Shown here: one piece after another, positions 1 to 64,000 of the stretch
Layout of the letters: every line of letters starts with the position of its first letter
Numbering within the stretch: the first letter of the stretch is position 1
Assembly (NCBI GenBank): GCA_027484685.1
Contig: JAIXSO010000052.1
Location: 62,001-126,000 of the forward strand
Length of the DNA stretch: 64,000 nucleotides
Source: Bacteroidota bacterium
GTDB taxonomy: Bacteria > Bacteroidota > Bacteroidia > UKL13-3
Direction: 5' to 3'
The notes under the pieces: generated by a model
What the model saw: only the letters and a program-made list of their open reading frames with translations
Told to the model about the DNA's origin: nothing
The model's database searches: none
Translations under genes and position numbers: made by a program

Positions 1-991
1 TATTAACAAAGGTGGTGTCGTTTTTACTTAAGTCAACTTTTCTGTTGTTTAATGGGTTGAATAAAATATCTGCCTCTTCAAAATCCCATCCGCCTCTAGT
101 AATTTTAAATTGATGGATTTTTTTATCTTGAAATGCCATTGATAAAGTGTATTTGCCATTGCTAAGTTTGGTAAATTGTAAGTTTTTATCGTATGGATTC
201 CAACCATTGAAATCGCCAACCAAAAATATAGAAGCATTTTTAGGTGTATTTACTGGTAATTTATTAATAACAAAAGTGTGTTTGGTATGGTTTTTTAAAG
301 GCAAATCGAGCCATGCTTTTATATTAATATGTAAAGTATCTTTTTTGCCAAAATCAAGTGTTCGTATATCTACTTCTTTACCAAATTCATTGGCTTCTAC
401 TGTTTCGTTAAAACCGCGGTTTATTTTAAATTCCAGGTTGTTTCGTTGTCTAAATACGGTTAAATAAAATTTGCCATTATTGGCTTTGGTAAATTTTGAA
501 TTCGGTTTAGCGCAAGTCCAATCATTAATATTTCCAATTAGGAAAATAGATGCGTTTTTAGGCGAATTTTCAGGAATTGAATCTATTACTATAACAATTT
601 TTGAGCAATTAGCTGGCTCTAAATCGTGCCAACTTGCTATGCTATTTGCTATCCATTCGTCTGTTTCGGTGGTGGTAAAAGTACGGTTTCCAAAATCGCC
701 ACCGCAGCTATCGGTTTCTGTGGTTGTCCAATCTCCTCGGGTAAATTTATATTCAATTTTACCAAAACCTGCTGGTAAAGCAGCCCAATATTTTTGAGTT
801 TCGGCATCAAATTTTAACAAATAATTAGGGTCGCCAGGATTCCAATTATTAAAGTTTCCGGCCACAAATATTTGAGCACCTTTTGGCGTATTAGGTGGCA
901 ATGAGGTAATAAATACTTTTTTTTGCGTACAACTAACTATTGCTGCAAGCATTATAAAAAAAGCAATTACAAGTGGATACTTCTTAATCAT
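1..991 (-). CDS. Lipoprotein with three starch/glycogen-binding-like (CBM20/CBM48 E-set) modules, 3' end cut by window
   Basis: A frame of 330 codons reads from the ATG at 991 off the left edge with no stop. The product starts with a lipoprotein signal (MIKKY, hydrophobic core, AAIVSC lipobox, Cys21). Three related modules follow at about residues 26-125, 131-228 and 239-330, marked by GNFNNW (45-50), GNINDW (153-158) and GDFNGW (259-264), each followed by a K-F-T/I-x-R-G strand. This G-x-F-N-x-W pattern is typical of CBM20/CBM48 (AMPK-type) glycogen- or starch-binding E-set folds. Only 10 bp separate it from the LytTR regulator upstream, so it is probably cotranscribed. Inference: a cell-surface alpha-glucan binding protein. 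It could instead be a non-carbohydrate E-set protein. The true C-terminus is unknown. Confidence 0.8.
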   Translation of the reverse strand, partial: MIKKYPLVIAFFIMLAAIVSCTQKKVFITSLPPNTPKGAQIFVAGNFNNWNPGDPNYLLKFDAETQKYWAALPAGFGKIEYKFTRGDWTTTETDSCGGDFGNRTFTTTETDEWIANSIASWHDLEPANCSKIVIVIDSIPENSPKNASIFLIGNINDWTCAKPNSKFTKANNGKFYLTVFRQRNNLEFKINRGFNETVEANEFGKEVDIRTLDFGKKDTLHINIKAWLDLPLKNHTKHTFVINKLPVNTPKNASIFLVGDFNGWNPYDKNLQFTKLSNGKYTLSMAFQDKKIHQFKITRGGWDFEEADILFNPLNNRKVDLSKNDTTFVN

Positions 992-1001
992 TTTAATGGT
1001 G

Positions 1002-1760
1002 TTATGAATCAATCCAACTTAAAAATTCATCTACTTTTACGCGGCTTACCAATACTTCTTCTTCCGTTTTTGGGCTTAATTCAACCAATAACCTACTGTT
1101 AAAATGTTTATGAACTTTTTTAATTGATTGGATTGAAATAATATGGCTTCGAGTAGCTCTAAAAAAGTTTTTAGGGTCAAGTTGACTTTCTAATTCATCC
1201 AATCTAAAATCAACAATACTTTTTTGGTTTTGATGATTTACCAAATAAATGGTATTTCTATCTGCATAAAAATAGGCTACATCGGCCACAGGAATAAATT
1301 TATATTGATCGCCAATTTTGGTTAAAAAGCGGGTTTTGTAAGTTTTATTGGGTTGAAAAAGTTCTTTTAATTTATTGGTATCAACCGCTTGGTTGGCTAA
1401 TACATTCTTTAAATTTTCTAGTTTGGTTAAAGCATTTACTAAAGCTTTTTCTTCAATGGGTTTTAGCAAATAGTCAATGCTATTGAGCTGAAATGCTTTA
1501 ATGGCATACTCATCGTAAGCAGTAGTAAATATAACAGGTATTGTAATTTTTACATGGTCAAATATTTCAAAACTCAATCCATCGGCTAATTGAATGTCTA
1601 AAAAAATCAAATCAAAATTTTGACTATCCGAAAGCCATTCTACCGCATCTTGTACACTGTCAATTTCTTTAACAACAGTAATATTTGGGTTGATGTTTTT
1701 TAAAATGCGCTTTAGTTCAAGCCTAGCAAATGGCTCATCTTCAATAATTACTACTTTCAT
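1002..1760 (-). CDS. LytTR-family response regulator (REC-LytTR)
   Basis: This is a 252-residue protein. The N-terminal receiver domain (about 1-120) has the acidic pair in IIEDEP, the phosphoacceptor Asp in FLDIQL, the Thr/Ala switch in FTTAYDE and the conserved Lys in LLKPIEE. The C-terminal half (about 145-250) is a LytTR DNA-binding domain, with VAYFYADRNTIYLV and FFRATRSHIIS as hallmarks. The length is typical of the AlgR/LytR group. It lies 3 bp after the gene for its likely partner sensor kinase and 10 bp before the glucan-binding-like lipoprotein gene, so the three form a probable operon. The target genes cannot be read from the sequence. Confidence 0.93.
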   Translation of the reverse strand: MKVVIIEDEPFARLELKRILKNINPNITVVKEIDSVQDAVEWLSDSQNFDLIFLDIQLADGLSFEIFDHVKITIPVIFTTAYDEYAIKAFQLNSIDYLLKPIEEKALVNALTKLENLKNVLANQAVDTNKLKELFQPNKTYKTRFLTKIGDQYKFIPVADVAYFYADRNTIYLVNHQNQKSIVDFRLDELESQLDPKNFFRATRSHIISIQSIKKVHKHFNSRLLVELSPKTEEEVLVSRVKVDEFLSWIDS

Positions 1761-1763
1761 TTT

Positions 1764-2867
1764 TTAATCAATTAATGGAACCGAAACCTTAAAAATTTTA
1801 TCCGTTTTTTCAATAGCAATTTTTCTATCGCTTAAATATTCGTATCGGTTGCTAATCATTACCAAGCCTAATCCGCTTGAGTATTCTTTGGTTTCTTTAA
1901 CTTGTAAATTATTACTTACTTCTAAAGTGTTTCCAATGGTTTTAATACTAATGGTTAAAGGTTTACTGCTGCTAACAATATTGTGTTTTATAGCATTTTC
2001 AATCAGCATTTGGAGTGTAAGTGGAATTATTTTTTTCTGCCTTAAACTATCATCAATTTGTAGGTCAAAAAATAACATATCCATAAACCTAACTTGGAGT
2101 AAATCGGCATAAGTTTCGTAAAAACTCAATTCATCATGTAAGGTAATACTTTCTTTATCGCGGTACTCCAAAATGTTCCGGTAAACTCCTGAAAGTTTGC
2201 GTAAAAAATCGGCTGCTTTATCTTGATTAATATAAATAAGCGATGAAAGGGTATTTAAATTATTAAACAGAAAATGAGGATTAATTTGAGTTCTTAAAAG
2301 TTCTAAACTAAATTGAGCTTTTTCTTTTTCAAATGCTTCTTTTTCTATTTTTGAACTATTCCATTTTTGGATTAAGTATGTACTAAAATCAACCACCACG
2401 GTTAGTTCAATTACAAATATTAATACTATAAATTTTATAAAAATATCGAAATAGCTAACAAAGGTATAATTACCAAAAATACTTTGAAGTAATAAACCTG
2501 TAATGTTGTCGGAGTAAGGGTTACTTGTTCCATTTATGGTTAATAAAATAAACACATAACTAAAAACTATATTTAATAAAATAATGGTTCCTGCAGCTAT
2601 ACTCACTTTGGTTATAGATTCAACTATAAAACGTTTTTTAGGATTATCGTTCCAATCGTAAAACGAATTAAGCCAGTTTTTAAGCTGAAAGGTAAATGAA
2701 TAAGCAAGTAAAAAACTTAGCCAATCAAAGAATAGACGTTTTAATAAATCATCTAAAAAAAATGGATAACCGCGTAATGCTTGAGTTAAATTATAGATAA
2801 GCGTAAAAACTAGTAAACTTATAAAAGTTCGCCATCTTTCCGTTTTATCTAGTTTTTTCCAAGTCAT
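1764..2867 (-). CDS. LytS/YehU-type sensor histidine kinase (His_kinase PF06580 family)
   Basis: This is a 367-residue membrane protein with several hydrophobic segments in residues 15-170 and a cytoplasmic kinase half. The phosphoacceptor motif QINPHFLFNNLNTLSSL is the signature of the PF06580 family that pairs with LytTR regulators. The ATP-binding part has the N-box LIENAIKHN and the glycine-rich GLGLVMISNR. No extracellular sensor domain is recognisable, so the signal is probably perceived in or near the membrane. The next gene, 3 bp downstream, is the LytTR regulator. Confidence 0.92.
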   Translation of the reverse strand: MTWKKLDKTERWRTFISLLVFTLIYNLTQALRGYPFFLDDLLKRLFFDWLSFLLAYSFTFQLKNWLNSFYDWNDNPKKRFIVESITKVSIAAGTIILLNIVFSYVFILLTINGTSNPYSDNITGLLLQSIFGNYTFVSYFDIFIKFIVLIFVIELTVVVDFSTYLIQKWNSSKIEKEAFEKEKAQFSLELLRTQINPHFLFNNLNTLSSLIYINQDKAADFLRKLSGVYRNILEYRDKESITLHDELSFYETYADLLQVRFMDMLFFDLQIDDSLRQKKIIPLTLQMLIENAIKHNIVSSSKPLTISIKTIGNTLEVSNNLQVKETKEYSSGLGLVMISNRYEYLSDRKIAIEKTDKIFKVSVPLID

Positions 2868-2931
2868 TTAGGTTGAATCCTTTTTTATTGAATTAAGTTT
2901 TGCTTTTATATCAGTTGTTGGTCAATAATAG

Positions 2932-3324
2932 TTATTCTATTTCTAAAACACCATCAAATGTTTTTTCAATTTGTTTTTCAAACTTTTGATTGCCTTGCAT
3001 AATTACAATAATATATTTTCCTTTTGGCAATTCACTTAAATCGTATCCTTTATTCAATTCTTCCATTGAGGTGTATGAATCAGAAAAAATAGTGATGCCG
3101 TTTTTGGTTATGCTTAGTTTAACCTTTTCGGTGCTGGTTTTGTTTAAACTAAGGGTTAATAAATTAGCATCATCGTACTTTACAGTGGCTACCATGGTTT
3201 TGGTGCTAAATGTAGCAGTATTTTTGGTAACCCCGTTTTGGTCTTCAATATTGGTTGGGTTTTTAGCTGAAATAAATGAACTTACTAAAGTTAAAAAAGC
3301 GATGGTTAAGAATGTTGTTTTCAT
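2932..3324 (-). CDS. Small secreted protein, DUF3244-like beta fold
   Basis: A 130-residue protein with a clear Sec signal peptide (MKTTFLTIAFLTLVSSFISA). The mature part is predicted all-beta and ends with the pattern LSELPKGKYIIVIMQGNQKF, which resembles the last strands of DUF3244 and of T9SS-like Ig folds in small secreted Bacteroidota proteins. It is too short to be a sorting domain attached to cargo. It lies 64 bp upstream of the sensor kinase on the same strand and may be expressed with that system. The function is unknown, and the DUF3244 assignment is tentative. Confidence 0.75.
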   Translation of the reverse strand: MKTTFLTIAFLTLVSSFISAKNPTNIEDQNGVTKNTATFSTKTMVATVKYDDANLLTLSLNKTSTEKVKLSITKNGITIFSDSYTSMEELNKGYDLSELPKGKYIIVIMQGNQKFEKQIEKTFDGVLEIE

Positions 3325-3477
3325 GTGTTTGTATGTTTTTTGGTTTGATTGAACGATACAAAGATGAATCTATCTTACGCCTTTATTTAATACTTAAGTA
3401 CCAACTTCATTATTTAAAGTACGAATTTAAAAGTATGAATTATGAAAGGAAATAAATAGGCTAAATTTTTTCTAAAC

Positions 3478-5109
3478 TTACTTTACCTTAACTCCACCTA
3501 CATACACTTGTTTGGGTTTTAAGTTTCTTATTTTTAATAAATCTTGTTCGGTTAGTAAATCAGTGTCGGTTATAATAAAATCAGCAAATTTCCCAGTTTC
3601 TATACTGCCTTTTTCGTTTTCTTCAAATGCAGCTTTTGCGGCCCAAATGGTTATGCCTTTTAATGCTTGTTCTCTTGTTAAAGCATTCTCCATATTAAAC
3701 CCTGCTGTTGGCATTCCATTGGCATCTTTCCTTGCTACAGCTGCGTAAAACGTATAAAATGGCGAAACATGTTCAACGGGAAAATCGGTTCCTAAAGGAA
3801 TCCAATTATTTTGTTTTAACAGCATTTGGTAAGCATAAGCAAATTTCAAACGTTGGTTCCCTAATCTATCTTTGGCCCAAACCATATCGCTTGTGGCATG
3901 AGTTGGTTGTACCGAAGGAATAATATTGTGTTTTGCAAATAATTCAAAATCGCTGCTATCAACTACTTGTGCATGCTCAATTCTCCAGCGTCTGTCGTTA
4001 TTTTTGGGTAACACTTTGCTGTATAAATTCAATACAAACCTATTGCCCGAATCGCCAATGCAATGGGTATTTAACTGAAACTTACTATTGGCAATTTGCA
4101 ACACATAAGCCCTCATTTTATGAATATCAGTTAGTAAAAATCCATGATTGTGAACATCATCGCTATAAGGTTTATTTAAACAAGCCCCTCTTGAACCCAA
4201 TGCACCATCGGCATACATTTTAAAGCTCGAAACATTTAATTTTTCGGTTTTATAAACACCAATTTTTAAAGCTTCTTGTAGGTTTTTATTATTTAAACTT
4301 ACCATGGCATATACACGCATATCGAGGGTTCCGCTTTGTTGTAAACTATCAATTAAATGAATAATTGGAAGGTCTAAACCTGCATCGGTTACGCTTGTTA
4401 AGCCATATTCATAGCAATGTTGTTGCGCTAATTTTAAAGCTTTTACTTTATCGGTTAATGAAACTTCAGGAATAACAGCTTCGGCTAAATCAACAGCATT
4501 GTCAATTAAAACGCCCGTTGGTTTATTGTTTGCAGTAATTACCAATCCGCCATTTAGTTTAGTAGTAAAATTGATATTGGCTAGTTTTAGCACATAATCA
4601 TTTACCAACGCTGCATGACCATCTACGCGTTTTAGCATTACAGGAATATTGCCAAATAACTCGTTCAGTTTTTCATTAGTCGGGAATTTTTTATCTGCCC
4701 AAATATTTTGATCCCAACCACGGCCAAGTAAAACCGATGGTTTGTGTAAAGCATAAAATTTTTGACAACGCTCCACACATTCATCCCAACTTTTAGCACC
4801 AGTTAAATCAACCATTTGCATGAAATTACCCAAGCCGTAAAAGTGGCTGTGAGCATCTATTAATCCGGGATATACATACTGCTGTTTTAAGTCTATTTTT
4901 TGTAAAGATTCAAATTTATTGTTTATAAAATCGTTGGTGCCTATTCCAATAAATTTTCCGTCTTTTATTGCAAATGCCTCATATACAGACATATTTGAGT
5001 CAACTGTAATAATTTTACCATTATAGAAAACAAAGTCGGCTTTTTGTTTATTTATACAAGCAGAAAAAAGAATAACTATTATTGCAACAAAAATGGTTTT
5101 ATGTGTCAT
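3478..5109 (-). CDS. YtcJ-like amidohydrolase (Amidohydro_3), predicted lipoprotein
   Basis: A 543-residue metal-dependent hydrolase. The N-terminus has a lipoprotein-type signal ending in LFSAC, followed by the usual beta-sandwich start (FVFYNGKIITVD). Metal and active-site motifs are present in order: HSH in IDAHSHFYGLG, Lys in FKMYADGALGSRG, His in LNTHCIGDSG, His in WRIEHAQ, and Asp in LGTDFPVEH. These place it in the Amidohydro_3 / YtcJ group. The physiological substrate is unknown, and family members act on amide or related bonds. It appears monocistronic and diverges from the gene starting at 5176. The lipoprotein signal implies an envelope rather than cytosolic location. Confidence 0.9.
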   Translation of the reverse strand: MTHKTIFVAIIVILFSACINKQKADFVFYNGKIITVDSNMSVYEAFAIKDGKFIGIGTNDFINNKFESLQKIDLKQQYVYPGLIDAHSHFYGLGNFMQMVDLTGAKSWDECVERCQKFYALHKPSVLLGRGWDQNIWADKKFPTNEKLNELFGNIPVMLKRVDGHAALVNDYVLKLANINFTTKLNGGLVITANNKPTGVLIDNAVDLAEAVIPEVSLTDKVKALKLAQQHCYEYGLTSVTDAGLDLPIIHLIDSLQQSGTLDMRVYAMVSLNNKNLQEALKIGVYKTEKLNVSSFKMYADGALGSRGACLNKPYSDDVHNHGFLLTDIHKMRAYVLQIANSKFQLNTHCIGDSGNRFVLNLYSKVLPKNNDRRWRIEHAQVVDSSDFELFAKHNIIPSVQPTHATSDMVWAKDRLGNQRLKFAYAYQMLLKQNNWIPLGTDFPVEHVSPFYTFYAAVARKDANGMPTAGFNMENALTREQALKGITIWAAKAAFEENEKGSIETGKFADFIITDTDLLTEQDLLKIRNLKPKQVYVGGVKVK

Positions 5110-5175
5110 GGTGCGAAACTAAAAATTTTGAAGGCATTTTAAACTATTTTTAAACTTTACCCTCTAAGTTCTGAT

Positions 5176-6255
5176 TTGAAAAACACGCTACTCTTATTTT
5201 TATTAATTGCTGCAATGAGCAGCAATGTTTTTGCGCAGGATTCATTAAAGCGAAAACAATTGCCCAGAGAATACTTTATTACCGATGTTTCTGATAAGCT
5301 AAATGTGGCTTTATTTTTTTTAAATAATAAAAACGATTTTGCTTTAGCAGGAAATAAAAATGTTAAATTGAACTATTCGCCAAACGATTACGGTGTTTTG
5401 GGTGTAAGTGTTAGGCTGCATTGGCTAGGTTTGGCTTTTGGTTATGCGCCCAAAAACCTTCAAGAAAACTTTAAAGGCACAACTTCGTATACCAATATTA
5501 AGTTAAGTAGTTATGGTAAAAAAATGGGTTTCGATATTTATTATTTAGATTATTCGGGCTTTTTTTTAGACAATACCAAAGAACTTTTTGGCCCTGATTA
5601 TGTGGCTAGGCATTATATACGCCCCGATTTAAATACCTTGAATATTGGAGCAAATTATTACTATATTTTTAACCATAAACGCTATTCATATAGAAGTACT
5701 TTTATACAAAACGAAATTCAAAAACACAGTGCGGGTAGTTTTATGATTAACGCTTCCATTAATTATTTCAATTTAAATGCCGACTCATCCATAGTGCCAA
5801 AAGGAATTGACGAAAATAAATTTAGTCCAGAAGCAAAAATAAAAAAAGGAGATTTTTACAACTTAAGTTTAATGCCGGGCTACGGACATACTTTTGTAGC
5901 CAAACAAAAACTGTTTTTAACGCTATCAGTTTATGGTGGAGTAAATGCCCAACAACAACATTATACCAGCGAATTGAAAAATTTTAATCAAAAAGTATTT
6001 GATGCTTTTGAGCTAATACCTAGGGCAATGGGCCGAATTGGAATAGGTTATAACTCGCAAAAATTTTTCACAGGTATAAATGCGGTAATAGATGTTTATA
6101 ATCTTCCTTTGGGTAAAAACGAGCGTGTAATATACAGTGTGGGTAGTGCTTCCGTTTACTTGGGTTATCATTTTAACTTGCCCAAATCGGTTACTAAATA
6201 TACCGATTATATGAAAAAATTTCCCAATCTTAATTTTCAAAAAGCTAGTTTTTAG
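5176..6255 (+). CDS. Outer-membrane-like beta-barrel protein, DUF4421-like
   Basis: This is a 359-residue protein with a Sec signal peptide cut after VFAQ. The start codon is TTG (codons for MKNT follow). No ATG lies in frame before the signal peptide. The mature part alternates hydrophobic and aromatic residues as in a beta-barrel, with segments such as YGVLGVSVRLHWLGLAFGYA and GRIGIGYNSQKFFTGIN. The overall pattern is reminiscent of DUF4421 proteins of Bacteroidota, but I assign that only from memory of the family. The 3' end overlaps the convergent acyltransferase gene by 11 bp. Function unknown. Confidence 0.82.
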   Translation: MKNTLLLFLLIAAMSSNVFAQDSLKRKQLPREYFITDVSDKLNVALFFLNNKNDFALAGNKNVKLNYSPNDYGVLGVSVRLHWLGLAFGYAPKNLQENFKGTTSYTNIKLSSYGKKMGFDIYYLDYSGFFLDNTKELFGPDYVARHYIRPDLNTLNIGANYYYIFNHKRYSYRSTFIQNEIQKHSAGSFMINASINYFNLNADSSIVPKGIDENKFSPEAKIKKGDFYNLSLMPGYGHTFVAKQKLFLTLSVYGGVNAQQQHYTSELKNFNQKVFDAFELIPRAMGRIGIGYNSQKFFTGINAVIDVYNLPLGKNERVIYSVGSASVYLGYHFNLPKSVTKYTDYMKKFPNLNFQKASF

Positions 6256-7123
6256 TTGGATTACGTTTGTGTTTCCACCTGCGGTGGCTCCAAAGCCAAA
6301 TTTCGGGCTGCACTTTTATATCTTCCTCTAGTTTTTTGTTAAATAAATCGGTAATATAATTATCTGGTGTTTCTTTAGGGTTCATAGTTAGCACTTCTAG
6401 TGTTACTTCATAGTAACCGCGTTTAGGTTTTTTTACGGCAGCATAAACCACAGGATAATCAAACTTTTTAGCAATTTTTTCAGCACCTGTGTGCACAGGA
6501 GTATCTTGGTTTAAAAACTGAATCCAATAAGCATTTTCAGCACTCGGTGTTTGGTCTGATAAAAAACCTGTACCAGTAATTTTGTTTTTATTGGCAAGCA
6601 TGCCTCTTAAAGTATTTTCCATAGTTATCATTTGTATGCCAAATCGCTCGCGCATGCGTTTGGTAAACCATTCAAAAAATGGATTACTTAGTTTATGGTA
6701 AATACCCACTATATCGGCCTTTCCTTCAAAATGCCAAATGGTAGGAAGCCATTCCCAATTACCCAAATGTGAAGTTACAATAACAAAACTTTTCTTTTGG
6801 CTAATTATTTCATCCATTACCTCCATGTTCAAATATTTGCCATGTTTTTTTAACTCATTTTTACTAATTGATTGCATTTTAAAAGTTTCTAAAAAGATAT
6901 CAATTAGGTGTTTGTAAAACTTTTTGGCAATGGCATCTATCTCAGCTTCGGTGTAAGTAGGGAAAGCGTTTCGCAAGTTTTCGTAAACTACTTTTTTGCG
7001 GTAACCAATTATATTAAAAGCTAAAAAACGCAAACCATCGCTTAATAAATACAGCAATGGAAACGGCAATAACGAAAGGCCATACAAGGGCAAAGCATAA
7101 ATTGGATATAGAAATTTTTTCAA
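6245..7123 (-). CDS. Lysophospholipid / lipid A biosynthesis acyltransferase (LpxL/HtrB family)
   Basis: This is a 292-residue protein of the usual family length. It has an N-terminal hydrophobic anchor (LPLYGLSLLPFPLLYLLSD) and the HX4E catalytic signature in VTSHLGNWEWLPT. Further conserved pieces are GIYHKLSNPFFEW, the RxRFG segment and GFLSDQTP. The family transfers acyl chains from acyl-ACP, normally the late acylation of lipid A at the inner membrane. Bacteroidota carry divergent versions, and a role in other lipids (for example ornithine or glycine lipids) is possible. Its last 11 bp overlap the convergent gene 5176-6255, so no terminator fits between them. Confidence 0.9.
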   Translation of the reverse strand: MKKFLYPIYALPLYGLSLLPFPLLYLLSDGLRFLAFNIIGYRKKVVYENLRNAFPTYTEAEIDAIAKKFYKHLIDIFLETFKMQSISKNELKKHGKYLNMEVMDEIISQKKSFVIVTSHLGNWEWLPTIWHFEGKADIVGIYHKLSNPFFEWFTKRMRERFGIQMITMENTLRGMLANKNKITGTGFLSDQTPSAENAYWIQFLNQDTPVHTGAEKIAKKFDYPVVYAAVKKPKRGYYEVTLEVLTMNPKETPDNYITDLFNKKLEEDIKVQPEIWLWSHRRWKHKRNPTKN

Positions 7124-7156
7124 TTTTTTGATGTTTGCTTCAAATGTATAAGATTT

Positions 7157-7738
7157 TTATAATTCTAGTTTTATTAAGTTTAAAGTATCGTTTGTTGGTG
7201 GGTATATTAGTTGAACTATTCCTTCTTTAGAAGTATATAATAAACCCAAATCAACTGTTGATTTAAGGTTTGTAAAATCTAGTACATTTTTATAGTAAAA
7301 ACCTTCTAATAACAATGAATCATAAGCAAAAGGCTCATTAAAGTTAGAAGGAGATAAATTTTTACTATTTATTTTATAATTAAAACTTATTTCAGAGGTT
7401 GTTAAACCTATAAATTGATTGATAATTGTAATCTTATCAGCATTTTTGTTATTTATAAATGACAAACTCCTGTATTGTAAATTAGTAGTTTGTGGACACT
7501 CACCTTGTTCCACATATTTGCCAAATCCATATTGAAAGCCTTGGCCAGTAAAAATCAAAGTATCTTTAGTTTTTTTATCAATAAAAGTCAATACAGAATA
7601 GTCCTTATATGGGACTTTACTTAAATTATTTTCACTCAAATTTTTAAAATAATTTCCATCTACACATTTTTCATTGGGTTTACAGGCTTTAAATAAAAGC
7701 AGTAATAAAGAAATGATTAGTAAAAGTTTTTGTTTCAT
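7157..7738 (-). CDS. Hypothetical lipoprotein, distant relative of the lipoprotein at 8930
   Basis: A 193-residue protein with a lipoprotein signal (MKQKLLLIISLLLLLFKAC). I do not recognise a named family. It shares a layout with the lipoprotein at 8930-9496: a Cys-rich start, then a short strand KDTLIFTGQGFQYG (here) against KDTLLFKSQGLKE (there), a later Cys at about the same distance, and a C-terminus of hydrophobic strands. This suggests two diverged paralogs flanking the methyltransferase gene. It lies 33 bp upstream of the acyltransferase gene and could be cotranscribed with it. Surface or periplasmic role, unknown. Confidence 0.75.
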   Translation of the reverse strand: MKQKLLLIISLLLLLFKACKPNEKCVDGNYFKNLSENNLSKVPYKDYSVLTFIDKKTKDTLIFTGQGFQYGFGKYVEQGECPQTTNLQYRSLSFINNKNADKITIINQFIGLTTSEISFNYKINSKNLSPSNFNEPFAYDSLLLEGFYYKNVLDFTNLKSTVDLGLLYTSKEGIVQLIYPPTNDTLNLIKLEL

Positions 7739-7752
7739 TAATTAAATTTTTT

Positions 7753-7840
7753 ACAAATGCAATTTATTCAAAAGTAAGAAATATTAGCCCATAATTGTAA
7801 AAACGTATTTGGTTAATTAATACCTTTGTTATACATGTCA
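7753..7840. repeat. 88-bp duplicated promoter/start region, copy 1
   Basis: This stretch matches 7956-8043 at 79 of 88 positions by eye, without gaps. It contains a promoter-like TACCTTTG (7821-7828) and ends with ATGTCA, the position of the real start codon in copy 2. From that ATG (7835) only a 24-codon frame runs, to TAA at 7907-7909, through the inserted element. It is probably a vestigial copy of the intergenic region and start of the methyltransferase gene. Confidence 0.85.
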
Positions 7841-7845
7841 ACCGC

Positions 7846-7955
7846 ATTCACTTATATCTTGCGAGTGAATATATTGGTAAGCCTCCGGCTGATTTTAAAA
7901 ATTAAATAAATAGCTGGTCACTTTTTAAACTCACATTCGCAAGATGCGAGTAAAT
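7846..7955. mobile_element. MITE-like 110-bp element with imperfect 19-bp terminal inverted repeats
   Basis: The left end (7846-7864) and the reverse complement of the right end (7937-7955) agree at 15 of 19 positions, with a perfect core ATCTTGCGA / TCGCAAGAT (7856-7864 and 7937-7945). The element encodes nothing convincing. It sits between the two 88-bp repeat copies and abuts copy 2 exactly. A small non-autonomous element or a fold-back repeat is the best reading. No transposase lies in the window and I cannot test for other genomic copies. Confidence 0.5.
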
Positions 7956-8043
7956 ACAAATGCAATTTATTCAAAAGTAAGAAATATTAGCGCTTAATTG
8001 TAAAAACCTATCTGGATAATTAATACCTTTGATGTTCATGTCT
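7956..8043. repeat. 88-bp duplicated promoter/start region, copy 2
   Basis: This is the second copy of the 7753-7840 repeat. It carries the functional-looking promoter and the ATG TCT start (8038) of the methyltransferase gene. The nine differences from copy 1 are spread through the repeat, so the duplication is not very recent. Confidence 0.85.
7998..8031 (+). promoter_or_regulatory. Bacteroidota-type promoter of the methyltransferase gene
   Basis: TACCTTTG at 8024-8031 is an exact match to the phylum -7 consensus TAnnTTTG, with a TTG (7998-8000) 23 bp upstream as a possible -33 element. The spacing is at the long end of the usual range. The ATG at 8038 lies only 6 bp after the -7 box, so the transcript would be almost leaderless. 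Confidence 0.55.
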
Positions 8044-8715
8044 GCCTCCAATAAACTCAAACCCAAAAAAGTATTTTTAACTGATGCTGTTATTGAAACT
8101 TTTAACAGCGCAAAAAATGGAAAGTTATTGGTAGAAATAGTGGGAGGGAAATTGATGTTGAACACCCGCAATGCCAATCAATCTTTTGATGGTTTGCACC
8201 AATTGTTTCAATTAATATTTGCTGATTTAAAGTCCGATTTAGCTAATACTAACCAAGTTTTATGTTTGGGTTTAGCGGGTGGAAGTGTGGTTCATATTTT
8301 ACGAAACGAATTGCAATTGCCATGCATAATTACTGCAGTAGAATACGATGAAGTAATGGTGCAAATTGCCCAAAAGCATTTTGGTTTACAGCAGTTTGAT
8401 AACCTAAATGTAATTATTGCCGATGCGTTTACTTATACCGAACAGCAAGCGCATAATCAAGTTTTCGATTTAATTTTGGTTGATTTATTTGAAGACAATA
8501 AAGTAGCTAATGGCATTTTTAATCCTCATTTTAGTGAACAATTATTAGAAATGTGTCCGCATGGAATGATGGTTATCAATACCATTTGTAAAAACAAAGT
8601 GCAGGAAAAACAAATCAATAGTTTGGTGGATTTTTTTAAACAAAAACAGCTTATCTGTAACTTGAAAATATATGATATAGCGCCAACCAATAAGGTTTTG
8701 GTGGTTTATACTTAA
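8038..8715 (+). CDS. Spermidine-synthase-like class I methyltransferase-fold protein
   Basis: The protein is about 225 residues with a Rossmann core. The glycine motif is LCLGLAGGSVVHIL, the acidic end of strand 2 is AVEYDEVMVQIA, and motif IV-like residues are in FDLILVDLFED. These are features of the spermidine synthase / SAM methyltransferase superfamily. It is shorter than true spermidine synthases and lacks a clear N-terminal beta domain, so polyamine synthesis is not assured. I chose the ATG at 8038 because it is the one conserved in the duplicated upstream region and the earlier ATG (8032) would lie at or before the likely transcription start. Confidence 0.82.
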   Translation: MSASNKLKPKKVFLTDAVIETFNSAKNGKLLVEIVGGKLMLNTRNANQSFDGLHQLFQLIFADLKSDLANTNQVLCLGLAGGSVVHILRNELQLPCIITAVEYDEVMVQIAQKHFGLQQFDNLNVIIADAFTYTEQQAHNQVFDLILVDLFEDNKVANGIFNPHFSEQLLEMCPHGMMVINTICKNKVQEKQINSLVDFFKQKQLICNLKIYDIAPTNKVLVVYT

Positions 8716-8726
8716 TGGTTTTCTTC

Positions 8727-8777
8727 CTTGCTAGCTCAAATGGTAATCCCCAACTTTGGGGATGGATACTTGCTAGC
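8727..8777. repeat. Palindromic intergenic repeat with flanking CTTGCTAGC copies
   Basis: A perfect hairpin ATCCCCAA-CT-TTGGGGAT (8746-8763) is bracketed by two direct copies of CTTGCTAGC (8727-8735, 8769-8777). No T-run follows, so it is not a typical intrinsic terminator. It resembles a REP/BIME-like unit. The rest of the 8716-8929 gap shows nothing I can interpret. Confidence 0.6.
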
Positions 8778-8929
8778 ACAAGTGTATATAATGCATAAAA
8801 GCCAGTTGCTTTCGATTTGCGATACAAAACATTTAATACAAGGATTTTCACCTCTTTTCAACCATCAGTTTCTACAAAAACCAACCTGCATATTTTTAAT
8901 ATATTTGAAAAGTTTTAAAATGTAACGAC

Positions 8930-9496
8930 ATGAAAATTTTAAATCAAACCGTAGATATGAACATCAAAACATTCACCATTTTGCTTTTTGCCATTTTATT
9001 AATAAATGCTTGCGGTAAAGATGATTGTGACAAAACAACTATTAATAAGTATGTAGACAAAAGCTACTTACCTTATATAATACCCTACCGTGATACCAGC
9101 ACACGCTTGTTCTTAAAAAATGGGAAAGACACCTTACTTTTTAAAAGCCAAGGCTTAAAGGAAACGGTTAACGATTACTACAATACATTTAGGTGCGAAA
9201 CCTTTAAACTACAACAATATAGCCTTAAAATGGCAGCAAGCGATACTGATTTTTTTGAAGTGAAATTTTTTGCAATATACAATGGCATTCCATCTTTTTT
9301 ATATGCTACAAAATATTCCCAAACGAATGAAGTTGACTATGATTTTTTAGCTAGAAGAAGTATTAAAGTACTAAATCATTTATATGATAGTGTTGCTTTC
9401 AATTATAATAATTTTGGAGATTCAGTTTATTCCAAATCAAAAATAGGGGTAATTAGAATCAAGTCTTTAAATAGCACTTACGAATTAATCAAATAA
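8930..9496 (+). CDS. Hypothetical lipoprotein, paralog-like to the 7157-7738 protein
   Basis: This is a 188-residue predicted lipoprotein with the lipobox region ILLINACGK. The ATG at 8957 (MNIKTFTILLFAILL...) gives the more standard lipoprotein signal. The ATG at 8930 adds nine polar residues. The mature part shares with the 7157-7738 product an early Cys pair, a KDTLLFKSQGL strand, a mid-protein Cys and hydrophobic C-terminal strands. No known family is recognised. It stands alone between two palindrome-bearing gaps, so it is probably monocistronic. Confidence 0.75.
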   Translation: MKILNQTVDMNIKTFTILLFAILLINACGKDDCDKTTINKYVDKSYLPYIIPYRDTSTRLFLKNGKDTLLFKSQGLKETVNDYYNTFRCETFKLQQYSLKMAASDTDFFEVKFFAIYNGIPSFLYATKYSQTNEVDYDFLARRSIKVLNHLYDSVAFNYNNFGDSVYSKSKIGVIRIKSLNSTYELIK

Positions 9497-9614
9497 ACCA
9501 ATGAAAAACTCCCATCTTCCATCATCTCCACCAATCCCTATCAGAGGTGATTGATGATTATCTGATACTACATTTTATTTTAAATCCGTGCTGCGCTACC
9601 TTAGGTTAAAGGAA

Positions 9615-9670
9615 AGTTGGTAAAAAAGTTGGTCTTTTATAATTGCTAAAATAAATAGCATTTACCAACT
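9615..9670. promoter_or_regulatory. Inverted repeat upstream of dgt
   Basis: AGTTGGTAAA (9615-9624) is mirrored by TTTACCAACT (9661-9670), and TGCTA / TAGCA pairs nest inside. A second AGTTGGT lies at 9628-9634. The structure ends 20 bp before the dgt start, in the position of a promoter or 5' leader. It could be an operator or simply another intergenic palindrome. Confidence 0.4.
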
Positions 9671-9690
9671 TGCTTTATTTTATTTGCAAC

Positions 9691-11046
9691 ATGACAATGA
9701 ATTGGCAGCAGCTTTTAAAACCTTACAGATTTAACCAAACTTTACAAGACAATAAAACGAGCAGAACTGAGTTTGAGCGCGATTTTGACAGGGTGGTTTT
9801 TTCTGAATCGTTCAGAAAACTGCAAGATAAAACCCAAGTTATTCCATTGCCCGAAAACGATTTTGTGCATAACAGATTAACGCATAGTTTAGAAACTTCG
9901 AGCGTGGGTCGCAGTTTGGGTCGCAAAGTATCAGAAGCATTGCTCCAAAAATACCCTGATTTACAAAAAGAAATAAGCAGTTACGATATTGGTTGCATAG
10001 TGGCTGCGGCTTGTTTGGCTCACGATATTGGAAATCCGCCTTTTGGCCACAGTGGCGAAGATGCCATTAGGGAATATTTTTTAAATGGAAACGGAAAAGA
10101 GTTAGAAGCAAGTATTAATAATGCCAAGCAATGGGCTGATTTAATTAATTTTGAAGGCAATGCCAATGGTTTTAAAATAGTATGTAATTACAGTGGAAAC
10201 GATAAAGGTTTGCGCCTAACTTACCCCACTTTGGCTGCATTTAGCAAATATCCAAAAGAGAGTTTACCCAAATATGCCGATAAAAAAGTAAGTGAAAAAA
10301 AGTTTGGCTTTTTTCAAAGTGAGGTTGCTTATTTTAACGATATAGCTCAAAAGTTAGGTTTGTTAAAAATTAGGGAAGATGAGCATTTAAATTGGTGCAG
10401 GTATCCTTTGGCTTTTTTGGTGGAAGCAGCCGATGATATTTGCTACAGCATCATTGATTTTGAAGATGGGTTAAACCTAAAGTGGATTGATTTTGAATAT
10501 GCCAAAAAACTGCTAGTTCCTTTTGTCGAAAATTTTAAAGAAGATAAATTTAACGAAATGACTTTTGAAGGGCAAATTGGCTTTTTACGTGCATCAGCCA
10601 TTGATAATTTAACCAACGAGTTGGCTCAAATTTTTATGCAAAACGAAGAAACCATTTTGAACGGAACGTTTAATAATTCGTTGATTAAATTGAGCAGTAA
10701 AATTCATTTAATTGAACAAATAAAAACCATTACCAAAGAAAAGGTATATAAAAATAGGGTAGTGCTTGAAATAGAAGCTGCCGGTTTTGAAGTAATTAGC
10801 GGGTTATTGCACATTTGTATAAATGCTGTAAACCAGCATTTTGAAGCACAACACAATGCTAATTTTAAATTTTATAGAAGCGAAAAAGTAATAGAATTAA
10901 TTCCAGAACAGTTTATAGGTAAAGGTAAAATTCCGCACACAGATTTGTACACTAGGGTAATGAAAATTTGTGAGTTTATTTCAGGCATGACCGATAATGC
11001 AGCCATTAGTTTTTATAGGAAGTTGAATGGAATTCAGTTAGGGTAG
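9691..11046 (+). CDS. dgt: Deoxyguanosinetriphosphate triphosphohydrolase (dGTPase)
   Basis: The protein has about 451 residues and is an HD-domain dNTP triphosphohydrolase, which splits dGTP (or other dNTPs) into the nucleoside and triphosphate. Signatures are SRTEFERDFDRVVFSESFRK and the first metal His in RLTHSLETS. The HD pair is in CLAHDIGNPPFGHSGE, and a downstream Asp lies in VEAADDICYSIIDFEDG. The length fits the large dGTPase subgroup. I start it at ATG 9691 (MTMNWQQ). The frame is open seven codons further to a TTG at 9670, but that lies inside the inverted repeat. It is probably a single-gene unit acting in the cytosol. Confidence 0.93.
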   Translation: MTMNWQQLLKPYRFNQTLQDNKTSRTEFERDFDRVVFSESFRKLQDKTQVIPLPENDFVHNRLTHSLETSSVGRSLGRKVSEALLQKYPDLQKEISSYDIGCIVAAACLAHDIGNPPFGHSGEDAIREYFLNGNGKELEASINNAKQWADLINFEGNANGFKIVCNYSGNDKGLRLTYPTLAAFSKYPKESLPKYADKKVSEKKFGFFQSEVAYFNDIAQKLGLLKIREDEHLNWCRYPLAFLVEAADDICYSIIDFEDGLNLKWIDFEYAKKLLVPFVENFKEDKFNEMTFEGQIGFLRASAIDNLTNELAQIFMQNEETILNGTFNNSLIKLSSKIHLIEQIKTITKEKVYKNRVVLEIEAAGFEVISGLLHICINAVNQHFEAQHNANFKFYRSEKVIELIPEQFIGKGKIPHTDLYTRVMKICEFISGMTDNAAISFYRKLNGIQLG

Positions 11047-11087
11047 ATTAGGGTTGTTGATTGAAAAGTTGATTGGTTTAAGTATCG

Positions 11088-11112
11088 ATGCCTTCACTCA
11101 AAGTGAAGGCAT
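11088..11112. repeat. Perfect 11-bp-stem hairpin
   Basis: ATGCCTTCACT - CAA - AGTGAAGGCAT is a perfect palindrome 42 bp after the dgt stop. There is no T-run on either side, so terminator function is doubtful. It may be a dispersed palindromic element. The remaining 11113-11323 is AT-rich with no feature I can support. Confidence 0.55.
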
Positions 11113-11323
11113 GGGTAAAGAGGAATATAAATCCATGTTCATTTGAAATATTTTACACTCACAGCAATTTATTTTTAACAACTAAATAATTGATTTACTC
11201 ATGCTAAAAAAAATAATGTTCAAAAAACAACTAATGCCATGAATTGCCATTGTGCTTTAGCCAACGGCAAAGAAGAAAAGTTTATTTTAGCAAACTGAAT
11301 ATCTTGAAACTATCAATCTTTAT

Positions 11324-14047
11324 CTATTTTACAATCATTATTTTTTTATGGAATTGTTGGCCGTTGTTTTCAAAAATTATTTGATACAAACCATCATTGT
11401 TTTCTAAAAGCCTAACTTCCAATACATCATTATTTTTAGTATAAGTTTCAAAATTTACCTCTTTGCCAAACATATCTATTACATTTTTTACTTTTAAATT
11501 TAAATGGTTAAGCTGTTCAATATAAATTGTTCCATTTGACGGATTGGGATAAAGCATTATATTCAGTGCTTCAATGGTTTTAGTTCCGCTTGTTGATTCT
11601 GTAGTAAAGCTCCAACTGTTGTTTTGGCTAATGCCAACAAAGTTGTTTCCTGCCAAATCCTTAAAAGCTCCATTTTGAACCAATACATAAATATTAGCAT
11701 TATTGGCAAATCCTCCGTGTATAATATCAACAGTACTTCCATTTATACTAACCTGATTTGAACTAGCGCTTATGGTGTATTTTAAATTATTGTTTTCGTA
11801 AATTAAAATATTGCCATTTCCTTTGGTAATAGGCTCATTAAAGGTTATTTTTAAATTATTTAGTTTAGATACATTGGTTGCATTATTATTAGGTAATAAT
11901 ACGCTAATGTTTGGTGGAGTTAAATCAATGGTTCCGCTACCTAAATTGGTTTTATAATCTTGGCCATTATTATTATCCCATGTACCATTTCCATTGTTAA
12001 ATGCAGCTGCAAAATTGGTAATGGCATTACTTGGAACACTAACTGTGGTAACCCAATTTTGGCCAACTTTAGTCATGTTGGCATCTAAAATTGGTTTTGT
12101 CCAATTATCAAAACTATAATGCATTATTACTTGGCTTTGGTTAGACAATGAACCAGCATAAGTAACTTGAAGTTGGCTGCCAGGAGCTGGATTTACAGGA
12201 TTATAGTTTACACCACCGGTTGGAATACCACCGCCACCATTGCTACTGCTTTGAAAAAATCCTTCGCCTAAAGCACCAATTAATCCTGGCCCATTTAATA
12301 CATAAATACCTGCGCTACTCGGTGATACCGTAAATGATAAAGTTCCATTGCTAACTGTAATGCTATTTCCAGTTATTGCATCTCTGTAAATGCCATTTGT
12401 TAAACCACTAAAATTAAAAGTCACATTTCCATCTTTTGCTAGGCCAACTGCCACTTCGCTTGTGTTGAATTTTCTAACAAAACCTACACCATTACCTTCA
12501 TTAGTTCCATCCCATCTCCAATTGCCTTTTTGTAATGCAGGAACTGCTTTTCTAATGGCATTTAGTTTTCTAATATGTTTATAAACTAAATGGTTTGGCG
12601 CATTAGCAAATTCATTTCCAAAATAAGCTCTTCCCGTTAAATCTATAGAGTAGTTAATATCATTGCTGTTATGTATATCGGTGTAAGCGCCTTTTTTAAA
12701 TTGTGTTTCAGTTCCATAATAAACACATGGCAATCCTCTCCAGGTAAACATAAAGTTTAGCGCTGCTGCAAGGTTTTCTGCACTGCCATCGTAGCGTTTA
12801 TTCCAATCATTATTTGGGCCAAAATCGTGGTTATCTAAAAACAAAACATTGGTACTTGGGTCTGCATATAAATCATCGTACCTAGCAGCAGCTTTAACTC
12901 CCGAAAAGCCTTCTCCTTTGCCAAATAAATGAAAAGTGCCCATTGCAAAAAAATCAAGAACGGCTAAACCGCTATTGGCTGAGTTTTTGGTGGCTCCTCG
13001 CCAAGTGTACCAATGCGGGTTTATTTCTTCTATTTGATGCAGTTCATGTCTTTTTTGTGCTACTTCACCAAAAAACATCAAGTTGGGATTTACTTGTTTA
13101 AATTTATCTACAAAATAAAGTACATCTCGCTTTGGCATGTGTTTAATTGCATCTAAGCGCATGCCATCAATGCCCATATCAATAAAGGTTTTATAGGCTT
13201 TAAATAAATAATTCCTAACACTATCGCCACCTGTAAAAAAATCTGGTGTATCTCCAGCCAAAGCTCTCCAATACAAATTAGTGGTATCGTCATAACCTTG
13301 TGCAAAACCATTTCCTGATTTATTGAACCAAGCCGCATCGCTAGTGTTTACATAACTTTCCATGCCAGGCCAATTGTAAGCTGCCAAGTTTTGATTGTAA
13401 GGTGCAGGCATTTTAGCAATATTAGCCCTACTCCAAATTTTTCCATCATCTGGATTTGGCGTTAAACCATCATATTGCCAATTTGGGTTGTCGGTTAAAG
13501 TACCGCCATTTATGTTTTTGCCCCAAGGTTGTGTAGGGTCAGTATTATACTTTATTTCAGAGCGTCCTTTTATTCCAAATCTGCCAGCGTGATTTAAAAC
13601 CACATCCAAAAATATTTTAATTCCTTTATTATGTGCCGAGTCTATTAAGTTTTTAAAAGTATAGCCTGGGGATTCTAATCGTGGGTCTACTTTGGTAAAA
13701 TCCCAAGCGTGGTACCCGTGGTAATCAAGTGGACTTCTGTTTTGAACAATTGGGGTAATCCAAATGGCAGTAAATCCTAAATCTTTAATATAATCAAGTT
13801 TTTGAACCAAACCTTTAAAATCGCCTTTCCAAGTTACATCATTGCTGCCAGCATAATTGCCATTATTTGGGTTTCCTGGAAAATAAGAGCACCATTCACT
13901 GGGTCTGTTATTGCTTGGGTCACCATCAAAAAAACGAGTTGTCATTAAAAAGTAAATACTTTCTTCTCTGATATCGGTCTGTCCAAAAACGCGCAGCATG
14001 CTAAAATAAATGGCTACAAACAATAATATAAATTTAAAAAATCTCAT
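11324..14047 (-). CDS. Secreted GH13 alpha-amylase with starch-binding and T9SS sorting domains
   Basis: The protein has 907 residues. A signal peptide (ending RVFGQ) precedes a GH13 catalytic barrel (about 30-590). Predicted catalytic residues are the nucleophile Asp299 in GMRLDAIKH, the acid/base Glu328 in FFGEVAQ and the stabiliser Asp408 in LDNHD. Region I is LDVVLNHAG. A CBM25/26-like module follows at about 605-700 (SFDNWTKPI, FNNGNGTWDNN), then an SbsA/Big_5-like Ig domain at about 705-815. The C-terminal 80 residues (MLYPNPSNG ... KKIMIVK) are a type A T9SS sorting domain. It should hydrolyse starch or glycogen at the cell surface or outside the cell. It is transcribed opposite to tatA. 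Confidence 0.95.
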   Translation of the reverse strand: MRFFKFILLFVAIYFSMLRVFGQTDIREESIYFLMTTRFFDGDPSNNRPSEWCSYFPGNPNNGNYAGSNDVTWKGDFKGLVQKLDYIKDLGFTAIWITPIVQNRSPLDYHGYHAWDFTKVDPRLESPGYTFKNLIDSAHNKGIKIFLDVVLNHAGRFGIKGRSEIKYNTDPTQPWGKNINGGTLTDNPNWQYDGLTPNPDDGKIWSRANIAKMPAPYNQNLAAYNWPGMESYVNTSDAAWFNKSGNGFAQGYDDTTNLYWRALAGDTPDFFTGGDSVRNYLFKAYKTFIDMGIDGMRLDAIKHMPKRDVLYFVDKFKQVNPNLMFFGEVAQKRHELHQIEEINPHWYTWRGATKNSANSGLAVLDFFAMGTFHLFGKGEGFSGVKAAARYDDLYADPSTNVLFLDNHDFGPNNDWNKRYDGSAENLAAALNFMFTWRGLPCVYYGTETQFKKGAYTDIHNSNDINYSIDLTGRAYFGNEFANAPNHLVYKHIRKLNAIRKAVPALQKGNWRWDGTNEGNGVGFVRKFNTSEVAVGLAKDGNVTFNFSGLTNGIYRDAITGNSITVSNGTLSFTVSPSSAGIYVLNGPGLIGALGEGFFQSSSNGGGGIPTGGVNYNPVNPAPGSQLQVTYAGSLSNQSQVIMHYSFDNWTKPILDANMTKVGQNWVTTVSVPSNAITNFAAAFNNGNGTWDNNNGQDYKTNLGSGTIDLTPPNISVLLPNNNATNVSKLNNLKITFNEPITKGNGNILIYENNNLKYTISASSNQVSINGSTVDIIHGGFANNANIYVLVQNGAFKDLAGNNFVGISQNNSWSFTTESTSGTKTIEALNIMLYPNPSNGTIYIEQLNHLNLKVKNVIDMFGKEVNFETYTKNNDVLEVRLLENNDGLYQIIFENNGQQFHKKIMIVK

Positions 14048-14131
14048 AATCAGTCTTTTTAGTGACTACAAATAAAACAAAAATCAAAAAAAAGCCATCA
14101 AAAAAATAATTTCTAAACAAAAAATAAACCT

Positions 14132-14139
14132 TACATTCG
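14132..14139 (+). promoter_or_regulatory. Putative -7 element of tatA
   Basis: TACATTCG matches TAnnTTTG at all but one base and ends 20 bp before the tatA ATG. No convincing -33 TTG was found. Confidence 0.4.
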
Positions 14140-14159
14140 TAGCCCAAAATCAATACGTT

Positions 14160-14378
14160 ATGAATTACACATTATTATTTATAGGAAACTTAGGTGGTGG
14201 CGAATGGATATTAATATTATTGGCTATCCTTTTATTATTTGGTGGTAAAAAAATTCCAGAATTAATGCGTGGCATTGGTCAAGGAATGCGCGAATTTAAC
14301 GATGCTAAAAAAAGCGTAAAAGACCAAATAGAAGATGGAATGAAAGCTAAAGACAAAGAGAAAAAAGATTCAGAATAA
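14160..14378 (+). CDS. tatA: Sec-independent protein translocase subunit TatA/E
   Basis: A 72-residue protein with a short N-terminus (NLGGGEWILIL), one transmembrane helix ending LLLFGGKKIPELMRGIG and an amphipathic then charged tail rich in Lys/Glu. The F-G-x-K-x-(I/L)-P hinge is diagnostic of TatA/MttA/Hcf106 proteins. TatA forms the twin-arginine translocation pore with TatC, which is not in this window. An intrinsic terminator at 14410-14441 separates it from gatA, so it is likely transcribed alone. Confidence 0.95.
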   Translation: MNYTLLFIGNLGGGEWILILLAILLLFGGKKIPELMRGIGQGMREFNDAKKSVKDQIEDGMKAKDKEKKDSE

Positions 14379-14409
14379 TCTAGCTCTTTTATTTAAAAAT
14401 ATTTCAATT

Positions 14410-14441
14410 AAAAATTCCTCTTCGTTTAGAGGAATTTTTTT
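14410..14441 (+). terminator. Intrinsic terminator after tatA
   Basis: A 12-bp stem AAAAATTCCTCT (14410-14421) / AGAGGAATTTTT (14428-14439) with a 6-base loop continues into T residues. It lies 31 bp after the tatA stop. Confidence 0.85.
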
Positions 14442-14488
14442 GTTTAATAATAACTGCTAATTATAGCATCAAAACCCAATTAAATCTG

Positions 14489-15913
14489 TTGGAAAATTAT
14501 ATTTCTTACTCGCAAATTAGCGAAGCTTTAAATAGCAAAAAAACCACTGTTACTGCTTTAGTTGACCAATATTTGCAAAATATTGAAAGCAAAAAACATT
14601 TGAATGCTTTTTTAGAGGTGTGGGCCGATGAGGCCAAAGCTGCTGCGCAACAAATTGATAAAAAAATAGCAGATGGCACCGCAGGAAAATTAGCCGGAAT
14701 GGTAATTGGTATTAAAGATAATATTTGTTATAAAAACCATAAAGTTTCAGCTTCGTCAAAAATTATTGAAAACTTTACATCGCTTTATTCAGCTACAGCC
14801 GTTGAGCGTTTATTAGTCGAAGATGCAATTATTATTGGTAGGCTAAATTGTGATGAGTTTGCCATGGGTGCTTCAAACGAAAATTCGGCTTACGGCACTG
14901 TTTTAAACGATTTTGATAATACCAAAGTTTCAGGCGGAAGTTCGGGCGGAACAGCAGTTTCGGTACAGGCACAACTTTGCCATGCAGCATTGGGTAGCGA
15001 TACCGGTGGTTCAATTCGTCAGCCTGCGGCCTTTACAGGTACTTTTGGATATAAGCCAACTTATGGAACCATATCTCGTTGGGGATTAATTGCTTATGCA
15101 AGTAGTTTCGATATTATTGGCCCAGTTACCAAGTCGGTAGATGATACACAACTTTTACTGTCAATAATGGCTGGTGCTGATGAGTACGATGCTACTGCAA
15201 TTCAAGAACCAACAAACGATTTTAGTTTTGATTTAGGAACTCAAAAACAAAGAATAGCGTATATTCAAGAAACCTTAGATATGGAAGGTGTTCAACCAGA
15301 AGTTAAAGAGGCCACATTTAAATTAATTGAAAAATTAAAGGCTGAGGGACACATTGTAGAAGCCATTAGTTTGCCAGAGTTAAGTTATGTAATTCCAGTA
15401 TATTATACCTTAACTACTGCCGAAGCCAGCAGTAATTTATCGCGTTATGCAGGCATGCATTATGGGTTACGTAGCAAAAATGCAGTAGATTTAGAAACCA
15501 CCATTCGTAAATCGAGAACAGAAGGTTTTGGCCCAGAGGTAAAACGCAGAATTATGCTAGGAACGTTTGTGTTAAGTTCAGGCTATTACGATGCCTATTA
15601 CACCAAAGCACAAAAAGTGCGTAGGGTGGTGGCTAATAAAACAGCCGAAATATTTAAAAATTATGATTTTATACTTTCGCCAACTACACCAACTACTGCA
15701 TTTAAAATTGGAGAAAAAAGCAATGATCCAATTCAAATGTATTTAGCTGATATTTTTACTGTTCATGCCAATATTGTTGGCATTCCAGCTATTTCGTTCC
15801 CTTATGGAAATGATAATGAAAATATGCCAATTGGTTTGCAGTTAATGGCTAACCACAAACAAGATGCTAAATTATTAGCAATGGTCAAAAATATAAGACC
15901 AAATATACTTTAG
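14489..15913 (+). CDS. gatA: Aspartyl/glutamyl-tRNA amidotransferase subunit A
   Basis: This is a 474-residue amidase-signature protein. The Ser-cisSer-Lys triad is visible: Lys in IGIKDNIC, cis-Ser in KVSGGSSGGTAV and the nucleophile Ser in GSDTGGSIRQPA. GRLNCDEFAMGASNENSAYG is the GatA-specific segment that separates it from other amidases. It supplies ammonia from glutamine for converting Glu-tRNA(Gln) or Asp-tRNA(Asn) in the GatCAB complex. gatB and gatC are not adjacent. The start is a TTG, since no ATG occurs before conserved sequence. Terminators lie on both sides. Confidence 0.95.
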   Translation: MENYISYSQISEALNSKKTTVTALVDQYLQNIESKKHLNAFLEVWADEAKAAAQQIDKKIADGTAGKLAGMVIGIKDNICYKNHKVSASSKIIENFTSLYSATAVERLLVEDAIIIGRLNCDEFAMGASNENSAYGTVLNDFDNTKVSGGSSGGTAVSVQAQLCHAALGSDTGGSIRQPAAFTGTFGYKPTYGTISRWGLIAYASSFDIIGPVTKSVDDTQLLLSIMAGADEYDATAIQEPTNDFSFDLGTQKQRIAYIQETLDMEGVQPEVKEATFKLIEKLKAEGHIVEAISLPELSYVIPVYYTLTTAEASSNLSRYAGMHYGLRSKNAVDLETTIRKSRTEGFGPEVKRRIMLGTFVLSSGYYDAYYTKAQKVRRVVANKTAEIFKNYDFILSPTTPTTAFKIGEKSNDPIQMYLADIFTVHANIVGIPAISFPYGNDNENMPIGLQLMANHKQDAKLLAMVKNIRPNIL

Positions 15914-15956
15914 GGTGTTTACATCTTAATTACTTATTACAAATTTTTTTAAATTT

Positions 15957-15994
15957 TAGGCTACACTTGCATTCCATCAAGTGTAGCCTATTTT
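15957..15994 (+). terminator. Intrinsic terminator after gatA
   Basis: A perfect 13-bp stem TAGGCTACACTTG / CAAGTGTAGCCTA (15957-15969, 15978-15990) with an 8-base loop is followed by TTTT. The next gene starts only 16 bp after it. Confidence 0.88.
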
Positions 15995-16009
15995 ATTATT
16001 TAATACCAA

Positions 16010-17305
16010 ATGAATTTAATATCGAAAAATATAAATACAAATCTTTGCAAGCAAGCTAAAACATTGGCCATTTTGTTCATGTTATTAGTTCCTATTTTTA
16101 CATTTGCCCAAGACCAAGTTTATATTCAACGATTGGCAGCCTTACGCTCACAAACTGAGTTGATTTACAATCCAGAAGTAAAAAAACACATTGAAGCGTA
16201 TATTCAAAATCCGGCTAAAACCCGCGATTTGATTAGTTTGAGTAAATATTATTTCCCCATTTTAGAAAAACATTTAAAAGCTAAAGGTTTACCAACCGAT
16301 TTAAAATATTTGGCTGTTTCTTCATCGGAATTGAACCCAACTTTTGCTAACGGAAATGGAGCAAGTGGCATTTGGACCATGAGTTATACCGTTTCTAAAA
16401 TGTATAAACTGAAAGTAAATACTTATGTGGATGAACGCAGAGATGTAAACAAATCATCATCAGTATTTGCGCAGCATTTTAAAGATTTATATAGTATTTA
16501 TAAGCAATGGCCTTTGGTAATTGGTGCTTATGGATGTTCGCCAATTTCCATGAATAAATGTATTAGAATGGCAGGTAATAGCTTATACTACTGGGATATT
16601 TTTCCGTTTTTACCTACTAATTGCCGCGATTTATACCCACAATTTGTTGCAGCTACTTATATTTTAAATTATTACAAGGAGCATGGCATTAAATCGGCTT
16701 CGGCCGATTTGGTTTACGATAGTGATAGCGTTTTGGTAAATAAATGGCTTTCGTTAAGTCAAATTTCAAACACTTTAGGTGTTGATTTAGATGAACTTAG
16801 AAAATTAAACCCCATATTTAAAAAGGATATTATTCCAATGAGTACCGATGGGTATTATATAAAAATACCTAAAGCGAAAGCGAAATTATTTTATTTATTA
16901 AGCGACAGTGTTTATAAGCCAATTAATACCGATGTATCTCCTATAGTAATTCAAAAAGAAGAACCTGTAGATGTACAAGACCATACCAGTGTGGTGGCCA
17001 CCAACTTGCCCGAAAATATTGACCCTCCTAAGAAAAAAGGAAAAGCTAAAGAGGAGGTAGAACCGAAAAAACAAAAAATTGTAAAGGTTTTTTATGTTGT
17101 AAAACGTGGTGATGTGCTTGGAGATATAGCCGATTGGTTTGACTGCACCACTAGCGATGTAAAAAAATGGAACAAACTTAAATCGAACAATATTCAAAAA
17201 GGAAAGAAACTAACTTTATTTGTAGATGGTAGTAAGTCAGGTTATTATAAAAGAATAAATAAAATGCCTACCAAACAAAAAAAGAAATTGAAACGTAAAG
17301 ATTAA
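16010..17305 (+). CDS. LysM protein with a degenerate MltD-like (SLT) transglycosylase domain
   Basis: The protein has 431 residues with a signal peptide ending TFAQ. The SLT-like domain (about 50-200) keeps the MltD frame: LPTDLKYLAV, GASGIW, the VDERRDV segment and the LVIGAY strand. However, active-site positions differ. The catalytic Glu of the family's (L/I)ESxFNP motif aligns with Ser105 in AVSSSELNP, the Gln of GLWQ is Thr123, and the Asn of AYNAG is Gly175. Glu107, two residues away, is the only nearby acid. LysM-like repeats follow at about 245-290 and at 360-410 (VKRGDVLGDIADWF). Inference: a peptidoglycan-binding, possibly non-catalytic relative of MltD. Confidence 0.85.
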   Translation: MNLISKNINTNLCKQAKTLAILFMLLVPIFTFAQDQVYIQRLAALRSQTELIYNPEVKKHIEAYIQNPAKTRDLISLSKYYFPILEKHLKAKGLPTDLKYLAVSSSELNPTFANGNGASGIWTMSYTVSKMYKLKVNTYVDERRDVNKSSSVFAQHFKDLYSIYKQWPLVIGAYGCSPISMNKCIRMAGNSLYYWDIFPFLPTNCRDLYPQFVAATYILNYYKEHGIKSASADLVYDSDSVLVNKWLSLSQISNTLGVDLDELRKLNPIFKKDIIPMSTDGYYIKIPKAKAKLFYLLSDSVYKPINTDVSPIVIQKEEPVDVQDHTSVVATNLPENIDPPKKKGKAKEEVEPKKQKIVKVFYVVKRGDVLGDIADWFDCTTSDVKKWNKLKSNNIQKGKKLTLFVDGSKSGYYKRINKMPTKQKKKLKRKD

Positions 17306-17362
17306 TAGAGATGTTACTGAATTATTATTTATTGAAAAATAAGAAATTTAAGTAAAAACACC

Positions 17363-17393
17363 TTGTTAAGAATTAATTTTAACAATACTTTTG
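17363..17393 (+). promoter_or_regulatory. Bacteroidota-type promoter of ndk
   Basis: TTG (17363-17365), 20 bp spacer, then TACTTTTG (17386-17393), an exact TAnnTTTG. The ndk ATG is 22 bp downstream. This is the best full -33/-7 match in the window. Confidence 0.75.
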
Positions 17394-17415
17394 CACCGCA
17401 AAAAATAATAACAAA

Positions 17416-17832
17416 ATGAGCAATATTACCTTTACAATGATTAAGCCAGATGCAGTAGCCAATGGTTATATCGGAAAAATTTTAGATCAAATTACTTCAG
17501 CTGGTTACAGAATTGTAGCTATGAAATACATTCATTTAACTGAAAAAACTGCAGGCGAATTTTATGGTGTACATCGTGAACGTCCGTTCTACAAAGATTT
17601 AGTTAATTTTATGATTAGTGGTCCAATTGTAGCTGCAGTTTTAGAAAAAGAAAATGCAGTAGCTGATTTCAGAACTTTAATTGGTGCAACCGACCCAAGC
17701 AAAGCCGAGCCAGGAACTATCAGAAATTTATACGCAAAATCAATTGATGCTAATGCTGTTCACGGAAGTGATAGCGATGAAAATGCGGCAATTGAAGCAT
17801 CTTTCTTCTTTTCTAATTTTGAAAGATTTTAG
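17416..17832 (+). CDS. ndk: Nucleoside diphosphate kinase
   Basis: This 138-residue enzyme has the standard family length. It transfers the gamma-phosphate between NTPs and NDPs through a phosphohistidine. The start [10 protein letters not shown], the Arg/Tyr-rich [18 protein letters not shown] and the active-site NAVHGSDS (His near residue 116) are all intact. It is cytosolic. It has its own promoter (17363-17393) and terminator (17852-17887), so it is a single-gene unit. Confidence 0.98.
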
Positions 17833-17851
17833 TTAAAAACAATTTTTTATC

Positions 17852-17887
17852 AAAAGCCCGTTTAACCCTGAGTTAAGCGGGCTTTTT
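17852..17887 (+). terminator. Intrinsic terminator after ndk
   Basis: AAAGCCCG (17853-17860) pairs with CGGGCTTT (17878-17885), with additional TTAA pairing in the loop region, followed by T residues. Confidence 0.85.
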
Positions 17888-17990
17888 GTTTAGGAATAGT
17901 TGTAATTGCTTAAAATTCAAATTTGTTTTGATTATTTTATTTTAAATTTTAACTATTTTGCTCAAAAATTATTGAACAAAGTAATTAGAA

Positions 17991-18719
17991 ATGGAATCTC
18001 TAAAAATTTTAATAGTTGAAGATGAGTTTATTATTGCTAGTAATTTAAAGCTAATGCTGGAAGATTTGGGTTATGCACCCTACACTCCTGCTGGTAGTAA
18101 AAAAGAAGCAATGGAAGCCTTGAGAAAATGGGAAATTGACTTGGCTATTTTAGATATTAACTTAAGTGGAAAGCACGAAGGCATTGAAATTGCCAATTAT
18201 ATTAAAGACAATGTGCATATTCCATTTATATTTTTAACTAGTAATGCTGATAAGGAAACCATTAATGAAGCTAAACATACTTTGCCAAAAGCCTATTTAA
18301 TAAAGCCTTTTACCGAAGAAGATATTTATTCGGCTATTGAAATGGCAATGGCTTCATTATTACATGAGCGTGAAAGTGAAGTTGGAAAATTGGCTATATT
18401 AAAAGATAGTATTTTTATCAAATTAGGGTCTAAATATTTTAAAGTAGATATTCCTGATATTTTATATTTTGAAGCTGATGGAAAAATGATGAATGTATAC
18501 ACGGCTCAAAATCAAAAATTTAGTATCAGAACTAGCCTAGAAGCTTTATTAGATAGGCTAAAAGCATATAATTTTATTAGAATCCACAGAAGTTATTGTA
18601 TAAATGCAAAATATTTGGAAATAATTAATGGCGAGTTTGTTACGGTAAAAGATCAACAGATTCCAATTGGTAGGAATTATAGAGATGATTTATTAGCTAA
18701 TATTAAAACCATGAACTAA
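17991..18719 (+). CDS. LytTR-family response regulator (REC-LytTR)
   Basis: This is a 242-residue protein. The receiver domain (about 1-122) has acidic residues in IVEDEF, the phosphoacceptor Asp in LAILDINLSG, Thr in FLTSNADK and Lys in LIKPFTEED. The C-terminal LytTR DNA-binding domain (about 140-240) shows DILYFEADGKMMNVYT and FIRIHRSYCIN. It lies 33 bp before the sensor kinase at 18753 and upstream of the giant T9SS protein operon. Inference: it may control that operon, but no binding site is demonstrable here. Confidence 0.93.
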   Translation: MESLKILIVEDEFIIASNLKLMLEDLGYAPYTPAGSKKEAMEALRKWEIDLAILDINLSGKHEGIEIANYIKDNVHIPFIFLTSNADKETINEAKHTLPKAYLIKPFTEEDIYSAIEMAMASLLHERESEVGKLAILKDSIFIKLGSKYFKVDIPDILYFEADGKMMNVYTAQNQKFSIRTSLEALLDRLKAYNFIRIHRSYCINAKYLEIINGEFVTVKDQQIPIGRNYRDDLLANIKTMN

Positions 18720-18752
18720 ACGAAATTAGATTTCGTATCTTATAAAAAAGTA

Positions 18753-20615
18753 ATGAAAAAAACACTATTGATTGGCTTTTTATTAAGCTTAACATGTTTG
18801 CTAAAAGCCAATGAAATACAGTTTTCAGTAGTGCTAAATAGAGCTAATAAGCTTTCCGCTGTAAGTAAGTCCAACGAGGCTTTGAAATTACTGTGGGATG
18901 GGTTGCAACAATCCGAAAATCAGAAAAATGTTAAGTATGTAGGTTTATTTAGTTTGGCCTTGGCCGATGAGTATTTATACATAAACCAAATAGATTCCAT
19001 AGATTTTTATTATGGGGAGGCGCTTAAAATTTTTGAATCACTTGAGCTAGAAAGTGAACTAATAAGAGCTAAATTAGGTTTGCTTGAATTACCAAGAAGA
19101 ACTAATCCATCAAGTACCATGGATAAGTATTTGGAATTACTAAAAAGAGCAAGGGCCATTAACGATAATGCAACTTATTATTTAATTCTTGAAAAAATAA
19201 TAATGGTAAATAACGGTATGGAGAACTATACCGAAGCATTTGCCCAAACACATGAATGTATAAATTATTATTTAGCTGTTAAAGATACTTTGCGATTAGC
19301 CATTAAATACAGAGAGTTAGGAGCACTTTTTTTTACACATTTTGGAAGCCGGAATGGACTTCCATATGATAAGGATTCTTGTTTTTATTATCATGATAAA
19401 GCAATCAAATTATCGTATAAAATTGGCGCTTATAGGAATTTAGTTTTTGCATACCAACGTTTGAGTTGGATGCTTTATAAAACAGATTTGAGTTTGGCTT
19501 GGAAGTATATAAAAACTGCCGATAGTATTGATAAGTTATATGATATTAAATCTCCTCAATTACCTAATATTATGTCGTTTTCTCTTTTTAAAATGGGTAA
19601 AGTAAAAGAGGCCATTCAAAAATCGAAGGAAGCACTTGACTTAGGGCTGAAGGCAAAGCAACTTTTTATTGGAATTCAAGCTACAGACCAACTGTGTATT
19701 TATTATAAAGCCATAAAAAGATATGATTCTGCTTTGTATTATAATGAAATGTCTCATTTGTTTAACGATAGTATAAGAAGCCAAAGAAATTATAAAGATG
19801 CCGCTAAAATGCAAGCAAAACTTGAGTTTGATAAAGCTAGTTATGAAAAGGAACTAATACAAAAAGAAGAAATTAAGCGCCAAAGTGTTATTCAAAAGTT
19901 TACACTGGCCACCATCATTTTATTACTTATTATTATTATTGTGGTTTATAGGGCTTATTTACATTACAAGAAATCAACAGCAATTATCAAAGCTCAAAAC
20001 GATGAAAAAACAATACTCATAAAAGAAATCCATCATAGGGTGAAAAATAACCTATCTGTTATTTCAGGTATATTAGATTTACAAAAACGTAATATTAAAG
20101 ATGAACAAATGTTGGAAGTTTTTAAGGATGCAAAATCGCGTATTAATAGCATGGCATTGGTTCATAAAAACCTTTACGAGCAAGACGATTTTTCAACCAT
20201 TGATGCCCAAAGTTATTTCGAGAATTTATATATAACTGTAAGTAGTGCTTATAAATTACAAGGTAAAAACATTGTTTATAATATACAATGTAAAAATGTA
20301 AATATTAATTTAGATACGTTAATACCGCTTGCTTTGATTACTAATGAATTGCTTACCAATTCGTTTAAATATGCATTTAACGAAAGAGGTAAAGGCAGGA
20401 TAGAGTTATTACTTAAAAATACAGATACTGGCTTTGAAATGCAATATAGCGATGACGGTATTGGTTATAACTTTGAGGAATTAAAGCCTGAAAATGAAGG
20501 TTTAGGTACACTTTTAATTAACGGACTGATAAAGCAATTAGATGGAAACTTGAAAAAAGAAAATACATCTAATGGATTGGCTTATTTTTTTATGTTTAAA
20601 GGTATTCATTTGTAA
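18753..20615 (+). CDS. Sensor histidine kinase, TPR sensor plus HisKA_2 kinase
   Basis: The protein has 620 residues. A signal peptide (LIGFLLSLTCLLKA) is followed by a periplasmic helical region (about 25-375) with tetratricopeptide-like repeats (for example GKVKEAIQKSKEALDLGLKA). A transmembrane helix lies near 385-405 (TLATIILLLIIIIVVYRAYL). The HisKA_2 phosphoacceptor helix is KEIHHRVKNNLSVISGI (about 420-435), and the ATPase domain has LITNELLTNSFKYAF and YSDDGIGYN. TPR-linked HisKA_2 kinases paired with LytTR regulators are common in Bacteroidota. It lies 135 bp before the giant adhesin gene. Confidence 0.93.
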   Translation: MKKTLLIGFLLSLTCLLKANEIQFSVVLNRANKLSAVSKSNEALKLLWDGLQQSENQKNVKYVGLFSLALADEYLYINQIDSIDFYYGEALKIFESLELESELIRAKLGLLELPRRTNPSSTMDKYLELLKRARAINDNATYYLILEKIIMVNNGMENYTEAFAQTHECINYYLAVKDTLRLAIKYRELGALFFTHFGSRNGLPYDKDSCFYYHDKAIKLSYKIGAYRNLVFAYQRLSWMLYKTDLSLAWKYIKTADSIDKLYDIKSPQLPNIMSFSLFKMGKVKEAIQKSKEALDLGLKAKQLFIGIQATDQLCIYYKAIKRYDSALYYNEMSHLFNDSIRSQRNYKDAAKMQAKLEFDKASYEKELIQKEEIKRQSVIQKFTLATIILLLIIIIVVYRAYLHYKKSTAIIKAQNDEKTILIKEIHHRVKNNLSVISGILDLQKRNIKDEQMLEVFKDAKSRINSMALVHKNLYEQDDFSTIDAQSYFENLYITVSSAYKLQGKNIVYNIQCKNVNINLDTLIPLALITNELLTNSFKYAFNERGKGRIELLLKNTDTGFEMQYSDDGIGYNFEELKPENEGLGTLLINGLIKQLDGNLKKENTSNGLAYFFMFKGIHL

Positions 20616-20750
20616 AACAGCATGATTATTTGTGTTTGGTGCACAAAAAAATGTCGTTGGTGTTAATTTAACAATGAATTTTTAGTATTCAGTTTATTTT
20701 TTAGTTTAGTTTTTTTTTATTCGCAGGTAAATTAAAAATAAATTTTAACA

Positions 20751-23700
20751 ATGAAACGTTCTAATAGTTTTTTTAAAACAAGTTTTTTTTGTTTTATTTT
20801 CTTTTTCTCAATTAGCAAATGCAGTTTTGCTTATTACCCTATACCTACTTCTGATGTTACATTTAATCTCAATGTATGCGAGGGTTATGTTGATGTAAGA
20901 GCCATTATGAGAGCAGAAGAAACCTGCGATGATGACATTGATTGGGGAAGGCTTTTATATTGGAATGGAACTAGCTATGTTCAAATTGTTCAGTATGGTA
21001 CGGGTTCAATTAATGGAATTAATGGAGCAATTATTTTAGATTTAGGAAATACTACTGAAGGTAACTTAATTTATAGAAATTTTAGATGGTATAATATACC
21101 TCAAAGTGTTATTAATCAAGGACTGGTTCAATTAAAAGTAGATTTTTATTGGGACGGTTGTGGTATCGGTGATCCAGAACAACAATTTTCAAATACCGCT
21201 GTAATTCCTTTAACTAATATTTTGTCTCCAAATTCAGTTTTTGCCACGCAAAATTTATGCAATAAAATAACAATTTCTTGGCAAAATCCTACTGTTCCTT
21301 GTGGCAATGATGCGTTGTTTGAAACACAAATTTATAGAGGTGATTCAATGATAGGAACAGTTTTAGGAACAAGCACTTCCTCCTTTGATGATAACTCTGC
21401 AAGATTAAGCCGTGGGCAAGATTATAATTATAGATTAAGAATAAGGAAGTGGCCAACAAATAATAGTTTTTCATTGTTTAGTCAATATACTTTTGTAACA
21501 GTTGGTAGCTTAAAAGATGCACCAAGTTCACCAACCAATGTCTCCGCATCTACCGATAGATGTGATGGGAAAATAAGAATTACTTGGTCATTTACTGAGG
21601 CTACTCCTACTAATTTTATTATCAATAGGTCTACAAATTCTAATATGACAAATGTTACTGTCTATACGTTAGGAGGCACTAGAAGAGAATTTATTGATAC
21701 AAATAATATTATAAGAGGCAACACCTATTATTATCAAATAAAGGCAATAGATAATTGCAACTCGCACTCTACTTTGTCGGATATAGTGGAGGGAAGTTCT
21801 CCTGGCATTCCATCATCACCATTATTAACCACAATATTAACAGATTCAATAAATAACATAATAACTATTAACTGGAATAGTACCAATTATGAAACTGGTT
21901 ATGAGGTTCAACGATTGCTTAGTTCTGGAGGTGTATCTACTATATTTAATGTTGATCAAGATATAACAACATTTGTTGACAATACTGTTGCATCATGTAA
22001 CTTATATAATTATAGAGTTAAAGCATTAAATGCCTGTTTGAGCAATGGAGGAATTGTTTCAAGTAATAGCAGAAATGCTATTTTAAATCCAAATTTATCA
22101 AATATTTTTAATAGTACAAATTACAAACTAACATGTACCAAAGGATACTTTCCAAACTTTACACAACTAGAATGGAATGTTTCGAACGAGAATTTATTAA
22201 GCAGATATAGAATATTTAGGAAACAACTTGGAAGCAGTTCTGACTCAACCTTAATAGCTGATTTGCCAGCAGGCTCCAACCAATATACTGATGCAACAAG
22301 TGTGGCAGGTGTTCTTTATAAATATACCATTATTGGCTCAACAGTTTGTTCTGGTCAAACACGTTTTTCTAATTTTTCTGAAGATGTTGGATTCAGAAGT
22401 CCAACTGGAGTAATAAATGGAAAAATTACTTATAACGGTGGTTTTGCTGTAGGGGATGCCAGAGTTGTAGCTGCTACAACAGGAACTTTAGCAGGCTCTT
22501 CACTATTGCTAAATGGTACTAATGGGTATTTGCAAATACCACATGCCACCAATATAATGCCAACCAATGAATTTACAATTGAAACTTGGGTTAGGCCCAC
22601 TAACTTAAATAATTCGTTTAGCATTATTGATAAATATAATTCATCGGGGGTGGCAAGTGGTTATAGGTTAATTTATGATGTAAATACTTCTTCATTAATA
22701 TTTTCGGTAATTAATAGTAATGGAATACAACAAGTTTCGGTCAATAATCCTTTTACGGTTGGTAGTTATAAACAAGTTACAGCAGTTTATAAATCAGATA
22801 GTTTATTTTTATATTTAAACGGAGTTTTAGGTGCTACCGCTAAAAATCAAGGAACAAGTGCTAGCATGATTTCAAATTCTCTACCAATTAAAATTGGAAG
22901 TTCTCAACTTGCAGGTAATTGGTTTACTGGAAATATTGATGAACTCAGGGTTTGGAATTATGCCAAAAATAAGACTCAAATTTCTAAAGATTTTAGTAGA
23001 TATGTAAATCCAAACGAAATTGGTTTACAAGCCTATTATACTTTTGATGAAAATGTACCAAGTTTAACAAGTTTTTTTGATGCATCAAATCAAAATAATA
23101 TTTACAACAAAAATGATGGACAAATAATCGGTGGAGTAACCTGGAGTAATAATATTCCTAATACTTCACAATTAGGTTTGGCAGCCTATACTGATTCAAA
23201 TGGGAACTATTCTATCTCCAATATCAGGTATTCATCAAGTGGTCAAAATTTTACTGTTGTACCCTCATTTATATCTAGTGGAGTGGCTCACGCATTTTCA
23301 CCTTCCAATAAAGTTTTGTTTATTGGCGATGGTGCTAATATTCAAAATAATGTCGATTTTACTGACATCAGCTCATTTACAGTTACTGGCAATGTAAGAT
23401 ATTTAAATACTAATTGTCCAGTGAAAGAGGTAAGTATAAAAATTGATGGAAATATTGTTATATCAGGAGGAACTCCTGTAAATACTGATAATAACGGACA
23501 ATTTTCTGTTCAAGTTCCAATTGGGTTTCATGTGATAACTGTAGAAAAGGATGGTCATATTTTTAGTGAAGGTAGATTTCCTGATGTTGGATTATATGAG
23601 TTTCTATCCCCGGTTAACAATATTCAATTTGTTGATAGCACTTTTATTAAGGTTGTTGGAAGAGCTGTTGGTGGATTGACAGAAGGCAATAAAATTGCTG

Positions 23701-26700
23701 GTTTAGGCCGTTCAAAAAACAATATTGGTATTAGTAGAATTATTTTTAGGTCGCAATTATTGAATGGCTGTCGCACAGATACTGTTTATACAAATAAAAA
23801 CACGGGAGAATATACTGCTTATTTGCCTCCTTTAGTTTATACTGTTGAGCCAAAGGTATTAAGTAACTTGGCTCTTAATTTTGGCGTTCAGCCATTGCTT
23901 GATTTAACAAATAGCTTCAATCAAGTGAAAGTAAAAGATTCACTGTTTCAAAATAACGTTTTTAAGCAAATTGACTCTAATTTTTATAATGTGAGAAGGG
24001 ATTTTATTTATAGAACTCCAGCTCAAATACAAGCTTTTCAAATTAAATTGGATAATGATACAACTAGTTTTTTAGGCGATAATGAATATAAGTTTAGTAG
24101 AAACGATAAGGTTATATTTACTGGTAATCCGTTTGGTTATCCAATTTTTTCTGAGTCGAAACAGTATGGCATTCGCTTTATTATTACCGAACCGTACGAA
24201 AATAATGATAGCATAATTCCAGGGTTAGGTGTTTATAAAACTTATTATAAGGACTATGTAAATGGAGCCATGCAAATTGACAATAATTTTGTGTTAGGCG
24301 TTGACACAAATTCAAGCATTAACGTATTGCAGGGTATAGGAGATTATTATTTTGTGGCTGGAGGCCCAAATATTTCTGCTGATCCAATAAATCCTAATTA
24401 TAGTTTTACAAAAACAATTGATGCATTGTTCATTCCACAAGGCAATGTGGCAAGTGTGCCTTGGTTGCCTAATAGCAGTGACCCAATTAGTAAATCATTT
24501 AGATTTATAACTTTTGGAAACAGAGGGCGTGGCAATAATTTTGTTACCAAAGGCCCATCAATGGTTGATTTTATTTTAAGAGATCCTCCTGGTTCACTTA
24601 GTTTTTCAACTTTAGCAAAAGGTCAATCATTTAGTAAGGTTGAGGATATACAATCAGTTTATCAGGGATCACAATCATTGGGGGTGTCAATTTTTAATGG
24701 TGTTCAAGTTAGTACTCCTGGTGGAGATGTTGATGCCGCGAATACAGCAACGGTTACAGCAAATTTTACCCAAACTGCTACTAAAGAAGGAAATAGAGTT
24801 ACCACTACTACATTTAACACTACTGTAACAACTAGTGCCGATCCAGGTTCTGTAGGCTCTCAAGCTGATATTTTTATTGGAAAATCAACCAATATGGTAT
24901 TTGGTTTAACCGATAATATTAGGCTAATTGATACAGCTACTTGTAATTTAGCTGATGTAATTTGTATTGGAAATGATTTTAATGGATATAAAATAGGTAA
25001 AACTACAGGAATGTTCTTAGTGCCTCAAGGAGTAGCCACAACATTTTATTATACAACTGATGAAATTGAAAATATTCAAATTCCTAATTTAATTACTTTA
25101 AGAAATTCAATTTTAGCTAATTCAAAATATAGTAACGGTACTAAAAAATATACCATAGTATTTAATGATGCAAATGATCCAGATTACGATAAAAAATATG
25201 GCAGTAATAATGACGATGCTATTTGGGGTAATGCTGCTTCAACTTTAACACCATCTGTAAGAGATTCTCAAGATAATTTTGGCCAAAGTTACGTGTTTAA
25301 TTTCGATCAATCTCTTGACCCAAAGTATAGAATGTTTCAAACCGATTCTGTAAGAATGCTTAACCAACAAATTGCATTATGGAAACAAGCACTAGCAAGA
25401 AATGAACGTGAAAAATATGGCGTTTTTAGTAATTTATTCCCACCTGACCCCAATGGAACTAATATTAGTTTTGGAAAAGCAACAGTAGCAAAAGATTTTT
25501 CAACCGAGGTTGATTCTACGGAAACTGTGATAGCTGAATTTGATTTTGGTGTGGAGGCTAATTTAGAAATTTATGGTAAATTTGGTGGCAAAGGTGCAGG
25601 CTTACAGTTAAGTGCTGCATATAATTATAGTTCAATAAATTCACAAAGTTTTACGGGTGTTACAAGTACCACTATTTCATATTCGTTAAATGATGGAGAT
25701 GATGATAATTTGCTATCGGTTGATGCAGTTAAATCGCCTCTAGGTAATGGCCATTTATTTAAGTTAAGAGCAGGACAAACTTCTTGCCCGTATGAAGGTG
25801 AAACCTATGCGCATTACTTTAATCCAAGTTTGCCCGATTCTCAAATAAATGCTAGTACTTATTTTGAGGATGGTGAATCAGTTAAACTAGCCGAAGGTAC
25901 AGCACAAATTGATGTTCCTAAAATTGCAATTAGTCCGGCTCGAAAGGTAAATGTGCCTGCCGAAAATGAAGCTACTTTTATTTTAACTTTAAAAAATGAA
26001 AGTGAGGCTAATGTAGATAATACTTATGATTTAAGATTGGTGGAAGCTTCAAATCCGTATGGGGCAATTGTTTCAATTGATGGACAAAGTCCTAATAGAA
26101 GTTTTGATGTACCTGGAGCACCCGGTGGTTCAAGCATTACCAAAACGGTTTCTATAAAAAGAGGGCCTATTTATTATAAATACGATAGCTTATTGTTTAT
26201 TTTTAAATCGCAATGCGATGATAATATTATGGACTCTGCCTATGTTAGTGTAGCATTTTTACCCACTTGTACCAAAGCTAACATTACCAATATTGACGAT
26301 AAATGGGTACTTAATTCTTCATTCAAAGACTCTTTACCTGTAGTTATAAGTAATTATGATTACAATTTTGGTGGTTTTAGTAATATTGAATTACAATACA
26401 AACAAGCTTCAAAAAGTGTTTGGAATGCAGTAAAAACCTTTTATAAGGATACAAGCGATATTACTTTAGCTATTCCAACCGATAAAGCTTATACCTCTTT
26501 TATTTGGAATGTAGCAGAAGTAGCTGATGGTCCATACGACTTAAGAGTAGCAAGTACATGCAGTGCACCTGGTTACGATGATGTGAAACTATATTCTACT
26601 CCTATTACTGGAATTATTGATAGGGTAAATCCTCATCCTTTTGGAACACCTTCGCCTGCTGATGGTATTTTATCGCCTAACGATGATATTAGTATTCAAT

Positions 26701-29700
26701 TCAATGAATCAATAGACCCTAGCACTATTACATTTAATAACTTTGATTTAAGAGGTGTTTTAAATGGTAGTCCAGTTAGGAATAGTACTAGTTTGTATTT
26801 TGATGGTAACAGCGATAATGTAGAAATTGAAAGTGGACTTTCATTACAAAAACGTTCGTTTACTGTGGAGTTTTGGGCTAAACGCAAACAATTAAATAGT
26901 AGGACAATTTTATTTTCTCAAGGAAATCAAGCTGAACAAAGTATTTCAATTGGCTTTGATGAAAATAATAGAATGATGTTCAATATGAACGCATCTACTA
27001 TTTTATCTAATACTTCATATACCGATACTGTTAATTTTGTTCATTACGCAGTTTCATATAATTACGAAAATCAAACTGTAGTATTGTATGTAAATGGTGT
27101 AGTTGCCAATTCTTCCTCACCAAATTTATATGAAGTGTATGAAGGTTCTGGTAAAGTATTTTTTGGTAAATTGAGTTATAGTTCTGGATTTGACTTTAAA
27201 GGTAATTTAGCTGAAATTAGGTTATGGAATACAGCTAGGAGTTTAACGCAAGTATTATCAAATATGAACAAGCAGCTTACAGGAACAGAAGCTGGAATTG
27301 TAAGCAATTGGCGATTAGATGAAGCCAATGGTGCTATAGCTAAAGATATAGTTAGAAGTAGAAATGGTTTTATTAATAATGCTACTTGGAGTTTAACACC
27401 AAGCGGTAAATCATTGGCATTTAATGGAGTAAACGGCTATTTAAATTATCCTGCCTCTACAGCGGTTATTTCAAAAGAAATGGACTTTACCATTGAATTT
27501 TGGTTTAAGTCAAATAACAATAATGGTATTCAAACTTTACTTTCAAATGGACGAGGTGATAATAATGAACCAAGTGCTGAATATAAATGGTGGATTGGTT
27601 CTAATACTTCTGGAAATATATTGGTAAAGCATAATGGCAATCAATTTTTAGCTACCAATAGTAATTATTTTGATGGCAATTGGCATCATTTTGCATTGGT
27701 TTTAAAACGTAGTTCTAGCTTAACTGCATTCATTGATGGCAATCAACAAAATAGCATTCCTGCAAGTAGTTTTGGTCAGTTTGGTGGTTCAAAATTATGG
27801 TTAGGAGCACGTAATTTAAATCCAATTCAAACCACAGATTCAACCGATTTATATTTTAATGGTTTGATTGATGAGTTTAGATTTTGGAATGTATCGCGAT
27901 TACAAGAGCAAATAAAAAATGGCTATCAATACAGAATTTTGGGTAATGAAAGTGGTTTGATTGCCTATATTCCTTTTGAAGACTATACAACTGTATTGGG
28001 CGTTCCCATTTTATCTCAAAGCAATAAAGAATTTATAAGTAATAATAATTTTGTTTTAGTGAATGGAGCTGGTTTTTCAAACGAAACACCTTTAATTAAA
28101 TTGCCATTACCAAATCAAAGTATAGCATTTACTTATTCAATTAATAATGATAAAATAGTACTAACACCTACTACCTCGCAAGAGTTAATTGAAAATGTTA
28201 CTTTAGATATTACCGTAAAAAATATTTTAGATAAGAATGGTAATATCATGCAATCACCAAAAACATGGATTGCCTATATCAATAAAAATCAAGTAAAATG
28301 GCAACAACAAGAATTTACCTTTACTAAAAAAGCAGGTGCTAGCTTAACCTTTAATGCTAATATAGTTAATTTAGGAGGAGCGCTTAAGCAATGGAATATT
28401 TCAAACCTGCCTTCATGGTTAACGGTTAGCAACTCATCAGGCACAGTAAGTCCTAATAGTTCAATTCAAGTTCAATTTACGGTTGATCCTAATGTGAATA
28501 TTGGTAATTATGAACAAGCTTTACAACTAACAACGGATTTTGGTTTTGCCGAACTATTGTACATAAAATTAAAAGTTAGTGCCGATGCACCAGCAAGTTG
28601 GAGTTTAAATCCATCAGGTTTTAATTATTCAATGAATATTGTTGCACAACTAAAAGTAAATAACATAAGTTTAACAAATACTGAGTCGAAATTAGCTGCC
28701 TTTGTTGGTAACCAATGCAGAGGTGTTGCTAATTTGCAATATTTGCCACAGTACGATAAATATTTAGCATTTATAACCATATACAGCAATAGTAATAATA
28801 CCATTGAAAAGTTAGACTTTAAAATATGGAATGCCGATGCTGGTAAAATTCATACCGATATTGATACTAGCTTATATTTTACTCCTGATGCTTTGATTGG
28901 AAACTTTGCCACTCCTCAAGTATTTAATGCTTCTGATAAATTAACACGTTATGTACCATTAAATGCAGGTTGGAACTGGATTTCTTTTAATTTATTAAAT
29001 AGTGATTCTACCAAATTAAATCAACTATTAGGAAACCTAACTTTAAACAATGGTTCTCAATTAAAAAACAATATGGAGTTCGCATCTTTTGATGTTCAAA
29101 ATGGATGGTCGGGTAACTTAGTTGGTATCAATGCAGGTATTAAACCAGAAAAATCGTACTTATTAAATATTGGTAATGTAGATACACTTGTGTTAAAAGG
29201 TATTGAGGTTAATCCTAGTTTACGTCCTATAAATTTAGTTCCTGGTTGGAATTGGATTGGTTTTCCATCGCAACGAAACTTAACTGTTAACGAAGCTTTT
29301 GGAAATTATTCAGCTACACATGGCGATGTTATCAAAAACCAAACACAATTTGCCATTTACGATAGTATAATGGGCTGGGTTGGTAGTTTAATTACCATGA
29401 AACCTAATGTGGGTTTTTTATATAATACCACAGTTAATGGAAACTTCACTTATCCAAGAACTGCTATTTTTGGAAAAAAAGGAATTGATGCAGAAAATAT
29501 CACTTCAAAATATTGGCAAGCTAATGCATATGCTTACGCTGAAAATACCAATATTATTAGTACTGTAAACATTTGTAATAAATTACTTGAAAATGGAAAT
29601 TGGTTATTAGGTGGTTTTGTAAATAATGAGTTAAGAGGTTTTGCAAAAGCTCAGTTTATTAATAATCAATATGCTTATTTCTTAACCATTGCTGGCAATA

Positions 29701-30122
29701 ATAATGAGCCTATTACATTTAAATTATTAGATGAAACTTCTGGAAAAGTTTATGACTTAAACGAAAATTTAGCATACAAGCCAAATGCTTTATTAGGAAG
29801 TATTAGCAGTCCATTTAACTTAACTGCTACCAGCTTAATTCCTTGTAACGATAACAATACTTTTGATAATGATTATTATAAATTTTATCCTATTCCAGCA
29901 TCAAATAAATTAAATGTTGAGTTAAATTTAAATGATGTTCAATCGGTGCAAATACATATTTATGATATAGCAGGAAAGTCGGTGTATAGCACAGAAGAGA
30001 AGCAACTTAATAAAGGTATTCAAGTGATAGGCTGCGATATTACAAATATTCAAAACGGTATCTACATAGCTGAAGTTATGGCCAATAACAATGTTTACAG
30101 ACATAAAATAATTAAAAACTAA
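20751..30122 (+). CDS. Giant multidomain T9SS surface protein (FN3, LamG, BACON-like, type A sorting domain)
   Basis: The protein has 3123 residues with a signal peptide. Domains by eye are: several fibronectin III-like domains (about 165-560); a LamG/concanavalin-like domain (about 585-740, FTIETWVRP); a carboxypeptidase-regulatory-like fold (about 870-945); a long middle region I cannot assign (about 950-1950); and an SbsA/Big_5-like Ig half (1957-2010). Next come two LamG domains (2010-2165, 2217-2385; FTVEFWAKR, FTIEFWFKS) and the other half of the Ig fold (about 2455-2510). A BACON-like domain (2513-2613) follows. The repeat module described in the findings occurs at 2615-2730 and 2920-3027, separated by a region with two GWNWI(S/G)F motifs. 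The last 80 residues (KFYPIPASNKLNVEL ... HKIIKN) are a type A T9SS sorting domain. Inference: cell-surface adhesin or matrix protein. The next gene is 39 bp downstream. Confidence 0.93.
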   Translation: MKRSNSFFKTSFFCFIFFFSISKCSFAYYPIPTSDVTFNLNVCEGYVDVRAIMRAEETCDDDIDWGRLLYWNGTSYVQIVQYGTGSINGINGAIILDLGNTTEGNLIYRNFRWYNIPQSVINQGLVQLKVDFYWDGCGIGDPEQQFSNTAVIPLTNILSPNSVFATQNLCNKITISWQNPTVPCGNDALFETQIYRGDSMIGTVLGTSTSSFDDNSARLSRGQDYNYRLRIRKWPTNNSFSLFSQYTFVTVGSLKDAPSSPTNVSASTDRCDGKIRITWSFTEATPTNFIINRSTNSNMTNVTVYTLGGTRREFIDTNNIIRGNTYYYQIKAIDNCNSHSTLSDIVEGSSPGIPSSPLLTTILTDSINNIITINWNSTNYETGYEVQRLLSSGGVSTIFNVDQDITTFVDNTVASCNLYNYRVKALNACLSNGGIVSSNSRNAILNPNLSNIFNSTNYKLTCTKGYFPNFTQLEWNVSNENLLSRYRIFRKQLGSSSDSTLIADLPAGSNQYTDATSVAGVLYKYTIIGSTVCSGQTRFSNFSEDVGFRSPTGVINGKITYNGGFAVGDARVVAATTGTLAGSSLLLNGTNGYLQIPHATNIMPTNEFTIETWVRPTNLNNSFSIIDKYNSSGVASGYRLIYDVNTSSLIFSVINSNGIQQVSVNNPFTVGSYKQVTAVYKSDSLFLYLNGVLGATAKNQGTSASMISNSLPIKIGSSQLAGNWFTGNIDELRVWNYAKNKTQISKDFSRYVNPNEIGLQAYYTFDENVPSLTSFFDASNQNNIYNKNDGQIIGGVTWSNNIPNTSQLGLAAYTDSNGNYSISNIRYSSSGQNFTVVPSFISSGVAHAFSPSNKVLFIGDGANIQNNVDFTDISSFTVTGNVRYLNTNCPVKEVSIKIDGNIVISGGTPVNTDNNGQFSVQVPIGFHVITVEKDGHIFSEGRFPDVGLYEFLSPVNNIQFVDSTFIKVVGRAVGGLTEGNKIAGLGRSKNNIGISRIIFRSQLLNGCRTDTVYTNKNTGEYTAYLPPLVYTVEPKVLSNLALNFGVQPLLDLTNSFNQVKVKDSLFQNNVFKQIDSNFYNVRRDFIYRTPAQIQAFQIKLDNDTTSFLGDNEYKFSRNDKVIFTGNPFGYPIFSESKQYGIRFIITEPYENNDSIIPGLGVYKTYYKDYVNGAMQIDNNFVLGVDTNSSINVLQGIGDYYFVAGGPNISADPINPNYSFTKTIDALFIPQGNVASVPWLPNSSDPISKSFRFITFGNRGRGNNFVTKGPSMVDFILRDPPGSLSFSTLAKGQSFSKVEDIQSVYQGSQSLGVSIFNGVQVSTPGGDVDAANTATVTANFTQTATKEGNRVTTTTFNTTVTTSADPGSVGSQADIFIGKSTNMVFGLTDNIRLIDTATCNLADVICIGNDFNGYKIGKTTGMFLVPQGVATTFYYTTDEIENIQIPNLITLRNSILANSKYSNGTKKYTIVFNDANDPDYDKKYGSNNDDAIWGNAASTLTPSVRDSQDNFGQSYVFNFDQSLDPKYRMFQTDSVRMLNQQIALWKQALARNEREKYGVFSNLFPPDPNGTNISFGKATVAKDFSTEVDSTETVIAEFDFGVEANLEIYGKFGGKGAGLQLSAAYNYSSINSQSFTGVTSTTISYSLNDGDDDNLLSVDAVKSPLGNGHLFKLRAGQTSCPYEGETYAHYFNPSLPDSQINASTYFEDGESVKLAEGTAQIDVPKIAISPARKVNVPAENEATFILTLKNESEANVDNTYDLRLVEASNPYGAIVSIDGQSPNRSFDVPGAPGGSSITKTVSIKRGPIYYKYDSLLFIFKSQCDDNIMDSAYVSVAFLPTCTKANITNIDDKWVLNSSFKDSLPVVISNYDYNFGGFSNIELQYKQASKSVWNAVKTFYKDTSDITLAIPTDKAYTSFIWNVAEVADGPYDLRVASTCSAPGYDDVKLYSTPITGIIDRVNPHPFGTPSPADGILSPNDDISIQFNESIDPSTITFNNFDLRGVLNGSPVRNSTSLYFDGNSDNVEIESGLSLQKRSFTVEFWAKRKQLNSRTILFSQGNQAEQSISIGFDENNRMMFNMNASTILSNTSYTDTVNFVHYAVSYNYENQTVVLYVNGVVANSSSPNLYEVYEGSGKVFFGKLSYSSGFDFKGNLAEIRLWNTARSLTQVLSNMNKQLTGTEAGIVSNWRLDEANGAIAKDIVRSRNGFINNATWSLTPSGKSLAFNGVNGYLNYPASTAVISKEMDFTIEFWFKSNNNNGIQTLLSNGRGDNNEPSAEYKWWIGSNTSGNILVKHNGNQFLATNSNYFDGNWHHFALVLKRSSSLTAFIDGNQQNSIPASSFGQFGGSKLWLGARNLNPIQTTDSTDLYFNGLIDEFRFWNVSRLQEQIKNGYQYRILGNESGLIAYIPFEDYTTVLGVPILSQSNKEFISNNNFVLVNGAGFSNETPLIKLPLPNQSIAFTYSINNDKIVLTPTTSQELIENVTLDITVKNILDKNGNIMQSPKTWIAYINKNQVKWQQQEFTFTKKAGASLTFNANIVNLGGALKQWNISNLPSWLTVSNSSGTVSPNSSIQVQFTVDPNVNIGNYEQALQLTTDFGFAELLYIKLKVSADAPASWSLNPSGFNYSMNIVAQLKVNNISLTNTESKLAAFVGNQCRGVANLQYLPQYDKYLAFITIYSNSNNTIEKLDFKIWNADAGKIHTDIDTSLYFTPDALIGNFATPQVFNASDKLTRYVPLNAGWNWISFNLLNSDSTKLNQLLGNLTLNNGSQLKNNMEFASFDVQNGWSGNLVGINAGIKPEKSYLLNIGNVDTLVLKGIEVNPSLRPINLVPGWNWIGFPSQRNLTVNEAFGNYSATHGDVIKNQTQFAIYDSIMGWVGSLITMKPNVGFLYNTTVNGNFTYPRTAIFGKKGIDAENITSKYWQANAYAYAENTNIISTVNICNKLLENGNWLLGGFVNNELRGFAKAQFINNQYAYFLTIAGNNNEPITFKLLDETSGKVYDLNENLAYKPNALLGSISSPFNLTATSLIPCNDNNTFDNDYYKFYPIPASNKLNVELNLNDVQSVQIHIYDIAGKSVYSTEEKQLNKGIQVIGCDITNIQNGIYIAEVMANNNVYRHKIIKN

Positions 30123-30161
30123 CAAATTGAAATAAATATAATTAGAATACAAGAACTACTT

Positions 30162-33100
30162 ATGAAGCAAAAAATATTTATAATATCCTTTTTATTACTA
30201 GGATTTATTAAAACAAAAGCTGCTGCGCCAAGTTGGTCGGTTAACCCAGCAAGCTTTCAGTTTAACATGACATTGGTAGCTGTAGCCAATATTAATTGTG
30301 TGGAATTAGCAAATCCAAGTAATAGAATTGGCGTATTTGTTGGCACTCAATGCAGAGGAACAGCCTTAACAAGTCAAGTGGTTAATGGCAGGTATACTGC
30401 TTCATTGTTTGTTTATAGCAATAATGTTTCTGGTGATTCCGTTTCCTTTCAGGTTTATAATGCTGCTTTAGATTCAGTATTTAATATACCTATTAAAATT
30501 GTATTTCAACAAAATGCAAATTATGGAACTGCCACTGCACCTTTTGTAATTTACAATAACCAATCGCCAACTGATATTTCAACTTCGGTAAATTCGTTTA
30601 GTGAAAACACTTCAATTGGAGCTACCATTGCTACTTTAAGTGCTCAAGATCCTGATGGTGCAGAAAACTTTAGTTATTCATTAGTTTCAGGGAGTGGAAG
30701 CACCGATAATTCAAAATTTTCTATACTGGGTAATACTTTAAGATTAGCTTCAACTGTTAATTTTGAAATTCAAAAAACTTGTGCTATTAGGTTAAGAGTT
30801 TTGGATGGAAGAGGGTGTTCGTTTGAAAAAGTAATTTCATTAAATGTGATTAACTTTAATGAGCCTCCAACAGCTATCTTAATTTCAGATTCAACCATAT
30901 TTGAGAATGCTGCGGCTTTAACCATTATTGGAACTTTATCGGCTGTTGATGCTGATTCTGCCGATATGGCCACGTTTAGTTTAGTTGGTGGAGTTGGTTC
31001 AACCGATAATGCAAGTTTTACTATTTCTGGAAATATACTTCGCGCCACTCAATCATTTAATTTTGAAATCAAAGCAAGTTATTCAATAAGAGTAGGGGTG
31101 AGGGATGCAGCCAACAATAGCTTTGAGCGCATTATAAATATCGTTGTAAAAGATGCAAACGATTTTCCAACAAATATTTTATTAAATGGTTCTACAATTG
31201 GAGCTTCATTTGCAGAAAATAGAACAATAGGATCTTTATTAGCAACGTTTACCACAACTGATGAAGATGTTGCAAATCAATTTACTTACACTTTTGTAAA
31301 TGCAGTAGGTAATGATAATAGTAATTTTCAAATAGTAGGAAATCAATTAAGAAGCAATGCAAATTTTGACTTTGAAACCAGGCAAATTTATGCCATTGCT
31401 GTTCAAACAAACGATGGTAATGGTGGTATTTTTTCAAAACAATTTTTATTAACAGTTACCGATAGCAACGATGCTCCAATAGCTGTTAATATTAGTAATA
31501 ATACTATCTTAGAAAATCAACCATTACAAACATTTATTGCTAAATTAAGCACTTCCGACCCTGATGTTACTCAAACAAATTTTACTTACAATCTTGTTTC
31601 AGGTAGTGGTAGTTCGGGAAACTCAAATTTTACCATAAGTAACGATACTTTGTACAGCAATAATACTTTTAATTTTGAAGGTGTTAATTCATACAGTATT
31701 AGGTTAAGAACAACCGATGCATTTGGTGCTTCATTTACTCAAGTATTTATTATTTCAGTTTTAGATGCCAACGATAATCCTTCTGATGTCAGCTTGTCAA
31801 ATAACTCCATCAATGAAAATCAAAGTATAAATACTGTTATTGGCACATTAACTTCAACTGATCAAGATATAATTAGCACTTTTAGTTACTCATTGGTAAG
31901 TGGCTTAGGTGCTACCGATAATTCATTCTTCAATATAAGTGGAAATACACTTCGTACATCAAGTGTTTTTAATTTTGAAAATAAAAGTACCTATTCAATT
32001 AGAGTAAGAACTACTGATGGCAATGGAGGATTTTTTGAAAAAATATTTGCTATTAATATCAATAATATAAATGATGCCCCATCTGATATTAATTTGTCGA
32101 ATAATTCTATTGCAGAGAACAGAAGTATTAACTCAGTGATAGGTTCTTTTACAAGTATTGATCAAGATGTAACCGATAATTTTACTTACAGTTTTGCCAA
32201 TATTGCAGGAAACGATAACAATAGTTTTATTATTTTAGGTAATACACTTAGAGTTGCGCAACAATTAAATTTTGAGCAAAAGAATACCTATTTTATTTAC
32301 GTTACTACCACAGATGCTAGTAGTGCAAGTTTTACCAAACAATTTCAGATTAATATTTTAGATAGTAACGATGCCCCAATAGACATTTCTATTAGCAGTC
32401 CAAGTATTTCTGAAAATCTTTCTGTTAACTCTTTTATTGGTAAATTTAGTACAACCGACCAAGATGCAAATAACTCATTTATTTATAGTTTAGTTTCAGG
32501 AACTGGCTCAGCAGATAATCCTAATTTTATCATCAGTAACGATTCTCTTTACTGCGCTACTGTATTAAACTTTGAAACTAAGAATACCTTTTCTATAAGA
32601 GTTCGCTCTACTGATAATGGAAACTTATTTACCGAAAAAGTTTTTACTATAACCGTTATTAATGGCAATGACGCACCAACAGATATTTCATTAAGTAATA
32701 ATCTTGTTAACGAAAACATGCCTTTTAATACTTTAATAGGTAATTTAAATTCTACCGACCCAGATACCGGAAATGTTTTTACTTATGCTTTAGTGCCTGG
32801 CGTTGGTGCTGCTAATAATGCGCTTTTTACCATAGTAGGTAACCAATTACGCACTTTTGGAATTTTTAATTTCGAAAACCAAAAGAACTATTCTATTAGA
32901 ATACAAACCAACGATGGTAATGGTGGTACATTTTCAAAAGTTTTTACCATTAATGTGGTTGATATAAATGATAGACCTACTAATATACTTTTAAGCAATA
33001 ACTCCATTACTGAAAGTAAACCTTTAAACAGCTTAGTTGGCAATTTAACTTCGGCCGATGAAGATACTTTAAGTAGTTTTGTTTATAGTTTTTCAAATTC

Positions 33101-35342
33101 TCAAACCAACGATAATAATAAGTTTATTTTATCAGGTAATCAATTACGAACCAATGCTAGTTTTGATTTTGAAACCAAAAGTATTTATGTTGTCAATATT
33201 CAAACAGATGATGGAAATGGTGGTGTGTTTGAAAAACAATTTATAATTAATGTATTAGATAGTAATGATGCTCCTTTTAATATTTCTATTTCTAATAATT
33301 CAATCAATGAAAATGAAGCAACCAATACCTTTATTGGTTTATTGAGCGCAGAAGACCCCGATGCACTTAAAAGTTTTACTTATAGTTTAGTTAATGGCAT
33401 TGGTGCTTCCAATAATCAATCATTTATTATAAGAAATGATTCATTGTTTAGTAATGAGATATTTAATTATGAAGCAAAAACTAAGTATTCAATTAGGGTT
33501 CAAGTAACTGATAACGGTGGTTTAAGTTTTGCTAAAAGTTTTGAAGTAATAATCAATAATCAAAATGATGCTCCAACTGCCATTGTGTTAAGCAATAGCC
33601 AAATTACTGAAAATAGTGCCTCAAGAACATTTATTGGTTCTTTTTCGGCCAATGATGAAGATTCATTGAATTTTTTTAGTTACTCATTAGTTGCAGGTGT
33701 TGGTGCTGCCGATAATGCTAATTTTAGCATCAGTGGAGTTAATTTATTTTCTAATAGTTCTTTTAATTACGAAGTTAAAAACAACTATTCAATTAGGGTA
33801 AAAGTAATTGATGGTAGAGGAAAAGATTTTGAAACCAATTTTATAATTGCAGTTATTGATAGTAACGATGCTCCAAGCAATATTTTATTAAGTGCTAATA
33901 ACGTTTCCGAAAATAAAAATATTGGAACTTTGGTAGCAACTATTTCAACTATTGACCAAGATACTAACAATACTTATAACTACAGCTTTTTTAATGGAAG
34001 TAATAACGATAATGCTCAATTCTTAATTATCAATAATCAGTTGAGAACAAACGCTGTTTTTAATTATGAGAAAAAGGATTTTTATGTAATTCAAATTGTT
34101 GCAACCGACAATTTTGGTGTTTCAATTTCAAAACAATTTATCATAAATGTTATAGATTCTGTTGATGCTCCACAAAACGTAGAATTAAGTAACAATATTG
34201 TTTCTGAAAATCAACCAATCAATTCATTTGTTGGTTTCTTAACCTCGATTGATGAAGACCAATTTAGCGGATTTAACTATGTTTTAGTAGGTGGCGTTGG
34301 TGCTACTAATAATGGTTTGTTTAAAATTAGCAACGATTCATTATTTACCAATCAAGTATTTAATTTTGAAGCTAAAAATAGTTATTCAATAAGAATAAGA
34401 AGTACCGATATATCGGGAGCATTTGTAGAAAAAGTTTTTACTGTTGATGTGAAAGATGAGAACGATGCTCCAAGTAATGTGTCTTTATCTAATTTATTGT
34501 TAAACGAAAATAATACTAATGGAATATTGGTTGGTAGTTTTACCACTACCGATGCCGATTTGAATGATAATTTTGAATATGCCCTAGTAGCAGGTGTTGG
34601 CAGTAGCGATAATAATTTGTTTAGTATAGTCAACAATAATTTGTTTGCCAATTTTGTTGCTAATTTTGAACTAAAATCAAGCTACTTAATTCGTGTTCAA
34701 ACCAAAGATTTAAATAAAGATAGTTTTGAAAAATCATTTACCATTAGTATAGTTGATGTAAATGAAAAACCTCAGCTAAAATTAGACACTTTTACTGTAA
34801 GCGAAAATGCTCCAATTGGAACTATGTTAGGAACCTGCTCGGCTAATGATGTTGATGTATCATCAACATTTACTTATACTTTAATAAACACTAATACCTC
34901 GTTACCTTTTGATGTAGATAATAATGGGGCTATTGTTTTAAAATCTTCGTTAGATTATGAAGCCAATAAACAATACACTTTAAAAATAGTGGTGAATGAT
35001 GGTGGCGCTAATTCATTAAACGATACTGGCAATATTGTAATAATAGTAAATGACGAAATTGAAGTCAAACAAGCCTTACCGGTTTCCAATTACATGTCGC
35101 CAAATGGTGATGGTGATAACGATTATTTTACCATTGCCAATGTAGAATTATATGCCGATTATGAATTAACTATTTTAAACGAAAATGGGTTAGAAGTTTA
35201 TAAAGTTTTACGAGATTATAATAACGATTGGAATGGTACTTATAACAATAAGCAATTACCTTCTGGAACTTATTTTTATGTATTTAAAAATAAGGCTTCA
35301 GGTGCTGAATTTAAAGGAGTTTTCAATATAGTAAATAAATAA
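30162..35342 (+). CDS. Cadherin-repeat protein with type B T9SS (CHU_C / gliding motility-associated) C-terminus
   Basis: The protein has 1726 residues. A signal peptide (ends KTKAA) is followed by a module shared with the upstream giant (about 22-134). Fifteen cadherin-like domains of about 100 residues then run from 135 to about 1635. They show calcium-site residues such as E-N, D-x-D and D-x-N-D-A-P at linkers. The C-terminus (about 1640-1726; SNYMSPNGDGDNDYFTIANV, GTYFYVFKN) is the gliding motility-associated domain used by SprB-like type B T9SS cargo. PorP/SprF proteins are known to be needed for such cargo, and one follows 21 bp downstream. Inference: a long calcium-stiffened surface filament for adhesion or movement. 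Confidence 0.95.
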   Translation: MKQKIFIISFLLLGFIKTKAAAPSWSVNPASFQFNMTLVAVANINCVELANPSNRIGVFVGTQCRGTALTSQVVNGRYTASLFVYSNNVSGDSVSFQVYNAALDSVFNIPIKIVFQQNANYGTATAPFVIYNNQSPTDISTSVNSFSENTSIGATIATLSAQDPDGAENFSYSLVSGSGSTDNSKFSILGNTLRLASTVNFEIQKTCAIRLRVLDGRGCSFEKVISLNVINFNEPPTAILISDSTIFENAAALTIIGTLSAVDADSADMATFSLVGGVGSTDNASFTISGNILRATQSFNFEIKASYSIRVGVRDAANNSFERIINIVVKDANDFPTNILLNGSTIGASFAENRTIGSLLATFTTTDEDVANQFTYTFVNAVGNDNSNFQIVGNQLRSNANFDFETRQIYAIAVQTNDGNGGIFSKQFLLTVTDSNDAPIAVNISNNTILENQPLQTFIAKLSTSDPDVTQTNFTYNLVSGSGSSGNSNFTISNDTLYSNNTFNFEGVNSYSIRLRTTDAFGASFTQVFIISVLDANDNPSDVSLSNNSINENQSINTVIGTLTSTDQDIISTFSYSLVSGLGATDNSFFNISGNTLRTSSVFNFENKSTYSIRVRTTDGNGGFFEKIFAININNINDAPSDINLSNNSIAENRSINSVIGSFTSIDQDVTDNFTYSFANIAGNDNNSFIILGNTLRVAQQLNFEQKNTYFIYVTTTDASSASFTKQFQINILDSNDAPIDISISSPSISENLSVNSFIGKFSTTDQDANNSFIYSLVSGTGSADNPNFIISNDSLYCATVLNFETKNTFSIRVRSTDNGNLFTEKVFTITVINGNDAPTDISLSNNLVNENMPFNTLIGNLNSTDPDTGNVFTYALVPGVGAANNALFTIVGNQLRTFGIFNFENQKNYSIRIQTNDGNGGTFSKVFTINVVDINDRPTNILLSNNSITESKPLNSLVGNLTSADEDTLSSFVYSFSNSQTNDNNKFILSGNQLRTNASFDFETKSIYVVNIQTDDGNGGVFEKQFIINVLDSNDAPFNISISNNSINENEATNTFIGLLSAEDPDALKSFTYSLVNGIGASNNQSFIIRNDSLFSNEIFNYEAKTKYSIRVQVTDNGGLSFAKSFEVIINNQNDAPTAIVLSNSQITENSASRTFIGSFSANDEDSLNFFSYSLVAGVGAADNANFSISGVNLFSNSSFNYEVKNNYSIRVKVIDGRGKDFETNFIIAVIDSNDAPSNILLSANNVSENKNIGTLVATISTIDQDTNNTYNYSFFNGSNNDNAQFLIINNQLRTNAVFNYEKKDFYVIQIVATDNFGVSISKQFIINVIDSVDAPQNVELSNNIVSENQPINSFVGFLTSIDEDQFSGFNYVLVGGVGATNNGLFKISNDSLFTNQVFNFEAKNSYSIRIRSTDISGAFVEKVFTVDVKDENDAPSNVSLSNLLLNENNTNGILVGSFTTTDADLNDNFEYALVAGVGSSDNNLFSIVNNNLFANFVANFELKSSYLIRVQTKDLNKDSFEKSFTISIVDVNEKPQLKLDTFTVSENAPIGTMLGTCSANDVDVSSTFTYTLINTNTSLPFDVDNNGAIVLKSSLDYEANKQYTLKIVVNDGGANSLNDTGNIVIIVNDEIEVKQALPVSNYMSPNGDGDNDYFTIANVELYADYELTILNENGLEVYKVLRDYNNDWNGTYNNKQLPSGTYFYVFKNKASGAEFKGVFNIVNK
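31164..34766 (+). repeat. Four tandem copies of a three-cadherin super-repeat (897 bp period)
   Basis: Cadherin repeats 3-14 fall into three subtypes that recur in order ABCABC. Type B markers (codons for S/R-N-D-S/T-L) start at 31638, 32535, 33432 and 34329, exactly 897 bp apart. Type A markers (NDN) start at 31311, 32211, 33108 and 34005 (900, 897, 897). The array therefore grew by duplication of a 299-residue block rather than of single domains. Confidence 0.85.
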
Positions 35343-35363
35343 TCATTCCTAAAAAATAACATC

Positions 35364-36488
35364 ATGAAAAAATATATTTTAATAATCAAATTATACTTTT
35401 TAGTTGGAGTATTATTTGCACAAAATAGGAGTTATACTTATACCAATTTGTTAAATCCATTTGTTTACAATCCGGCTTTAGCGGGCGAATATGAAAATAT
35501 TTATACCGTGTTTAATGCACGTACCATGGTAAATGGGGTAGAAGGTATGCCCCAATCTTATAATTTTGGAATACACAGCCCTTTAAAAAATGCGGGCATT
35601 GGTGCAAAAGTTTTAAGTGTTTCAAGTGGTGTATTTCAAACCATAAATGCCGAAGCTGTTTATAGCAAAATGGTTAAATTAAATAGTGAAAATTTAATTT
35701 CGTTCGGTTTATCATTAGGGTTTGTTCAAACCAATATTCAAACCAATTTATTAAATGGACAAGTAAGTTTAAAAGACGAAACTTTAGTTTCAAACGATTT
35801 AAATAAGCTTTTTCTTTCTTCGGGTGCAGGTGTAAATTATAGGTTTAGGAAAAGTATTGAATTAGGTGTATCATTCCCTATGTTAGTTACCGGAATTAAA
35901 CCACTTAATCCAGCTTTTATTTCAAATTTTAATTGGAATATAGGCCTTGATAGCGAAAAAAGATGGAAGCTAAAACCTAACATAAACTACTATTACTTTG
36001 AAAATTCACCTGAACTTGCCGACTTGTTATTGGGTTTTTCGTGGAATGATGCAATGATGCTTCAAGGTGGTTATAGAACAAATGGAACTACCATTGCTTC
36101 CGTTGGATTTAACTTCAAATCGTTTGAAGTTAAATATGCATATTACCACCACACCAATGGCTTAATGAGCCTTGCTCCCGCTCAAAACGAATTGGCCGTT
36201 GCTTTTCAAATAAATAAGCCTAAGCCTGCTAATAAATATAGGAAAGAAGTAACTTCCGATAAAATAATTCAAGATGAAATTGATAAAATAAATGAAAGAT
36301 TGAATGGAATTATTAATATTGAAAAAACAAATCCTGGTATGGTAAATGTAAAAAAAGAAATTGGTAAGTTGAGTAATGACTTGGATAAAATTTTAAAAAA
36401 ATACGATATTAATAATGCTGAGCAGTTGAATAAAATCAAAAGCCTTCAAAACTCCATTGATTTATTAATTGCAAAATACAGTAACTAA
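35364..36488 (+). CDS. PorP/SprF family T9SS outer-membrane protein with helical C-terminal tail
   Basis: The protein has 374 residues. After a signal peptide (LFAQ) it shows the family opening TNLLNPFVYNPALAGEYENI and the PQSYNFGIHSPLKNAGIGAKV segment. The barrel strands of PorP/SprF follow, to about residue 285. The last 80 residues (about 295-374) are charged and heptad-like (IIQDEIDKINERLNGI, LSNDLDKILKKYDI), an extension that ordinary PorP/SprF members lack as far as I know. The family assists secretion or surface attachment of type B T9SS cargo, matching the cadherin protein 21 bp upstream. The OmpA-domain gene begins 3 bp downstream. Confidence 0.93.
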   Translation: MKKYILIIKLYFLVGVLFAQNRSYTYTNLLNPFVYNPALAGEYENIYTVFNARTMVNGVEGMPQSYNFGIHSPLKNAGIGAKVLSVSSGVFQTINAEAVYSKMVKLNSENLISFGLSLGFVQTNIQTNLLNGQVSLKDETLVSNDLNKLFLSSGAGVNYRFRKSIELGVSFPMLVTGIKPLNPAFISNFNWNIGLDSEKRWKLKPNINYYYFENSPELADLLLGFSWNDAMMLQGGYRTNGTTIASVGFNFKSFEVKYAYYHHTNGLMSLAPAQNELAVAFQINKPKPANKYRKEVTSDKIIQDEIDKINERLNGIINIEKTNPGMVNVKKEIGKLSNDLDKILKKYDINNAEQLNKIKSLQNSIDLLIAKYSN

Positions 36489-36491
36489 ATA

Positions 36492-37259
36492 ATGAAACAT
36501 TTTAAAAGAATTTACCTACTGGTATTAATGTTTTGGCCTTTATTTGGTTATTGCCAAAAGCAAGATACTGCTATTAATGCCGAAATCAGAAACGAGGCTA
36601 TTGAAATTAGAAATAAACTCAATAAATACATGTCAGAAAAATTGTCAATAGATAATTTAAACGGTAATAATAAGGCGAGCAGTGAATCAATAATTGAACA
36701 AGTGTTTAAAACCAAGTTTTTGTTAGATTCATTAATTAAAGTGATTAGCAACCATGAAACCAGAATTGACTCATTAGAAAATACATTTGTATTAATGAGT
36801 GAATTTGGTGTTTTTAATACCCGTAAGGCAAGAAATTTTTATAAAAAAAATAAACTAGCCAAACAAGGTCTTCCTCCTATTGCCAGCGAACAATTGGAGA
36901 AGGTAGATGAAATAAAAGTTTCAAAACCAACAGAAATAACTTATAATGAAAATGTAACCGAAGCCAATTCCATTTATTTTGATGAAAATGTTTGGAAATT
37001 AAACTTTATGGCTCAAATAAAAACCGATTCTATTATTGCTACACTTAAAGGAAAATATATTTTGTTAGTGGGTTATTACGATAAAAATGGTTCAGAAAAA
37101 AGCAATGGTTATTTAGCAAAACGTAGAGTAAAAGATATAAAAACTTATTTATTGAGTAAAGGAATTAAAGAAGAGCTTATAAAAATTGATTACAAACGTA
37201 GCTGCGGAATAGCATCAAACAAATTTTGTAGAAGGGTTGATTTTATTTTTTCTAACTAA
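36492..37259 (+). CDS. OmpA-family C-terminal domain protein with coiled-coil N-terminal part
   Basis: The protein has 255 residues. A signal peptide (LFGYCQK) precedes a helical, charged region with coiled-coil character (about 28-105; EIRNEAIEIRNKLNKYMSEK). The C-terminal 100 residues read as a divergent OmpA-like peptidoglycan-binding domain: SIYFDENVW, ILLVGYYDKNGSEKSNGYLA and KRRVKDIKTYLLSKGI. The two Cys in KRSCGIASNKFCRRVDF are a Bacteroidota-style variation. It is spaced 3 bp from the PorP/SprF gene, so it is very likely cotranslated. Inference: it anchors the neighbouring export or adhesion machinery to the cell wall. Confidence 0.85.
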   Translation: MKHFKRIYLLVLMFWPLFGYCQKQDTAINAEIRNEAIEIRNKLNKYMSEKLSIDNLNGNNKASSESIIEQVFKTKFLLDSLIKVISNHETRIDSLENTFVLMSEFGVFNTRKARNFYKKNKLAKQGLPPIASEQLEKVDEIKVSKPTEITYNENVTEANSIYFDENVWKLNFMAQIKTDSIIATLKGKYILLVGYYDKNGSEKSNGYLAKRRVKDIKTYLLSKGIKEELIKIDYKRSCGIASNKFCRRVDFIFSN

Positions 37260-37320
37260 TTATTTTTTTAGTTTCTTACCTAAAATTTTGTTTCAACAAA
37301 GGCGAGTATTATAATTGCCT

Positions 37321-38991
37321 ATGGATAAATTATCTAAACTGCTTTTATTGGCCTTGTTCTCATTGGCTTTTAATTGGTGCGCAGCACAAATAAATACCAA
37401 AACATACGTGGTGTACCTATCTGCTAAAACTAACACCCAATTTAATCCTTACCAATATTTTGATGCCAAAAATATTGAGCGAAAAATATTAGCTCATTTG
37501 CCACTTTATGATGTGCGCGATTTACCTGTTAATGAATTAGAAATTAATGCTATTAAAAGTACCAATGCTGAAATATTGGTAGTAAGCCGTTGGTTAAACG
37601 CAGTTTTTATCAATGCCAATGTGGAGCAAATAGTAAAAATTAAAAATTTATCAACAGTAAAATTGGTAGATGAATTTACTGCTGCCAAGGGCAAAATAAT
37701 TGCTTCGGTTGATGCAGAATTAGTACCAAGAAAAAAGCAAATTTTAAAATACCAAACCAAGCGCTTACAAATGGATGAGTTTGAAAGTAAGAATTTAACA
37801 GGAAAAGGAATTCGTATTGCAGTTTTTGATGTTGGTTTTTCGGGTGCAGATAAACATCCTGCATTTAAACATATTTACGATAATCAACGCATTATCAAAA
37901 CTTACGATTTTGTTAAAAATAAAAGTAATGTGTACTTAGGTGGCGCTCATGGAACCAATACCTTAAGTTGTATTGCAGGTATTTATGATGGGCAAAAAAT
38001 GGGAATGGCTACCGAAGCCGAATTTTTATTAGCTCGCACAGAATGGACTACTAAAGAAGAAAAACAAGAAGAATATTTTTGGTTAGCTGCTGCCGAATGG
38101 GCCGATAAAAATGGAGCAAATATTATTAGTAGTTCATTAGGTTATGGAAACGATTGGTACACCGTTAAAGACATGGATGGCAAAAAAAGTGTAGTGGCTT
38201 TTGCTGCTACTGTAGCTGCGCAAAAAGGAATTTTGGTGGTTAACTCTGCTGGTAATGAATATGAAGATAAAGAGTGGAGAACCATCATTACACCATCTGA
38301 TGCCGATAGTGTATTGTGCATTGGGGGAACCGATCCTTACACCGATAGACATATTAGTTTCAGTAGTATTGGTCCAAGTGCCGATTATAGAACAAAACCT
38401 AATGTAAGCGCTCCAGGCCAGGTAATAGCTGCTAATCCAAATGGCACTATAGGTCAAACGTTTGGAACATCGTTTTCATGCCCTTTAGTAAGTGGTTTTG
38501 CTGCTTGTGCTTGGCAAAGCAATCGCAGTTTAACCAATATGCAGCTTTTTGCCGAAATTGAAAAATCGGGTCATTTATATCCTTATTTTGATTATATGCA
38601 TGGGCATGGTGTGCCTCAGGCTAGTTATTTTACTAAAACTAAAAAAACAGTTTTACCTAATTTTCATTTAATTGATTCAATAAAGGATAACCAAAGCATT
38701 ACTTTTCAAATTACTGACTCTGTTTTTATAAAAAAATATTTGGCGTATAATAATTACCAAGCATTGATAGATACTGTGAATACCGACTCAATGATGATTC
38801 CTGAAGTAGATGAACCTAAATCATGCAACTTGTATTGGAATATAAAAAACAACGAAGGTAAAATTTTATACTACGAAGTAATTAAAGTTGAAAGTATTGA
38901 AGATATAGTAATTAATCCTAAAACTATTCAAAAAGGTTATGTGCTAACATTTCACTTTGAAGGATATACATTAACCAAAACCATTGAATAA
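37321..38991 (+). CDS. Subtilisin-like (S8) serine protease, secreted
   Basis: The protein has about 556 residues with a signal peptide (FNWCAAQ). A propeptide-like region reaches about residue 140. The catalytic triad is visible: Asp in RIAVFDVGFSGAD, His in GGAHGTNTLSCIAG and Ser in FGTSFSCPLVSGFAAC, with the oxyanion Asn in VVNSAGNEYED. The C-terminal 120 residues form an extra beta-rich segment without a recognisable T9SS sorting motif. I start it at ATG 37321, although a TTG two codons earlier is in frame. It begins a tight group with the barrel protein (3 bp) and menA (6 bp), 61 bp after the OmpA gene. Substrate unknown; maturation of nearby surface proteins is only a guess. Confidence 0.93.
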   Translation: MDKLSKLLLLALFSLAFNWCAAQINTKTYVVYLSAKTNTQFNPYQYFDAKNIERKILAHLPLYDVRDLPVNELEINAIKSTNAEILVVSRWLNAVFINANVEQIVKIKNLSTVKLVDEFTAAKGKIIASVDAELVPRKKQILKYQTKRLQMDEFESKNLTGKGIRIAVFDVGFSGADKHPAFKHIYDNQRIIKTYDFVKNKSNVYLGGAHGTNTLSCIAGIYDGQKMGMATEAEFLLARTEWTTKEEKQEEYFWLAAAEWADKNGANIISSSLGYGNDWYTVKDMDGKKSVVAFAATVAAQKGILVVNSAGNEYEDKEWRTIITPSDADSVLCIGGTDPYTDRHISFSSIGPSADYRTKPNVSAPGQVIAANPNGTIGQTFGTSFSCPLVSGFAACAWQSNRSLTNMQLFAEIEKSGHLYPYFDYMHGHGVPQASYFTKTKKTVLPNFHLIDSIKDNQSITFQITDSVFIKKYLAYNNYQALIDTVNTDSMMIPEVDEPKSCNLYWNIKNNEGKILYYEVIKVESIEDIVINPKTIQKGYVLTFHFEGYTLTKTIE

Positions 38992-38994
38992 AAT

Positions 38995-39693
38995 ATGAAA
39001 AAAGTAATAATCACATTATCGCTTGTTATGGCGAGCTTAGGCATTATTAATGCACAAACTGTAGTAGTGGAAGAAGAAGTAAACAAAGCTCCAACTAATG
39101 CTTTACCTGCTTATACACCAAGTAAAACTGAATCAGGTTTTATGATGGAAATTACTAGCTATGGTGGGTTTGATGAAAAAGGATTAAAGGGAAAATTTGG
39201 AAACTCTATTGGATTCAATTTTTTATTCAATTTAAAATATAAATTGGCAAAAAAAGTTCAGTTGGTTTCGCAAGTTGGTATTAATTACGAAAACTATAGT
39301 TTTACTAAAAACGATACCAATACTACATTTCCTACTGCTGTTAGCAATAACGATATGGATAGATTCAGTGTTACTGCTGCATCATTAAGTTTAGGAGCGC
39401 GCTTTAAACTTAAAAAATCGTTATATACAGAAATAGGGGCAATGGGTAAATGGAATTTTTCGAAAGTATATAACTACGAGGATAAAGATTTAAATGGCAA
39501 CAAAAGAGAGGTATTTGTGCATGATGTGGCATACTTAAAAGATATTACCGCTGATGCCTATTTGCGATTGGGTATCAAAGGAATTTCGTTGGTAGCCTAT
39601 TATCGTTTAACCGATATGATACAAACTGCTAGTTACGCTCCTGTGGTTTATGAAACACCACGTTTGCGTTTAGGAATTAGTTTAGGATTATAA
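38995..39693 (+). CDS. Outer-membrane beta-barrel protein
   Basis: The protein has 232 residues with a signal peptide ending INAQ. The mature part has alternating hydrophobic strands with aromatic ends (GFMMEITSYGGF, LVSQVGINYENYSFT, LSLGARFKLKKSLYTEIGAM) and a terminal strand TPRLRLGISLGL, typical of eight-stranded outer-membrane barrels of Bacteroidota. No specific family can be named. It lies 3 bp after the protease gene, so coupling in expression is likely. Confidence 0.82.
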   Translation: MKKVIITLSLVMASLGIINAQTVVVEEEVNKAPTNALPAYTPSKTESGFMMEITSYGGFDEKGLKGKFGNSIGFNFLFNLKYKLAKKVQLVSQVGINYENYSFTKNDTNTTFPTAVSNNDMDRFSVTAASLSLGARFKLKKSLYTEIGAMGKWNFSKVYNYEDKDLNGNKREVFVHDVAYLKDITADAYLRLGIKGISLVAYYRLTDMIQTASYAPVVYETPRLRLGISLGL

Positions 39694-39699
39694 AAAAAC

Positions 39700-40602
39700 A
39701 TGAAAAATTGGATTGAAGCCTTTAGGCTGCGCACCCTTATGCTTTCATTGGCATGCATACTAATGGGAGTTTTTTTAGCAAAAATATTTTCACAAATTGT
39801 ATCTACCGGTTCGGTGGTTTTAACTTTGCTAACAGCTTTATTTTTACAAATACTTTCGAACTTGGCTAACGATTATGGCGATAGCAAACATGGTGCAGAC
39901 CACGATGGCCGCAAAGGTCCTAAACGTGCAGTTCAATCAGGTAAAATTACTGCTGCTCAAATGTTAGTTGGTATAAAAATATTTGTGGTTTTAAGTTTTA
40001 TTACTGGCATTGCATTGCTTTACTCTTGTTTAAATGTAATTGGGTTAAATGGTGTTATTACCTTATTTGTAATAGGCATTGCAGCAATAGTAGCTGCCAT
40101 AGCCTATACCAATGGTAAACGCCCTTATGGATATATGGGTCTTGGCGATATTTCTGTATTTATATTCTTTGGTTTAATAGCAGTATGCGGTACTTACTAT
40201 TTATTGGTTGGTTCTGTAAATCCATTTATATTTTTACCTGCCATTAGCTGTGGTTTATTTTCGGTGGGTGTGTTAAATTTAAACAATATGCGCGATATTG
40301 ATTCGGATATTGCAGCAGGAAAAAACAGCATTCCTGTTCGTTTAGGTTATGAAAAAAGTAAAGTTTACCATTACCTAATTATTATAACAGCACTGCTTTG
40401 TTCTTTAATATTTGTAATGTTTTACAAAGAAATGCCTACTTGGCAAAACTTATCTTTTGTAGCTTGTTACCCACTGTTTTTAAAACAGTTGTTTACAGTA
40501 AAAAACACCACAGATAAAATAAAATTAGATCCACTATTAAAACAGCTTTCTATTTCTACCATGCTGTTTGTACTACTATTTGGATTGGCTAATTTAATAT
40601 AG
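39700..40602 (+). CDS. menA: 1,4-dihydroxy-2-naphthoate polyprenyltransferase
   Basis: The protein has 300 residues and is an integral membrane prenyltransferase with about eight or nine hydrophobic segments. It joins a polyprenyl chain to DHNA to give demethylmenaquinone in the inner membrane. The first Asp-rich site is NLANDYGDSKHGADHDGR and the second is NNMRDIDSDIAAGKNS, with KRAVQSGKIT between as in MenA. The family UbiA includes other prenyltransferases, but the NDYxDxxxGxD pattern fits MenA best. It lies 6 bp after the barrel protein gene. The polyprenyl diphosphate synthase at 49422 could supply its substrate. Confidence 0.92.
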   Translation: MKNWIEAFRLRTLMLSLACILMGVFLAKIFSQIVSTGSVVLTLLTALFLQILSNLANDYGDSKHGADHDGRKGPKRAVQSGKITAAQMLVGIKIFVVLSFITGIALLYSCLNVIGLNGVITLFVIGIAAIVAAIAYTNGKRPYGYMGLGDISVFIFFGLIAVCGTYYLLVGSVNPFIFLPAISCGLFSVGVLNLNNMRDIDSDIAAGKNSIPVRLGYEKSKVYHYLIIITALLCSLIFVMFYKEMPTWQNLSFVACYPLFLKQLFTVKNTTDKIKLDPLLKQLSISTMLFVLLFGLANLI

Positions 40603-40671
40603 AACTGTGTAAAATTACCACCCTTTACCTCAAACTGGAGGAATATAAAATTGGATAATGGATATGCCTGC

Positions 40672-40724
40672 GGTTGGTGTTTTCACCAACCTACTCGTTA
40701 AATTGGTCGGTGAAAACACCGACC
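40672..40724. repeat. Two related perfect hairpins (GGTyGGTG stems)
   Basis: GGTTGGTG-TTTT-CACCAACC (40672-40691) and GGTCGGTG-AAAA-CACCGACC (40705-40724) have 8-bp perfect stems that differ at one base pair, with complementary loops. They sit between convergent menA and symporter genes. No clear T-run follows either. They resemble a REP/BIME-like pair. Confidence 0.65.
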
Positions 40725-40737
40725 ATATGCTAATATA

Positions 40738-40794
40738 AACCACATAGCACATAGAAAAATAGTTATAGGCTATGTATCTATGTTTTATGTGGTT
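40738..40794. terminator. Long hairpin, possible bidirectional terminator
   Basis: AACCACATA (40738-40746) pairs with TATGTGGTT (40786-40794), and after a 2-base mismatch ACATAG pairs with CTATGT. It sits between the 3' ends of two converging genes, which suits a terminator, but there is no strong U-tract. Confidence 0.4.
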
Positions 40795-40848
40795 CAATTT
40801 TCGAGGATTTGCTATACCTTTTTTTGCTTTTTATTAAAGTAATTTCTT

Positions 40849-42105
40849 TTATATCTCTTTTTCCCACTTAGCAACTACACTTGTTGCCAAAGCATTTCCT
40901 AGTACATTGGTAGCGCTTCTAAACATATCACAAAAATGATCTATTGGTAAAATTAAGGCAATGCCTTCTACTGGAATATTAAACATGCCACAAGTGGCTG
41001 CTACTACTACCAAACTTGCCCTTGGAACTCCAGCTATGCCTTTGCTAGTAAGCATCAAAACCAATAACATTACCATTTGGGTTTTTAAATCGAGCGGAAC
41101 ACCATAAGCTTGCGCAATAAATATACTTGCAAAGGTCATGTACATCATGCTTCCATCTAAATTAAACGAGTAGCCTAAAGGAAGCATAAAAGAAACTATT
41201 TTATTTTTTATACCAAAACGCTCTAATTCTTCAGTTAATTTTGGAAAAACTGCTTCAGAACTAGTGGTACCAAAGGCTATTATTAATGGAGAGAAAATAT
41301 GCTTAAGTAAGTTTTTCATTTTATTACCTAAAAATACAAAACCTATAAAGAGTAACAATGCCCATAACGAAGAAATACCTACTAAAAATGAACCAAAAAA
41401 CTTAGCATAAGTCATTAGCAGTTCATTTAAATCGCGAATGGCAAACACACCTGCAATGGCCCCAAAAACACCAATTGGAGCAAAATTCATTACATAAGTT
41501 ACCATTTTTAACACAATATGCGATATTTTGTCCAACACATTTATAACCGGTTTGGCATAATCGCCAATAGAAGCAGCAGCTAAACCAAAAAATATAGCAA
41601 AAACCACAATTTGGAGAATTTCGTTAAAAGCCATGGCCTCTACAATACTTTTGGGTATAATATGTTCTACAAAATTTTGTGCAGAGAAATTATGCGTTTT
41701 TTCTGTTACATCACCGGCAGCTGCTGTATCTACATTTAGTAAATTTAAACCTGTTCCGGGTTGTAATATATTTACCCAAAACATGCCAATTAATAATGAT
41801 AAAAACGAAGCTGTAAAAAACCATCCCATGGCTTTTCCGCCAATACGTCCAACTGATTTTATATCGCCAAACTTAGCTATGCCAACCACTAAAGTGGTAA
41901 ACACCAAAGGCGAAATAATCATTTGCACCAATCTAATAAAAACAGTGGCCAACATTTTAATATAACCACTGAAAGCTTTGGCGAAATCCGCATCGTAAAA
42001 GGTATGAATAAATATACCTAGCGATGCACCCAAAATCATGGCAATTAAAATCTGAAAAGTTAGATTTTTTAAAATTGAGGTTTTTGTAGTAGTAGTTGGC
42101 TCCAT
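40849..42105 (-). CDS. Dicarboxylate/amino acid:cation symporter (SDF/DAACS family)
   Basis: The protein has 418 residues with about eight transmembrane helices and the two re-entrant loops of the family. Diagnostic parts are the serine-rich hairpin FGTTSSEAVFPKL, the LGYSFNLDGSMMYMTF motif with the NxDG core, SKGIAGVPRASLVV, and the ending IDHFCDMFRSATNVLGNA with the substrate/cation Asp and Asn. The family imports C4-dicarboxylates, glutamate or aspartate with Na+ or H+. Which substrate is used here cannot be told. It is transcribed toward menA. Confidence 0.94.
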   Translation of the reverse strand: MEPTTTTKTSILKNLTFQILIAMILGASLGIFIHTFYDADFAKAFSGYIKMLATVFIRLVQMIISPLVFTTLVVGIAKFGDIKSVGRIGGKAMGWFFTASFLSLLIGMFWVNILQPGTGLNLLNVDTAAAGDVTEKTHNFSAQNFVEHIIPKSIVEAMAFNEILQIVVFAIFFGLAAASIGDYAKPVINVLDKISHIVLKMVTYVMNFAPIGVFGAIAGVFAIRDLNELLMTYAKFFGSFLVGISSLWALLLFIGFVFLGNKMKNLLKHIFSPLIIAFGTTSSEAVFPKLTEELERFGIKNKIVSFMLPLGYSFNLDGSMMYMTFASIFIAQAYGVPLDLKTQMVMLLVLMLTSKGIAGVPRASLVVVAATCGMFNIPVEGIALILPIDHFCDMFRSATNVLGNALATSVVAKWEKEI

Positions 42106-42184
42106 TTAAATAATATTTATTAATCAAAACCCATTTTGATTAACATGGGCGAACATACAAAATTTTATTTAGCTGGCTAAATTT

Positions 42185-42874
42185 TTAAACGCCATGATAG
42201 GCAAATGCCAAACCTGCAACACTAACCTTACAGCCATCAATTTGTGTTAGTTCTAAAGCACAACTTTCTATTGTAGCACCTGTGGTTATTACATCATCAA
42301 TTAATAAAATATGCTTATTTTCAAATAATGATGAGTTGGTTGTTTCAAATACTTTTTCTACGTTTTCGCTGCGTTCTAACCTCGATTTTTTAGTTTGAGT
42401 TTCGGTAAATTTATTTCTTATAATATAACTACTTAAGTTTTCAATACTTAATGTATTAGCTAGTCCGTTAGCTAACATTTCGCTTTGATTATAGCCCCTC
42501 ATTCTGAGTTTATTTTTATGTAATGGAATTGCAGCTACTGCATCAATTTTATGTTGAATACAAAAATCTTTTAAAAAAGTACCATAATATTTACCAAGAA
42601 ACAAGGCTATTTCAGGGTTGTCGTGGTATTTTAAAGCATGCAATAACTTAGCTGTTTTTCCACCTTTTTTAAAAAATAAAAGTGCTATGGCTTGTTCAAT
42701 TTTTACCCTTCCCCAAAATACTTTTTCTAAATTATTATTGGGTAATTGGTGAAAATTGGTAAGAGGTAATTCTAACAAACATCCTGTACAAACGTAGTTT
42801 TCGCTATCAACTAAATGTTTGTTACAGCAAATGCAGGTTTTTGGATACAAAAGTTGAATAAGGTATTTGAACAT
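42185..42874 (-). CDS. ComF-family phosphoribosyltransferase-like protein
   Basis: The protein has about 229 residues. The N-terminal zinc-finger-like region has C-x2-C and C-x2-C (TCICCNK, YVCTGC). The C-terminal PRTase fold has the PRPP-binding motif LLIDDVITTGATIESC and the AIPLHKNKLRMRGYNQSEML segment typical of ComF/GntX. Homologs act in DNA uptake or are of unknown function. I use the ATG at 42874 because the upstream in-frame start (42892) would place the first codons inside the terminator hairpin of the glutathione peroxidase gene. Confidence 0.92.
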   Translation of the reverse strand: MFKYLIQLLYPKTCICCNKHLVDSENYVCTGCLLELPLTNFHQLPNNNLEKVFWGRVKIEQAIALLFFKKGGKTAKLLHALKYHDNPEIALFLGKYYGTFLKDFCIQHKIDAVAAIPLHKNKLRMRGYNQSEMLANGLANTLSIENLSSYIIRNKFTETQTKKSRLERSENVEKVFETTNSSLFENKHILLIDDVITTGATIESCALELTQIDGCKVSVAGLAFAYHGV

Positions 42875-42916
42875 AAAAAAAGCCAAAATCAAATATAAGT
42901 TTTTTGATTTTGGCTT
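42875..42916 (-). terminator. Intrinsic terminator after the glutathione peroxidase gene
   Basis: A perfect 14-bp stem (42880-42893 / 42903-42916) around a 9-base loop, with a run of T on the minus strand immediately after. It lies 20 bp past the peroxidase stop and directly before the comF-like start. Confidence 0.85.
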
Positions 42917-42936
42917 GTAAAAATTTTTTCAGAAAA

Positions 42937-43506
42937 TTACTTTAAAAATTTAGCAATTTCTTCGCTTAAAGGTTCTGTTTTACTAGGAAAATACTCTACA
43001 AACTTTCCATTTTCATCAATTAAAAACTTGCCAAAATTCCATTTAACCTCTACATCTTTTACACCATTGGTTTCTTTATTGGTTAACCATTGGTAAATTG
43101 CATGTTGGCTTTTTCCTTTTACGTCAATCTTTTCGGTAAGTGGAAAAGTTACACCATAATTCTTTTTGCAAAAAGTGGCTATTTCTTCTGGAGAGCCTGA
43201 TTCTTGATACAAAAACTGATTACATGGAAAGCCAATAATAACTAGTTTTTCTTTATTATTTTCGTACAACTTTTCTAAACCTTCGTATTGTGGAGTATAG
43301 CCGCATTTGCTAGCCACATTTACACAAAGCACTTTTTTGCCTTTAAATTGGCTCATGCTAATTTCTGTTTTCCCATCTAATGATTTGATGGTTAGATCGT
43401 AAAAGCTTTTGCCTTTGGTACTATTTTCAACTTTACGGTTTTTAAAACTGTAAAATACAAAACCTGCAACTAATAGCAGTGCGCTTGATAAAATTATTGT
43501 TTTCAT
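42937..43506 (-). CDS. Glutathione peroxidase-family thiol peroxidase
   Basis: The protein is about 189 residues from ATG 43506, with an N-terminal membrane/signal segment (MKTIILSSALLLVAGFVFYS) that places it in the envelope. Catalytic positions are Cys in NVASKCGYTPQYEGL (Cys, not selenocysteine), Gln in GFPCNQF and Trp-Asn in KWNFGKFLI. Bacterial members normally use thioredoxin rather than glutathione. The upstream gene ispH ends 5 bp earlier. A longer reading from 43578 would overlap ispH and bury the signal segment, so I reject that start. Confidence 0.93.
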   Translation of the reverse strand: MKTIILSSALLLVAGFVFYSFKNRKVENSTKGKSFYDLTIKSLDGKTEISMSQFKGKKVLCVNVASKCGYTPQYEGLEKLYENNKEKLVIIGFPCNQFLYQESGSPEEIATFCKKNYGVTFPLTEKIDVKGKSQHAIYQWLTNKETNGVKDVEVKWNFGKFLIDENGKFVEYFPSKTEPLSEEIAKFLK

Positions 43507-43511
43507 GTTTT

Positions 43512-44354
43512 TTATAATGCTAAAATTGCTTCTTTTACTTCTTCCATTTGCCATTGTGGAGTGCTTGTAGCTCCACAAATACCAACAGTTTCATTGGTAT
43601 TAAACCACTCTTTTTGTAGTTCATTTTTATTACTAACAAAAAATGTATTGGGATTGTTTTCTTTACAAACATCGAAAAGTACCTTGCCGTTTGATGATTT
43701 TAAGCCAGCCACAAAAATTACTTTATCAAATTTTTTCACAAAATTTGGTAGCTGTACATCGCGGTTACTTACTTGGCGGCAAAGGGTATCGTTAAAATCA
43801 ACTTCTATTCCTTTTTCTTCCAAGGTAGTTTTTAGTTTGTATAAGTTTTTGGTGCGTTTTGTGGTTTGACTAAACAATTGCAGTTTTTTTGGTAAATTGA
43901 TATTTTCTAACTCATCAAAAGTTTCAACAACTATAGCTTCACCGTTGGTTTGTCCCACTAAACCTTTTACTTCAGCATGGCCATGTTTGCCATAAATAAG
44001 TATTTGCTCATTATCGTTATAAGCTTCTCTTACTCGGTTTTGTAGTTTTAAAACCACCGGACAGCTAGCATCTATTAGCTCAATTTGGTTTACCATGGCT
44101 AGTTTATAAGTTTCTGGTGGTTCGCCATGAGCCCTAATCAGTACTTTTTCGTTTCTAATATTTTTTAATTGTTCATGGTCAATTATTTGAAGTCCTTTAG
44201 CTTTTAAGCGAGCTACTTCTTCATCGTTATGAACAATATCGCCAAGGCAAAATAATTTACCTTCAGTATCCAAAATGTCTTCGGCCATTGAAATAGCAAA
44301 AACTACCCCAAAACAAAAACCCGAATTATCGTCTATTTCTACTTTTACATCCAT
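43512..44354 (-). CDS. ispH: 4-hydroxy-3-methylbut-2-enyl diphosphate reductase
   Basis: The protein has 280 residues. It is the last step of the MEP isoprenoid pathway, a [4Fe-4S] enzyme making IPP and DMAPP. The three cluster Cys occur in NSGFCFGVV, DASCPVVLKL and DTLCRQVSNR. Active-site His are in GDIVHNDE and GKHGHAEVKG, Thr in QTTKR, and the SSNGK and CGATSTP segments bind the diphosphate. It is cytosolic, leads an operon with the peroxidase gene (5 bp), and supplies precursors for the prenyl synthase and MenA also present here. Confidence 0.96.
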   Translation of the reverse strand: MDVKVEIDDNSGFCFGVVFAISMAEDILDTEGKLFCLGDIVHNDEEVARLKAKGLQIIDHEQLKNIRNEKVLIRAHGEPPETYKLAMVNQIELIDASCPVVLKLQNRVREAYNDNEQILIYGKHGHAEVKGLVGQTNGEAIVVETFDELENINLPKKLQLFSQTTKRTKNLYKLKTTLEEKGIEVDFNDTLCRQVSNRDVQLPNFVKKFDKVIFVAGLKSSNGKVLFDVCKENNPNTFFVSNKNELQKEWFNTNETVGICGATSTPQWQMEEVKEAILAL

Positions 44355-44493
44355 AAATAACGCTACAATATTAACTTTTATAATGTTAATTAGTTTTTTG
44401 ATTTTACCTAAAATAAAATTTTACTTGGTTTTTAGTCCAAAATACTGCTATTTGTCTTTGTTTTTTTACAATTCAAATAGTTGTTAGAAAGTT

Positions 44494-44526
44494 TTTTTTT
44501 GTATGTTATAAATACATACAAAAAAA
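44494..44526. promoter_or_regulatory. Perfect 13-bp-stem hairpin upstream of the response regulator
   Basis: TTTTTTTGTATGT (44494-44506) is mirrored by ACATACAAAAAAA (44514-44526) around a 7-base loop, 35 bp before the start codon. It could be a 5' leader structure or an operator. The T/A-rich outer stem also makes it terminator-like. Confidence 0.45.
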
Positions 44527-44561
44527 GTATAATATTGAATTTAAAATTGCTGAATTAAAAA

Positions 44562-44990
44562 ATGAGCGAACGAATGATTAACATACTACTAGTAGAAGAT
44601 GATGAAGTGGATATAATGAACGTTAGACGTGCATTTAAAAAGAACAATGTAACTAATCCATTACATATTACAAATAATGGAATAGAAGCATTAGAATATT
44701 TACGCGATATTCATGTAAATGCACCTTTAAAAACGCCAAAAATTATTCTACTTGACTTAAACATGCCCAAAATGGGTGGAATTGAGTTCTTACGTGAACT
44801 AAGAAAAGATGAGCATTTAAAAAACTTAAGTGTGTTTGTAATGACTACTTCGAACGAAGACAACGACAAAGTAGAAGCATTTAATTTAAATGTGGCTGGA
44901 TATATTCTTAAACCATTATCTATGGATCAATTTATGGATGTAGTAAGCACTTTAAACAGCTACTGGAAATTGTGCGAATTTCCTACCTAA
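44562..44990 (+). CDS. Single-domain response regulator (CheY/Rcp1-like)
   Basis: The protein has 142 residues consisting of one receiver domain. Acidic residues are in LLVEDDEVDIMNVRRAFKK, the phosphoacceptor Asp in IILLDLNMPKMGG, Thr in VMTTSNED and Lys in ILKPLSMDQF. The N-terminal VEDDEVD pattern and the length match the Rcp1-like regulators that work with phytochrome-type or hybrid kinases. No output domain is present. It lies 34 bp upstream of a hybrid kinase, its likely partner. Confidence 0.94.
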   Translation: MSERMINILLVEDDEVDIMNVRRAFKKNNVTNPLHITNNGIEALEYLRDIHVNAPLKTPKIILLDLNMPKMGGIEFLRELRKDEHLKNLSVFVMTTSNEDNDKVEAFNLNVAGYILKPLSMDQFMDVVSTLNSYWKLCEFPT

Positions 44991-45024
44991 TTAGGTTTAC
45001 TTTTTTGTTGAACAAATAAAGCTT

Positions 45025-46977
45025 ATGCAAGCAGATAATTACAAACTTTTACTGGTAGATGATGATGATATTGATATCATGTCGTTTCAGCGTGCGTTGA
45101 AACGAACAGGTTTAATGTACGAATTAGATATTTGTAAAAATGCAACCGAAACACTTGAAGTAGTTAATAAACATAAATACAACTGTATATTTTTAGATTA
45201 TTTGCTACCTGGAGTTGATGGATTAGAGTTGCTAAAAAAAATACGTGAACTAAAAGTTTTTACTCCTATTGCAGTAATGACCTCGCAAGGCGATGAAAAA
45301 CTTGCTGTTCAAATGATTAAAAACGGTGCTTTTGATTATTTTCCTAAGGCAGAATTAAGCCCCGATTATATTCAAAAAGTTATTTTAAATGGGGTTCGCT
45401 TATGGGAAATTGAAAACCAACGCGTAAAAGCGGAAGCCGAAATTAAGGAAAACCATAACCGTTTAACGGCCATTGTAGAAAGTACTCACAATAATATTTA
45501 TGCTATTGATAAAGATTTAAACATTATTTCGTTTAACTCTTCGTTTAAAAACCGCATCAGCTCTCAGCAAAATATTGATATTTATATTGGTCAACCTGTT
45601 AAAGAAATTATTAACGATTCAGAAGTTTTAAATCATTTTACCGAGTGTTTAAAAGGTAATAGCTTAACTCATGTTGAAGAATTAACAATTAATGATGAGT
45701 ATTTTTGTTTTGAAACCACTTACAATCCCATTAAAAGTGAAGGAGAAACAACTGGAGCGGCCATTTTTAGTAAAGATATAACTGAAAATAAGAAATTTCA
45801 AAAGGAGTTATTACAAGCTAGAAATGATGCTATAAGTTCAGCTAAAGCTAAAACTGAGTTTTTATCAAACATGAGTCATGAAATTAGAACCCCAATGAAT
45901 GCCATTATGGGTTTAACTGACTTATTACTTGATGAAAAAATATTTACTGGAACAGCGTTAGAGAATTTAAAATCAATCCGATATTCTGCGGATAATCTGT
46001 TGGTTATAATAAATGATATTTTAGACTTTTCAAAAATAGAAGCAGGTAAAATTACATTTGAAAATATTGATTTTGACATTCGTCAACGAATGAATGAATT
46101 GCATAAAACTTTTGATTACCGTTCAAAAGAAAAAGGTTTAGATTTTACAGTAACTATTGATGAGAAAATTCCAGCTATTTTAAAAGGCGATCCTTATAGA
46201 TTGAATCAAATATTGTTTAATTTGGTTGGAAATGCACTAAAATTTACCTCCAAAGGTTCAATTAATGTTACTGTTAATTTAATTGAAACAGAAGATAACA
46301 AGAGCAAAATTAAGTTTATCGTTTCTGATACCGGAATTGGTATTCCTGAACACAAACAATCAAAAATATTTGAAAGTTTTACCCAAGCTTATACCGATAC
46401 TACCCGTAAGTTTGGAGGTACAGGATTAGGTTTGGCCATTACTAAAAATTTAACTTTACTTCAAAATGGAAATATAACTATAAAAAGTAAAGTTGGCGAA
46501 GGAACTACCTTTGGTGTGGAATTACCTTTTGAAACTAGTACTTTAAGTAAAATTGAAGATGAAAAAACCAATGACGAAGTTTACGATTTAAGTAAATTTA
46601 AAATATTGGTAGTAGAAGATAATGTAATGAATCAATTTGTGGCAAAGCAGTTTTTCAAAAAATGGAACACTGAGGTTTTAATTGCCAATAATGGTTTAGA
46701 AGCCATCGAAACATTGTCTCAACGAAACGATATTGACTTGGTGCTTATGGATTTACAAATGCCAGAGATGAGTGGATTTGAAGCTGCTGAGTTAATTCGC
46801 TCACCAAACACACCCGTAAAAAACCGTGAAGTGCCAATTATAGCATTAAGTGCTGATGCATTTTTAGAAACCAGAAATAAAGTATTAGAAGCAGGCATGA
46901 ACGATTTTGTTACCAAGCCCTTTAAGCCAGATGAGCTTTATCAAAAAGTATTAAAGTATGTTTTAAAAACACACTAA
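45025..46977 (+). CDS. Hybrid histidine kinase REC-PAS-HisKA-HATPase-REC
   Basis: The protein has 650 residues and is soluble, with no membrane segment. Its order is: receiver domain (1-120; LLVDDDDID, FLDYLLPGVDG), PAS domain (about 140-255), HisKA with SNMSHEIRTPMNAIMGL (about residue 280), ATPase domain with NLVGNALKFTSKG, DTGIGIP and GTGLGLAITKNL, and a second receiver (about 525-645; VVEDNVMNQFVAK, VLMDLQMPEMSG). The N-terminal receiver suggests control by another phosphodonor, and the adjacent single-domain regulator is a candidate partner. A terminator follows at 47008. Confidence 0.95.
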   Translation: MQADNYKLLLVDDDDIDIMSFQRALKRTGLMYELDICKNATETLEVVNKHKYNCIFLDYLLPGVDGLELLKKIRELKVFTPIAVMTSQGDEKLAVQMIKNGAFDYFPKAELSPDYIQKVILNGVRLWEIENQRVKAEAEIKENHNRLTAIVESTHNNIYAIDKDLNIISFNSSFKNRISSQQNIDIYIGQPVKEIINDSEVLNHFTECLKGNSLTHVEELTINDEYFCFETTYNPIKSEGETTGAAIFSKDITENKKFQKELLQARNDAISSAKAKTEFLSNMSHEIRTPMNAIMGLTDLLLDEKIFTGTALENLKSIRYSADNLLVIINDILDFSKIEAGKITFENIDFDIRQRMNELHKTFDYRSKEKGLDFTVTIDEKIPAILKGDPYRLNQILFNLVGNALKFTSKGSINVTVNLIETEDNKSKIKFIVSDTGIGIPEHKQSKIFESFTQAYTDTTRKFGGTGLGLAITKNLTLLQNGNITIKSKVGEGTTFGVELPFETSTLSKIEDEKTNDEVYDLSKFKILVVEDNVMNQFVAKQFFKKWNTEVLIANNGLEAIETLSQRNDIDLVLMDLQMPEMSGFEAAELIRSPNTPVKNREVPIIALSADAFLETRNKVLEAGMNDFVTKPFKPDELYQKVLKYVLKTH

Positions 46978-47007
46978 ATATTCATAAAATCAAAGTCTTA
47001 CGACCAG

Positions 47008-47049
47008 TATAGTTGCAATTATGTAAAAATAGTTGCAACTATATTTTTT
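47008..47049 (+). terminator. Intrinsic terminator after the hybrid kinase gene
   Basis: TATAGTTGCAA (47008-47018) pairs with TTGCAACTATA (47033-47043), 14-base loop, followed by six T. Confidence 0.8.
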
Positions 47050-47078
47050 ATCAAATTTTTATAATCAAAAACAATTAG

Positions 47079-47086
47079 TACGTTTG
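47079..47086 (+). promoter_or_regulatory. Putative -7 element of the malic enzyme gene
   Basis: TACGTTTG is an exact TAnnTTTG, 54 bp before the ATG. No good -33 was seen. Confidence 0.45.
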
Positions 47087-47140
47087 TTTTTTATAAGATT
47101 ATTGTTTGAACAAAAATCTAAAAATAGTAATTATTAAGTA

Positions 47141-49399
47141 ATGAGTCAATTAAAAGAAGATGCATTAAAATACCACAGTAAAGGCCGCCCAGGCAAAATA
47201 GCTGTAGTACCTACCAAACCCACCAATACCAAACGCGATTTAAGTTTAGCCTATTCGCCAGGAGTAGCAGAGCCATGTTTAGCTATTGCCGAAAATCCTG
47301 ATGATGTTTATAAATATACTGCCAAAGGCAATTTAGTAGCTGTAATTTCAAATGGAACCGCAGTTTTGGGACTTGGTGATATTGGTCCTGAAGCCTCAAA
47401 ACCAGTAATGGAAGGCAAAGGCGTTTTATTCAAAATTTTTGCTGATATTGATGTTTTTGATATTGAAATCAGTACAAAAAATACAGAAGAGTTTATCAAT
47501 ACCGTAAAAAACATAGCTTGTACTTTTGGTGGTATTAACTTAGAAGATATTAAAGCACCTGAATGTTTTGAAATAGAACAACGTTTAAAAGAAGAGTTGG
47601 ATATTCCAATTATGCACGATGACCAGCACGGAACAGCCATTATTACTGGTGCTGCGCTGTTAAATGCATTAGAATTAGTTGGTAAAAATATTAAAGATGT
47701 TCAAGTAGTTTACAATGGTGCAGGTGCTTCGGCTATTAGTTGTGCTAAAATTATGTTGGCATTAGGTGTTCAAAAAGAAAACCTAATTATGTGCGACAGT
47801 AAAGGAGTTATAAGGACCGATAGCCCTAATTTAGATAATACTAAAAAACAATTTGCCACCAGCCGTAACTTAAATACTTTAGCAGATGCTATGCAAAATG
47901 CAGATGTATTTGTTGGTTTATCAAAAGCCGATGTGGTTAGCCAAGATATGTTGCGCAGCATGGCTAAAGATTGTATTGTATTTGCTTTAGCAAATCCAAA
48001 TCCAGAAATATCGTACGATTTAGCAATGGCTTCTCGCCCCGATATTATTTTAGCTACTGGCCGCAGCGATTACCCTAACCAAGTAAATAATGTATTAGGT
48101 TTCCCATATATTTTTAGAGGCGCTTTAGATGTAAGAGCAACTAAAATTACAGAGGAAATGAAAATTGCTGCCGTGCATGCTTTGGCACAATTAACCAAAG
48201 AGCCTGTTCCTGAAATAGTAAATTTAGCTTACAACGAAAAGAATGTAACTTTTGGAAAAAACTATATCATACCAAAACCTATTGACCCGCGTTTAATTAC
48301 AACCGTTTCGCCTGCTGTGGCCAAAGCAGCTATGGATAGTGGGGTAGCTAAAAACCCAATTCACGATTGGGAAAAATACAACCACCAATTATTAGCACGC
48401 TTAGGAAAAGAAAGTAATTTTGTTAGAGCTATTACCGATAAAGCTAAATTAAATCCAAAACGTGTTGTATTTACCGAAGCCGATAATTATAAAATATTGC
48501 GCGCAGCGCAAATAGTAAAAGATGAAGGAATAGCTATTCCAATTTTATTAGGAAATAGGGAAAAAATAAATGCAATTATAGCCGAAAACCATATCAAATT
48601 AGGCGAAGTAAGCATTATTGATCCGTTGGAAGAAGAAGCAAAACGCCATGCATTTGCTGATATTTTCTTTATGAAACGCCAACGAAAAGGAGTAACCTTA
48701 CACGAGGCTCGCAAGTTAATGCGCGAAAGAAACTATTATGCTCCAATGATGGTAGAAATGGGTGAAGCAGATGCCATGATAAGCGGATTAACTAAAAATT
48801 ATCCAACATCCATTAAGCCAGCTTTACAAATTTTAGGAAAAGAAGATGGTACTAAAAATGTAGCTGGCATGTATATAATGCTTAGCAAAAAAGGAACATT
48901 GTTCTTTTCTGATACCACAGTTAACCGTTACCCAAGTGCTGACGATTTGGTTGATATTACTTATTCAACTTACAAGGCTGTTAAAAAATTCAATATTGAA
49001 CCGCGTATCGCTTTATTAAGTTATAGCAATTTTGGCTCGGCTGATGGGGAAGTGCCTCAAAAAATGACCAAGGTGCGCAATACACTAAAAGAAAAATATC
49101 CTAATATGGTAGTAGATGGTGATATTCAGGCTAATGTGGCCTTAAACCAAAAACTATTAAGCGCTAATTTCCCTTTTAGTGAATTAAATGGTGAACCCGT
49201 AAATACATTGATTTTTCCTTCGTTATCATCGGGAAATATTACGTATAAAATGTTACAAGAATTAGGCTCGGCCGAAGCAGTTGGGCCCGTTCTTTTAGGT
49301 TTAAAAAAATCAGCTCACGTATTACAATTAGGAAGTAGCGTGCGCGAAATAGTAAATATGGTTACTATTGCAGTGGTAGATGCACAAAGTAAAGCATAG
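47141..49399 (+). CDS. maeB: NADP-dependent malic enzyme with C-terminal phosphotransacetylase-like domain
   Basis: The protein has 752 residues, the full length of the MaeB hybrid class. The N-terminal malic domain has AYSPGVAEPCLAI and DDQHGTAIITGAAL (metal site), and the NAD(P) domain has VVYNGAGASAISCAK and SKADVVSQDML. The C-terminal 320 residues form a PTA-like domain (FTEADNYKILRAAQIV, PLEEEAKRHAFADIFF), known in this class as regulatory rather than catalytic. It makes pyruvate from malate and yields NADPH. It lies 22 bp before the prenyl synthase gene. Confidence 0.96.
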   Translation: MSQLKEDALKYHSKGRPGKIAVVPTKPTNTKRDLSLAYSPGVAEPCLAIAENPDDVYKYTAKGNLVAVISNGTAVLGLGDIGPEASKPVMEGKGVLFKIFADIDVFDIEISTKNTEEFINTVKNIACTFGGINLEDIKAPECFEIEQRLKEELDIPIMHDDQHGTAIITGAALLNALELVGKNIKDVQVVYNGAGASAISCAKIMLALGVQKENLIMCDSKGVIRTDSPNLDNTKKQFATSRNLNTLADAMQNADVFVGLSKADVVSQDMLRSMAKDCIVFALANPNPEISYDLAMASRPDIILATGRSDYPNQVNNVLGFPYIFRGALDVRATKITEEMKIAAVHALAQLTKEPVPEIVNLAYNEKNVTFGKNYIIPKPIDPRLITTVSPAVAKAAMDSGVAKNPIHDWEKYNHQLLARLGKESNFVRAITDKAKLNPKRVVFTEADNYKILRAAQIVKDEGIAIPILLGNREKINAIIAENHIKLGEVSIIDPLEEEAKRHAFADIFFMKRQRKGVTLHEARKLMRERNYYAPMMVEMGEADAMISGLTKNYPTSIKPALQILGKEDGTKNVAGMYIMLSKKGTLFFSDTTVNRYPSADDLVDITYSTYKAVKKFNIEPRIALLSYSNFGSADGEVPQKMTKVRNTLKEKYPNMVVDGDIQANVALNQKLLSANFPFSELNGEPVNTLIFPSLSSGNITYKMLQELGSAEAVGPVLLGLKKSAHVLQLGSSVREIVNMVTIAVVDAQSKA

Positions 49400-49421
49400 G
49401 TAATTACTAAAAAATAAAATA

Positions 49422-50393
49422 TTGAGTCAGATAGATATAATAAAACAACCAATAGCCAATGAATTAAGCTTATTTGAAAATAAGTTTAAACAAGCTATGA
49501 AAAGTAACGTGGCTTTGCTTGATACCATTATGACTTACATTGTTAAGCGAAAAGGTAAGCAGGTTAGGCCTATGTTTGTGTTTTATTGTGCTAAACTGTT
49601 TGACAATGTAAATGATGCTACTTATCGTGGAGCAAGTTTGGTGGAGCTTTTGCATACCGCTACCTTGGTTCACGATGATGTAGTTGATGATAGCGATGAA
49701 CGCAGAGGTTTTTTTAGTATCAATGCGCTTTGGAAAAATAAAATTGCGGTTTTAGTTGGCGATTATTTGCTATCTAAAGGATTATTGCTAGCAGTTAAAA
49801 ATAAAGATTTTAATTTATTAGAAATAGTTAGCACTGCTGTGGAGCAAATGAGCGAAGGCGAACTTTTACAAATTGAGAAAGCCAGAAACTTAAACCTTTC
49901 GGAAGAAGTATATTACGATATAATTCGTAAAAAAACTGCTTCTTTAATTGCTTCGTGCTGTGCAATGGGAGCGGCAAGCGCAGGTGCTAATACAGAAGAA
50001 GTGGAGCAAATGCGTTTGTTTGGCGAATACATTGGTATTGCTTTTCAAATTAAAGACGATTTGCTTGATTATGGAGATGACGATATAGGTAAACCAACAG
50101 GAATTGATTTAAAAGAGAAAAAATTAACGTTACCAATTATCTATACTATTAATAATGCAGACAAGGCAACGCGTAATTATATTATTAACTCTATAAAGAA
50201 CCATAATACAGATAAAAAACGTGTAGCTGAGGTTATTAAATACGTAAATGAGCATGATGGCATTGCTTATACTCGTAAAGCTATGATTGATTACAAAGAA
50301 AAGGCTTTGGCTATTTTAGCTAATCATCCTAACCGCGAAATTGCCAATAAACTGTCAATGTTAGTCGAATACATTATTGATAGGAAAAACTAA
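49422..50393 (+). CDS. Polyprenyl (octaprenyl/heptaprenyl-type) diphosphate synthase
   Basis: The protein has 323 residues. It is a trans-prenyltransferase with the first Asp-rich motif in HDDVVDDSDERRG and the second in FQIKDDLLDYGDD. RKGKQVRPM and LVGDYLLSKGLLLA are further family blocks. Long-chain synthases lack the two residues inserted in the FARM of short-chain enzymes, and the pattern here fits a long-chain product, probably the menaquinone side chain for MenA. The start is TTG (SQIDIIKQP follows). The last 4 bp overlap the convergent sensor kinase gene. Confidence 0.94.
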   Translation: MSQIDIIKQPIANELSLFENKFKQAMKSNVALLDTIMTYIVKRKGKQVRPMFVFYCAKLFDNVNDATYRGASLVELLHTATLVHDDVVDDSDERRGFFSINALWKNKIAVLVGDYLLSKGLLLAVKNKDFNLLEIVSTAVEQMSEGELLQIEKARNLNLSEEVYYDIIRKKTASLIASCCAMGAASAGANTEEVEQMRLFGEYIGIAFQIKDDLLDYGDDDIGKPTGIDLKEKKLTLPIIYTINNADKATRNYIINSIKNHNTDKKRVAEVIKYVNEHDGIAYTRKAMIDYKEKALAILANHPNREIANKLSMLVEYIIDRKN

Positions 50394-52108
50394 GCTTTAT
50401 TTAAAGTTACAGTAAAAGTACTGCCAATTCCTACAGTACTTTCTACTTTTATGGAACCGCCTTGCGCTTCTACAAACTCTTTGCTTATGGCTAATCCTAA
50501 GCCAGTTCCCTCAGATTTGTTGTTTGGAATTCTAAAGTATTTATCGAAAATTTTGTTGGTATATTCAGGCGCAATCCCTTGTCCATTATCGGTAATTATA
50601 TAGTTTACCGATTGCTCCAAGGTTTCTATCTTCACAATAATTGAGCTATTTTCTCCCGAATATCTTATGGCGTTTGACAACAAATTGGTTAAAACCCACG
50701 CTGTTTTTTCATTATCTGCCATCACATAAATAGGATTTTCTGGAATGTTTTTTTGTAGTTCTATTTGTTTTTGCTCTGCTTGGGTTTTTACAGCATCAAT
50801 GGCATATTGTAAAATAGATTGTGCATCATTTTTAGCAATATTTAACTGAATATTACCACTTTCTACCTGGGTCATATTTAGCAATTCACCAGTAATTTTT
50901 AACAACCTATTGGTATCATCGTTAATGCTACTTAGTAAGCTTTTTTGCTCCTCATTTAGTAGTCCAACTTTGTTATTATCCAATAATTGTAAACTCATTT
51001 TTATAGCAGCAATAGGCGTTTTAAACTCATGCGATACAGTTGAAATAAAGTTGGTTTTAGCAAAATCTAACTCTTTGTATTCAGTAACATTGCGTAATAT
51101 AATTACGTGTCCAATGGTTTTTTCTTCTTGTTCCCCAGTAGGCACAATAGTTATTTTAAAATTTTCCTTTTCAAAATAACTTTCCTTATTGTTAGCAAAA
51201 ATTTTAAGTATTTTTTGTTTTTCGGAACTTTCAATTTCCAAATTTTTAATCAATAAGCGTATCAAATCATTTTGCACAGCCAGTTTTAATGCATTGCAAC
51301 CAATTAATTTTGATTCAGTTATTCCAATTATTTTGATGGCTTCTTCGTTTGCAAAAATAATTTCCCAGTTTTCATCTAATCCAATAATTGGATCATTCAT
51401 GTTGTTAATGAGCGTTTCAATGCGTTTTTTGCTCATCATAATTTTAGCTAAGTTACTTTCATTATACTCCTGTAACTTTTGAGCCATGGTATTAAACGAT
51501 TGCGCCAATTCTTTAAATTCGCCATGATTATCAAAATGTATGCGCTCATCATAGTTTTCGGAAGCTATTTGCTTAATACTATCAGTAAGTCGTTTTATAG
51601 GATTAGCAATGTATGATGGCAAATTTATAAACAAGCCTAAAGCAATTATAAAACACAAAGTACTTGCAATTGCTATCCAAAATGTAGCTATTTCTGCTGT
51701 TTGTTTAGCCATTAAATTTTTCTTTTCAATGGCATTCATATTAACATCCATAACTTGGTAAATAAGTTGTCTCAACTTACTTTTTAGCTGCACGCTGTCA
51801 GGTTTCATTTTAAGCAACTCAAATACATTGCGAACCATTTGAGTACTCTCTTTTTCGCCTTTTTCGGTAATATTGGCTTCTTGAAGTTTTAAATTTGCTT
51901 CAAACGAATCAATTAAATCTACATTATTACTATCCAAATAAACCAACATTTTACCAGTATATTCTAAAGTATTGTAGTTGGCTCGTAATATATTTTCAGT
52001 ATCGCTTTTTAATAAATTTACATAATGCGCACTTACTGCACCAAGTAAAATAATTAGTGCAAATAAAAGGCCTATTCCAAGCGTTAGTTTTGTTTTTATT
52101 TTGATCAA
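50390..52108 (-). CDS. Membrane sensor histidine kinase HAMP-PAS-HisKA-HATPase
   Basis: The protein has 572 residues. Two transmembrane helices (about 8-28 and 143-165) flank a short helical periplasmic sensor. HAMP (about 165-220) and PAS (about 228-345; NDPIIGLDENWEIIFANEEA) follow. HisKA has ISTVSHEFKTPIAAIKM and the ATPase has VLTNLLSNAIRYSG, DNGQGIAP and GTGLGLAISKEF. No receiver domain or cognate regulator is adjacent. In my recollection such a kinase accompanies kdp genes and the OmpL-like porin in other Bacteroidota, so K+ or osmotic sensing is possible. The start codon is TTG at 52108. Confidence 0.93.
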   Translation of the reverse strand: MIKIKTKLTLGIGLLFALIILLGAVSAHYVNLLKSDTENILRANYNTLEYTGKMLVYLDSNNVDLIDSFEANLKLQEANITEKGEKESTQMVRNVFELLKMKPDSVQLKSKLRQLIYQVMDVNMNAIEKKNLMAKQTAEIATFWIAIASTLCFIIALGLFINLPSYIANPIKRLTDSIKQIASENYDERIHFDNHGEFKELAQSFNTMAQKLQEYNESNLAKIMMSKKRIETLINNMNDPIIGLDENWEIIFANEEAIKIIGITESKLIGCNALKLAVQNDLIRLLIKNLEIESSEKQKILKIFANNKESYFEKENFKITIVPTGEQEEKTIGHVIILRNVTEYKELDFAKTNFISTVSHEFKTPIAAIKMSLQLLDNNKVGLLNEEQKSLLSSINDDTNRLLKITGELLNMTQVESGNIQLNIAKNDAQSILQYAIDAVKTQAEQKQIELQKNIPENPIYVMADNEKTAWVLTNLLSNAIRYSGENSSIIVKIETLEQSVNYIITDNGQGIAPEYTNKIFDKYFRIPNNKSEGTGLGLAISKEFVEAQGGSIKVESTVGIGSTFTVTLNKA

Positions 52109-52199
52109 AATAAATAATTACGAAATTTTATTCAATATTCGATTTTATTATCCAAGATGAAAAATAAATTTACCCCATAATGATTCAAACAATTGAATG

Positions 52200-53576
52200 T
52201 TACAATCTAAATAACATGGCTAAAATAATTCTATCTTCTGATTTTACTAAATCAGGTCTCCAATTTGGATCTAACGTAGAGGTTGTGAAACCAGTTTGGG
52301 AAGTAACACCACCTTTACCAGCAAAATAAGGCACACTTGATTCTCTATGAACATATTCTATTCTAAAAGTAATACTTTGATTTGGCATAAAATCTATATT
52401 GGTTGAATAGTCAAAACCCTCAAATTTATCGCCAGGATTGGCACTAAAAGGAAACGCACCTTCAGTTTTTGTTGGATCATTAGGATTTGGAAGTGGACTT
52501 GCTTGTCCTGTTGGATACAGTACCAAATACCTGCCAGGATTGGTCATATAACCGCCTCCTACTGTCCAAGCAATTTTGTTTTTTGCAAACCAAATTCTGT
52601 TGTAAAACATAGCGCTTGCAAAATATTGTGCAGGTCCTTCTGTAGCATTTCCGTCTGAAAATCCGTTAACTCCTCCTCCTTTTTCAAACCCCAAATCACC
52701 TGTTAATGAGAAAGCCATTCTGCTAATTCCTCTTGATTCAGGTTTATTGAAGTAACGTAACAACAAACTGTTATCTGAATGAAAACGTATGCGTTCTTTA
52801 ATGCCACCTGCATCAGTTCCATAATAGTTATTAGTTAATACTTTTAAATTACTATTGGAGCTCATGTAAGTAATGTTTCCACCAATACCAGGCATGGCGT
52901 TAAACTTACCATAACTTTGCCAGCCATTAATAATCCAAGGTTCTATTTTCCAGTTTTTGTTTGGATGAATTTGAATACGCAATCCATTAAAAAACCAAGG
53001 TGTATTATCGGAAGTAAATGACGCTTGGTATTCCCAATTCTCTTGTTGGTAATAAGAATTTAAACCAATGTATGACATGAACATACCTGCATCTATATTG
53101 ATTCCATTCCATTTGTCAAAATGATAACCTGCATAAGCTTCACTCAAATAACGGTAAACATCGGCCAATTTGTATTGGCCTCTGTATGGACTTAAATCGT
53201 TACGAGGAACTACAATAGAACGAGTTCCAAACTGAGTCATAAAACGTGCTCTGGCATTTTTATAATTAAAGTCGCCACCAAAATGCAAAGCTGATAGCTG
53301 AACTTCATTATTACGGGCTAGTGCGGTAGAACCAACTACTGTATTATCGTTTGGATTATTAAATGAATAAGTGTAGTTTATATCCATCAAAACACTTGGT
53401 GTGAAAAAAGGCATGTTTTTAAATACTGACGAATCTCTTCTATCGTTTCCGTTTTGCCAAGAGGCATCTATTCCTTCAAAAGGCTCTCCTTTTTGTTGCG
53501 CTTTGGCGCTTTGAGCATTAATTAATTGTAGCGAAGTAAAAGTTAAAGCTACATATACTACTTTGGTAATTTTCAT
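52200..53576 (-). CDS. Outer-membrane porin, BBP2 / OmpL-like
   Basis: The protein has 458 residues with a signal peptide (cut near QSAKAQ). The mature chain is strand-rich and ends in DRIILAMLFRL, a typical barrel C-terminus. Segments such as SEAYAGYHFDKWNGINIDAGMFMSYIGL, NWKIEPWIINGWQSYGKF and ITFRIEYVHRESSVPYFAG are characteristic of the OmpL-like beta-barrel porin-2 family. It would allow passive diffusion of small solutes. It lies 91 bp upstream of the sensor kinase gene and 151 bp downstream of the 27-residue membrane peptide gene. Confidence 0.88.
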   Translation of the reverse strand: MKITKVVYVALTFTSLQLINAQSAKAQQKGEPFEGIDASWQNGNDRRDSSVFKNMPFFTPSVLMDINYTYSFNNPNDNTVVGSTALARNNEVQLSALHFGGDFNYKNARARFMTQFGTRSIVVPRNDLSPYRGQYKLADVYRYLSEAYAGYHFDKWNGINIDAGMFMSYIGLNSYYQQENWEYQASFTSDNTPWFFNGLRIQIHPNKNWKIEPWIINGWQSYGKFNAMPGIGGNITYMSSNSNLKVLTNNYYGTDAGGIKERIRFHSDNSLLLRYFNKPESRGISRMAFSLTGDLGFEKGGGVNGFSDGNATEGPAQYFASAMFYNRIWFAKNKIAWTVGGGYMTNPGRYLVLYPTGQASPLPNPNDPTKTEGAFPFSANPGDKFEGFDYSTNIDFMPNQSITFRIEYVHRESSVPYFAGKGGVTSQTGFTTSTLDPNWRPDLVKSEDRIILAMLFRL

Positions 53577-53727
53577 TTATATTTATTTATTAAATAGTTG
53601 ATTTGATAAGTGTTAAAAACAATGTTGTGCTTTGATATTTATTGTCGGTAAAATTTTATATCGAGGTTATTATGGAGCTTTTCCTTTTCAAGAAATGCAC
53701 GTTTTACATTATCATAATTTTTTCTAA

Positions 53728-53811
53728 TTAAATTTGATCGAACCATTGAATTGATTTGTAAAACAAACCGAAAAACAAAAGGCCAATAATGGTTAAAATG
53801 ATTGCTTCCAT
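53728..53811 (-). CDS. 27-residue single-helix membrane peptide
   Basis: A short frame starts ATG 53811 and ends TAA 53728-53730. The product begins MEAIILTIIGLLFFGLF and ends in YKSIQWFDQI: one hydrophobic helix with a Lys/Trp/Asp tail. It starts 5 bp after the stop of the 97-residue gene upstream, which suggests translational coupling. I recall closely similar mini-proteins near kdp genes in Bacteroidota but cannot verify this here. It may be a small regulatory subunit. A longer overlapping frame (53639-53827) lacks protein-like character. Confidence 0.6.
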   Translation of the reverse strand: MEAIILTIIGLLFFGLFYKSIQWFDQI

Positions 53812-53816
53812 AATTA

Positions 53817-54110
53817 TTAAACTCCACAACTATTAACTTGTAAATCGTACTCGTTTTTAAGTGAATTTGGCATCATCTCAAAAATTTTATTACTTAATTC
53901 ATCGTGTTTATCTAATACACGCGAAAGTGAATATACAAACACGTTAGAGACTGCATTTTTAATTAAATTATTTCCTGAGTGGAATAGCTTATCAGCTACT
54001 AACAAACATTTATTAGCTCTGTTAAATTTGCCTTGAACCATAAAATCAATTGTTATATCAGCAAATCGTTGCATTGCTTTATACAGGTTTTTCGAATTTT
54101 GTGTTTTCAT
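53817..54110 (-). CDS. Small helical protein of unknown function (DUF7674-like)
   Basis: The protein is about 97 residues from ATG 54110 (MKTQNSKNLYKAMQ), predicted all-alpha and soluble, with FADITIDFMVQGKFNRANKCLLVADKL and NSLKNEYDLQVN as its most distinctive parts (quoted in pieces). The frame is open 11 codons further to a TTG. I have seen this kind of sequence annotated DUF7674 next to potassium-transport genes, from memory only. It is followed at 5 bp by the 27-residue peptide gene. Confidence 0.7.
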   Translation of the reverse strand: MKTQNSKNLYKAMQRFADITIDFMVQGKFNRANKCLLVADKLFHSGNNLIKNAVSNVFVYSLSRVLDKHDELSNKIFEMMPNSLKNEYDLQVNSCGV

Positions 54111-54221
54111 TTTTTGAATACTTATTTGATAGTATTTACTCAAATAGTATTCCTATTGGCACAGATTGGATATAACGATTAGATTACTAGCTTTTTGCGC
54201 GCTTTTTTAAAAATTAGGCAT

Positions 54222-54250
54222 AAAAAAACCCTATCGTTTTGATAGGGTTT
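54222..54250 (-). terminator. Intrinsic terminator of the 54285-55673 gene
   Basis: AAACCCTATC / GATAGGGTTT (54226-54235, 54241-54250), 5-base loop, followed on the minus strand by a run of T (54228-54222). It lies 34 bp after that gene's stop. Confidence 0.85.
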
Positions 54251-54284
54251 GTATGTTGTTTTGATAGGGAGTACATTATTTATA

Positions 54285-55673
54285 TTAGCGGGCAGCATTT
54301 TTTACGATCTTACTTTTAGAAACCTTGTCATCATCAGAGGTAAGGTATAAAAAATAAATGCCATCTTTTATTTCACTTAAATCAATTCTTGAAATGCTGT
54401 TAGACGATTGTTCAATTGCAATATTACCAAATAGATCATACACTTTAAATGCTTTAATAACCTTGTTAGATTCCAAGTTTATTGCACCAGTAGTTGGATT
54501 TGGATATAAAATATTTTTAAATTCATTTAGTTCGGATACAGAATTTATTGTACTGTTTGAATAATAATATTCAGCTTTTTCTTTGTTTACCCAAACATTA
54601 TTAATAAATTCTTTGCTAATCATTAGTTTTGGAATATTAACAAATGAATAGTATTGTAATTTCTCACTTAATCTTGGATATAATATATTGTTAATCAAAT
54701 AACCATTATTGTAAGTCCAACTAGTATTGCTCGTGCTAACCCATTGTTGATTATTATAATTATAAATATTTTCCTCAATGAAATTCCCTGTAGGATCGAA
54801 AGTTTTTTCTGTCTTGATAGCATTCTGCCATTTATTCGTAACCGAGTCCCAATCTCTGTAATTAATTAGTGAGCTGCATTGATTAATTGATAAATAACTA
54901 CTTTGATTTTTTGAATTTAATACCCATCTCGAGTTTTCGTAATTGTATATGAATTCTGTGACTGGGTTTTCATTTACGTCTAAGGTCACTTCTCTTTTTT
55001 GCCATGCTATAAAACTCATTTTTTGATTATCCCACCTACTTGATATTTTATTATACTTTCTCATAGTTGAATCATAAATATTCTCCTCCAATGTATTATT
55101 AGTCCAAACACTATCAGCCTTATTCCATCCATAACTTAATATACTTTTCAATTTATTGCTATTGAAATAATCGTAGTCATATCTGCTCTTTATAAAAAAG
55201 CCATAACTTGTTGTCTCATATTGCCTTGATTTTAAATTTCCTAATGAATCATAAAAAAATATACCAATGGATGAAGTATTAACTTCATTTGTTTTTGAAT
55301 TCCATACAGTTAACTCCTCTTTACTTTTTTTGTTAAGTAAGTTGTATTCATACGAATAATTATTCATTTTTTGCCATGTTTTGAGTGAATCATTCCATCC
55401 AAAACGTGTCTCACTTACTACATATCCATTGTTATTATAAATAAATATATCTTTCAATTTTTCAACTTTACTATTATTGTTTAAATCAAATCGCTCAATA
55501 ATGGTACTATCTAATTTTAACTTTGTTATTTTTTTCTCAGTGTCTCCAGCTGTATTGATGGTGGGGTTTGAAACAAGCGTTTGTGCTCTTGTTAAATTGC
55601 TTAAAAGTATAGTCAGTAAGCAGGTAATAAGCATGATGTTGTTATTTGATTTTTGTAAGAGTTTTAATTCCAT
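54285..55673 (-). CDS. Secreted T9SS protein with YD-like repeats and type A sorting domain
   Basis: The protein has about 462 residues. A signal peptide ends SNLTRAQ. The middle (about 40-370) is a series of weak repeats of about 45 residues. Each has a W-rich turn and a Y-D/N-x-x-G-N-like step (WNDSLKTWQKM, FYDSLGNLKSRQYE, WDSVTNKWQNAIKTEKTFDP), reminiscent of RHS/YD-type strands. The C-terminus (ILYPNPTTGAINLESNKV, YDLFGNIAIE, GIYFLYLTS) is a type A T9SS sorting domain. Function unknown; exported to the surface. The start is ATG 55673; an ATG at 55634 would also leave a usable signal peptide. Confidence 0.88.
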   Translation of the reverse strand: MELKLLQKSNNNIMLITCLLTILLSNLTRAQTLVSNPTINTAGDTEKKITKLKLDSTIIERFDLNNNSKVEKLKDIFIYNNNGYVVSETRFGWNDSLKTWQKMNNYSYEYNLLNKKSKEELTVWNSKTNEVNTSSIGIFFYDSLGNLKSRQYETTSYGFFIKSRYDYDYFNSNKLKSILSYGWNKADSVWTNNTLEENIYDSTMRKYNKISSRWDNQKMSFIAWQKREVTLDVNENPVTEFIYNYENSRWVLNSKNQSSYLSINQCSSLINYRDWDSVTNKWQNAIKTEKTFDPTGNFIEENIYNYNNQQWVSTSNTSWTYNNGYLINNILYPRLSEKLQYYSFVNIPKLMISKEFINNVWVNKEKAEYYYSNSTINSVSELNEFKNILYPNPTTGAINLESNKVIKAFKVYDLFGNIAIEQSSNSISRIDLSEIKDGIYFLYLTSDDDKVSKSKIVKNAAR

Positions 55674-55754
55674 AAACAAATCTATTGTTTATTTTTAACA
55701 CTAAAAATAATTAATCGAATAAACTATAATTAAGATATTATTTTATTAATAATG

Positions 55755-55762
55755 TATATTTG
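55755..55762 (+). promoter_or_regulatory. Putative -7 element of ettA
   Basis: TATATTTG matches TAnnTTTG exactly and ends 20 bp before the ettA ATG. Confidence 0.55.
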
Positions 55763-55782
55763 ATGCCCGAAACAAAACAAAC

Positions 55783-57456
55783 ATGTCAGATCATAAAATT
55801 ATATTCTCCATGGCGGGTGTTAGCAAAACACATCCACCTCAAAAACAAGTACTTAAAAACATTTACCTTTCGTTTTTCTATGGTGCCAAAATTGGTGTTT
55901 TAGGTTTAAATGGTTCGGGTAAATCAAGTTTATTAAAAATTATTGCTGGAATTGATAAAAGTTTTCAAGGTGAAGTAGTTTTTGATAAAGATTATAAAAT
56001 TGGTTTTTTAGAGCAAGAGCCAACTTTAGACGAAACCAAAACTGTGGTAGAATGTGTGAAAGAAGGTGTTAAACACATAACTGATTTACTGGAAGAGTTT
56101 GAAGAAATTAATAACAAACTAGCCGACCCTAATTTGGATGGTGATGAAATGATGAAAATTTTGGATAGACAAGCTACAGTAATGGAATTGCTTGACCAAA
56201 ACGATGCATGGGAATTAGATACTAAATTAGAAAAAGCAATGGATGCATTGCGTTGTCCTGAGCCAGATCAAATGGTAAATGTACTTTCGGGTGGTGAACG
56301 CAGGCGTGTGGCTTTATGCCGTTTGTTATTAAGCAATCCTGATATTTTATTATTAGATGAACCTACCAATCACTTGGATGCTGAAAGTGTAGATTGGTTA
56401 GAACAATATTTGAAAAATTTCCCAGGTACTGTTATTGCGGTAACGCATGATAGGTATTTCTTAGATAACGTAGCAGGTTGGATTTTAGAGTTAGATCGTG
56501 GCGAAGGAATTCCATGGAAAGGAAATTACAGTAGCTGGTTAGAGCAAAAAGCCAACCGTTTAAAAGCTGAAGAAAAAGCTGAAGGCAAACGTGCCAAAGC
56601 TTTAGAGCGTGAGTTAGATTGGGTTCGTCAAGGTGCTAAAGGCCGTCAAACAAAGCAAAAAGCACGTTTGAATGCCTACGATAGAATGTTGGGTGAAGAT
56701 CAAAAAGAAAAAGAACAAACTTTGGAATTGTTTATTCCTCCTGGACCACGTTTAGGCGATGTAGTAATAGAAGCACAAGGTGTAAGTAAATCTTATGGAA
56801 ATAAACTATTATATGAAAACCTTAATTTTAGTTTACCAAAAGGTGGAATTGTAGGAATTATTGGTCCAAATGGTGTGGGTAAAACTACTCTATTCCGCAT
56901 GATGATGGGATTGGAACAACCTGATGCCGGAACATTTAAAGTAGGTGAAACTGTTAAAACAGCTTACGTTGACCAAAGCCATAAAGATTTATTGCCCGAC
57001 AAAACTGTATATGAAGTAATAAGTGGAGGAACAGATTTAATTCAGGTTGGAACCCAACAAGTGAATGCCAGAGCATACGTATCTAAATTTAATTTTGGAG
57101 GAAGCGATCAAGGTAAAAAAGTAGGTGTGCTATCAGGTGGAGAGCGTAACCGCGTGCATTTAGCTATTACCTTAAAAGAAGGCGGAAACGTATTGTTGTT
57201 AGATGAGCCAACCAACGATATTGATGTAAACACATTGCGTGCATTGGAAGAAGCCATTGAAAACTTTGCTGGTTGTGTGGTAGTTATTTCCCATGATAGG
57301 TGGTTTATTAACCGCATTGCAACGCATATTTTAGCATTTGAAGGAAACTCGCAAGTGTATTTCTTTGAAGGAGATTACAGCGCTTACGAAGAGAATAAAA
57401 AACAACGCTTAGGCGATTCTGCTCCGCATAGAGTTCGTTTTAAAAATATAAACTAG
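55783..57456 (+). CDS. ettA: Energy-dependent translational throttle ABC-F protein EttA
   Basis: The protein has 557 residues with two ABC ATPase domains and no membrane part. First domain: Walker A GLNGSGKSSLLKI, signature VLSGGERRRVALCRLLL, Walker B ILLLDEPTNHLD. Second domain: GPNGVGKTTLFRM, LSGGERNRVHLAI, VLLLDEPTNDID. The linker with KQKARLNAYDRM and the arm insertion in the first domain (VKEGVKHITDLLEEFEEINN) are EttA features. It binds the ribosomal E site and gates early elongation according to ATP/ADP. It has its own promoter and terminator. Confidence 0.96.
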   Translation: MSDHKIIFSMAGVSKTHPPQKQVLKNIYLSFFYGAKIGVLGLNGSGKSSLLKIIAGIDKSFQGEVVFDKDYKIGFLEQEPTLDETKTVVECVKEGVKHITDLLEEFEEINNKLADPNLDGDEMMKILDRQATVMELLDQNDAWELDTKLEKAMDALRCPEPDQMVNVLSGGERRRVALCRLLLSNPDILLLDEPTNHLDAESVDWLEQYLKNFPGTVIAVTHDRYFLDNVAGWILELDRGEGIPWKGNYSSWLEQKANRLKAEEKAEGKRAKALERELDWVRQGAKGRQTKQKARLNAYDRMLGEDQKEKEQTLELFIPPGPRLGDVVIEAQGVSKSYGNKLLYENLNFSLPKGGIVGIIGPNGVGKTTLFRMMMGLEQPDAGTFKVGETVKTAYVDQSHKDLLPDKTVYEVISGGTDLIQVGTQQVNARAYVSKFNFGGSDQGKKVGVLSGGERNRVHLAITLKEGGNVLLLDEPTNDIDVNTLRALEEAIENFAGCVVVISHDRWFINRIATHILAFEGNSQVYFFEGDYSAYEENKKQRLGDSAPHRVRFKNIN

Positions 57457-57474
57457 GTTTAAAAAATAAAGTTT

Positions 57475-57506
57475 AAAGCCTTGCCAATATTTGGCAAGGC
57501 TTTTTT
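57475..57506 (+). terminator. Intrinsic terminator after ettA
   Basis: A perfect 13-bp stem AAAGCCTTGCCAA / TTGGCAAGGCTTT (57475-57487, 57491-57503), 3-base loop, followed by T residues. Confidence 0.92.
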
Positions 57507-57617
57507 ATTGCTTTCATTTGAAAAACCCAACTACTTTGGGAACAGTACATGCAGATATTGAGTTATTAAAACACCTAAACCCAATGATTAAAGCTGAGTT
57601 TTATTTATTGCAATAGG

Positions 57618-59612
57618 CTAATGTATTACTACAATTTTTTGTCTACCCAAATTTTGATTACTTTCCGAAACAACAAAGTAAACGCCATCTTTTAAATTAC
57701 TTATGAGTAATGAGTTGTTTTTGTTTTCTATATAATTAAAACTTACCACTTCTTGCCCTAGTTGATTTACAATTTGGTATTTGCCTTCTTTTAAAAATTC
57801 GATTGTAAAATTACCGTTATTAGGATTTGGATACACATTAACCTGATGGCTAAAAACTTCGTTTAACGAATTACTTACAAAATTGAGGGTATCAGTATAA
57901 TTTTTACAGTTGTTGCTATCTATTACTATTACATTGTATTTACCATTAGTAGATGCAACGAATGAAGGGCGGTTTACACCCGTAATTAAGCTATTGTTAG
58001 TAAACCACTGATAGTTTTTGCCAATAGCAGGTTGTACTGTAATTGTATTGCCACTTTGAGTCAATTTAACAGGTTTTAATTGATAAATTTTTACCAATAC
58101 TGCCTTTGGTTTACTAAAAACGGTCCCAAAACTTTGTTGCACGTAAAACACCGAATCTTTAGTAAAATTTATGGTTAAATTATTTCCTTTAAACACCAAA
58201 ACAGTAGCTAGTGAATCTGCAAACCAACTAACGTTAGTGCCTGTTGCTGTTATGCTTTTGGGTAAATTATCGTTACAAAATGTGGTATTGCCAATCGTTG
58301 GCTCGCTAACCATAAAATTTTTAAGTAAATATATATCCGATTCACCAACAACAGTTAACGATTTACCATCAATTACATTAGTAGTAGTTGCTTGGTATTG
58401 CCCCCCCAAATACCAATTCCCTTTTTTATCTATTGCCAAATCAATTGCATAAGCCCAATCCGATTGACCTAAGTTTTTAATCCACTCGGTATTTCCATTA
58501 TTATCCAGTTCCATTAAAAAAGGATACGATTTATTACTTATACCATCGCCAATACTAGAATTACCAAATGAAAACGAAAAATTGTAGTTTCCAATTACTG
58601 CTATTTTTCCTTCTTTGGTAAATTTAACTGCTTTACCTAACGAATAAATGGTATTTGACTTTTTTGCCCACAATAAATTTCCATTTTTATTATAAGAAAC
58701 AATAAAAAAATTATCTTTTTCATTGTCATTATTTAAAACAATGTTTTCAATTTTTATAGGCCTAAAATACTCACCAACAATAACTATTTGGTTACTATCA
58801 GATACTGCTATATCCCAAATTTGCTCCCCTCCCAATAATCCGGTTGGATAAATAGCTTTGTACCAATTTAACTTTCCTGTTATGTCAAAACAAGTAGTAA
58901 TTATTCTTGCATCTTTAATGGTATCATTTTTTATGTAAACACTATTATCTGAATTGGTAACAACATAAATCAGGCTGTCTTTTAAAGCTATTCTTCCAAC
59001 TCGAGAACTTAAACTATTACTACCAATAGGTATCACTAATTTAGCAGTTAAATTAGAATCTAATCTAGCAACAAACATTCCTGTACCACCTAAATGTGGC
59101 ATCTGGGGCAAGCCATCTAAACTAAAATTACTTTGGCTAAAAGATCCACCAACCCATATATTTAAGTTTTTATCAATTTGTACATTCGATAAACGTGCAT
59201 TTTGAGCATTGATAGTTTTTTTTATTAAAACAATACCGTTTGTACTAATTTTATACAGTGTACCAGGTCTTTCTAATGTCATGTAAATATTTTGATTTCT
59301 ATCTACTTCAAGACCGCCTACGGGGTCGGTGCTTGGTGCTACATCCACATTTAAAGCCCAAACAAACTGCCCACTTTCTGTAAATTTTGCAAGAAAATAA
59401 TTGTAAGGATTAGCACCAATTTTTAATAATGTAGTATCGCCAATTGTCATGTTGGTTCTCATTCTTCCTGATATAAATACATTATTTAAACTATCAGTAA
59501 TAACTTTATCTGCATAATCAATTTGAGTTGAGCCAAAGTTTTTAAGCCAGTTATTTTGGGCTGTTGTTCCAAAATTGATAATTACAAATAGAAATAATAA
59601 AGTTTTTTTCAT
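57618..59612 (-). CDS. Secreted SBBP-like beta-propeller protein with type A T9SS sorting domain
   Basis: The protein has 664 residues. A signal peptide (NFGTTAQ) is followed by propeller-type repeats (about 20-430) with the blade pattern D-x-x-x-N-x-Y/V-x-x-G (VITDSLNNVFISGRM, LAIDKKGNWYLGGQY), typical of SBBP repeat proteins. Two Ig-like strands regions with short Cys motifs follow (about 435-580), then a sorting domain (VYPNPNNGNFTIEFLKEGKY ... KIVVIH). The sorting domain is nearly the same as in the neighbouring RCC1 protein. Its target or ligand is unknown. It lies 71 bp after the RCC1 gene on the same strand. Confidence 0.9.
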   Translation of the reverse strand: MKKTLLFLFVIINFGTTAQNNWLKNFGSTQIDYADKVITDSLNNVFISGRMRTNMTIGDTTLLKIGANPYNYFLAKFTESGQFVWALNVDVAPSTDPVGGLEVDRNQNIYMTLERPGTLYKISTNGIVLIKKTINAQNARLSNVQIDKNLNIWVGGSFSQSNFSLDGLPQMPHLGGTGMFVARLDSNLTAKLVIPIGSNSLSSRVGRIALKDSLIYVVTNSDNSVYIKNDTIKDARIITTCFDITGKLNWYKAIYPTGLLGGEQIWDIAVSDSNQIVIVGEYFRPIKIENIVLNNDNEKDNFFIVSYNKNGNLLWAKKSNTIYSLGKAVKFTKEGKIAVIGNYNFSFSFGNSSIGDGISNKSYPFLMELDNNGNTEWIKNLGQSDWAYAIDLAIDKKGNWYLGGQYQATTTNVIDGKSLTVVGESDIYLLKNFMVSEPTIGNTTFCNDNLPKSITATGTNVSWFADSLATVLVFKGNNLTINFTKDSVFYVQQSFGTVFSKPKAVLVKIYQLKPVKLTQSGNTITVQPAIGKNYQWFTNNSLITGVNRPSFVASTNGKYNVIVIDSNNCKNYTDTLNFVSNSLNEVFSHQVNVYPNPNNGNFTIEFLKEGKYQIVNQLGQEVVSFNYIENKNNSLLISNLKDGVYFVVSESNQNLGRQKIVVIH

Positions 59613-59683
59613 AATAAAATTATTGATGGCAATTTAACCGCGATTATTGGGTAATGGTGTAAAAAAGTAAAATTTTACAATTA

Positions 59684-62600
59684 TTAGTTGGTAACCACTA
59701 TTTTTTGTCTAATTAAATGATTGTTTGATGAAATGATAAAATAAACTCCACTTTTTAAATCACTTACCATAAAATTGTTATGGCTACTTATTGCTTCAAA
59801 ACTTGCCACTTGTTGCCCCAATTGATTTACAATATGGTAAAAGCCTTCTTGCAAAAATTCAATAGTAAAGTTACCGTTATTAGGGTTTGGATACACATTT
59901 ACCATATTTGACTTTTCAATATTTTGAACAGAAATGGTATTTACCAAAATACATGTTGAAGTATCTATACACCCATTTTGTTCAATTGCTACTGCATAAC
60001 TGCCATTTGTTTTGGCTGTAAATATTTGGTTTGTTTCTGTAAAAATAGGTGATTTTAAATTGTTACAATCAAGCCATTGGTAAGTGGCGTTAAATAAATT
60101 GGCCGTTAGCTTTTCCTTATTTGCTGTTACTTGTGTATTGGGCAAAGGTTTTACTTGCACAGTTACCAAAGCTGTATCTACACAATTAAATTCATTTTTG
60201 CCAATTACTTGATAGGTTTTGGTACTATTAGGAAAAAATGGAATTCCGTTTTTTACTGAATCAGACCAAACAAAATTATTGGAGCCTACTGCTGTTAGCG
60301 TAACTGAGGTGTTTTTACAAACAGCATTAGCAGTGCTACTTGCACTTATGTTTGGTTTAGGATTTACTTTTACAAGCACACTTGAACTATCAGCACAATT
60401 ATTAGAATCAATAACATAAGCTGTATAAAAACTAGTAGAATCAGGCTTAAACGGTAGATTGTTTTTTACACCATTTAAAAATAAAATATTATTGGCACCA
60501 GTAGCATTTAAGGTAACTTCATTACCCAAACACACTTCATTATTCGAGGCAGTTAAATTTATTTCAGGATTGGCATTTACTTTTAATTGAACTAAAATAG
60601 AATCGGAACAGCTAGCCGCATTATTGCCTTCAACTTTAAATTTAATTGGATAAATTCCAGCATTGTCAAATTTAATAATAATGGTATCTGCCAACAAAGT
60701 GTCCTTATTATTTAACTGCCAAGTTCTTGTAAAATTAACCATATCAAGCTTGCTGGTATCAATGAGTTCAAACAAATTATTGTTTAAGCATTGGGTTAAT
60801 AAATTATGTTTAAAACCAATTTTAGGTGTTTGTATTACATTGATAAAAATACTTGCTTTTTCGCCTACATCGCAAGTGCTATCTTTTACAAAATAAGTGG
60901 TTGATTGAGTTAAATTAGGACTAATAAATGTATTGCCAAAGGCAATAATAGAATCGGTTAACGAATCGGCATACCACCTTAAACTTCCGTAACCATTTGC
61001 ATACAGATAAGCTTTGGTTCCTTTACAAATAGTTGATTGATTTGTAATCAATGGAACAGGTGGTAAATTACATTCTTTACTACAAACAAAACCATATTGA
61101 TTTCTGGTAGTCCAATTACCTAATTGGCCGGTATTGTTAATTCCAGAAGCACAAAATTGGTTTCTATTTGATTTTAAAACCAAACTATAAAACGACCCAG
61201 CTTCAATACAAACATAATTTTTTTGATTATGTATGAGTTTTGGAATCCAACTTGCATTACTTGAATCTGCATATTCGCCATTATTATTTGCCCCCCAAAA
61301 AAACATGGCTCCATTGCCTTTTAAAGCCATAGTAGTTGATCTACCTGCTTTAATTTGTATCCAATTTTTTGTACTGCCAACCTGAACAGGATAATATCTA
61401 TTCAATGAATCGCCAATTCCTAACTGACCAGCAAAGTTACTCCCCCATGCCCAAAGTGTTCCATTACTTTTTAGTGCTAAGGTATAAAGATCTCCAGCAT
61501 AAATGCTTATCCAAGTAGTATCACCTCCAATTCGGTATGGGGTATTTTGATTGTTTATAACACTATCACCTAATTGTCCAAAAAAATTATTTCCCCAAGC
61601 CCAAAGTGTGCCATCGGTCTTTAAAGCCAAACTATGAATATTGCCAGCGGCAATAGCAGCCCAGTTATCGTCAGTTCCAACTTGAACAGGTTCACTTCTA
61701 ATAATTGAACTTCCATCACCAAGCTCACCATAACTATTATTTCCCCAAGCCCACAGTGTACCGTTACTCTTAAGTGCTAAATTATGATGTTCGCCAACGG
61801 CTATATTTACCCAATTGCTATCAACTCCTACTTGATTAAACTGATTGGTATTTAAAAATGAGTTATTGCCAAGTTGCCCATAGGCATTGTAACCAGCACT
61901 CCAAAGTGTTCCATTGGCTTTTAAAGCCAAACTGTGGGCGCCACCTAATGATGCTGCCACCCAATTACTATCGTTATTTGCCAACAATGGTTTTAAAGAA
62001 TTGCCATTTAATAATAAGCCTAATTGACCAAAGCTGTTTTGCCCCCAAGCCCATAAAGTACCATTGGTTTTAACTCCAAAAGTATGGTTGCGCCCTCCAA
62101 AAAGGTTTAACCAAACATTTTCATTACTTATATTAACAGGTTCTGCTTGATTTAAAAAACCTTCATTACCCACTTGACCATAACCATTACTTCCCCAACC
62201 ATAAAGTGAACCATTTACATCAGTTGCCAAGCTATGTTCATAACCAGCACTTATTGCTACCCAGTTTTTCTTTTCACTAATTTTTGTTGGAATTATAAAA
62301 TTAGTATCGGAAATGGTGGCTAATTGATAAGCATTATTACCACCCCAACCCCAAAGAGTTCCGTTACTTTTTAAAGCCAAACAATGGAATCTGCCAGCAG
62401 CCATATTTACCCAATCGTTTTGCGTTCCAACTTGTGTTGGCAATAGTTTTATTTGTTTATCGCCAACTCCTAATTGACCACTTTCGTTATAACCCCAAGC
62501 CCATAAAGTACCATTGCTTTTAAGTGCATAAAAACTGCCATAGCCTGCCGCAATATTTGTCCAATTTTTATTTACACCTATTTGCACTGGGTTACTGCTA

Positions 62601-63244
62601 TTTGACGAACCAAAAATGTCCCAAAGGGTACCATTTGATTTTAGGCCAATACACCCAACAGCATTAGCAGCAATACTTACCCAATTGCTATCTAAACCAA
62701 CTTGAATAGGAGTATTAGCATTGGCAGGACCACCAAAACCAAACTTAAAATTAATGTTTAAACCCCAAGCCCATAAAGTACCATCGGCTTTGATGCCAAA
62801 ATTATAAAATTCGCCTGCCGAAACGGTTACCCAATTACTATCTAAACCTACTTGAGTAGGAACTATTTTATTATTGTAATTACCAATACCCAATTGTCCG
62901 TAATCATTTTTACCCCAAGCCCAAAGAGTGCCATTGGTTTTTATGGCTAAACTATGCCAGTAACCGGCACTTGCCATTGCCCAATCGTTATCGGCAGCTA
63001 TTTGAATAGGTTTATATTTTTGAAAGGTGGTGCTATCGCCCAATTGCCCAAAGCTATTAAATCCCCAAGCCCAAAGTGCTCCTTCTTTTATTTCGAATGA
63101 ATGGTAAGAAACTGAACTAGAAGTAATTCTTTGATAATTTGATTTATATACATTAACAGCTTTGGTATTACGCCTGCTTATTTGCCCAAAGCTGTTCCAT
63201 ACATGCAGTAAAAATATAACTATGTAAAATAACTTTAGCTTCAT
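59684..63244 (-). CDS. Secreted RCC1-repeat (double propeller) protein with type A T9SS sorting domain
   Basis: The protein has 1186 residues. After a signal peptide (WNSFGQ) there are 14 RCC1-type repeats of about 53 residues (about 45-745). Each has G-(T/A)-L-W-A-W-G-x-N-x-x-G-Q-L-G and W-x-x-(I/V)-(A/S)-A-G-x-x-H-(S/N)-L-A-L-K. Since an RCC1 propeller has seven blades, two propellers are likely. Repeats 4, 13 and 14 are degenerate. Then come an Ig-like/PKD-like region (about 765-1000), two further Ig-like domains and the sorting domain (VYPNPNNGNFTIEFLQEGFY). Surface-exposed binding protein; ligand unknown. Confidence 0.92.
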   Translation of the reverse strand: MKLKLFYIVIFLLHVWNSFGQISRRNTKAVNVYKSNYQRITSSSVSYHSFEIKEGALWAWGFNSFGQLGDSTTFQKYKPIQIAADNDWAMASAGYWHSLAIKTNGTLWAWGKNDYGQLGIGNYNNKIVPTQVGLDSNWVTVSAGEFYNFGIKADGTLWAWGLNINFKFGFGGPANANTPIQVGLDSNWVSIAANAVGCIGLKSNGTLWDIFGSSNSSNPVQIGVNKNWTNIAAGYGSFYALKSNGTLWAWGYNESGQLGVGDKQIKLLPTQVGTQNDWVNMAAGRFHCLALKSNGTLWGWGGNNAYQLATISDTNFIIPTKISEKKNWVAISAGYEHSLATDVNGSLYGWGSNGYGQVGNEGFLNQAEPVNISNENVWLNLFGGRNHTFGVKTNGTLWAWGQNSFGQLGLLLNGNSLKPLLANNDSNWVAASLGGAHSLALKANGTLWSAGYNAYGQLGNNSFLNTNQFNQVGVDSNWVNIAVGEHHNLALKSNGTLWAWGNNSYGELGDGSSIIRSEPVQVGTDDNWAAIAAGNIHSLALKTDGTLWAWGNNFFGQLGDSVINNQNTPYRIGGDTTWISIYAGDLYTLALKSNGTLWAWGSNFAGQLGIGDSLNRYYPVQVGSTKNWIQIKAGRSTTMALKGNGAMFFWGANNNGEYADSSNASWIPKLIHNQKNYVCIEAGSFYSLVLKSNRNQFCASGINNTGQLGNWTTRNQYGFVCSKECNLPPVPLITNQSTICKGTKAYLYANGYGSLRWYADSLTDSIIAFGNTFISPNLTQSTTYFVKDSTCDVGEKASIFINVIQTPKIGFKHNLLTQCLNNNLFELIDTSKLDMVNFTRTWQLNNKDTLLADTIIIKFDNAGIYPIKFKVEGNNAASCSDSILVQLKVNANPEINLTASNNEVCLGNEVTLNATGANNILFLNGVKNNLPFKPDSTSFYTAYVIDSNNCADSSSVLVKVNPKPNISASSTANAVCKNTSVTLTAVGSNNFVWSDSVKNGIPFFPNSTKTYQVIGKNEFNCVDTALVTVQVKPLPNTQVTANKEKLTANLFNATYQWLDCNNLKSPIFTETNQIFTAKTNGSYAVAIEQNGCIDTSTCILVNTISVQNIEKSNMVNVYPNPNNGNFTIEFLQEGFYHIVNQLGQQVASFEAISSHNNFMVSDLKSGVYFIISSNNHLIRQKIVVTN

Positions 63245-63380
63245 AAATTATTTGGCAATTCAAAAAAACAAATTTGGATAATTTTAAGATAAAAAAAACT
63301 TTATTTAATCTAAAACTATAACTTCACCATTTTAGCAATTGCACCTAAGCCATATCAGTTAAATAGCTAATGAGTTTATT

Positions 63381-63388
63381 TATATTTG
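63381..63388 (+). promoter_or_regulatory. Putative -7 element of the methylmalonyl-CoA mutase gene
   Basis: TATATTTG, an exact TAnnTTTG, ends 18 bp before the ATG at 63407. Confidence 0.55.
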
Positions 63389-63406
63389 CCCAAATAACTA
63401 AACACA

Positions 63407-64000
63407 ATGGCCGAAAATAAATTTACAACTGATAGTGGAATAATAATTAACGATTTATACAAACCAGATAGCAATAATATCAATAATGAATTGCCTGGTG
63501 AGTTTCCATATACTCGTGGTGTACAGCCTGATATGTATAGAGGTAGGTTATGGACCATGCGCCAATACGCGGGTTTTTCAACTGCCGAAGAATCAAATAA
63601 ACGATATAAATATTTATTGGCAAACGGAACCATGGGCCTTTCGGTAGCATTTGACTTACCAACTCAAATTGGATATGATAGTGACCATGCTATGAGTGAA
63701 GGCGAAGTGGGTAAAGTGGGCGTAGCTATTGATAGTTTGCGCGATATTGAAACGCTGTTTGATGGCATTAAACTGCAAGATATTACTACCAGTATGACCA
63801 TTAATGCAACAGCATCTACTTTACTTTCGTTTTATATTGCGTTAGCAAAAAAACAAGGTGCTGATATTAAAAAGATTTCAGGGACCATACAAAACGATAT
63901 TTTAAAAGAATATGCAGCTAGAGGCACTTATATTTATCCGCCTAAGCCAAGCATGCGCATAATTACCGATATTTTTGAATATTGCAGTTTAGAAGTTCCA
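63407..64000 (+). CDS. scpA: Methylmalonyl-CoA mutase large subunit, 3' end cut by window
   Basis: An open frame of 198 codons runs from ATG 63407 to the edge. It begins [14 protein letters not shown] and contains the substrate-channel segment [20 protein letters not shown], then [41 protein letters not shown] and [12 protein letters not shown]. These are hallmark blocks of the coenzyme B12-dependent mutase TIM barrel. It interconverts succinyl-CoA and methylmalonyl-CoA. The B12-binding domain and stop lie beyond the window. A small-subunit gene usually precedes it in two-subunit systems but is not found immediately upstream here. The gene starts a new transcription unit divergent from the RCC1 gene. 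Confidence 0.96.

Follow-up and report, generated by a model that had tools for sequence, protein, structure and literature searches.

The gene at 16010..17305 on the forward strand of the window (the whole 64,000-nucleotide stretch analysed; the gene coordinates include the stop codon) is a complete, MltD-like gene of 431 codons for amino acids, identified from the open reading frame list and Pfam matches to SLT and LysM, and it is degenerate at the positions on which catalysis by lytic transglycosylases depends. With a probability of roughly 70%, the protein is a pseudoenzyme that derives from an MltD-type lytic transglycosylase (which we take to be family 1D), is exported to the periplasm and is bound to peptidoglycan there as a scaffold or regulator. 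The initial annotation had already proposed an exported, peptidoglycan-binding pseudoenzyme, and this proposal is supported by the loss of four motif residues, the age and conservation of the family, purifying selection on the gene and the presence of an active paralogue, peptidoglycan binding being suggested by the LysM domains.

The protein begins with a hydrophobic signal segment (residues 1-33, 16010..16108, + strand) that ends in FTFAQ, as read by eye, and no lipobox cysteine was seen by eye in this N-terminal segment. It is followed by an SLT fold, that of lytic transglycosylases and goose lysozyme, at residues 68-230 (16211..16699, +), where Pfam places SLT (PF01464) at residues 86-190 (E = 2.9e-10) and where the catalytic residues are lost. 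A first LysM-like domain at residues 238-296 (16721..16897, +) is indicated by the secondary structure of the AlphaFold2 model and by alignment to MltD. Beyond a disordered linker at 315-351 lies a C-terminal LysM domain at residues 357-406 (17078..17227, +), seen both in the model and by Pfam (residues 362-403, E = 9.8e-12). The C-terminal tail (17228..17302, +) is modelled as a helical hairpin (helices 407-418 and 421-430), ends in GYYKRINKMPTKQKKKLKRKD and is conserved in the order. The mean pLDDT of the model is 86.8. The top PDB match by sequence is 8rhe (E = 5e-22), which the fold search identifies as P. aeruginosa MltD, and the top structural match of the model, in VIA-align, is 8rhe_B (Z = 23.8, rmsd 3.3 over 252 residues). 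Overlay on a known SLT fold thus agrees with the Pfam domains in assigning the protein an MltD-like transglycosylase fold, and the layout of an SLT fold with C-terminal LysM domains is that of MltD. The protein scores 104 bits with the NCBIfam model for murein transglycosylase D, whose cut-off is 508.

The initial annotation had placed Ser105, Thr123 and Gly175 at the positions of the catalytic Glu, the GLWQ Gln and the AYN Asn. All four MAFFT modes align Glu125 of E. coli K-12 MltD with Ser105 (codon 16322..16324, +), Gln143 with Thr123 (16376..16378, +) and Asn196 with Gly175 (16532..16534, +), and the ungapped register against 8rhe is identical (VIESAYNP against VSSSELNP). Alignment with MltD-type transglycosylases also reveals a fourth loss, absent from the earlier list: Leu208 (16631..16633, +) occupies the position of the Tyr in the fourth motif, TRGYVP (E. 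coli Tyr230). In an alignment of 87 rows, Glu, Gln and Asn are each present in 44/44 active rows at the motif positions, and Tyr in 43/44. The surrounding frame is intact, as had been claimed, with P95, S106, G117, G120, W122 and D141-E142-R143 all kept. Further positions, including 112, 114, 118, 128, 179 and 205, are near-constant in the active rows and free in the degenerate rows. In PMC10931528, the substitutions E125A and E125K are reported to abolish the function of E. coli MltD. Because these substitutions do so, loss of the equivalent Glu most likely entails loss of activity here.

Full-length orthologues were found by search in 56 of the 59 genomes of the host order, and all 56 sequences were read; the three genomes without one are 81-88% complete. 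None of the 56 carries Glu at position 105, Asn at 175 or Tyr at 208, and only one has Gln at 123. The residue at 105 varies among S, A, L, I and V. Sequencing error or chance is excluded, because the losses are common to orthologues in 56 genomes. A named collection includes Bacteroidetes bacterium UKL13-3 (CP012155), which places the order among UKL13-3-like Bacteroidota; of the 80 loci kept from it, 48 were degenerate and the other 32 active, and none was intermediate. For 11 genomes of the order, the sequence of an active paralogue with Glu, Gln and Asn was read; in the remaining ones its status is given by match scores only. LysM was detected by Pfam in 39 of 41 degenerate sequences.

Purifying selection acts on the degenerate gene. 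Over 36 pairs for each of the two genes, from nine genomes of the genus, pairwise NG86 dN/dS ranges from 0.013 to 0.176 for this gene and from 0.034 to 0.127 for the active paralogue, these ratios being rough since many dS values exceed 1. The fold is kept, with its catalytic residues lost throughout the orthologues and dN/dS well below 1. Among 24 orthologues, the mean majority is 0.75 in the SLT domain, 0.75 in the tail and 0.42 in the linker. The tail was considered as a hallmark of all degenerate copies and rejected, the motif GYYKRINKMPTKQKKKLKRKD being present in 21 of 43 degenerate rows against 2 of 44 active rows.

Degenerate copies are not confined to the order. Among 296 class genomes searched, those with at least two matches were taken (44 in the follow-up) and their further copies were read. 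Counting also copies found in other searches of this analysis, a copy without the Glu is present in 37 genomes of 11 other Bacteroidia families (f9, f12, f23, f28, f30, f33, f37, f50, f51, f52 and f59). These copies were picked for the absent Glu, and only the losses of Asn (0/37 retain it) and Tyr (0/37) are independent of that choice; Gln is still present in 12/37, which brings its retention to 13/93 degenerate copies overall. The second copy is active in seven genomes. For single-match genomes, the A4 profile was searched in 50 genomes, one per family, and 20 of the matching places were examined, of which 18 were second or further copies; three of these 18 are degenerate (f30, f50 and f51). 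In a separate group of five loci resembling lytic transglycosylases, Glu and Gln are kept but the AYN Asn is replaced by Tyr or Gln.

A single origin of the degenerate lineage, old in Bacteroidia, is likely, though not proven, from the sequence comparisons. When the catalytic columns are dropped, 40 degenerate rows of a 74-row tree fall on one side of a branch with 100/100 support. An 87-row tree, also without these columns, splits 43 degenerate from 44 active rows with an SH-aLRT of 98, a support that may be affected by thinning by hand (29 names dropped, mostly near copies, together with the outgroup). AU tests reject the family-wise joining of active and degenerate copies in f28 (P = 0.0003), f33 (P = 2e-9) and f1 (P = 0.0013), and also a two-origin grouping in which the copies unlinked to the amidase gene described below join the active copies of f28, f33 and f23 (P = 0.0056). 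It is unlikely, though the idea carries some weight, that the degenerate copies arose several times from different duplicates and that their single clade is a long-branch artefact. Several degenerate rows in the 87-row tree do have very long branches, and the clade may be partly due to long-branch attraction because the degenerate rows evolve fast; the AU tests, which argue against several origins, share this pull through the model.

Gene order also bears on this question. Directly upstream of the degenerate gene lies an amidase gene (14489..15913, +; Pfam Amidase, E = 1e-133), for which "GatA-like" is our own naming, preceded by a frame that, from its sequence, we take to be TatA-like. The amidase gene is the neighbour in 46 of the 48 named degenerate loci, and in the remaining two the TatA-like gene lies directly before the degenerate gene, the amidase gene being missing between them. 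By family, it adjoins the degenerate gene in 4/4 loci of f1 g4, g5 and g12 taken together, in 6/6 of f52, 4/4 of f37 and 2/3 of f59. No amidase gene was found close to the degenerate copies of f28, f33, f23, f9, f12, f30, f50 and f51, nor close to those of f1 g14 (0/5, in short loci). In other families an active copy occupies this slot, for example at ten loci, and in the loci read the amidase gene does not adjoin the active copies of the order. The slot after the amidase gene is thus common to active and inactive versions, its occupant depending on the family. This pattern favors several independent origins and argues for a more complex history of the degenerate copies. Such a history concerns the origin of the protein and is compatible with its being a wall-bound pseudoenzyme.

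Between the amidase gene and the degenerate gene there is a conserved element, TGTTTACATCTTAATTACTT (15916..15935, +), which lies directly upstream of the degenerate gene in 27 of the 58 genomes searched. Matches occur in 32/58 genomes of the order, 27 of them directly upstream by our reading of the coordinates, against 16 scattered matches, by our count, for the backward control. The element is nearly single-copy per genome. It was also considered as a regulon box; a relaxed 17-base form of TGTTTACATCTTAATTACTT with one mismatch allowed gives three matches in the whole genome, of which the one at the degenerate gene is exact, and the backward control gives two, so the element is not a widespread box. 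A terminator-like hairpin of 13 pairs follows at 15957..15990 (+); it is the same in two close relatives and not clearly present in others. Elsewhere in the window, 11324-14047 encodes an alpha-amylase that carries a CBM53-type domain together with a Por_Secre_tail sorting domain, which points to type IX secretion. A LytTR response regulator and, after it, a HisKA_2 histidine kinase are encoded at 17991-20615, and a repeat-containing frame of 3123 residues, with a likely C-terminal sorting tail judged by eye, lies at 20751-30122.

As to what the protein does, a non-catalytic mode of action is the likeliest. It is improbable that other residues in the same cleft provide a catalysis of a new kind acting on glycans. 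In favor of it, conservation of the SLT domain within the order is strong, with 36 invariant columns out of 163 among 24 sequences; against it, the acidic residues E86, D97, D141, E142 and D145 are conserved to about the same or a higher degree in the active rows, and D159 alone is clearly higher in the degenerate rows (0.77 against 0.50). The degenerate rows were searched for an acid newly conserved in the cleft, and no new invariant one was found.

The initial annotation had allowed that the enzyme might be active, with Glu107 as a displaced catalytic Glu. This is quite improbable. Glu107 is present in 9/9 genomes of the genus that were read and lies two residues from the catalytic position, but an acidic residue (Glu or Asp) stands there in just 25 of the 56 degenerate sequences of the order and in 0 of the 37 outside it. 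The Gln, Asn and Tyr partners are also lost, and active enzymes carry Ala at position 107. The judgement rests on conservation and not on distances in the model. That the gene is simply decaying without function is scarcely credible: a free range of residues (S, A, L, I, V, M, C, N and T) does occur at the catalytic positions, but the dN/dS range given above, the presence of the gene in 56/59 genomes and the conservation of both the tail and the upstream element all speak against it.

A wall-bound pseudoenzyme could work as follows. From the sequence we infer that the protein is exported, binds the wall and is inactive. Because the SLT fold and the LysM domains are kept, it most likely sits on peptidoglycan, where the LysM domains would hold it on the wall; with Glu, Gln, Asn and Tyr lost, it most likely does not cleave glycan strands, judging from the E. 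coli Glu125 mutants and from conservation in the family. The degenerate lineage coexists with an active MltD paralogue, whose gene lies at another place in the genome. The remodelled SLT domain might offer a surface for docking or for capping glycan strands and in this way position or restrain cell-wall enzymes, perhaps the active paralogue itself. Binding of glycan within the SLT cleft is doubtful, because many cleft residues beyond the catalytic ones have been lost.

More tentatively, and with somewhat less than even odds, the non-catalytic lytic transglycosylases of Bacteroidia may have an ancient single origin and, each paired with an active MltD in the same cell, make up a layer dedicated to controlling or scaffolding the cleavage of glycan strands. 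They would then be to the SLT fold what the inactive regulators known from other bacteria are to LytM. No description of an inactive MltD-like family in Bacteroidota was recognised in the literature searched, most subscription papers being beyond reach. Pfam labels 39 of 41 degenerate proteins as transglycosylase SLT, and they would thus probably be entered as lytic enzymes by automatic annotation. Should they be inactive, counts of lytic transglycosylases are too high for many Bacteroidia, and one level of wall regulation may have gone unnoticed. Among LytM proteins, inactive members proved to be important regulators of wall cleavage, and an equivalent with the SLT fold would be a directly testable parallel.

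The closest known system is MltD itself. The proteins of E. coli and of P. aeruginosa (structures 8rhe, 8rhf and 8rhi) share with the 431-residue protein the SLT fold, the LysM domains and their arrangement along the chain. In the latter protein, unlike in MltD, the catalytic Glu, Gln, Asn and Tyr are all replaced, and the family score falls short of the cut-off. The active paralogue in the same genome (G000 C63:50846) is homologous over SLT and LysM with 37% identity and, in contrast to the degenerate protein, bears the full Glu, Gln and Asn set in VIESALN, GMWQF and ASYNCG. The lysozyme superfamily offers a precedent in alpha-lactalbumin, of the animal c-type lineage, whose fold is kept for a non-catalytic regulatory role, and among wall proteins EnvC is an inactive LytM-domain regulator. 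E. coli MltD is an outer-membrane lipoprotein according to PMC10931528, whereas no lipobox was seen in the protein described here. The nearest likeness in mode of action is to inactive LytM regulators of the DipM type, in which a degenerate hydrolase domain controls active wall enzymes including lytic transglycosylases; the inactive wall-hydrolase domain of DipM can bind and stimulate a lytic transglycosylase, according to PMC10336132. The fold of DipM is that of a LytM endopeptidase, unrelated to SLT, and the analogy is thus one of mode and not of family.

Follow-up and report, generated by a model that had tools for sequence, protein, structure and literature searches.

Three-domain super-repeats in the cadherin array of a T9SS type B surface protein and in relatives of different length

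How a long array of cadherin domains was assembled in a bacterial surface protein, and in which steps its length can change, are the questions raised by a gene in a 64,000-nucleotide stretch of Bacteroidota (UKL13-3) DNA, hereafter the window. A single ORF (30162-35342, plus strand; 1726 aa) carries the whole array, whose 15 cadherin domains span positions 30558-35048 (Table 1). A sequence-only reading had sorted domains 3-14 (31161-34763) into three recurring subtypes and proposed expansion by block duplication, which in its view implied a structural or binding period of three domains and a potential for length variation by recombination.

The cadherin model PF00028 matched the ORF with an E-value of 1.8e-99, and a profile of domains 3-8 matched cadherin structures (E 5e-51). 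The structure model of domains 3-8 is a chain of cadherin domains (pLDDT 88.8), with protocadherins as the best PDB matches. Calcium-site residues (the Glu of E[N/S], DxD and the Glu of a DRE-like motif) are present in all 15 domains of the window gene, and the DxND-like linker follows the canonical motif fully or closely in domains 2-13, less so in domains 1 and 14. Given these residues and the predicted cadherin chain, the array most likely forms a rod, stiffened by calcium, with the N-terminal head domain mounted on it. The head, of about 110 residues, is kept in relatives that lack the array; its sequence profile found no relative in the PDB, and a Foldseek search with a model that also contained two cadherin domains was dominated by matches to these. 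Matches to HigB_toxin (PF09907), ChitinaseA_N and fn3 fell inside cadherin domains and were discounted as due to chance or to fold-level similarity. Domain 1 (30558-30860) contains a Cys pair, KTC...GRGC in the window gene and NTC...SKGC in the homologous locus L079; the second Cys is conserved in 19 of 19 aligned homologs and the first is not conserved.

Table 1. Features of the cadherin gene and its neighbours, in window coordinates.
Feature	Coordinates	Strand	Remarks
Upstream partner, 3123 aa, LamG-like domains, T9SS type A signal	20751..30122	+	
Signal peptide (aa 1-22)	30162..30227	+	hydrophobic N-terminus in sequence; helix 2-16 in model
N-terminal head domain (aa 23-132), all-beta	30228..30557	+	without Pfam or PDB match
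Cadherin domain 1, C-like N-cap, two Cys	30558..30860	+	
Cadherin domain 2, C-like N-cap	30861..31160	+	
Cadherin domain 3, type A, conserved 4-residue insert	31161..31469	+	
Cadherin domain 4, type B	31470..31772	+	
Cadherin domain 5, type C	31773..32072	+	
Cadherin domain 6, type A	32073..32369	+	
Cadherin domain 7, type B	32370..32669	+	
Cadherin domain 8, type C	32670..32969	+	
Cadherin domain 9, type A	32970..33266	+	
Cadherin domain 10, type B	33267..33566	+	
Cadherin domain 11, type C	33567..33866	+	
Cadherin domain 12, type A	33867..34163	+	
Cadherin domain 13, type B (C-cap)	34164..34463	+	
Cadherin domain 14, type C (C-cap)	34464..34763	+	
Cadherin domain 15, divergent terminal, type Z	34764..35048	+	
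T9SS type B sorting domain (CHU_C / TIGR04131) and stop	35049..35342	+	
PorP/SprF-family outer-membrane protein, ~95-aa C-terminal extension	35364..36488	+	TIGR03519 127.5 bits (cut-off 90.55)
OmpA-like protein	36492..37259	+	

In an all-against-all matrix of the domains, identity was higher at lags 3, 6 and 9 than elsewhere, as the block hypothesis had predicted. Mean identity among domains 3-14 was.444,.422,.486,.430 and.424 at lags 1-5 and.478,.406,.441 and.471 at lags 6-9, with a range of about.38-.44 over all lags that are not multiples of three; the excess at multiples of three was matched by 4 of 20,000 permutations of domain order for protein and by 5 of 20,000 for DNA. DNA identity reached.585 (lag 3) and.587 (lag 6) versus.54-.555 at lags 1, 2, 4 and 5, and DNA autocorrelation over the whole gene had its maximum at 897 bp and its next highest value at 1794 bp. 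The type B markers (ND[S/T]L[Y/F]) lie exactly 897 bp apart, at 31641, 32538, 33435 and 34332, so that the spacing given previously was correct and only the positions had been set one codon (3 nt) too far upstream, at the preceding residue. The type A markers NDN and KQF recur as had been described, with spacings of 900, 897 and 897 bp. Tandem Repeats Finder reported no array at this gene, because periods were searched only up to 500 bp and the copies have diverged. The repeats of the window gene are old and their synonymous sites are near saturation: amino acid identity is at most 57%, no exact repeat exceeds 19 bp, and lag-3 identity at fourfold sites is.398 versus.361 expected from composition. 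With fourfold sites in this state and exact repeats this short, what persists at lag 3 is mostly an amino acid signature.

The subtypes fared differently in a domain tree of four genes. All 18 type A domains formed one clade (99/95) and all 18 type B domains another (96/85), whereas type C was not monophyletic and is better regarded as a residual type; domains 1 and 2 lie nearest to it. All 36 type B domains have an Asp at one position, and an Arg occupies another in all B and all C domains (36/36 each), with other residues in type A, most domains of which also have a one-residue deletion. The 12 further array-complete homologs of the window gene's family all show the excess at lags that are multiples of three. 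When domains were compared across genes, identity was.46-.97 at the same position,.39-.45 at multiples of three and.36-.39 otherwise. Thus, a match in position beats a match in type, which implies that the blocks were in place before the genera of this family (f1) split. Neighbouring domains (lags 1-2) share.36-.44 identity, below 50% on average.

Relatives in other families were found by a profile of the head domain, and the same operon was recovered. Complete arrays fit a single scheme, 1-2-A followed by k copies of B-C-A and then B-C-Z, with k = 0, 1, 2, 3 or 5 and hence 6, 9, 12, 15 or 21 domains. The window gene has k = 3, and a second copy in the same 4.5-Mb genome, about 41 kb upstream and outside the window, has 21 domains. 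Among the array-complete genes of f1 (three genera, the window gene and its paralog counted), only two numbers were observed, 15 domains (n = 10) and 21 (n = 3), and frequent change was not seen. Complete arrays of family f33 have 9 (n = 5), 12 (n = 2) or 15 (n = 3) domains, and a truncated one has at least 15 and aligns as if it had 18; the first C-cap domain of this family scores as C, not B. One gene of family f20 has 6 domains, typed 1-2-A-B-C-Z.

The 21- and 15-domain arrays were aligned domain by domain, with a nearly linear gap cost and almost no gap-opening cost, and two separate sets of exactly three domains were left unpaired in nearly all 30 comparisons. About four length changes are separable (from 15 to 9 in genus g117, nine domains in genus g89, 12 versus 15 in f33, and 21 versus 15 in f1), and about four independent steps that are each a multiple of three would occur by chance about once in 80. 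A far smaller chance figure obtained from 24 genes was set aside because the genes are related. The genomes are drafts. The 15- versus 21-domain count was also mapped on the gene phylogeny (head plus sorting domain, or PorP/SprF), a mapping that we distrust because of signs of gene conversion in genome G048. There, the last cadherin domains of two paralogs (L055:2660-9634, 21 domains; L055:11081-16273, 15 domains) are identical, as are their PorP/SprF proteins, and a 2.8-kb stretch over the ends and the downstream gene has 85% identity, with central domains that are far less alike. The near-identity of the paralog ends points to terminal gene conversion.

The clearest single change was observed in g117 (f33), where the 15-domain gene L120 and the 9-domain gene L124 have domains 1-5 and 12-15 in common, with 72-88% identity. 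Six domains are absent from L124, and the two ORFs differ in length by exactly 1794 nt, i.e. 2 x 897. The junction in L124 lies in the linker NITNSND, where domain-5-like sequence passes into domain-12-like sequence, and the same junction is present in the other two 9-domain genes of this genus. In a tree from the shared parts, the three 9-domain genes nest inside the 15-domain genes (100/99), which indicates a loss of two blocks. The second 9-domain clade, that of g89, is separate in the tree.

A few relatives depart from this series. Cadherin domains are missing altogether from L066 and L067, which retain the head and sorting domains; L079 keeps a single one, closest to position 1, and L127 carries five. 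These arrays of 0, 1 and 5 domains show that out-of-register length changes are possible too. In L066 (9056-9772), L067 (8904-9635) and L079 (10238-11236), PorP/SprF is still downstream, with a long ORF upstream. Family f37 alternates A and B domains, and identity is.53 at lag 2 but only.27 and.28 at lags 1 and 3; nine domains were counted in one genome and six detected in another, which probably has seven including one undetected terminal domain. The unit size therefore differs by lineage, being two in f37, and a unit of three is not obligatory.

Expansion by block duplication is thus borne out by the typed domains, the A and B clades and the relatives that differ by whole blocks, and array length has changed mostly by whole super-repeats and not by single domains. 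The predicted length variation by recombination holds over evolutionary time (6, 9, 12, 15 and 21 domains, and the 1794-nt difference within one genus). Ongoing or phase-variable change is not supported: in the window gene, synonymous sites have nearly saturated and no exact repeat is longer than 19 bp, and domain orthology is constant from genus to genus. Rapid switching between strains is therefore unlikely. A period of three as a structural or binding period is something that we can only infer.

The surroundings of the gene bear on how the protein may be displayed. Judging from its sorting domain (TIGR04131, 55.5 bits versus a cut-off of 35), its signal peptide and the adjacent PorP/SprF gene, which starts 21 bp downstream, the product of the cadherin ORF is a predicted T9SS type B substrate. 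Type B CTD proteins with cognate PorP/SprF proteins have been shown in F. johnsoniae and P. gingivalis (PMC12618676, PMC9143113), and by analogy the PorP/SprF protein here is likely the cognate shuttle and anchor. PorP/SprF genes recur in 23 homologous loci. An OmpA-like gene is adjacent in 16 of 16 loci where the PorP/SprF protein has the extension of about 95 aa and in 0 of 7 where it lacks it (299-313 aa), as counted over the window (35364-37259) and loci L048-L058, L063, L066, L067, L071-L076 and L079; the extension probably docks the OmpA-like protein, itself a likely peptidoglycan anchor, as a cell-wall anchor. Static, not moving, type B proteins of F. johnsoniae are accompanied by a PorE-like gene in their operon (PMC12618676), and on this precedent the OmpA-like gene suggests static anchoring of the cadherin protein.

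The upstream LamG-like protein adjoins the cadherin gene in nearly all homologous loci and has two head-like domains near its C-terminus. In almost every complete copy it measures about 3100-3290 aa, against 0-21 cadherin domains in the neighbouring product; runs of N occur in parts of this region in L049, L066, L077 and L079. A LytTR response regulator and a HisKA_2 sensor kinase (17991-20615) lie directly upstream of the operon, and this pair may regulate it. Contig C61 of genome G058 (family f2) encodes about eight proteins with head-like domains, of about 2140-2220 aa, within 80 kb, which is a large local gene-family expansion.

The explanation that we consider quite probable is a T9SS type B surface protein whose head sits on a calcium-stiffened cadherin rod, anchored by PorP/SprF and lengthened by in-register three-domain blocks. 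The T9SS would display the protein, PorP/SprF would hold its C-terminus at the outer membrane with the OmpA-like protein as a probable cell-wall tether, and the rod of 15 predicted calcium-binding domains would keep the small N-terminal head away from the cell, at its tip. The array consists of an N-cap (1-2-A), k units of B-C-A and a C-cap (B-C-Z); it would have originated by in-register duplication of a three-domain block, and later changes would be mainly gains or losses of whole blocks between domain linkers. Selection would retain the neighbour pairs A|B, B|C and C|A, giving matched interfaces and dissimilar neighbours, and register-breaking indels would be lost. Low identity between neighbours is thought to limit misfolding (PMC4660218, PMC8201768).

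Mutational bias could in principle account for the period with no selection on it, if unequal recombination is easiest between the most similar DNA, at lag 3. DNA identity is indeed highest at lags 3 and 6 (.585 and.587), the g117 junction sits in a linker common to both parents, and multi-domain duplication is the commoner mode of domain-repeat growth generally (PMC1553488). However, the advantage at lag 3 is small (.585 versus.54-.555), exact repeats do not exceed 19 bp, and type residues are near invariant despite near-saturated synonymous sites, which points to selection on the types; we therefore regard bias alone as rather unlikely. Since the DNA advantage at lag 3 is slight today, selection against register-breaking changes is favoured. 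Alternatively, misfolding avoidance might be all that matters, in which case any order with dissimilar neighbours would work and the unit of three would be a frozen accident, inherited from whichever block was duplicated first and unrelated to any ligand or geometric period. This is tentatively possible: neighbour identity averages below 50% here as in other large multidomain proteins (PMC8201768, PMC4660218), and f37 works with a two-domain unit, but the type-specific residues fixed across genera would be left unexplained, and interface matching could explain them.

The same fixed residues, together with the multiples of three in independent lineages and the fixed caps, are what a true structural or binding period would produce, with one lateral or ligand contact per A-B-C unit, as in titin super-repeats, and length measured in three-domain units. 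There is, however, no known contact partner, the unit differs in f37, and cadherin-free versions share the operon, which makes this reading distinctly unlikely. A quantised molecular ruler, in which the three-domain block (two in f37) is both structural and contact unit and the rod must gain or lose entire units to stay in register with a lateral partner, is likewise unlikely; the partner would possibly be the upstream LamG-like protein of about 3100 aa. That the length classes are artefacts of repeat collapse or expansion in draft assemblies is extremely improbable. Several contigs do end inside the array, but a block that is extra or missing shares only about 40-60% identity with its neighbours, which is too little for short reads to collapse it; moreover, the same junction occurs in three separate genomes, and 21-domain genes of two genera share the six extra domains.

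Several known systems resemble the in-register rod in part. Like the titin A-band super-repeats (PMC10665226), the array has typed beta-sandwich domains in a fixed multi-domain order, whole-unit duplication, and equal unit positions that are more alike than neighbours; titin, however, is eukaryotic, with Ig/FnIII domains in units of 7 and 11 matched to the filament, whereas the unit of this bacterial T9SS cadherin protein is three. Periscope proteins (SasG, Rib and Sgo_0707; PMC8201768) are also bacterial stalks in which a variable domain number sets the reach of the N-terminal domain. Their repeats are highly identical and vary in number between strains, whereas the typed blocks described here differ in number between species, as in g117 (one genome per species); tandem repeats of high DNA identity are not found in the window gene (at most 57% aa identity, 19-bp longest exact repeat). 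With SprB and other type B CTD adhesins of F. johnsoniae (PMC9143113, PMC12618676) the protein shares TIGR04131, a PorP/SprF gene directly downstream and a large surface-exposed size, but not the cadherin super-repeat, the giant type A LamG-like protein upstream or the OmpA-like gene in the operon. BapP, SiiE and LapA-type adhesins (PMC12153261) are likewise extended, with tandem cadherin-like or BIg domains and calcium-site motifs; their secretion and anchoring are different, and BapP has three repeat classes without a regular three-domain period, according to the same source. A survey of domain repeats (PMC1553488) recognised multi-domain block duplication as off-diagonal similarity (a unit of seven in nebulin), with a cadherin unit of five, in contrast to three here and two in f37. 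In the literature searched, we found no typed, quantised series with a family-specific unit in a bacterial T9SS stalk.

Bacterial stalks of variable length are usually described as near-identical repeats that vary fast between strains. Here, the domains are diverged and typed, and length changes mainly by whole super-repeats. The natural length variants have heads and anchors of one kind, and the natural series of 6, 9, 12, 15 and 21 domains, together with a sister lineage that uses another unit, would make the question of neighbour matching directly testable.
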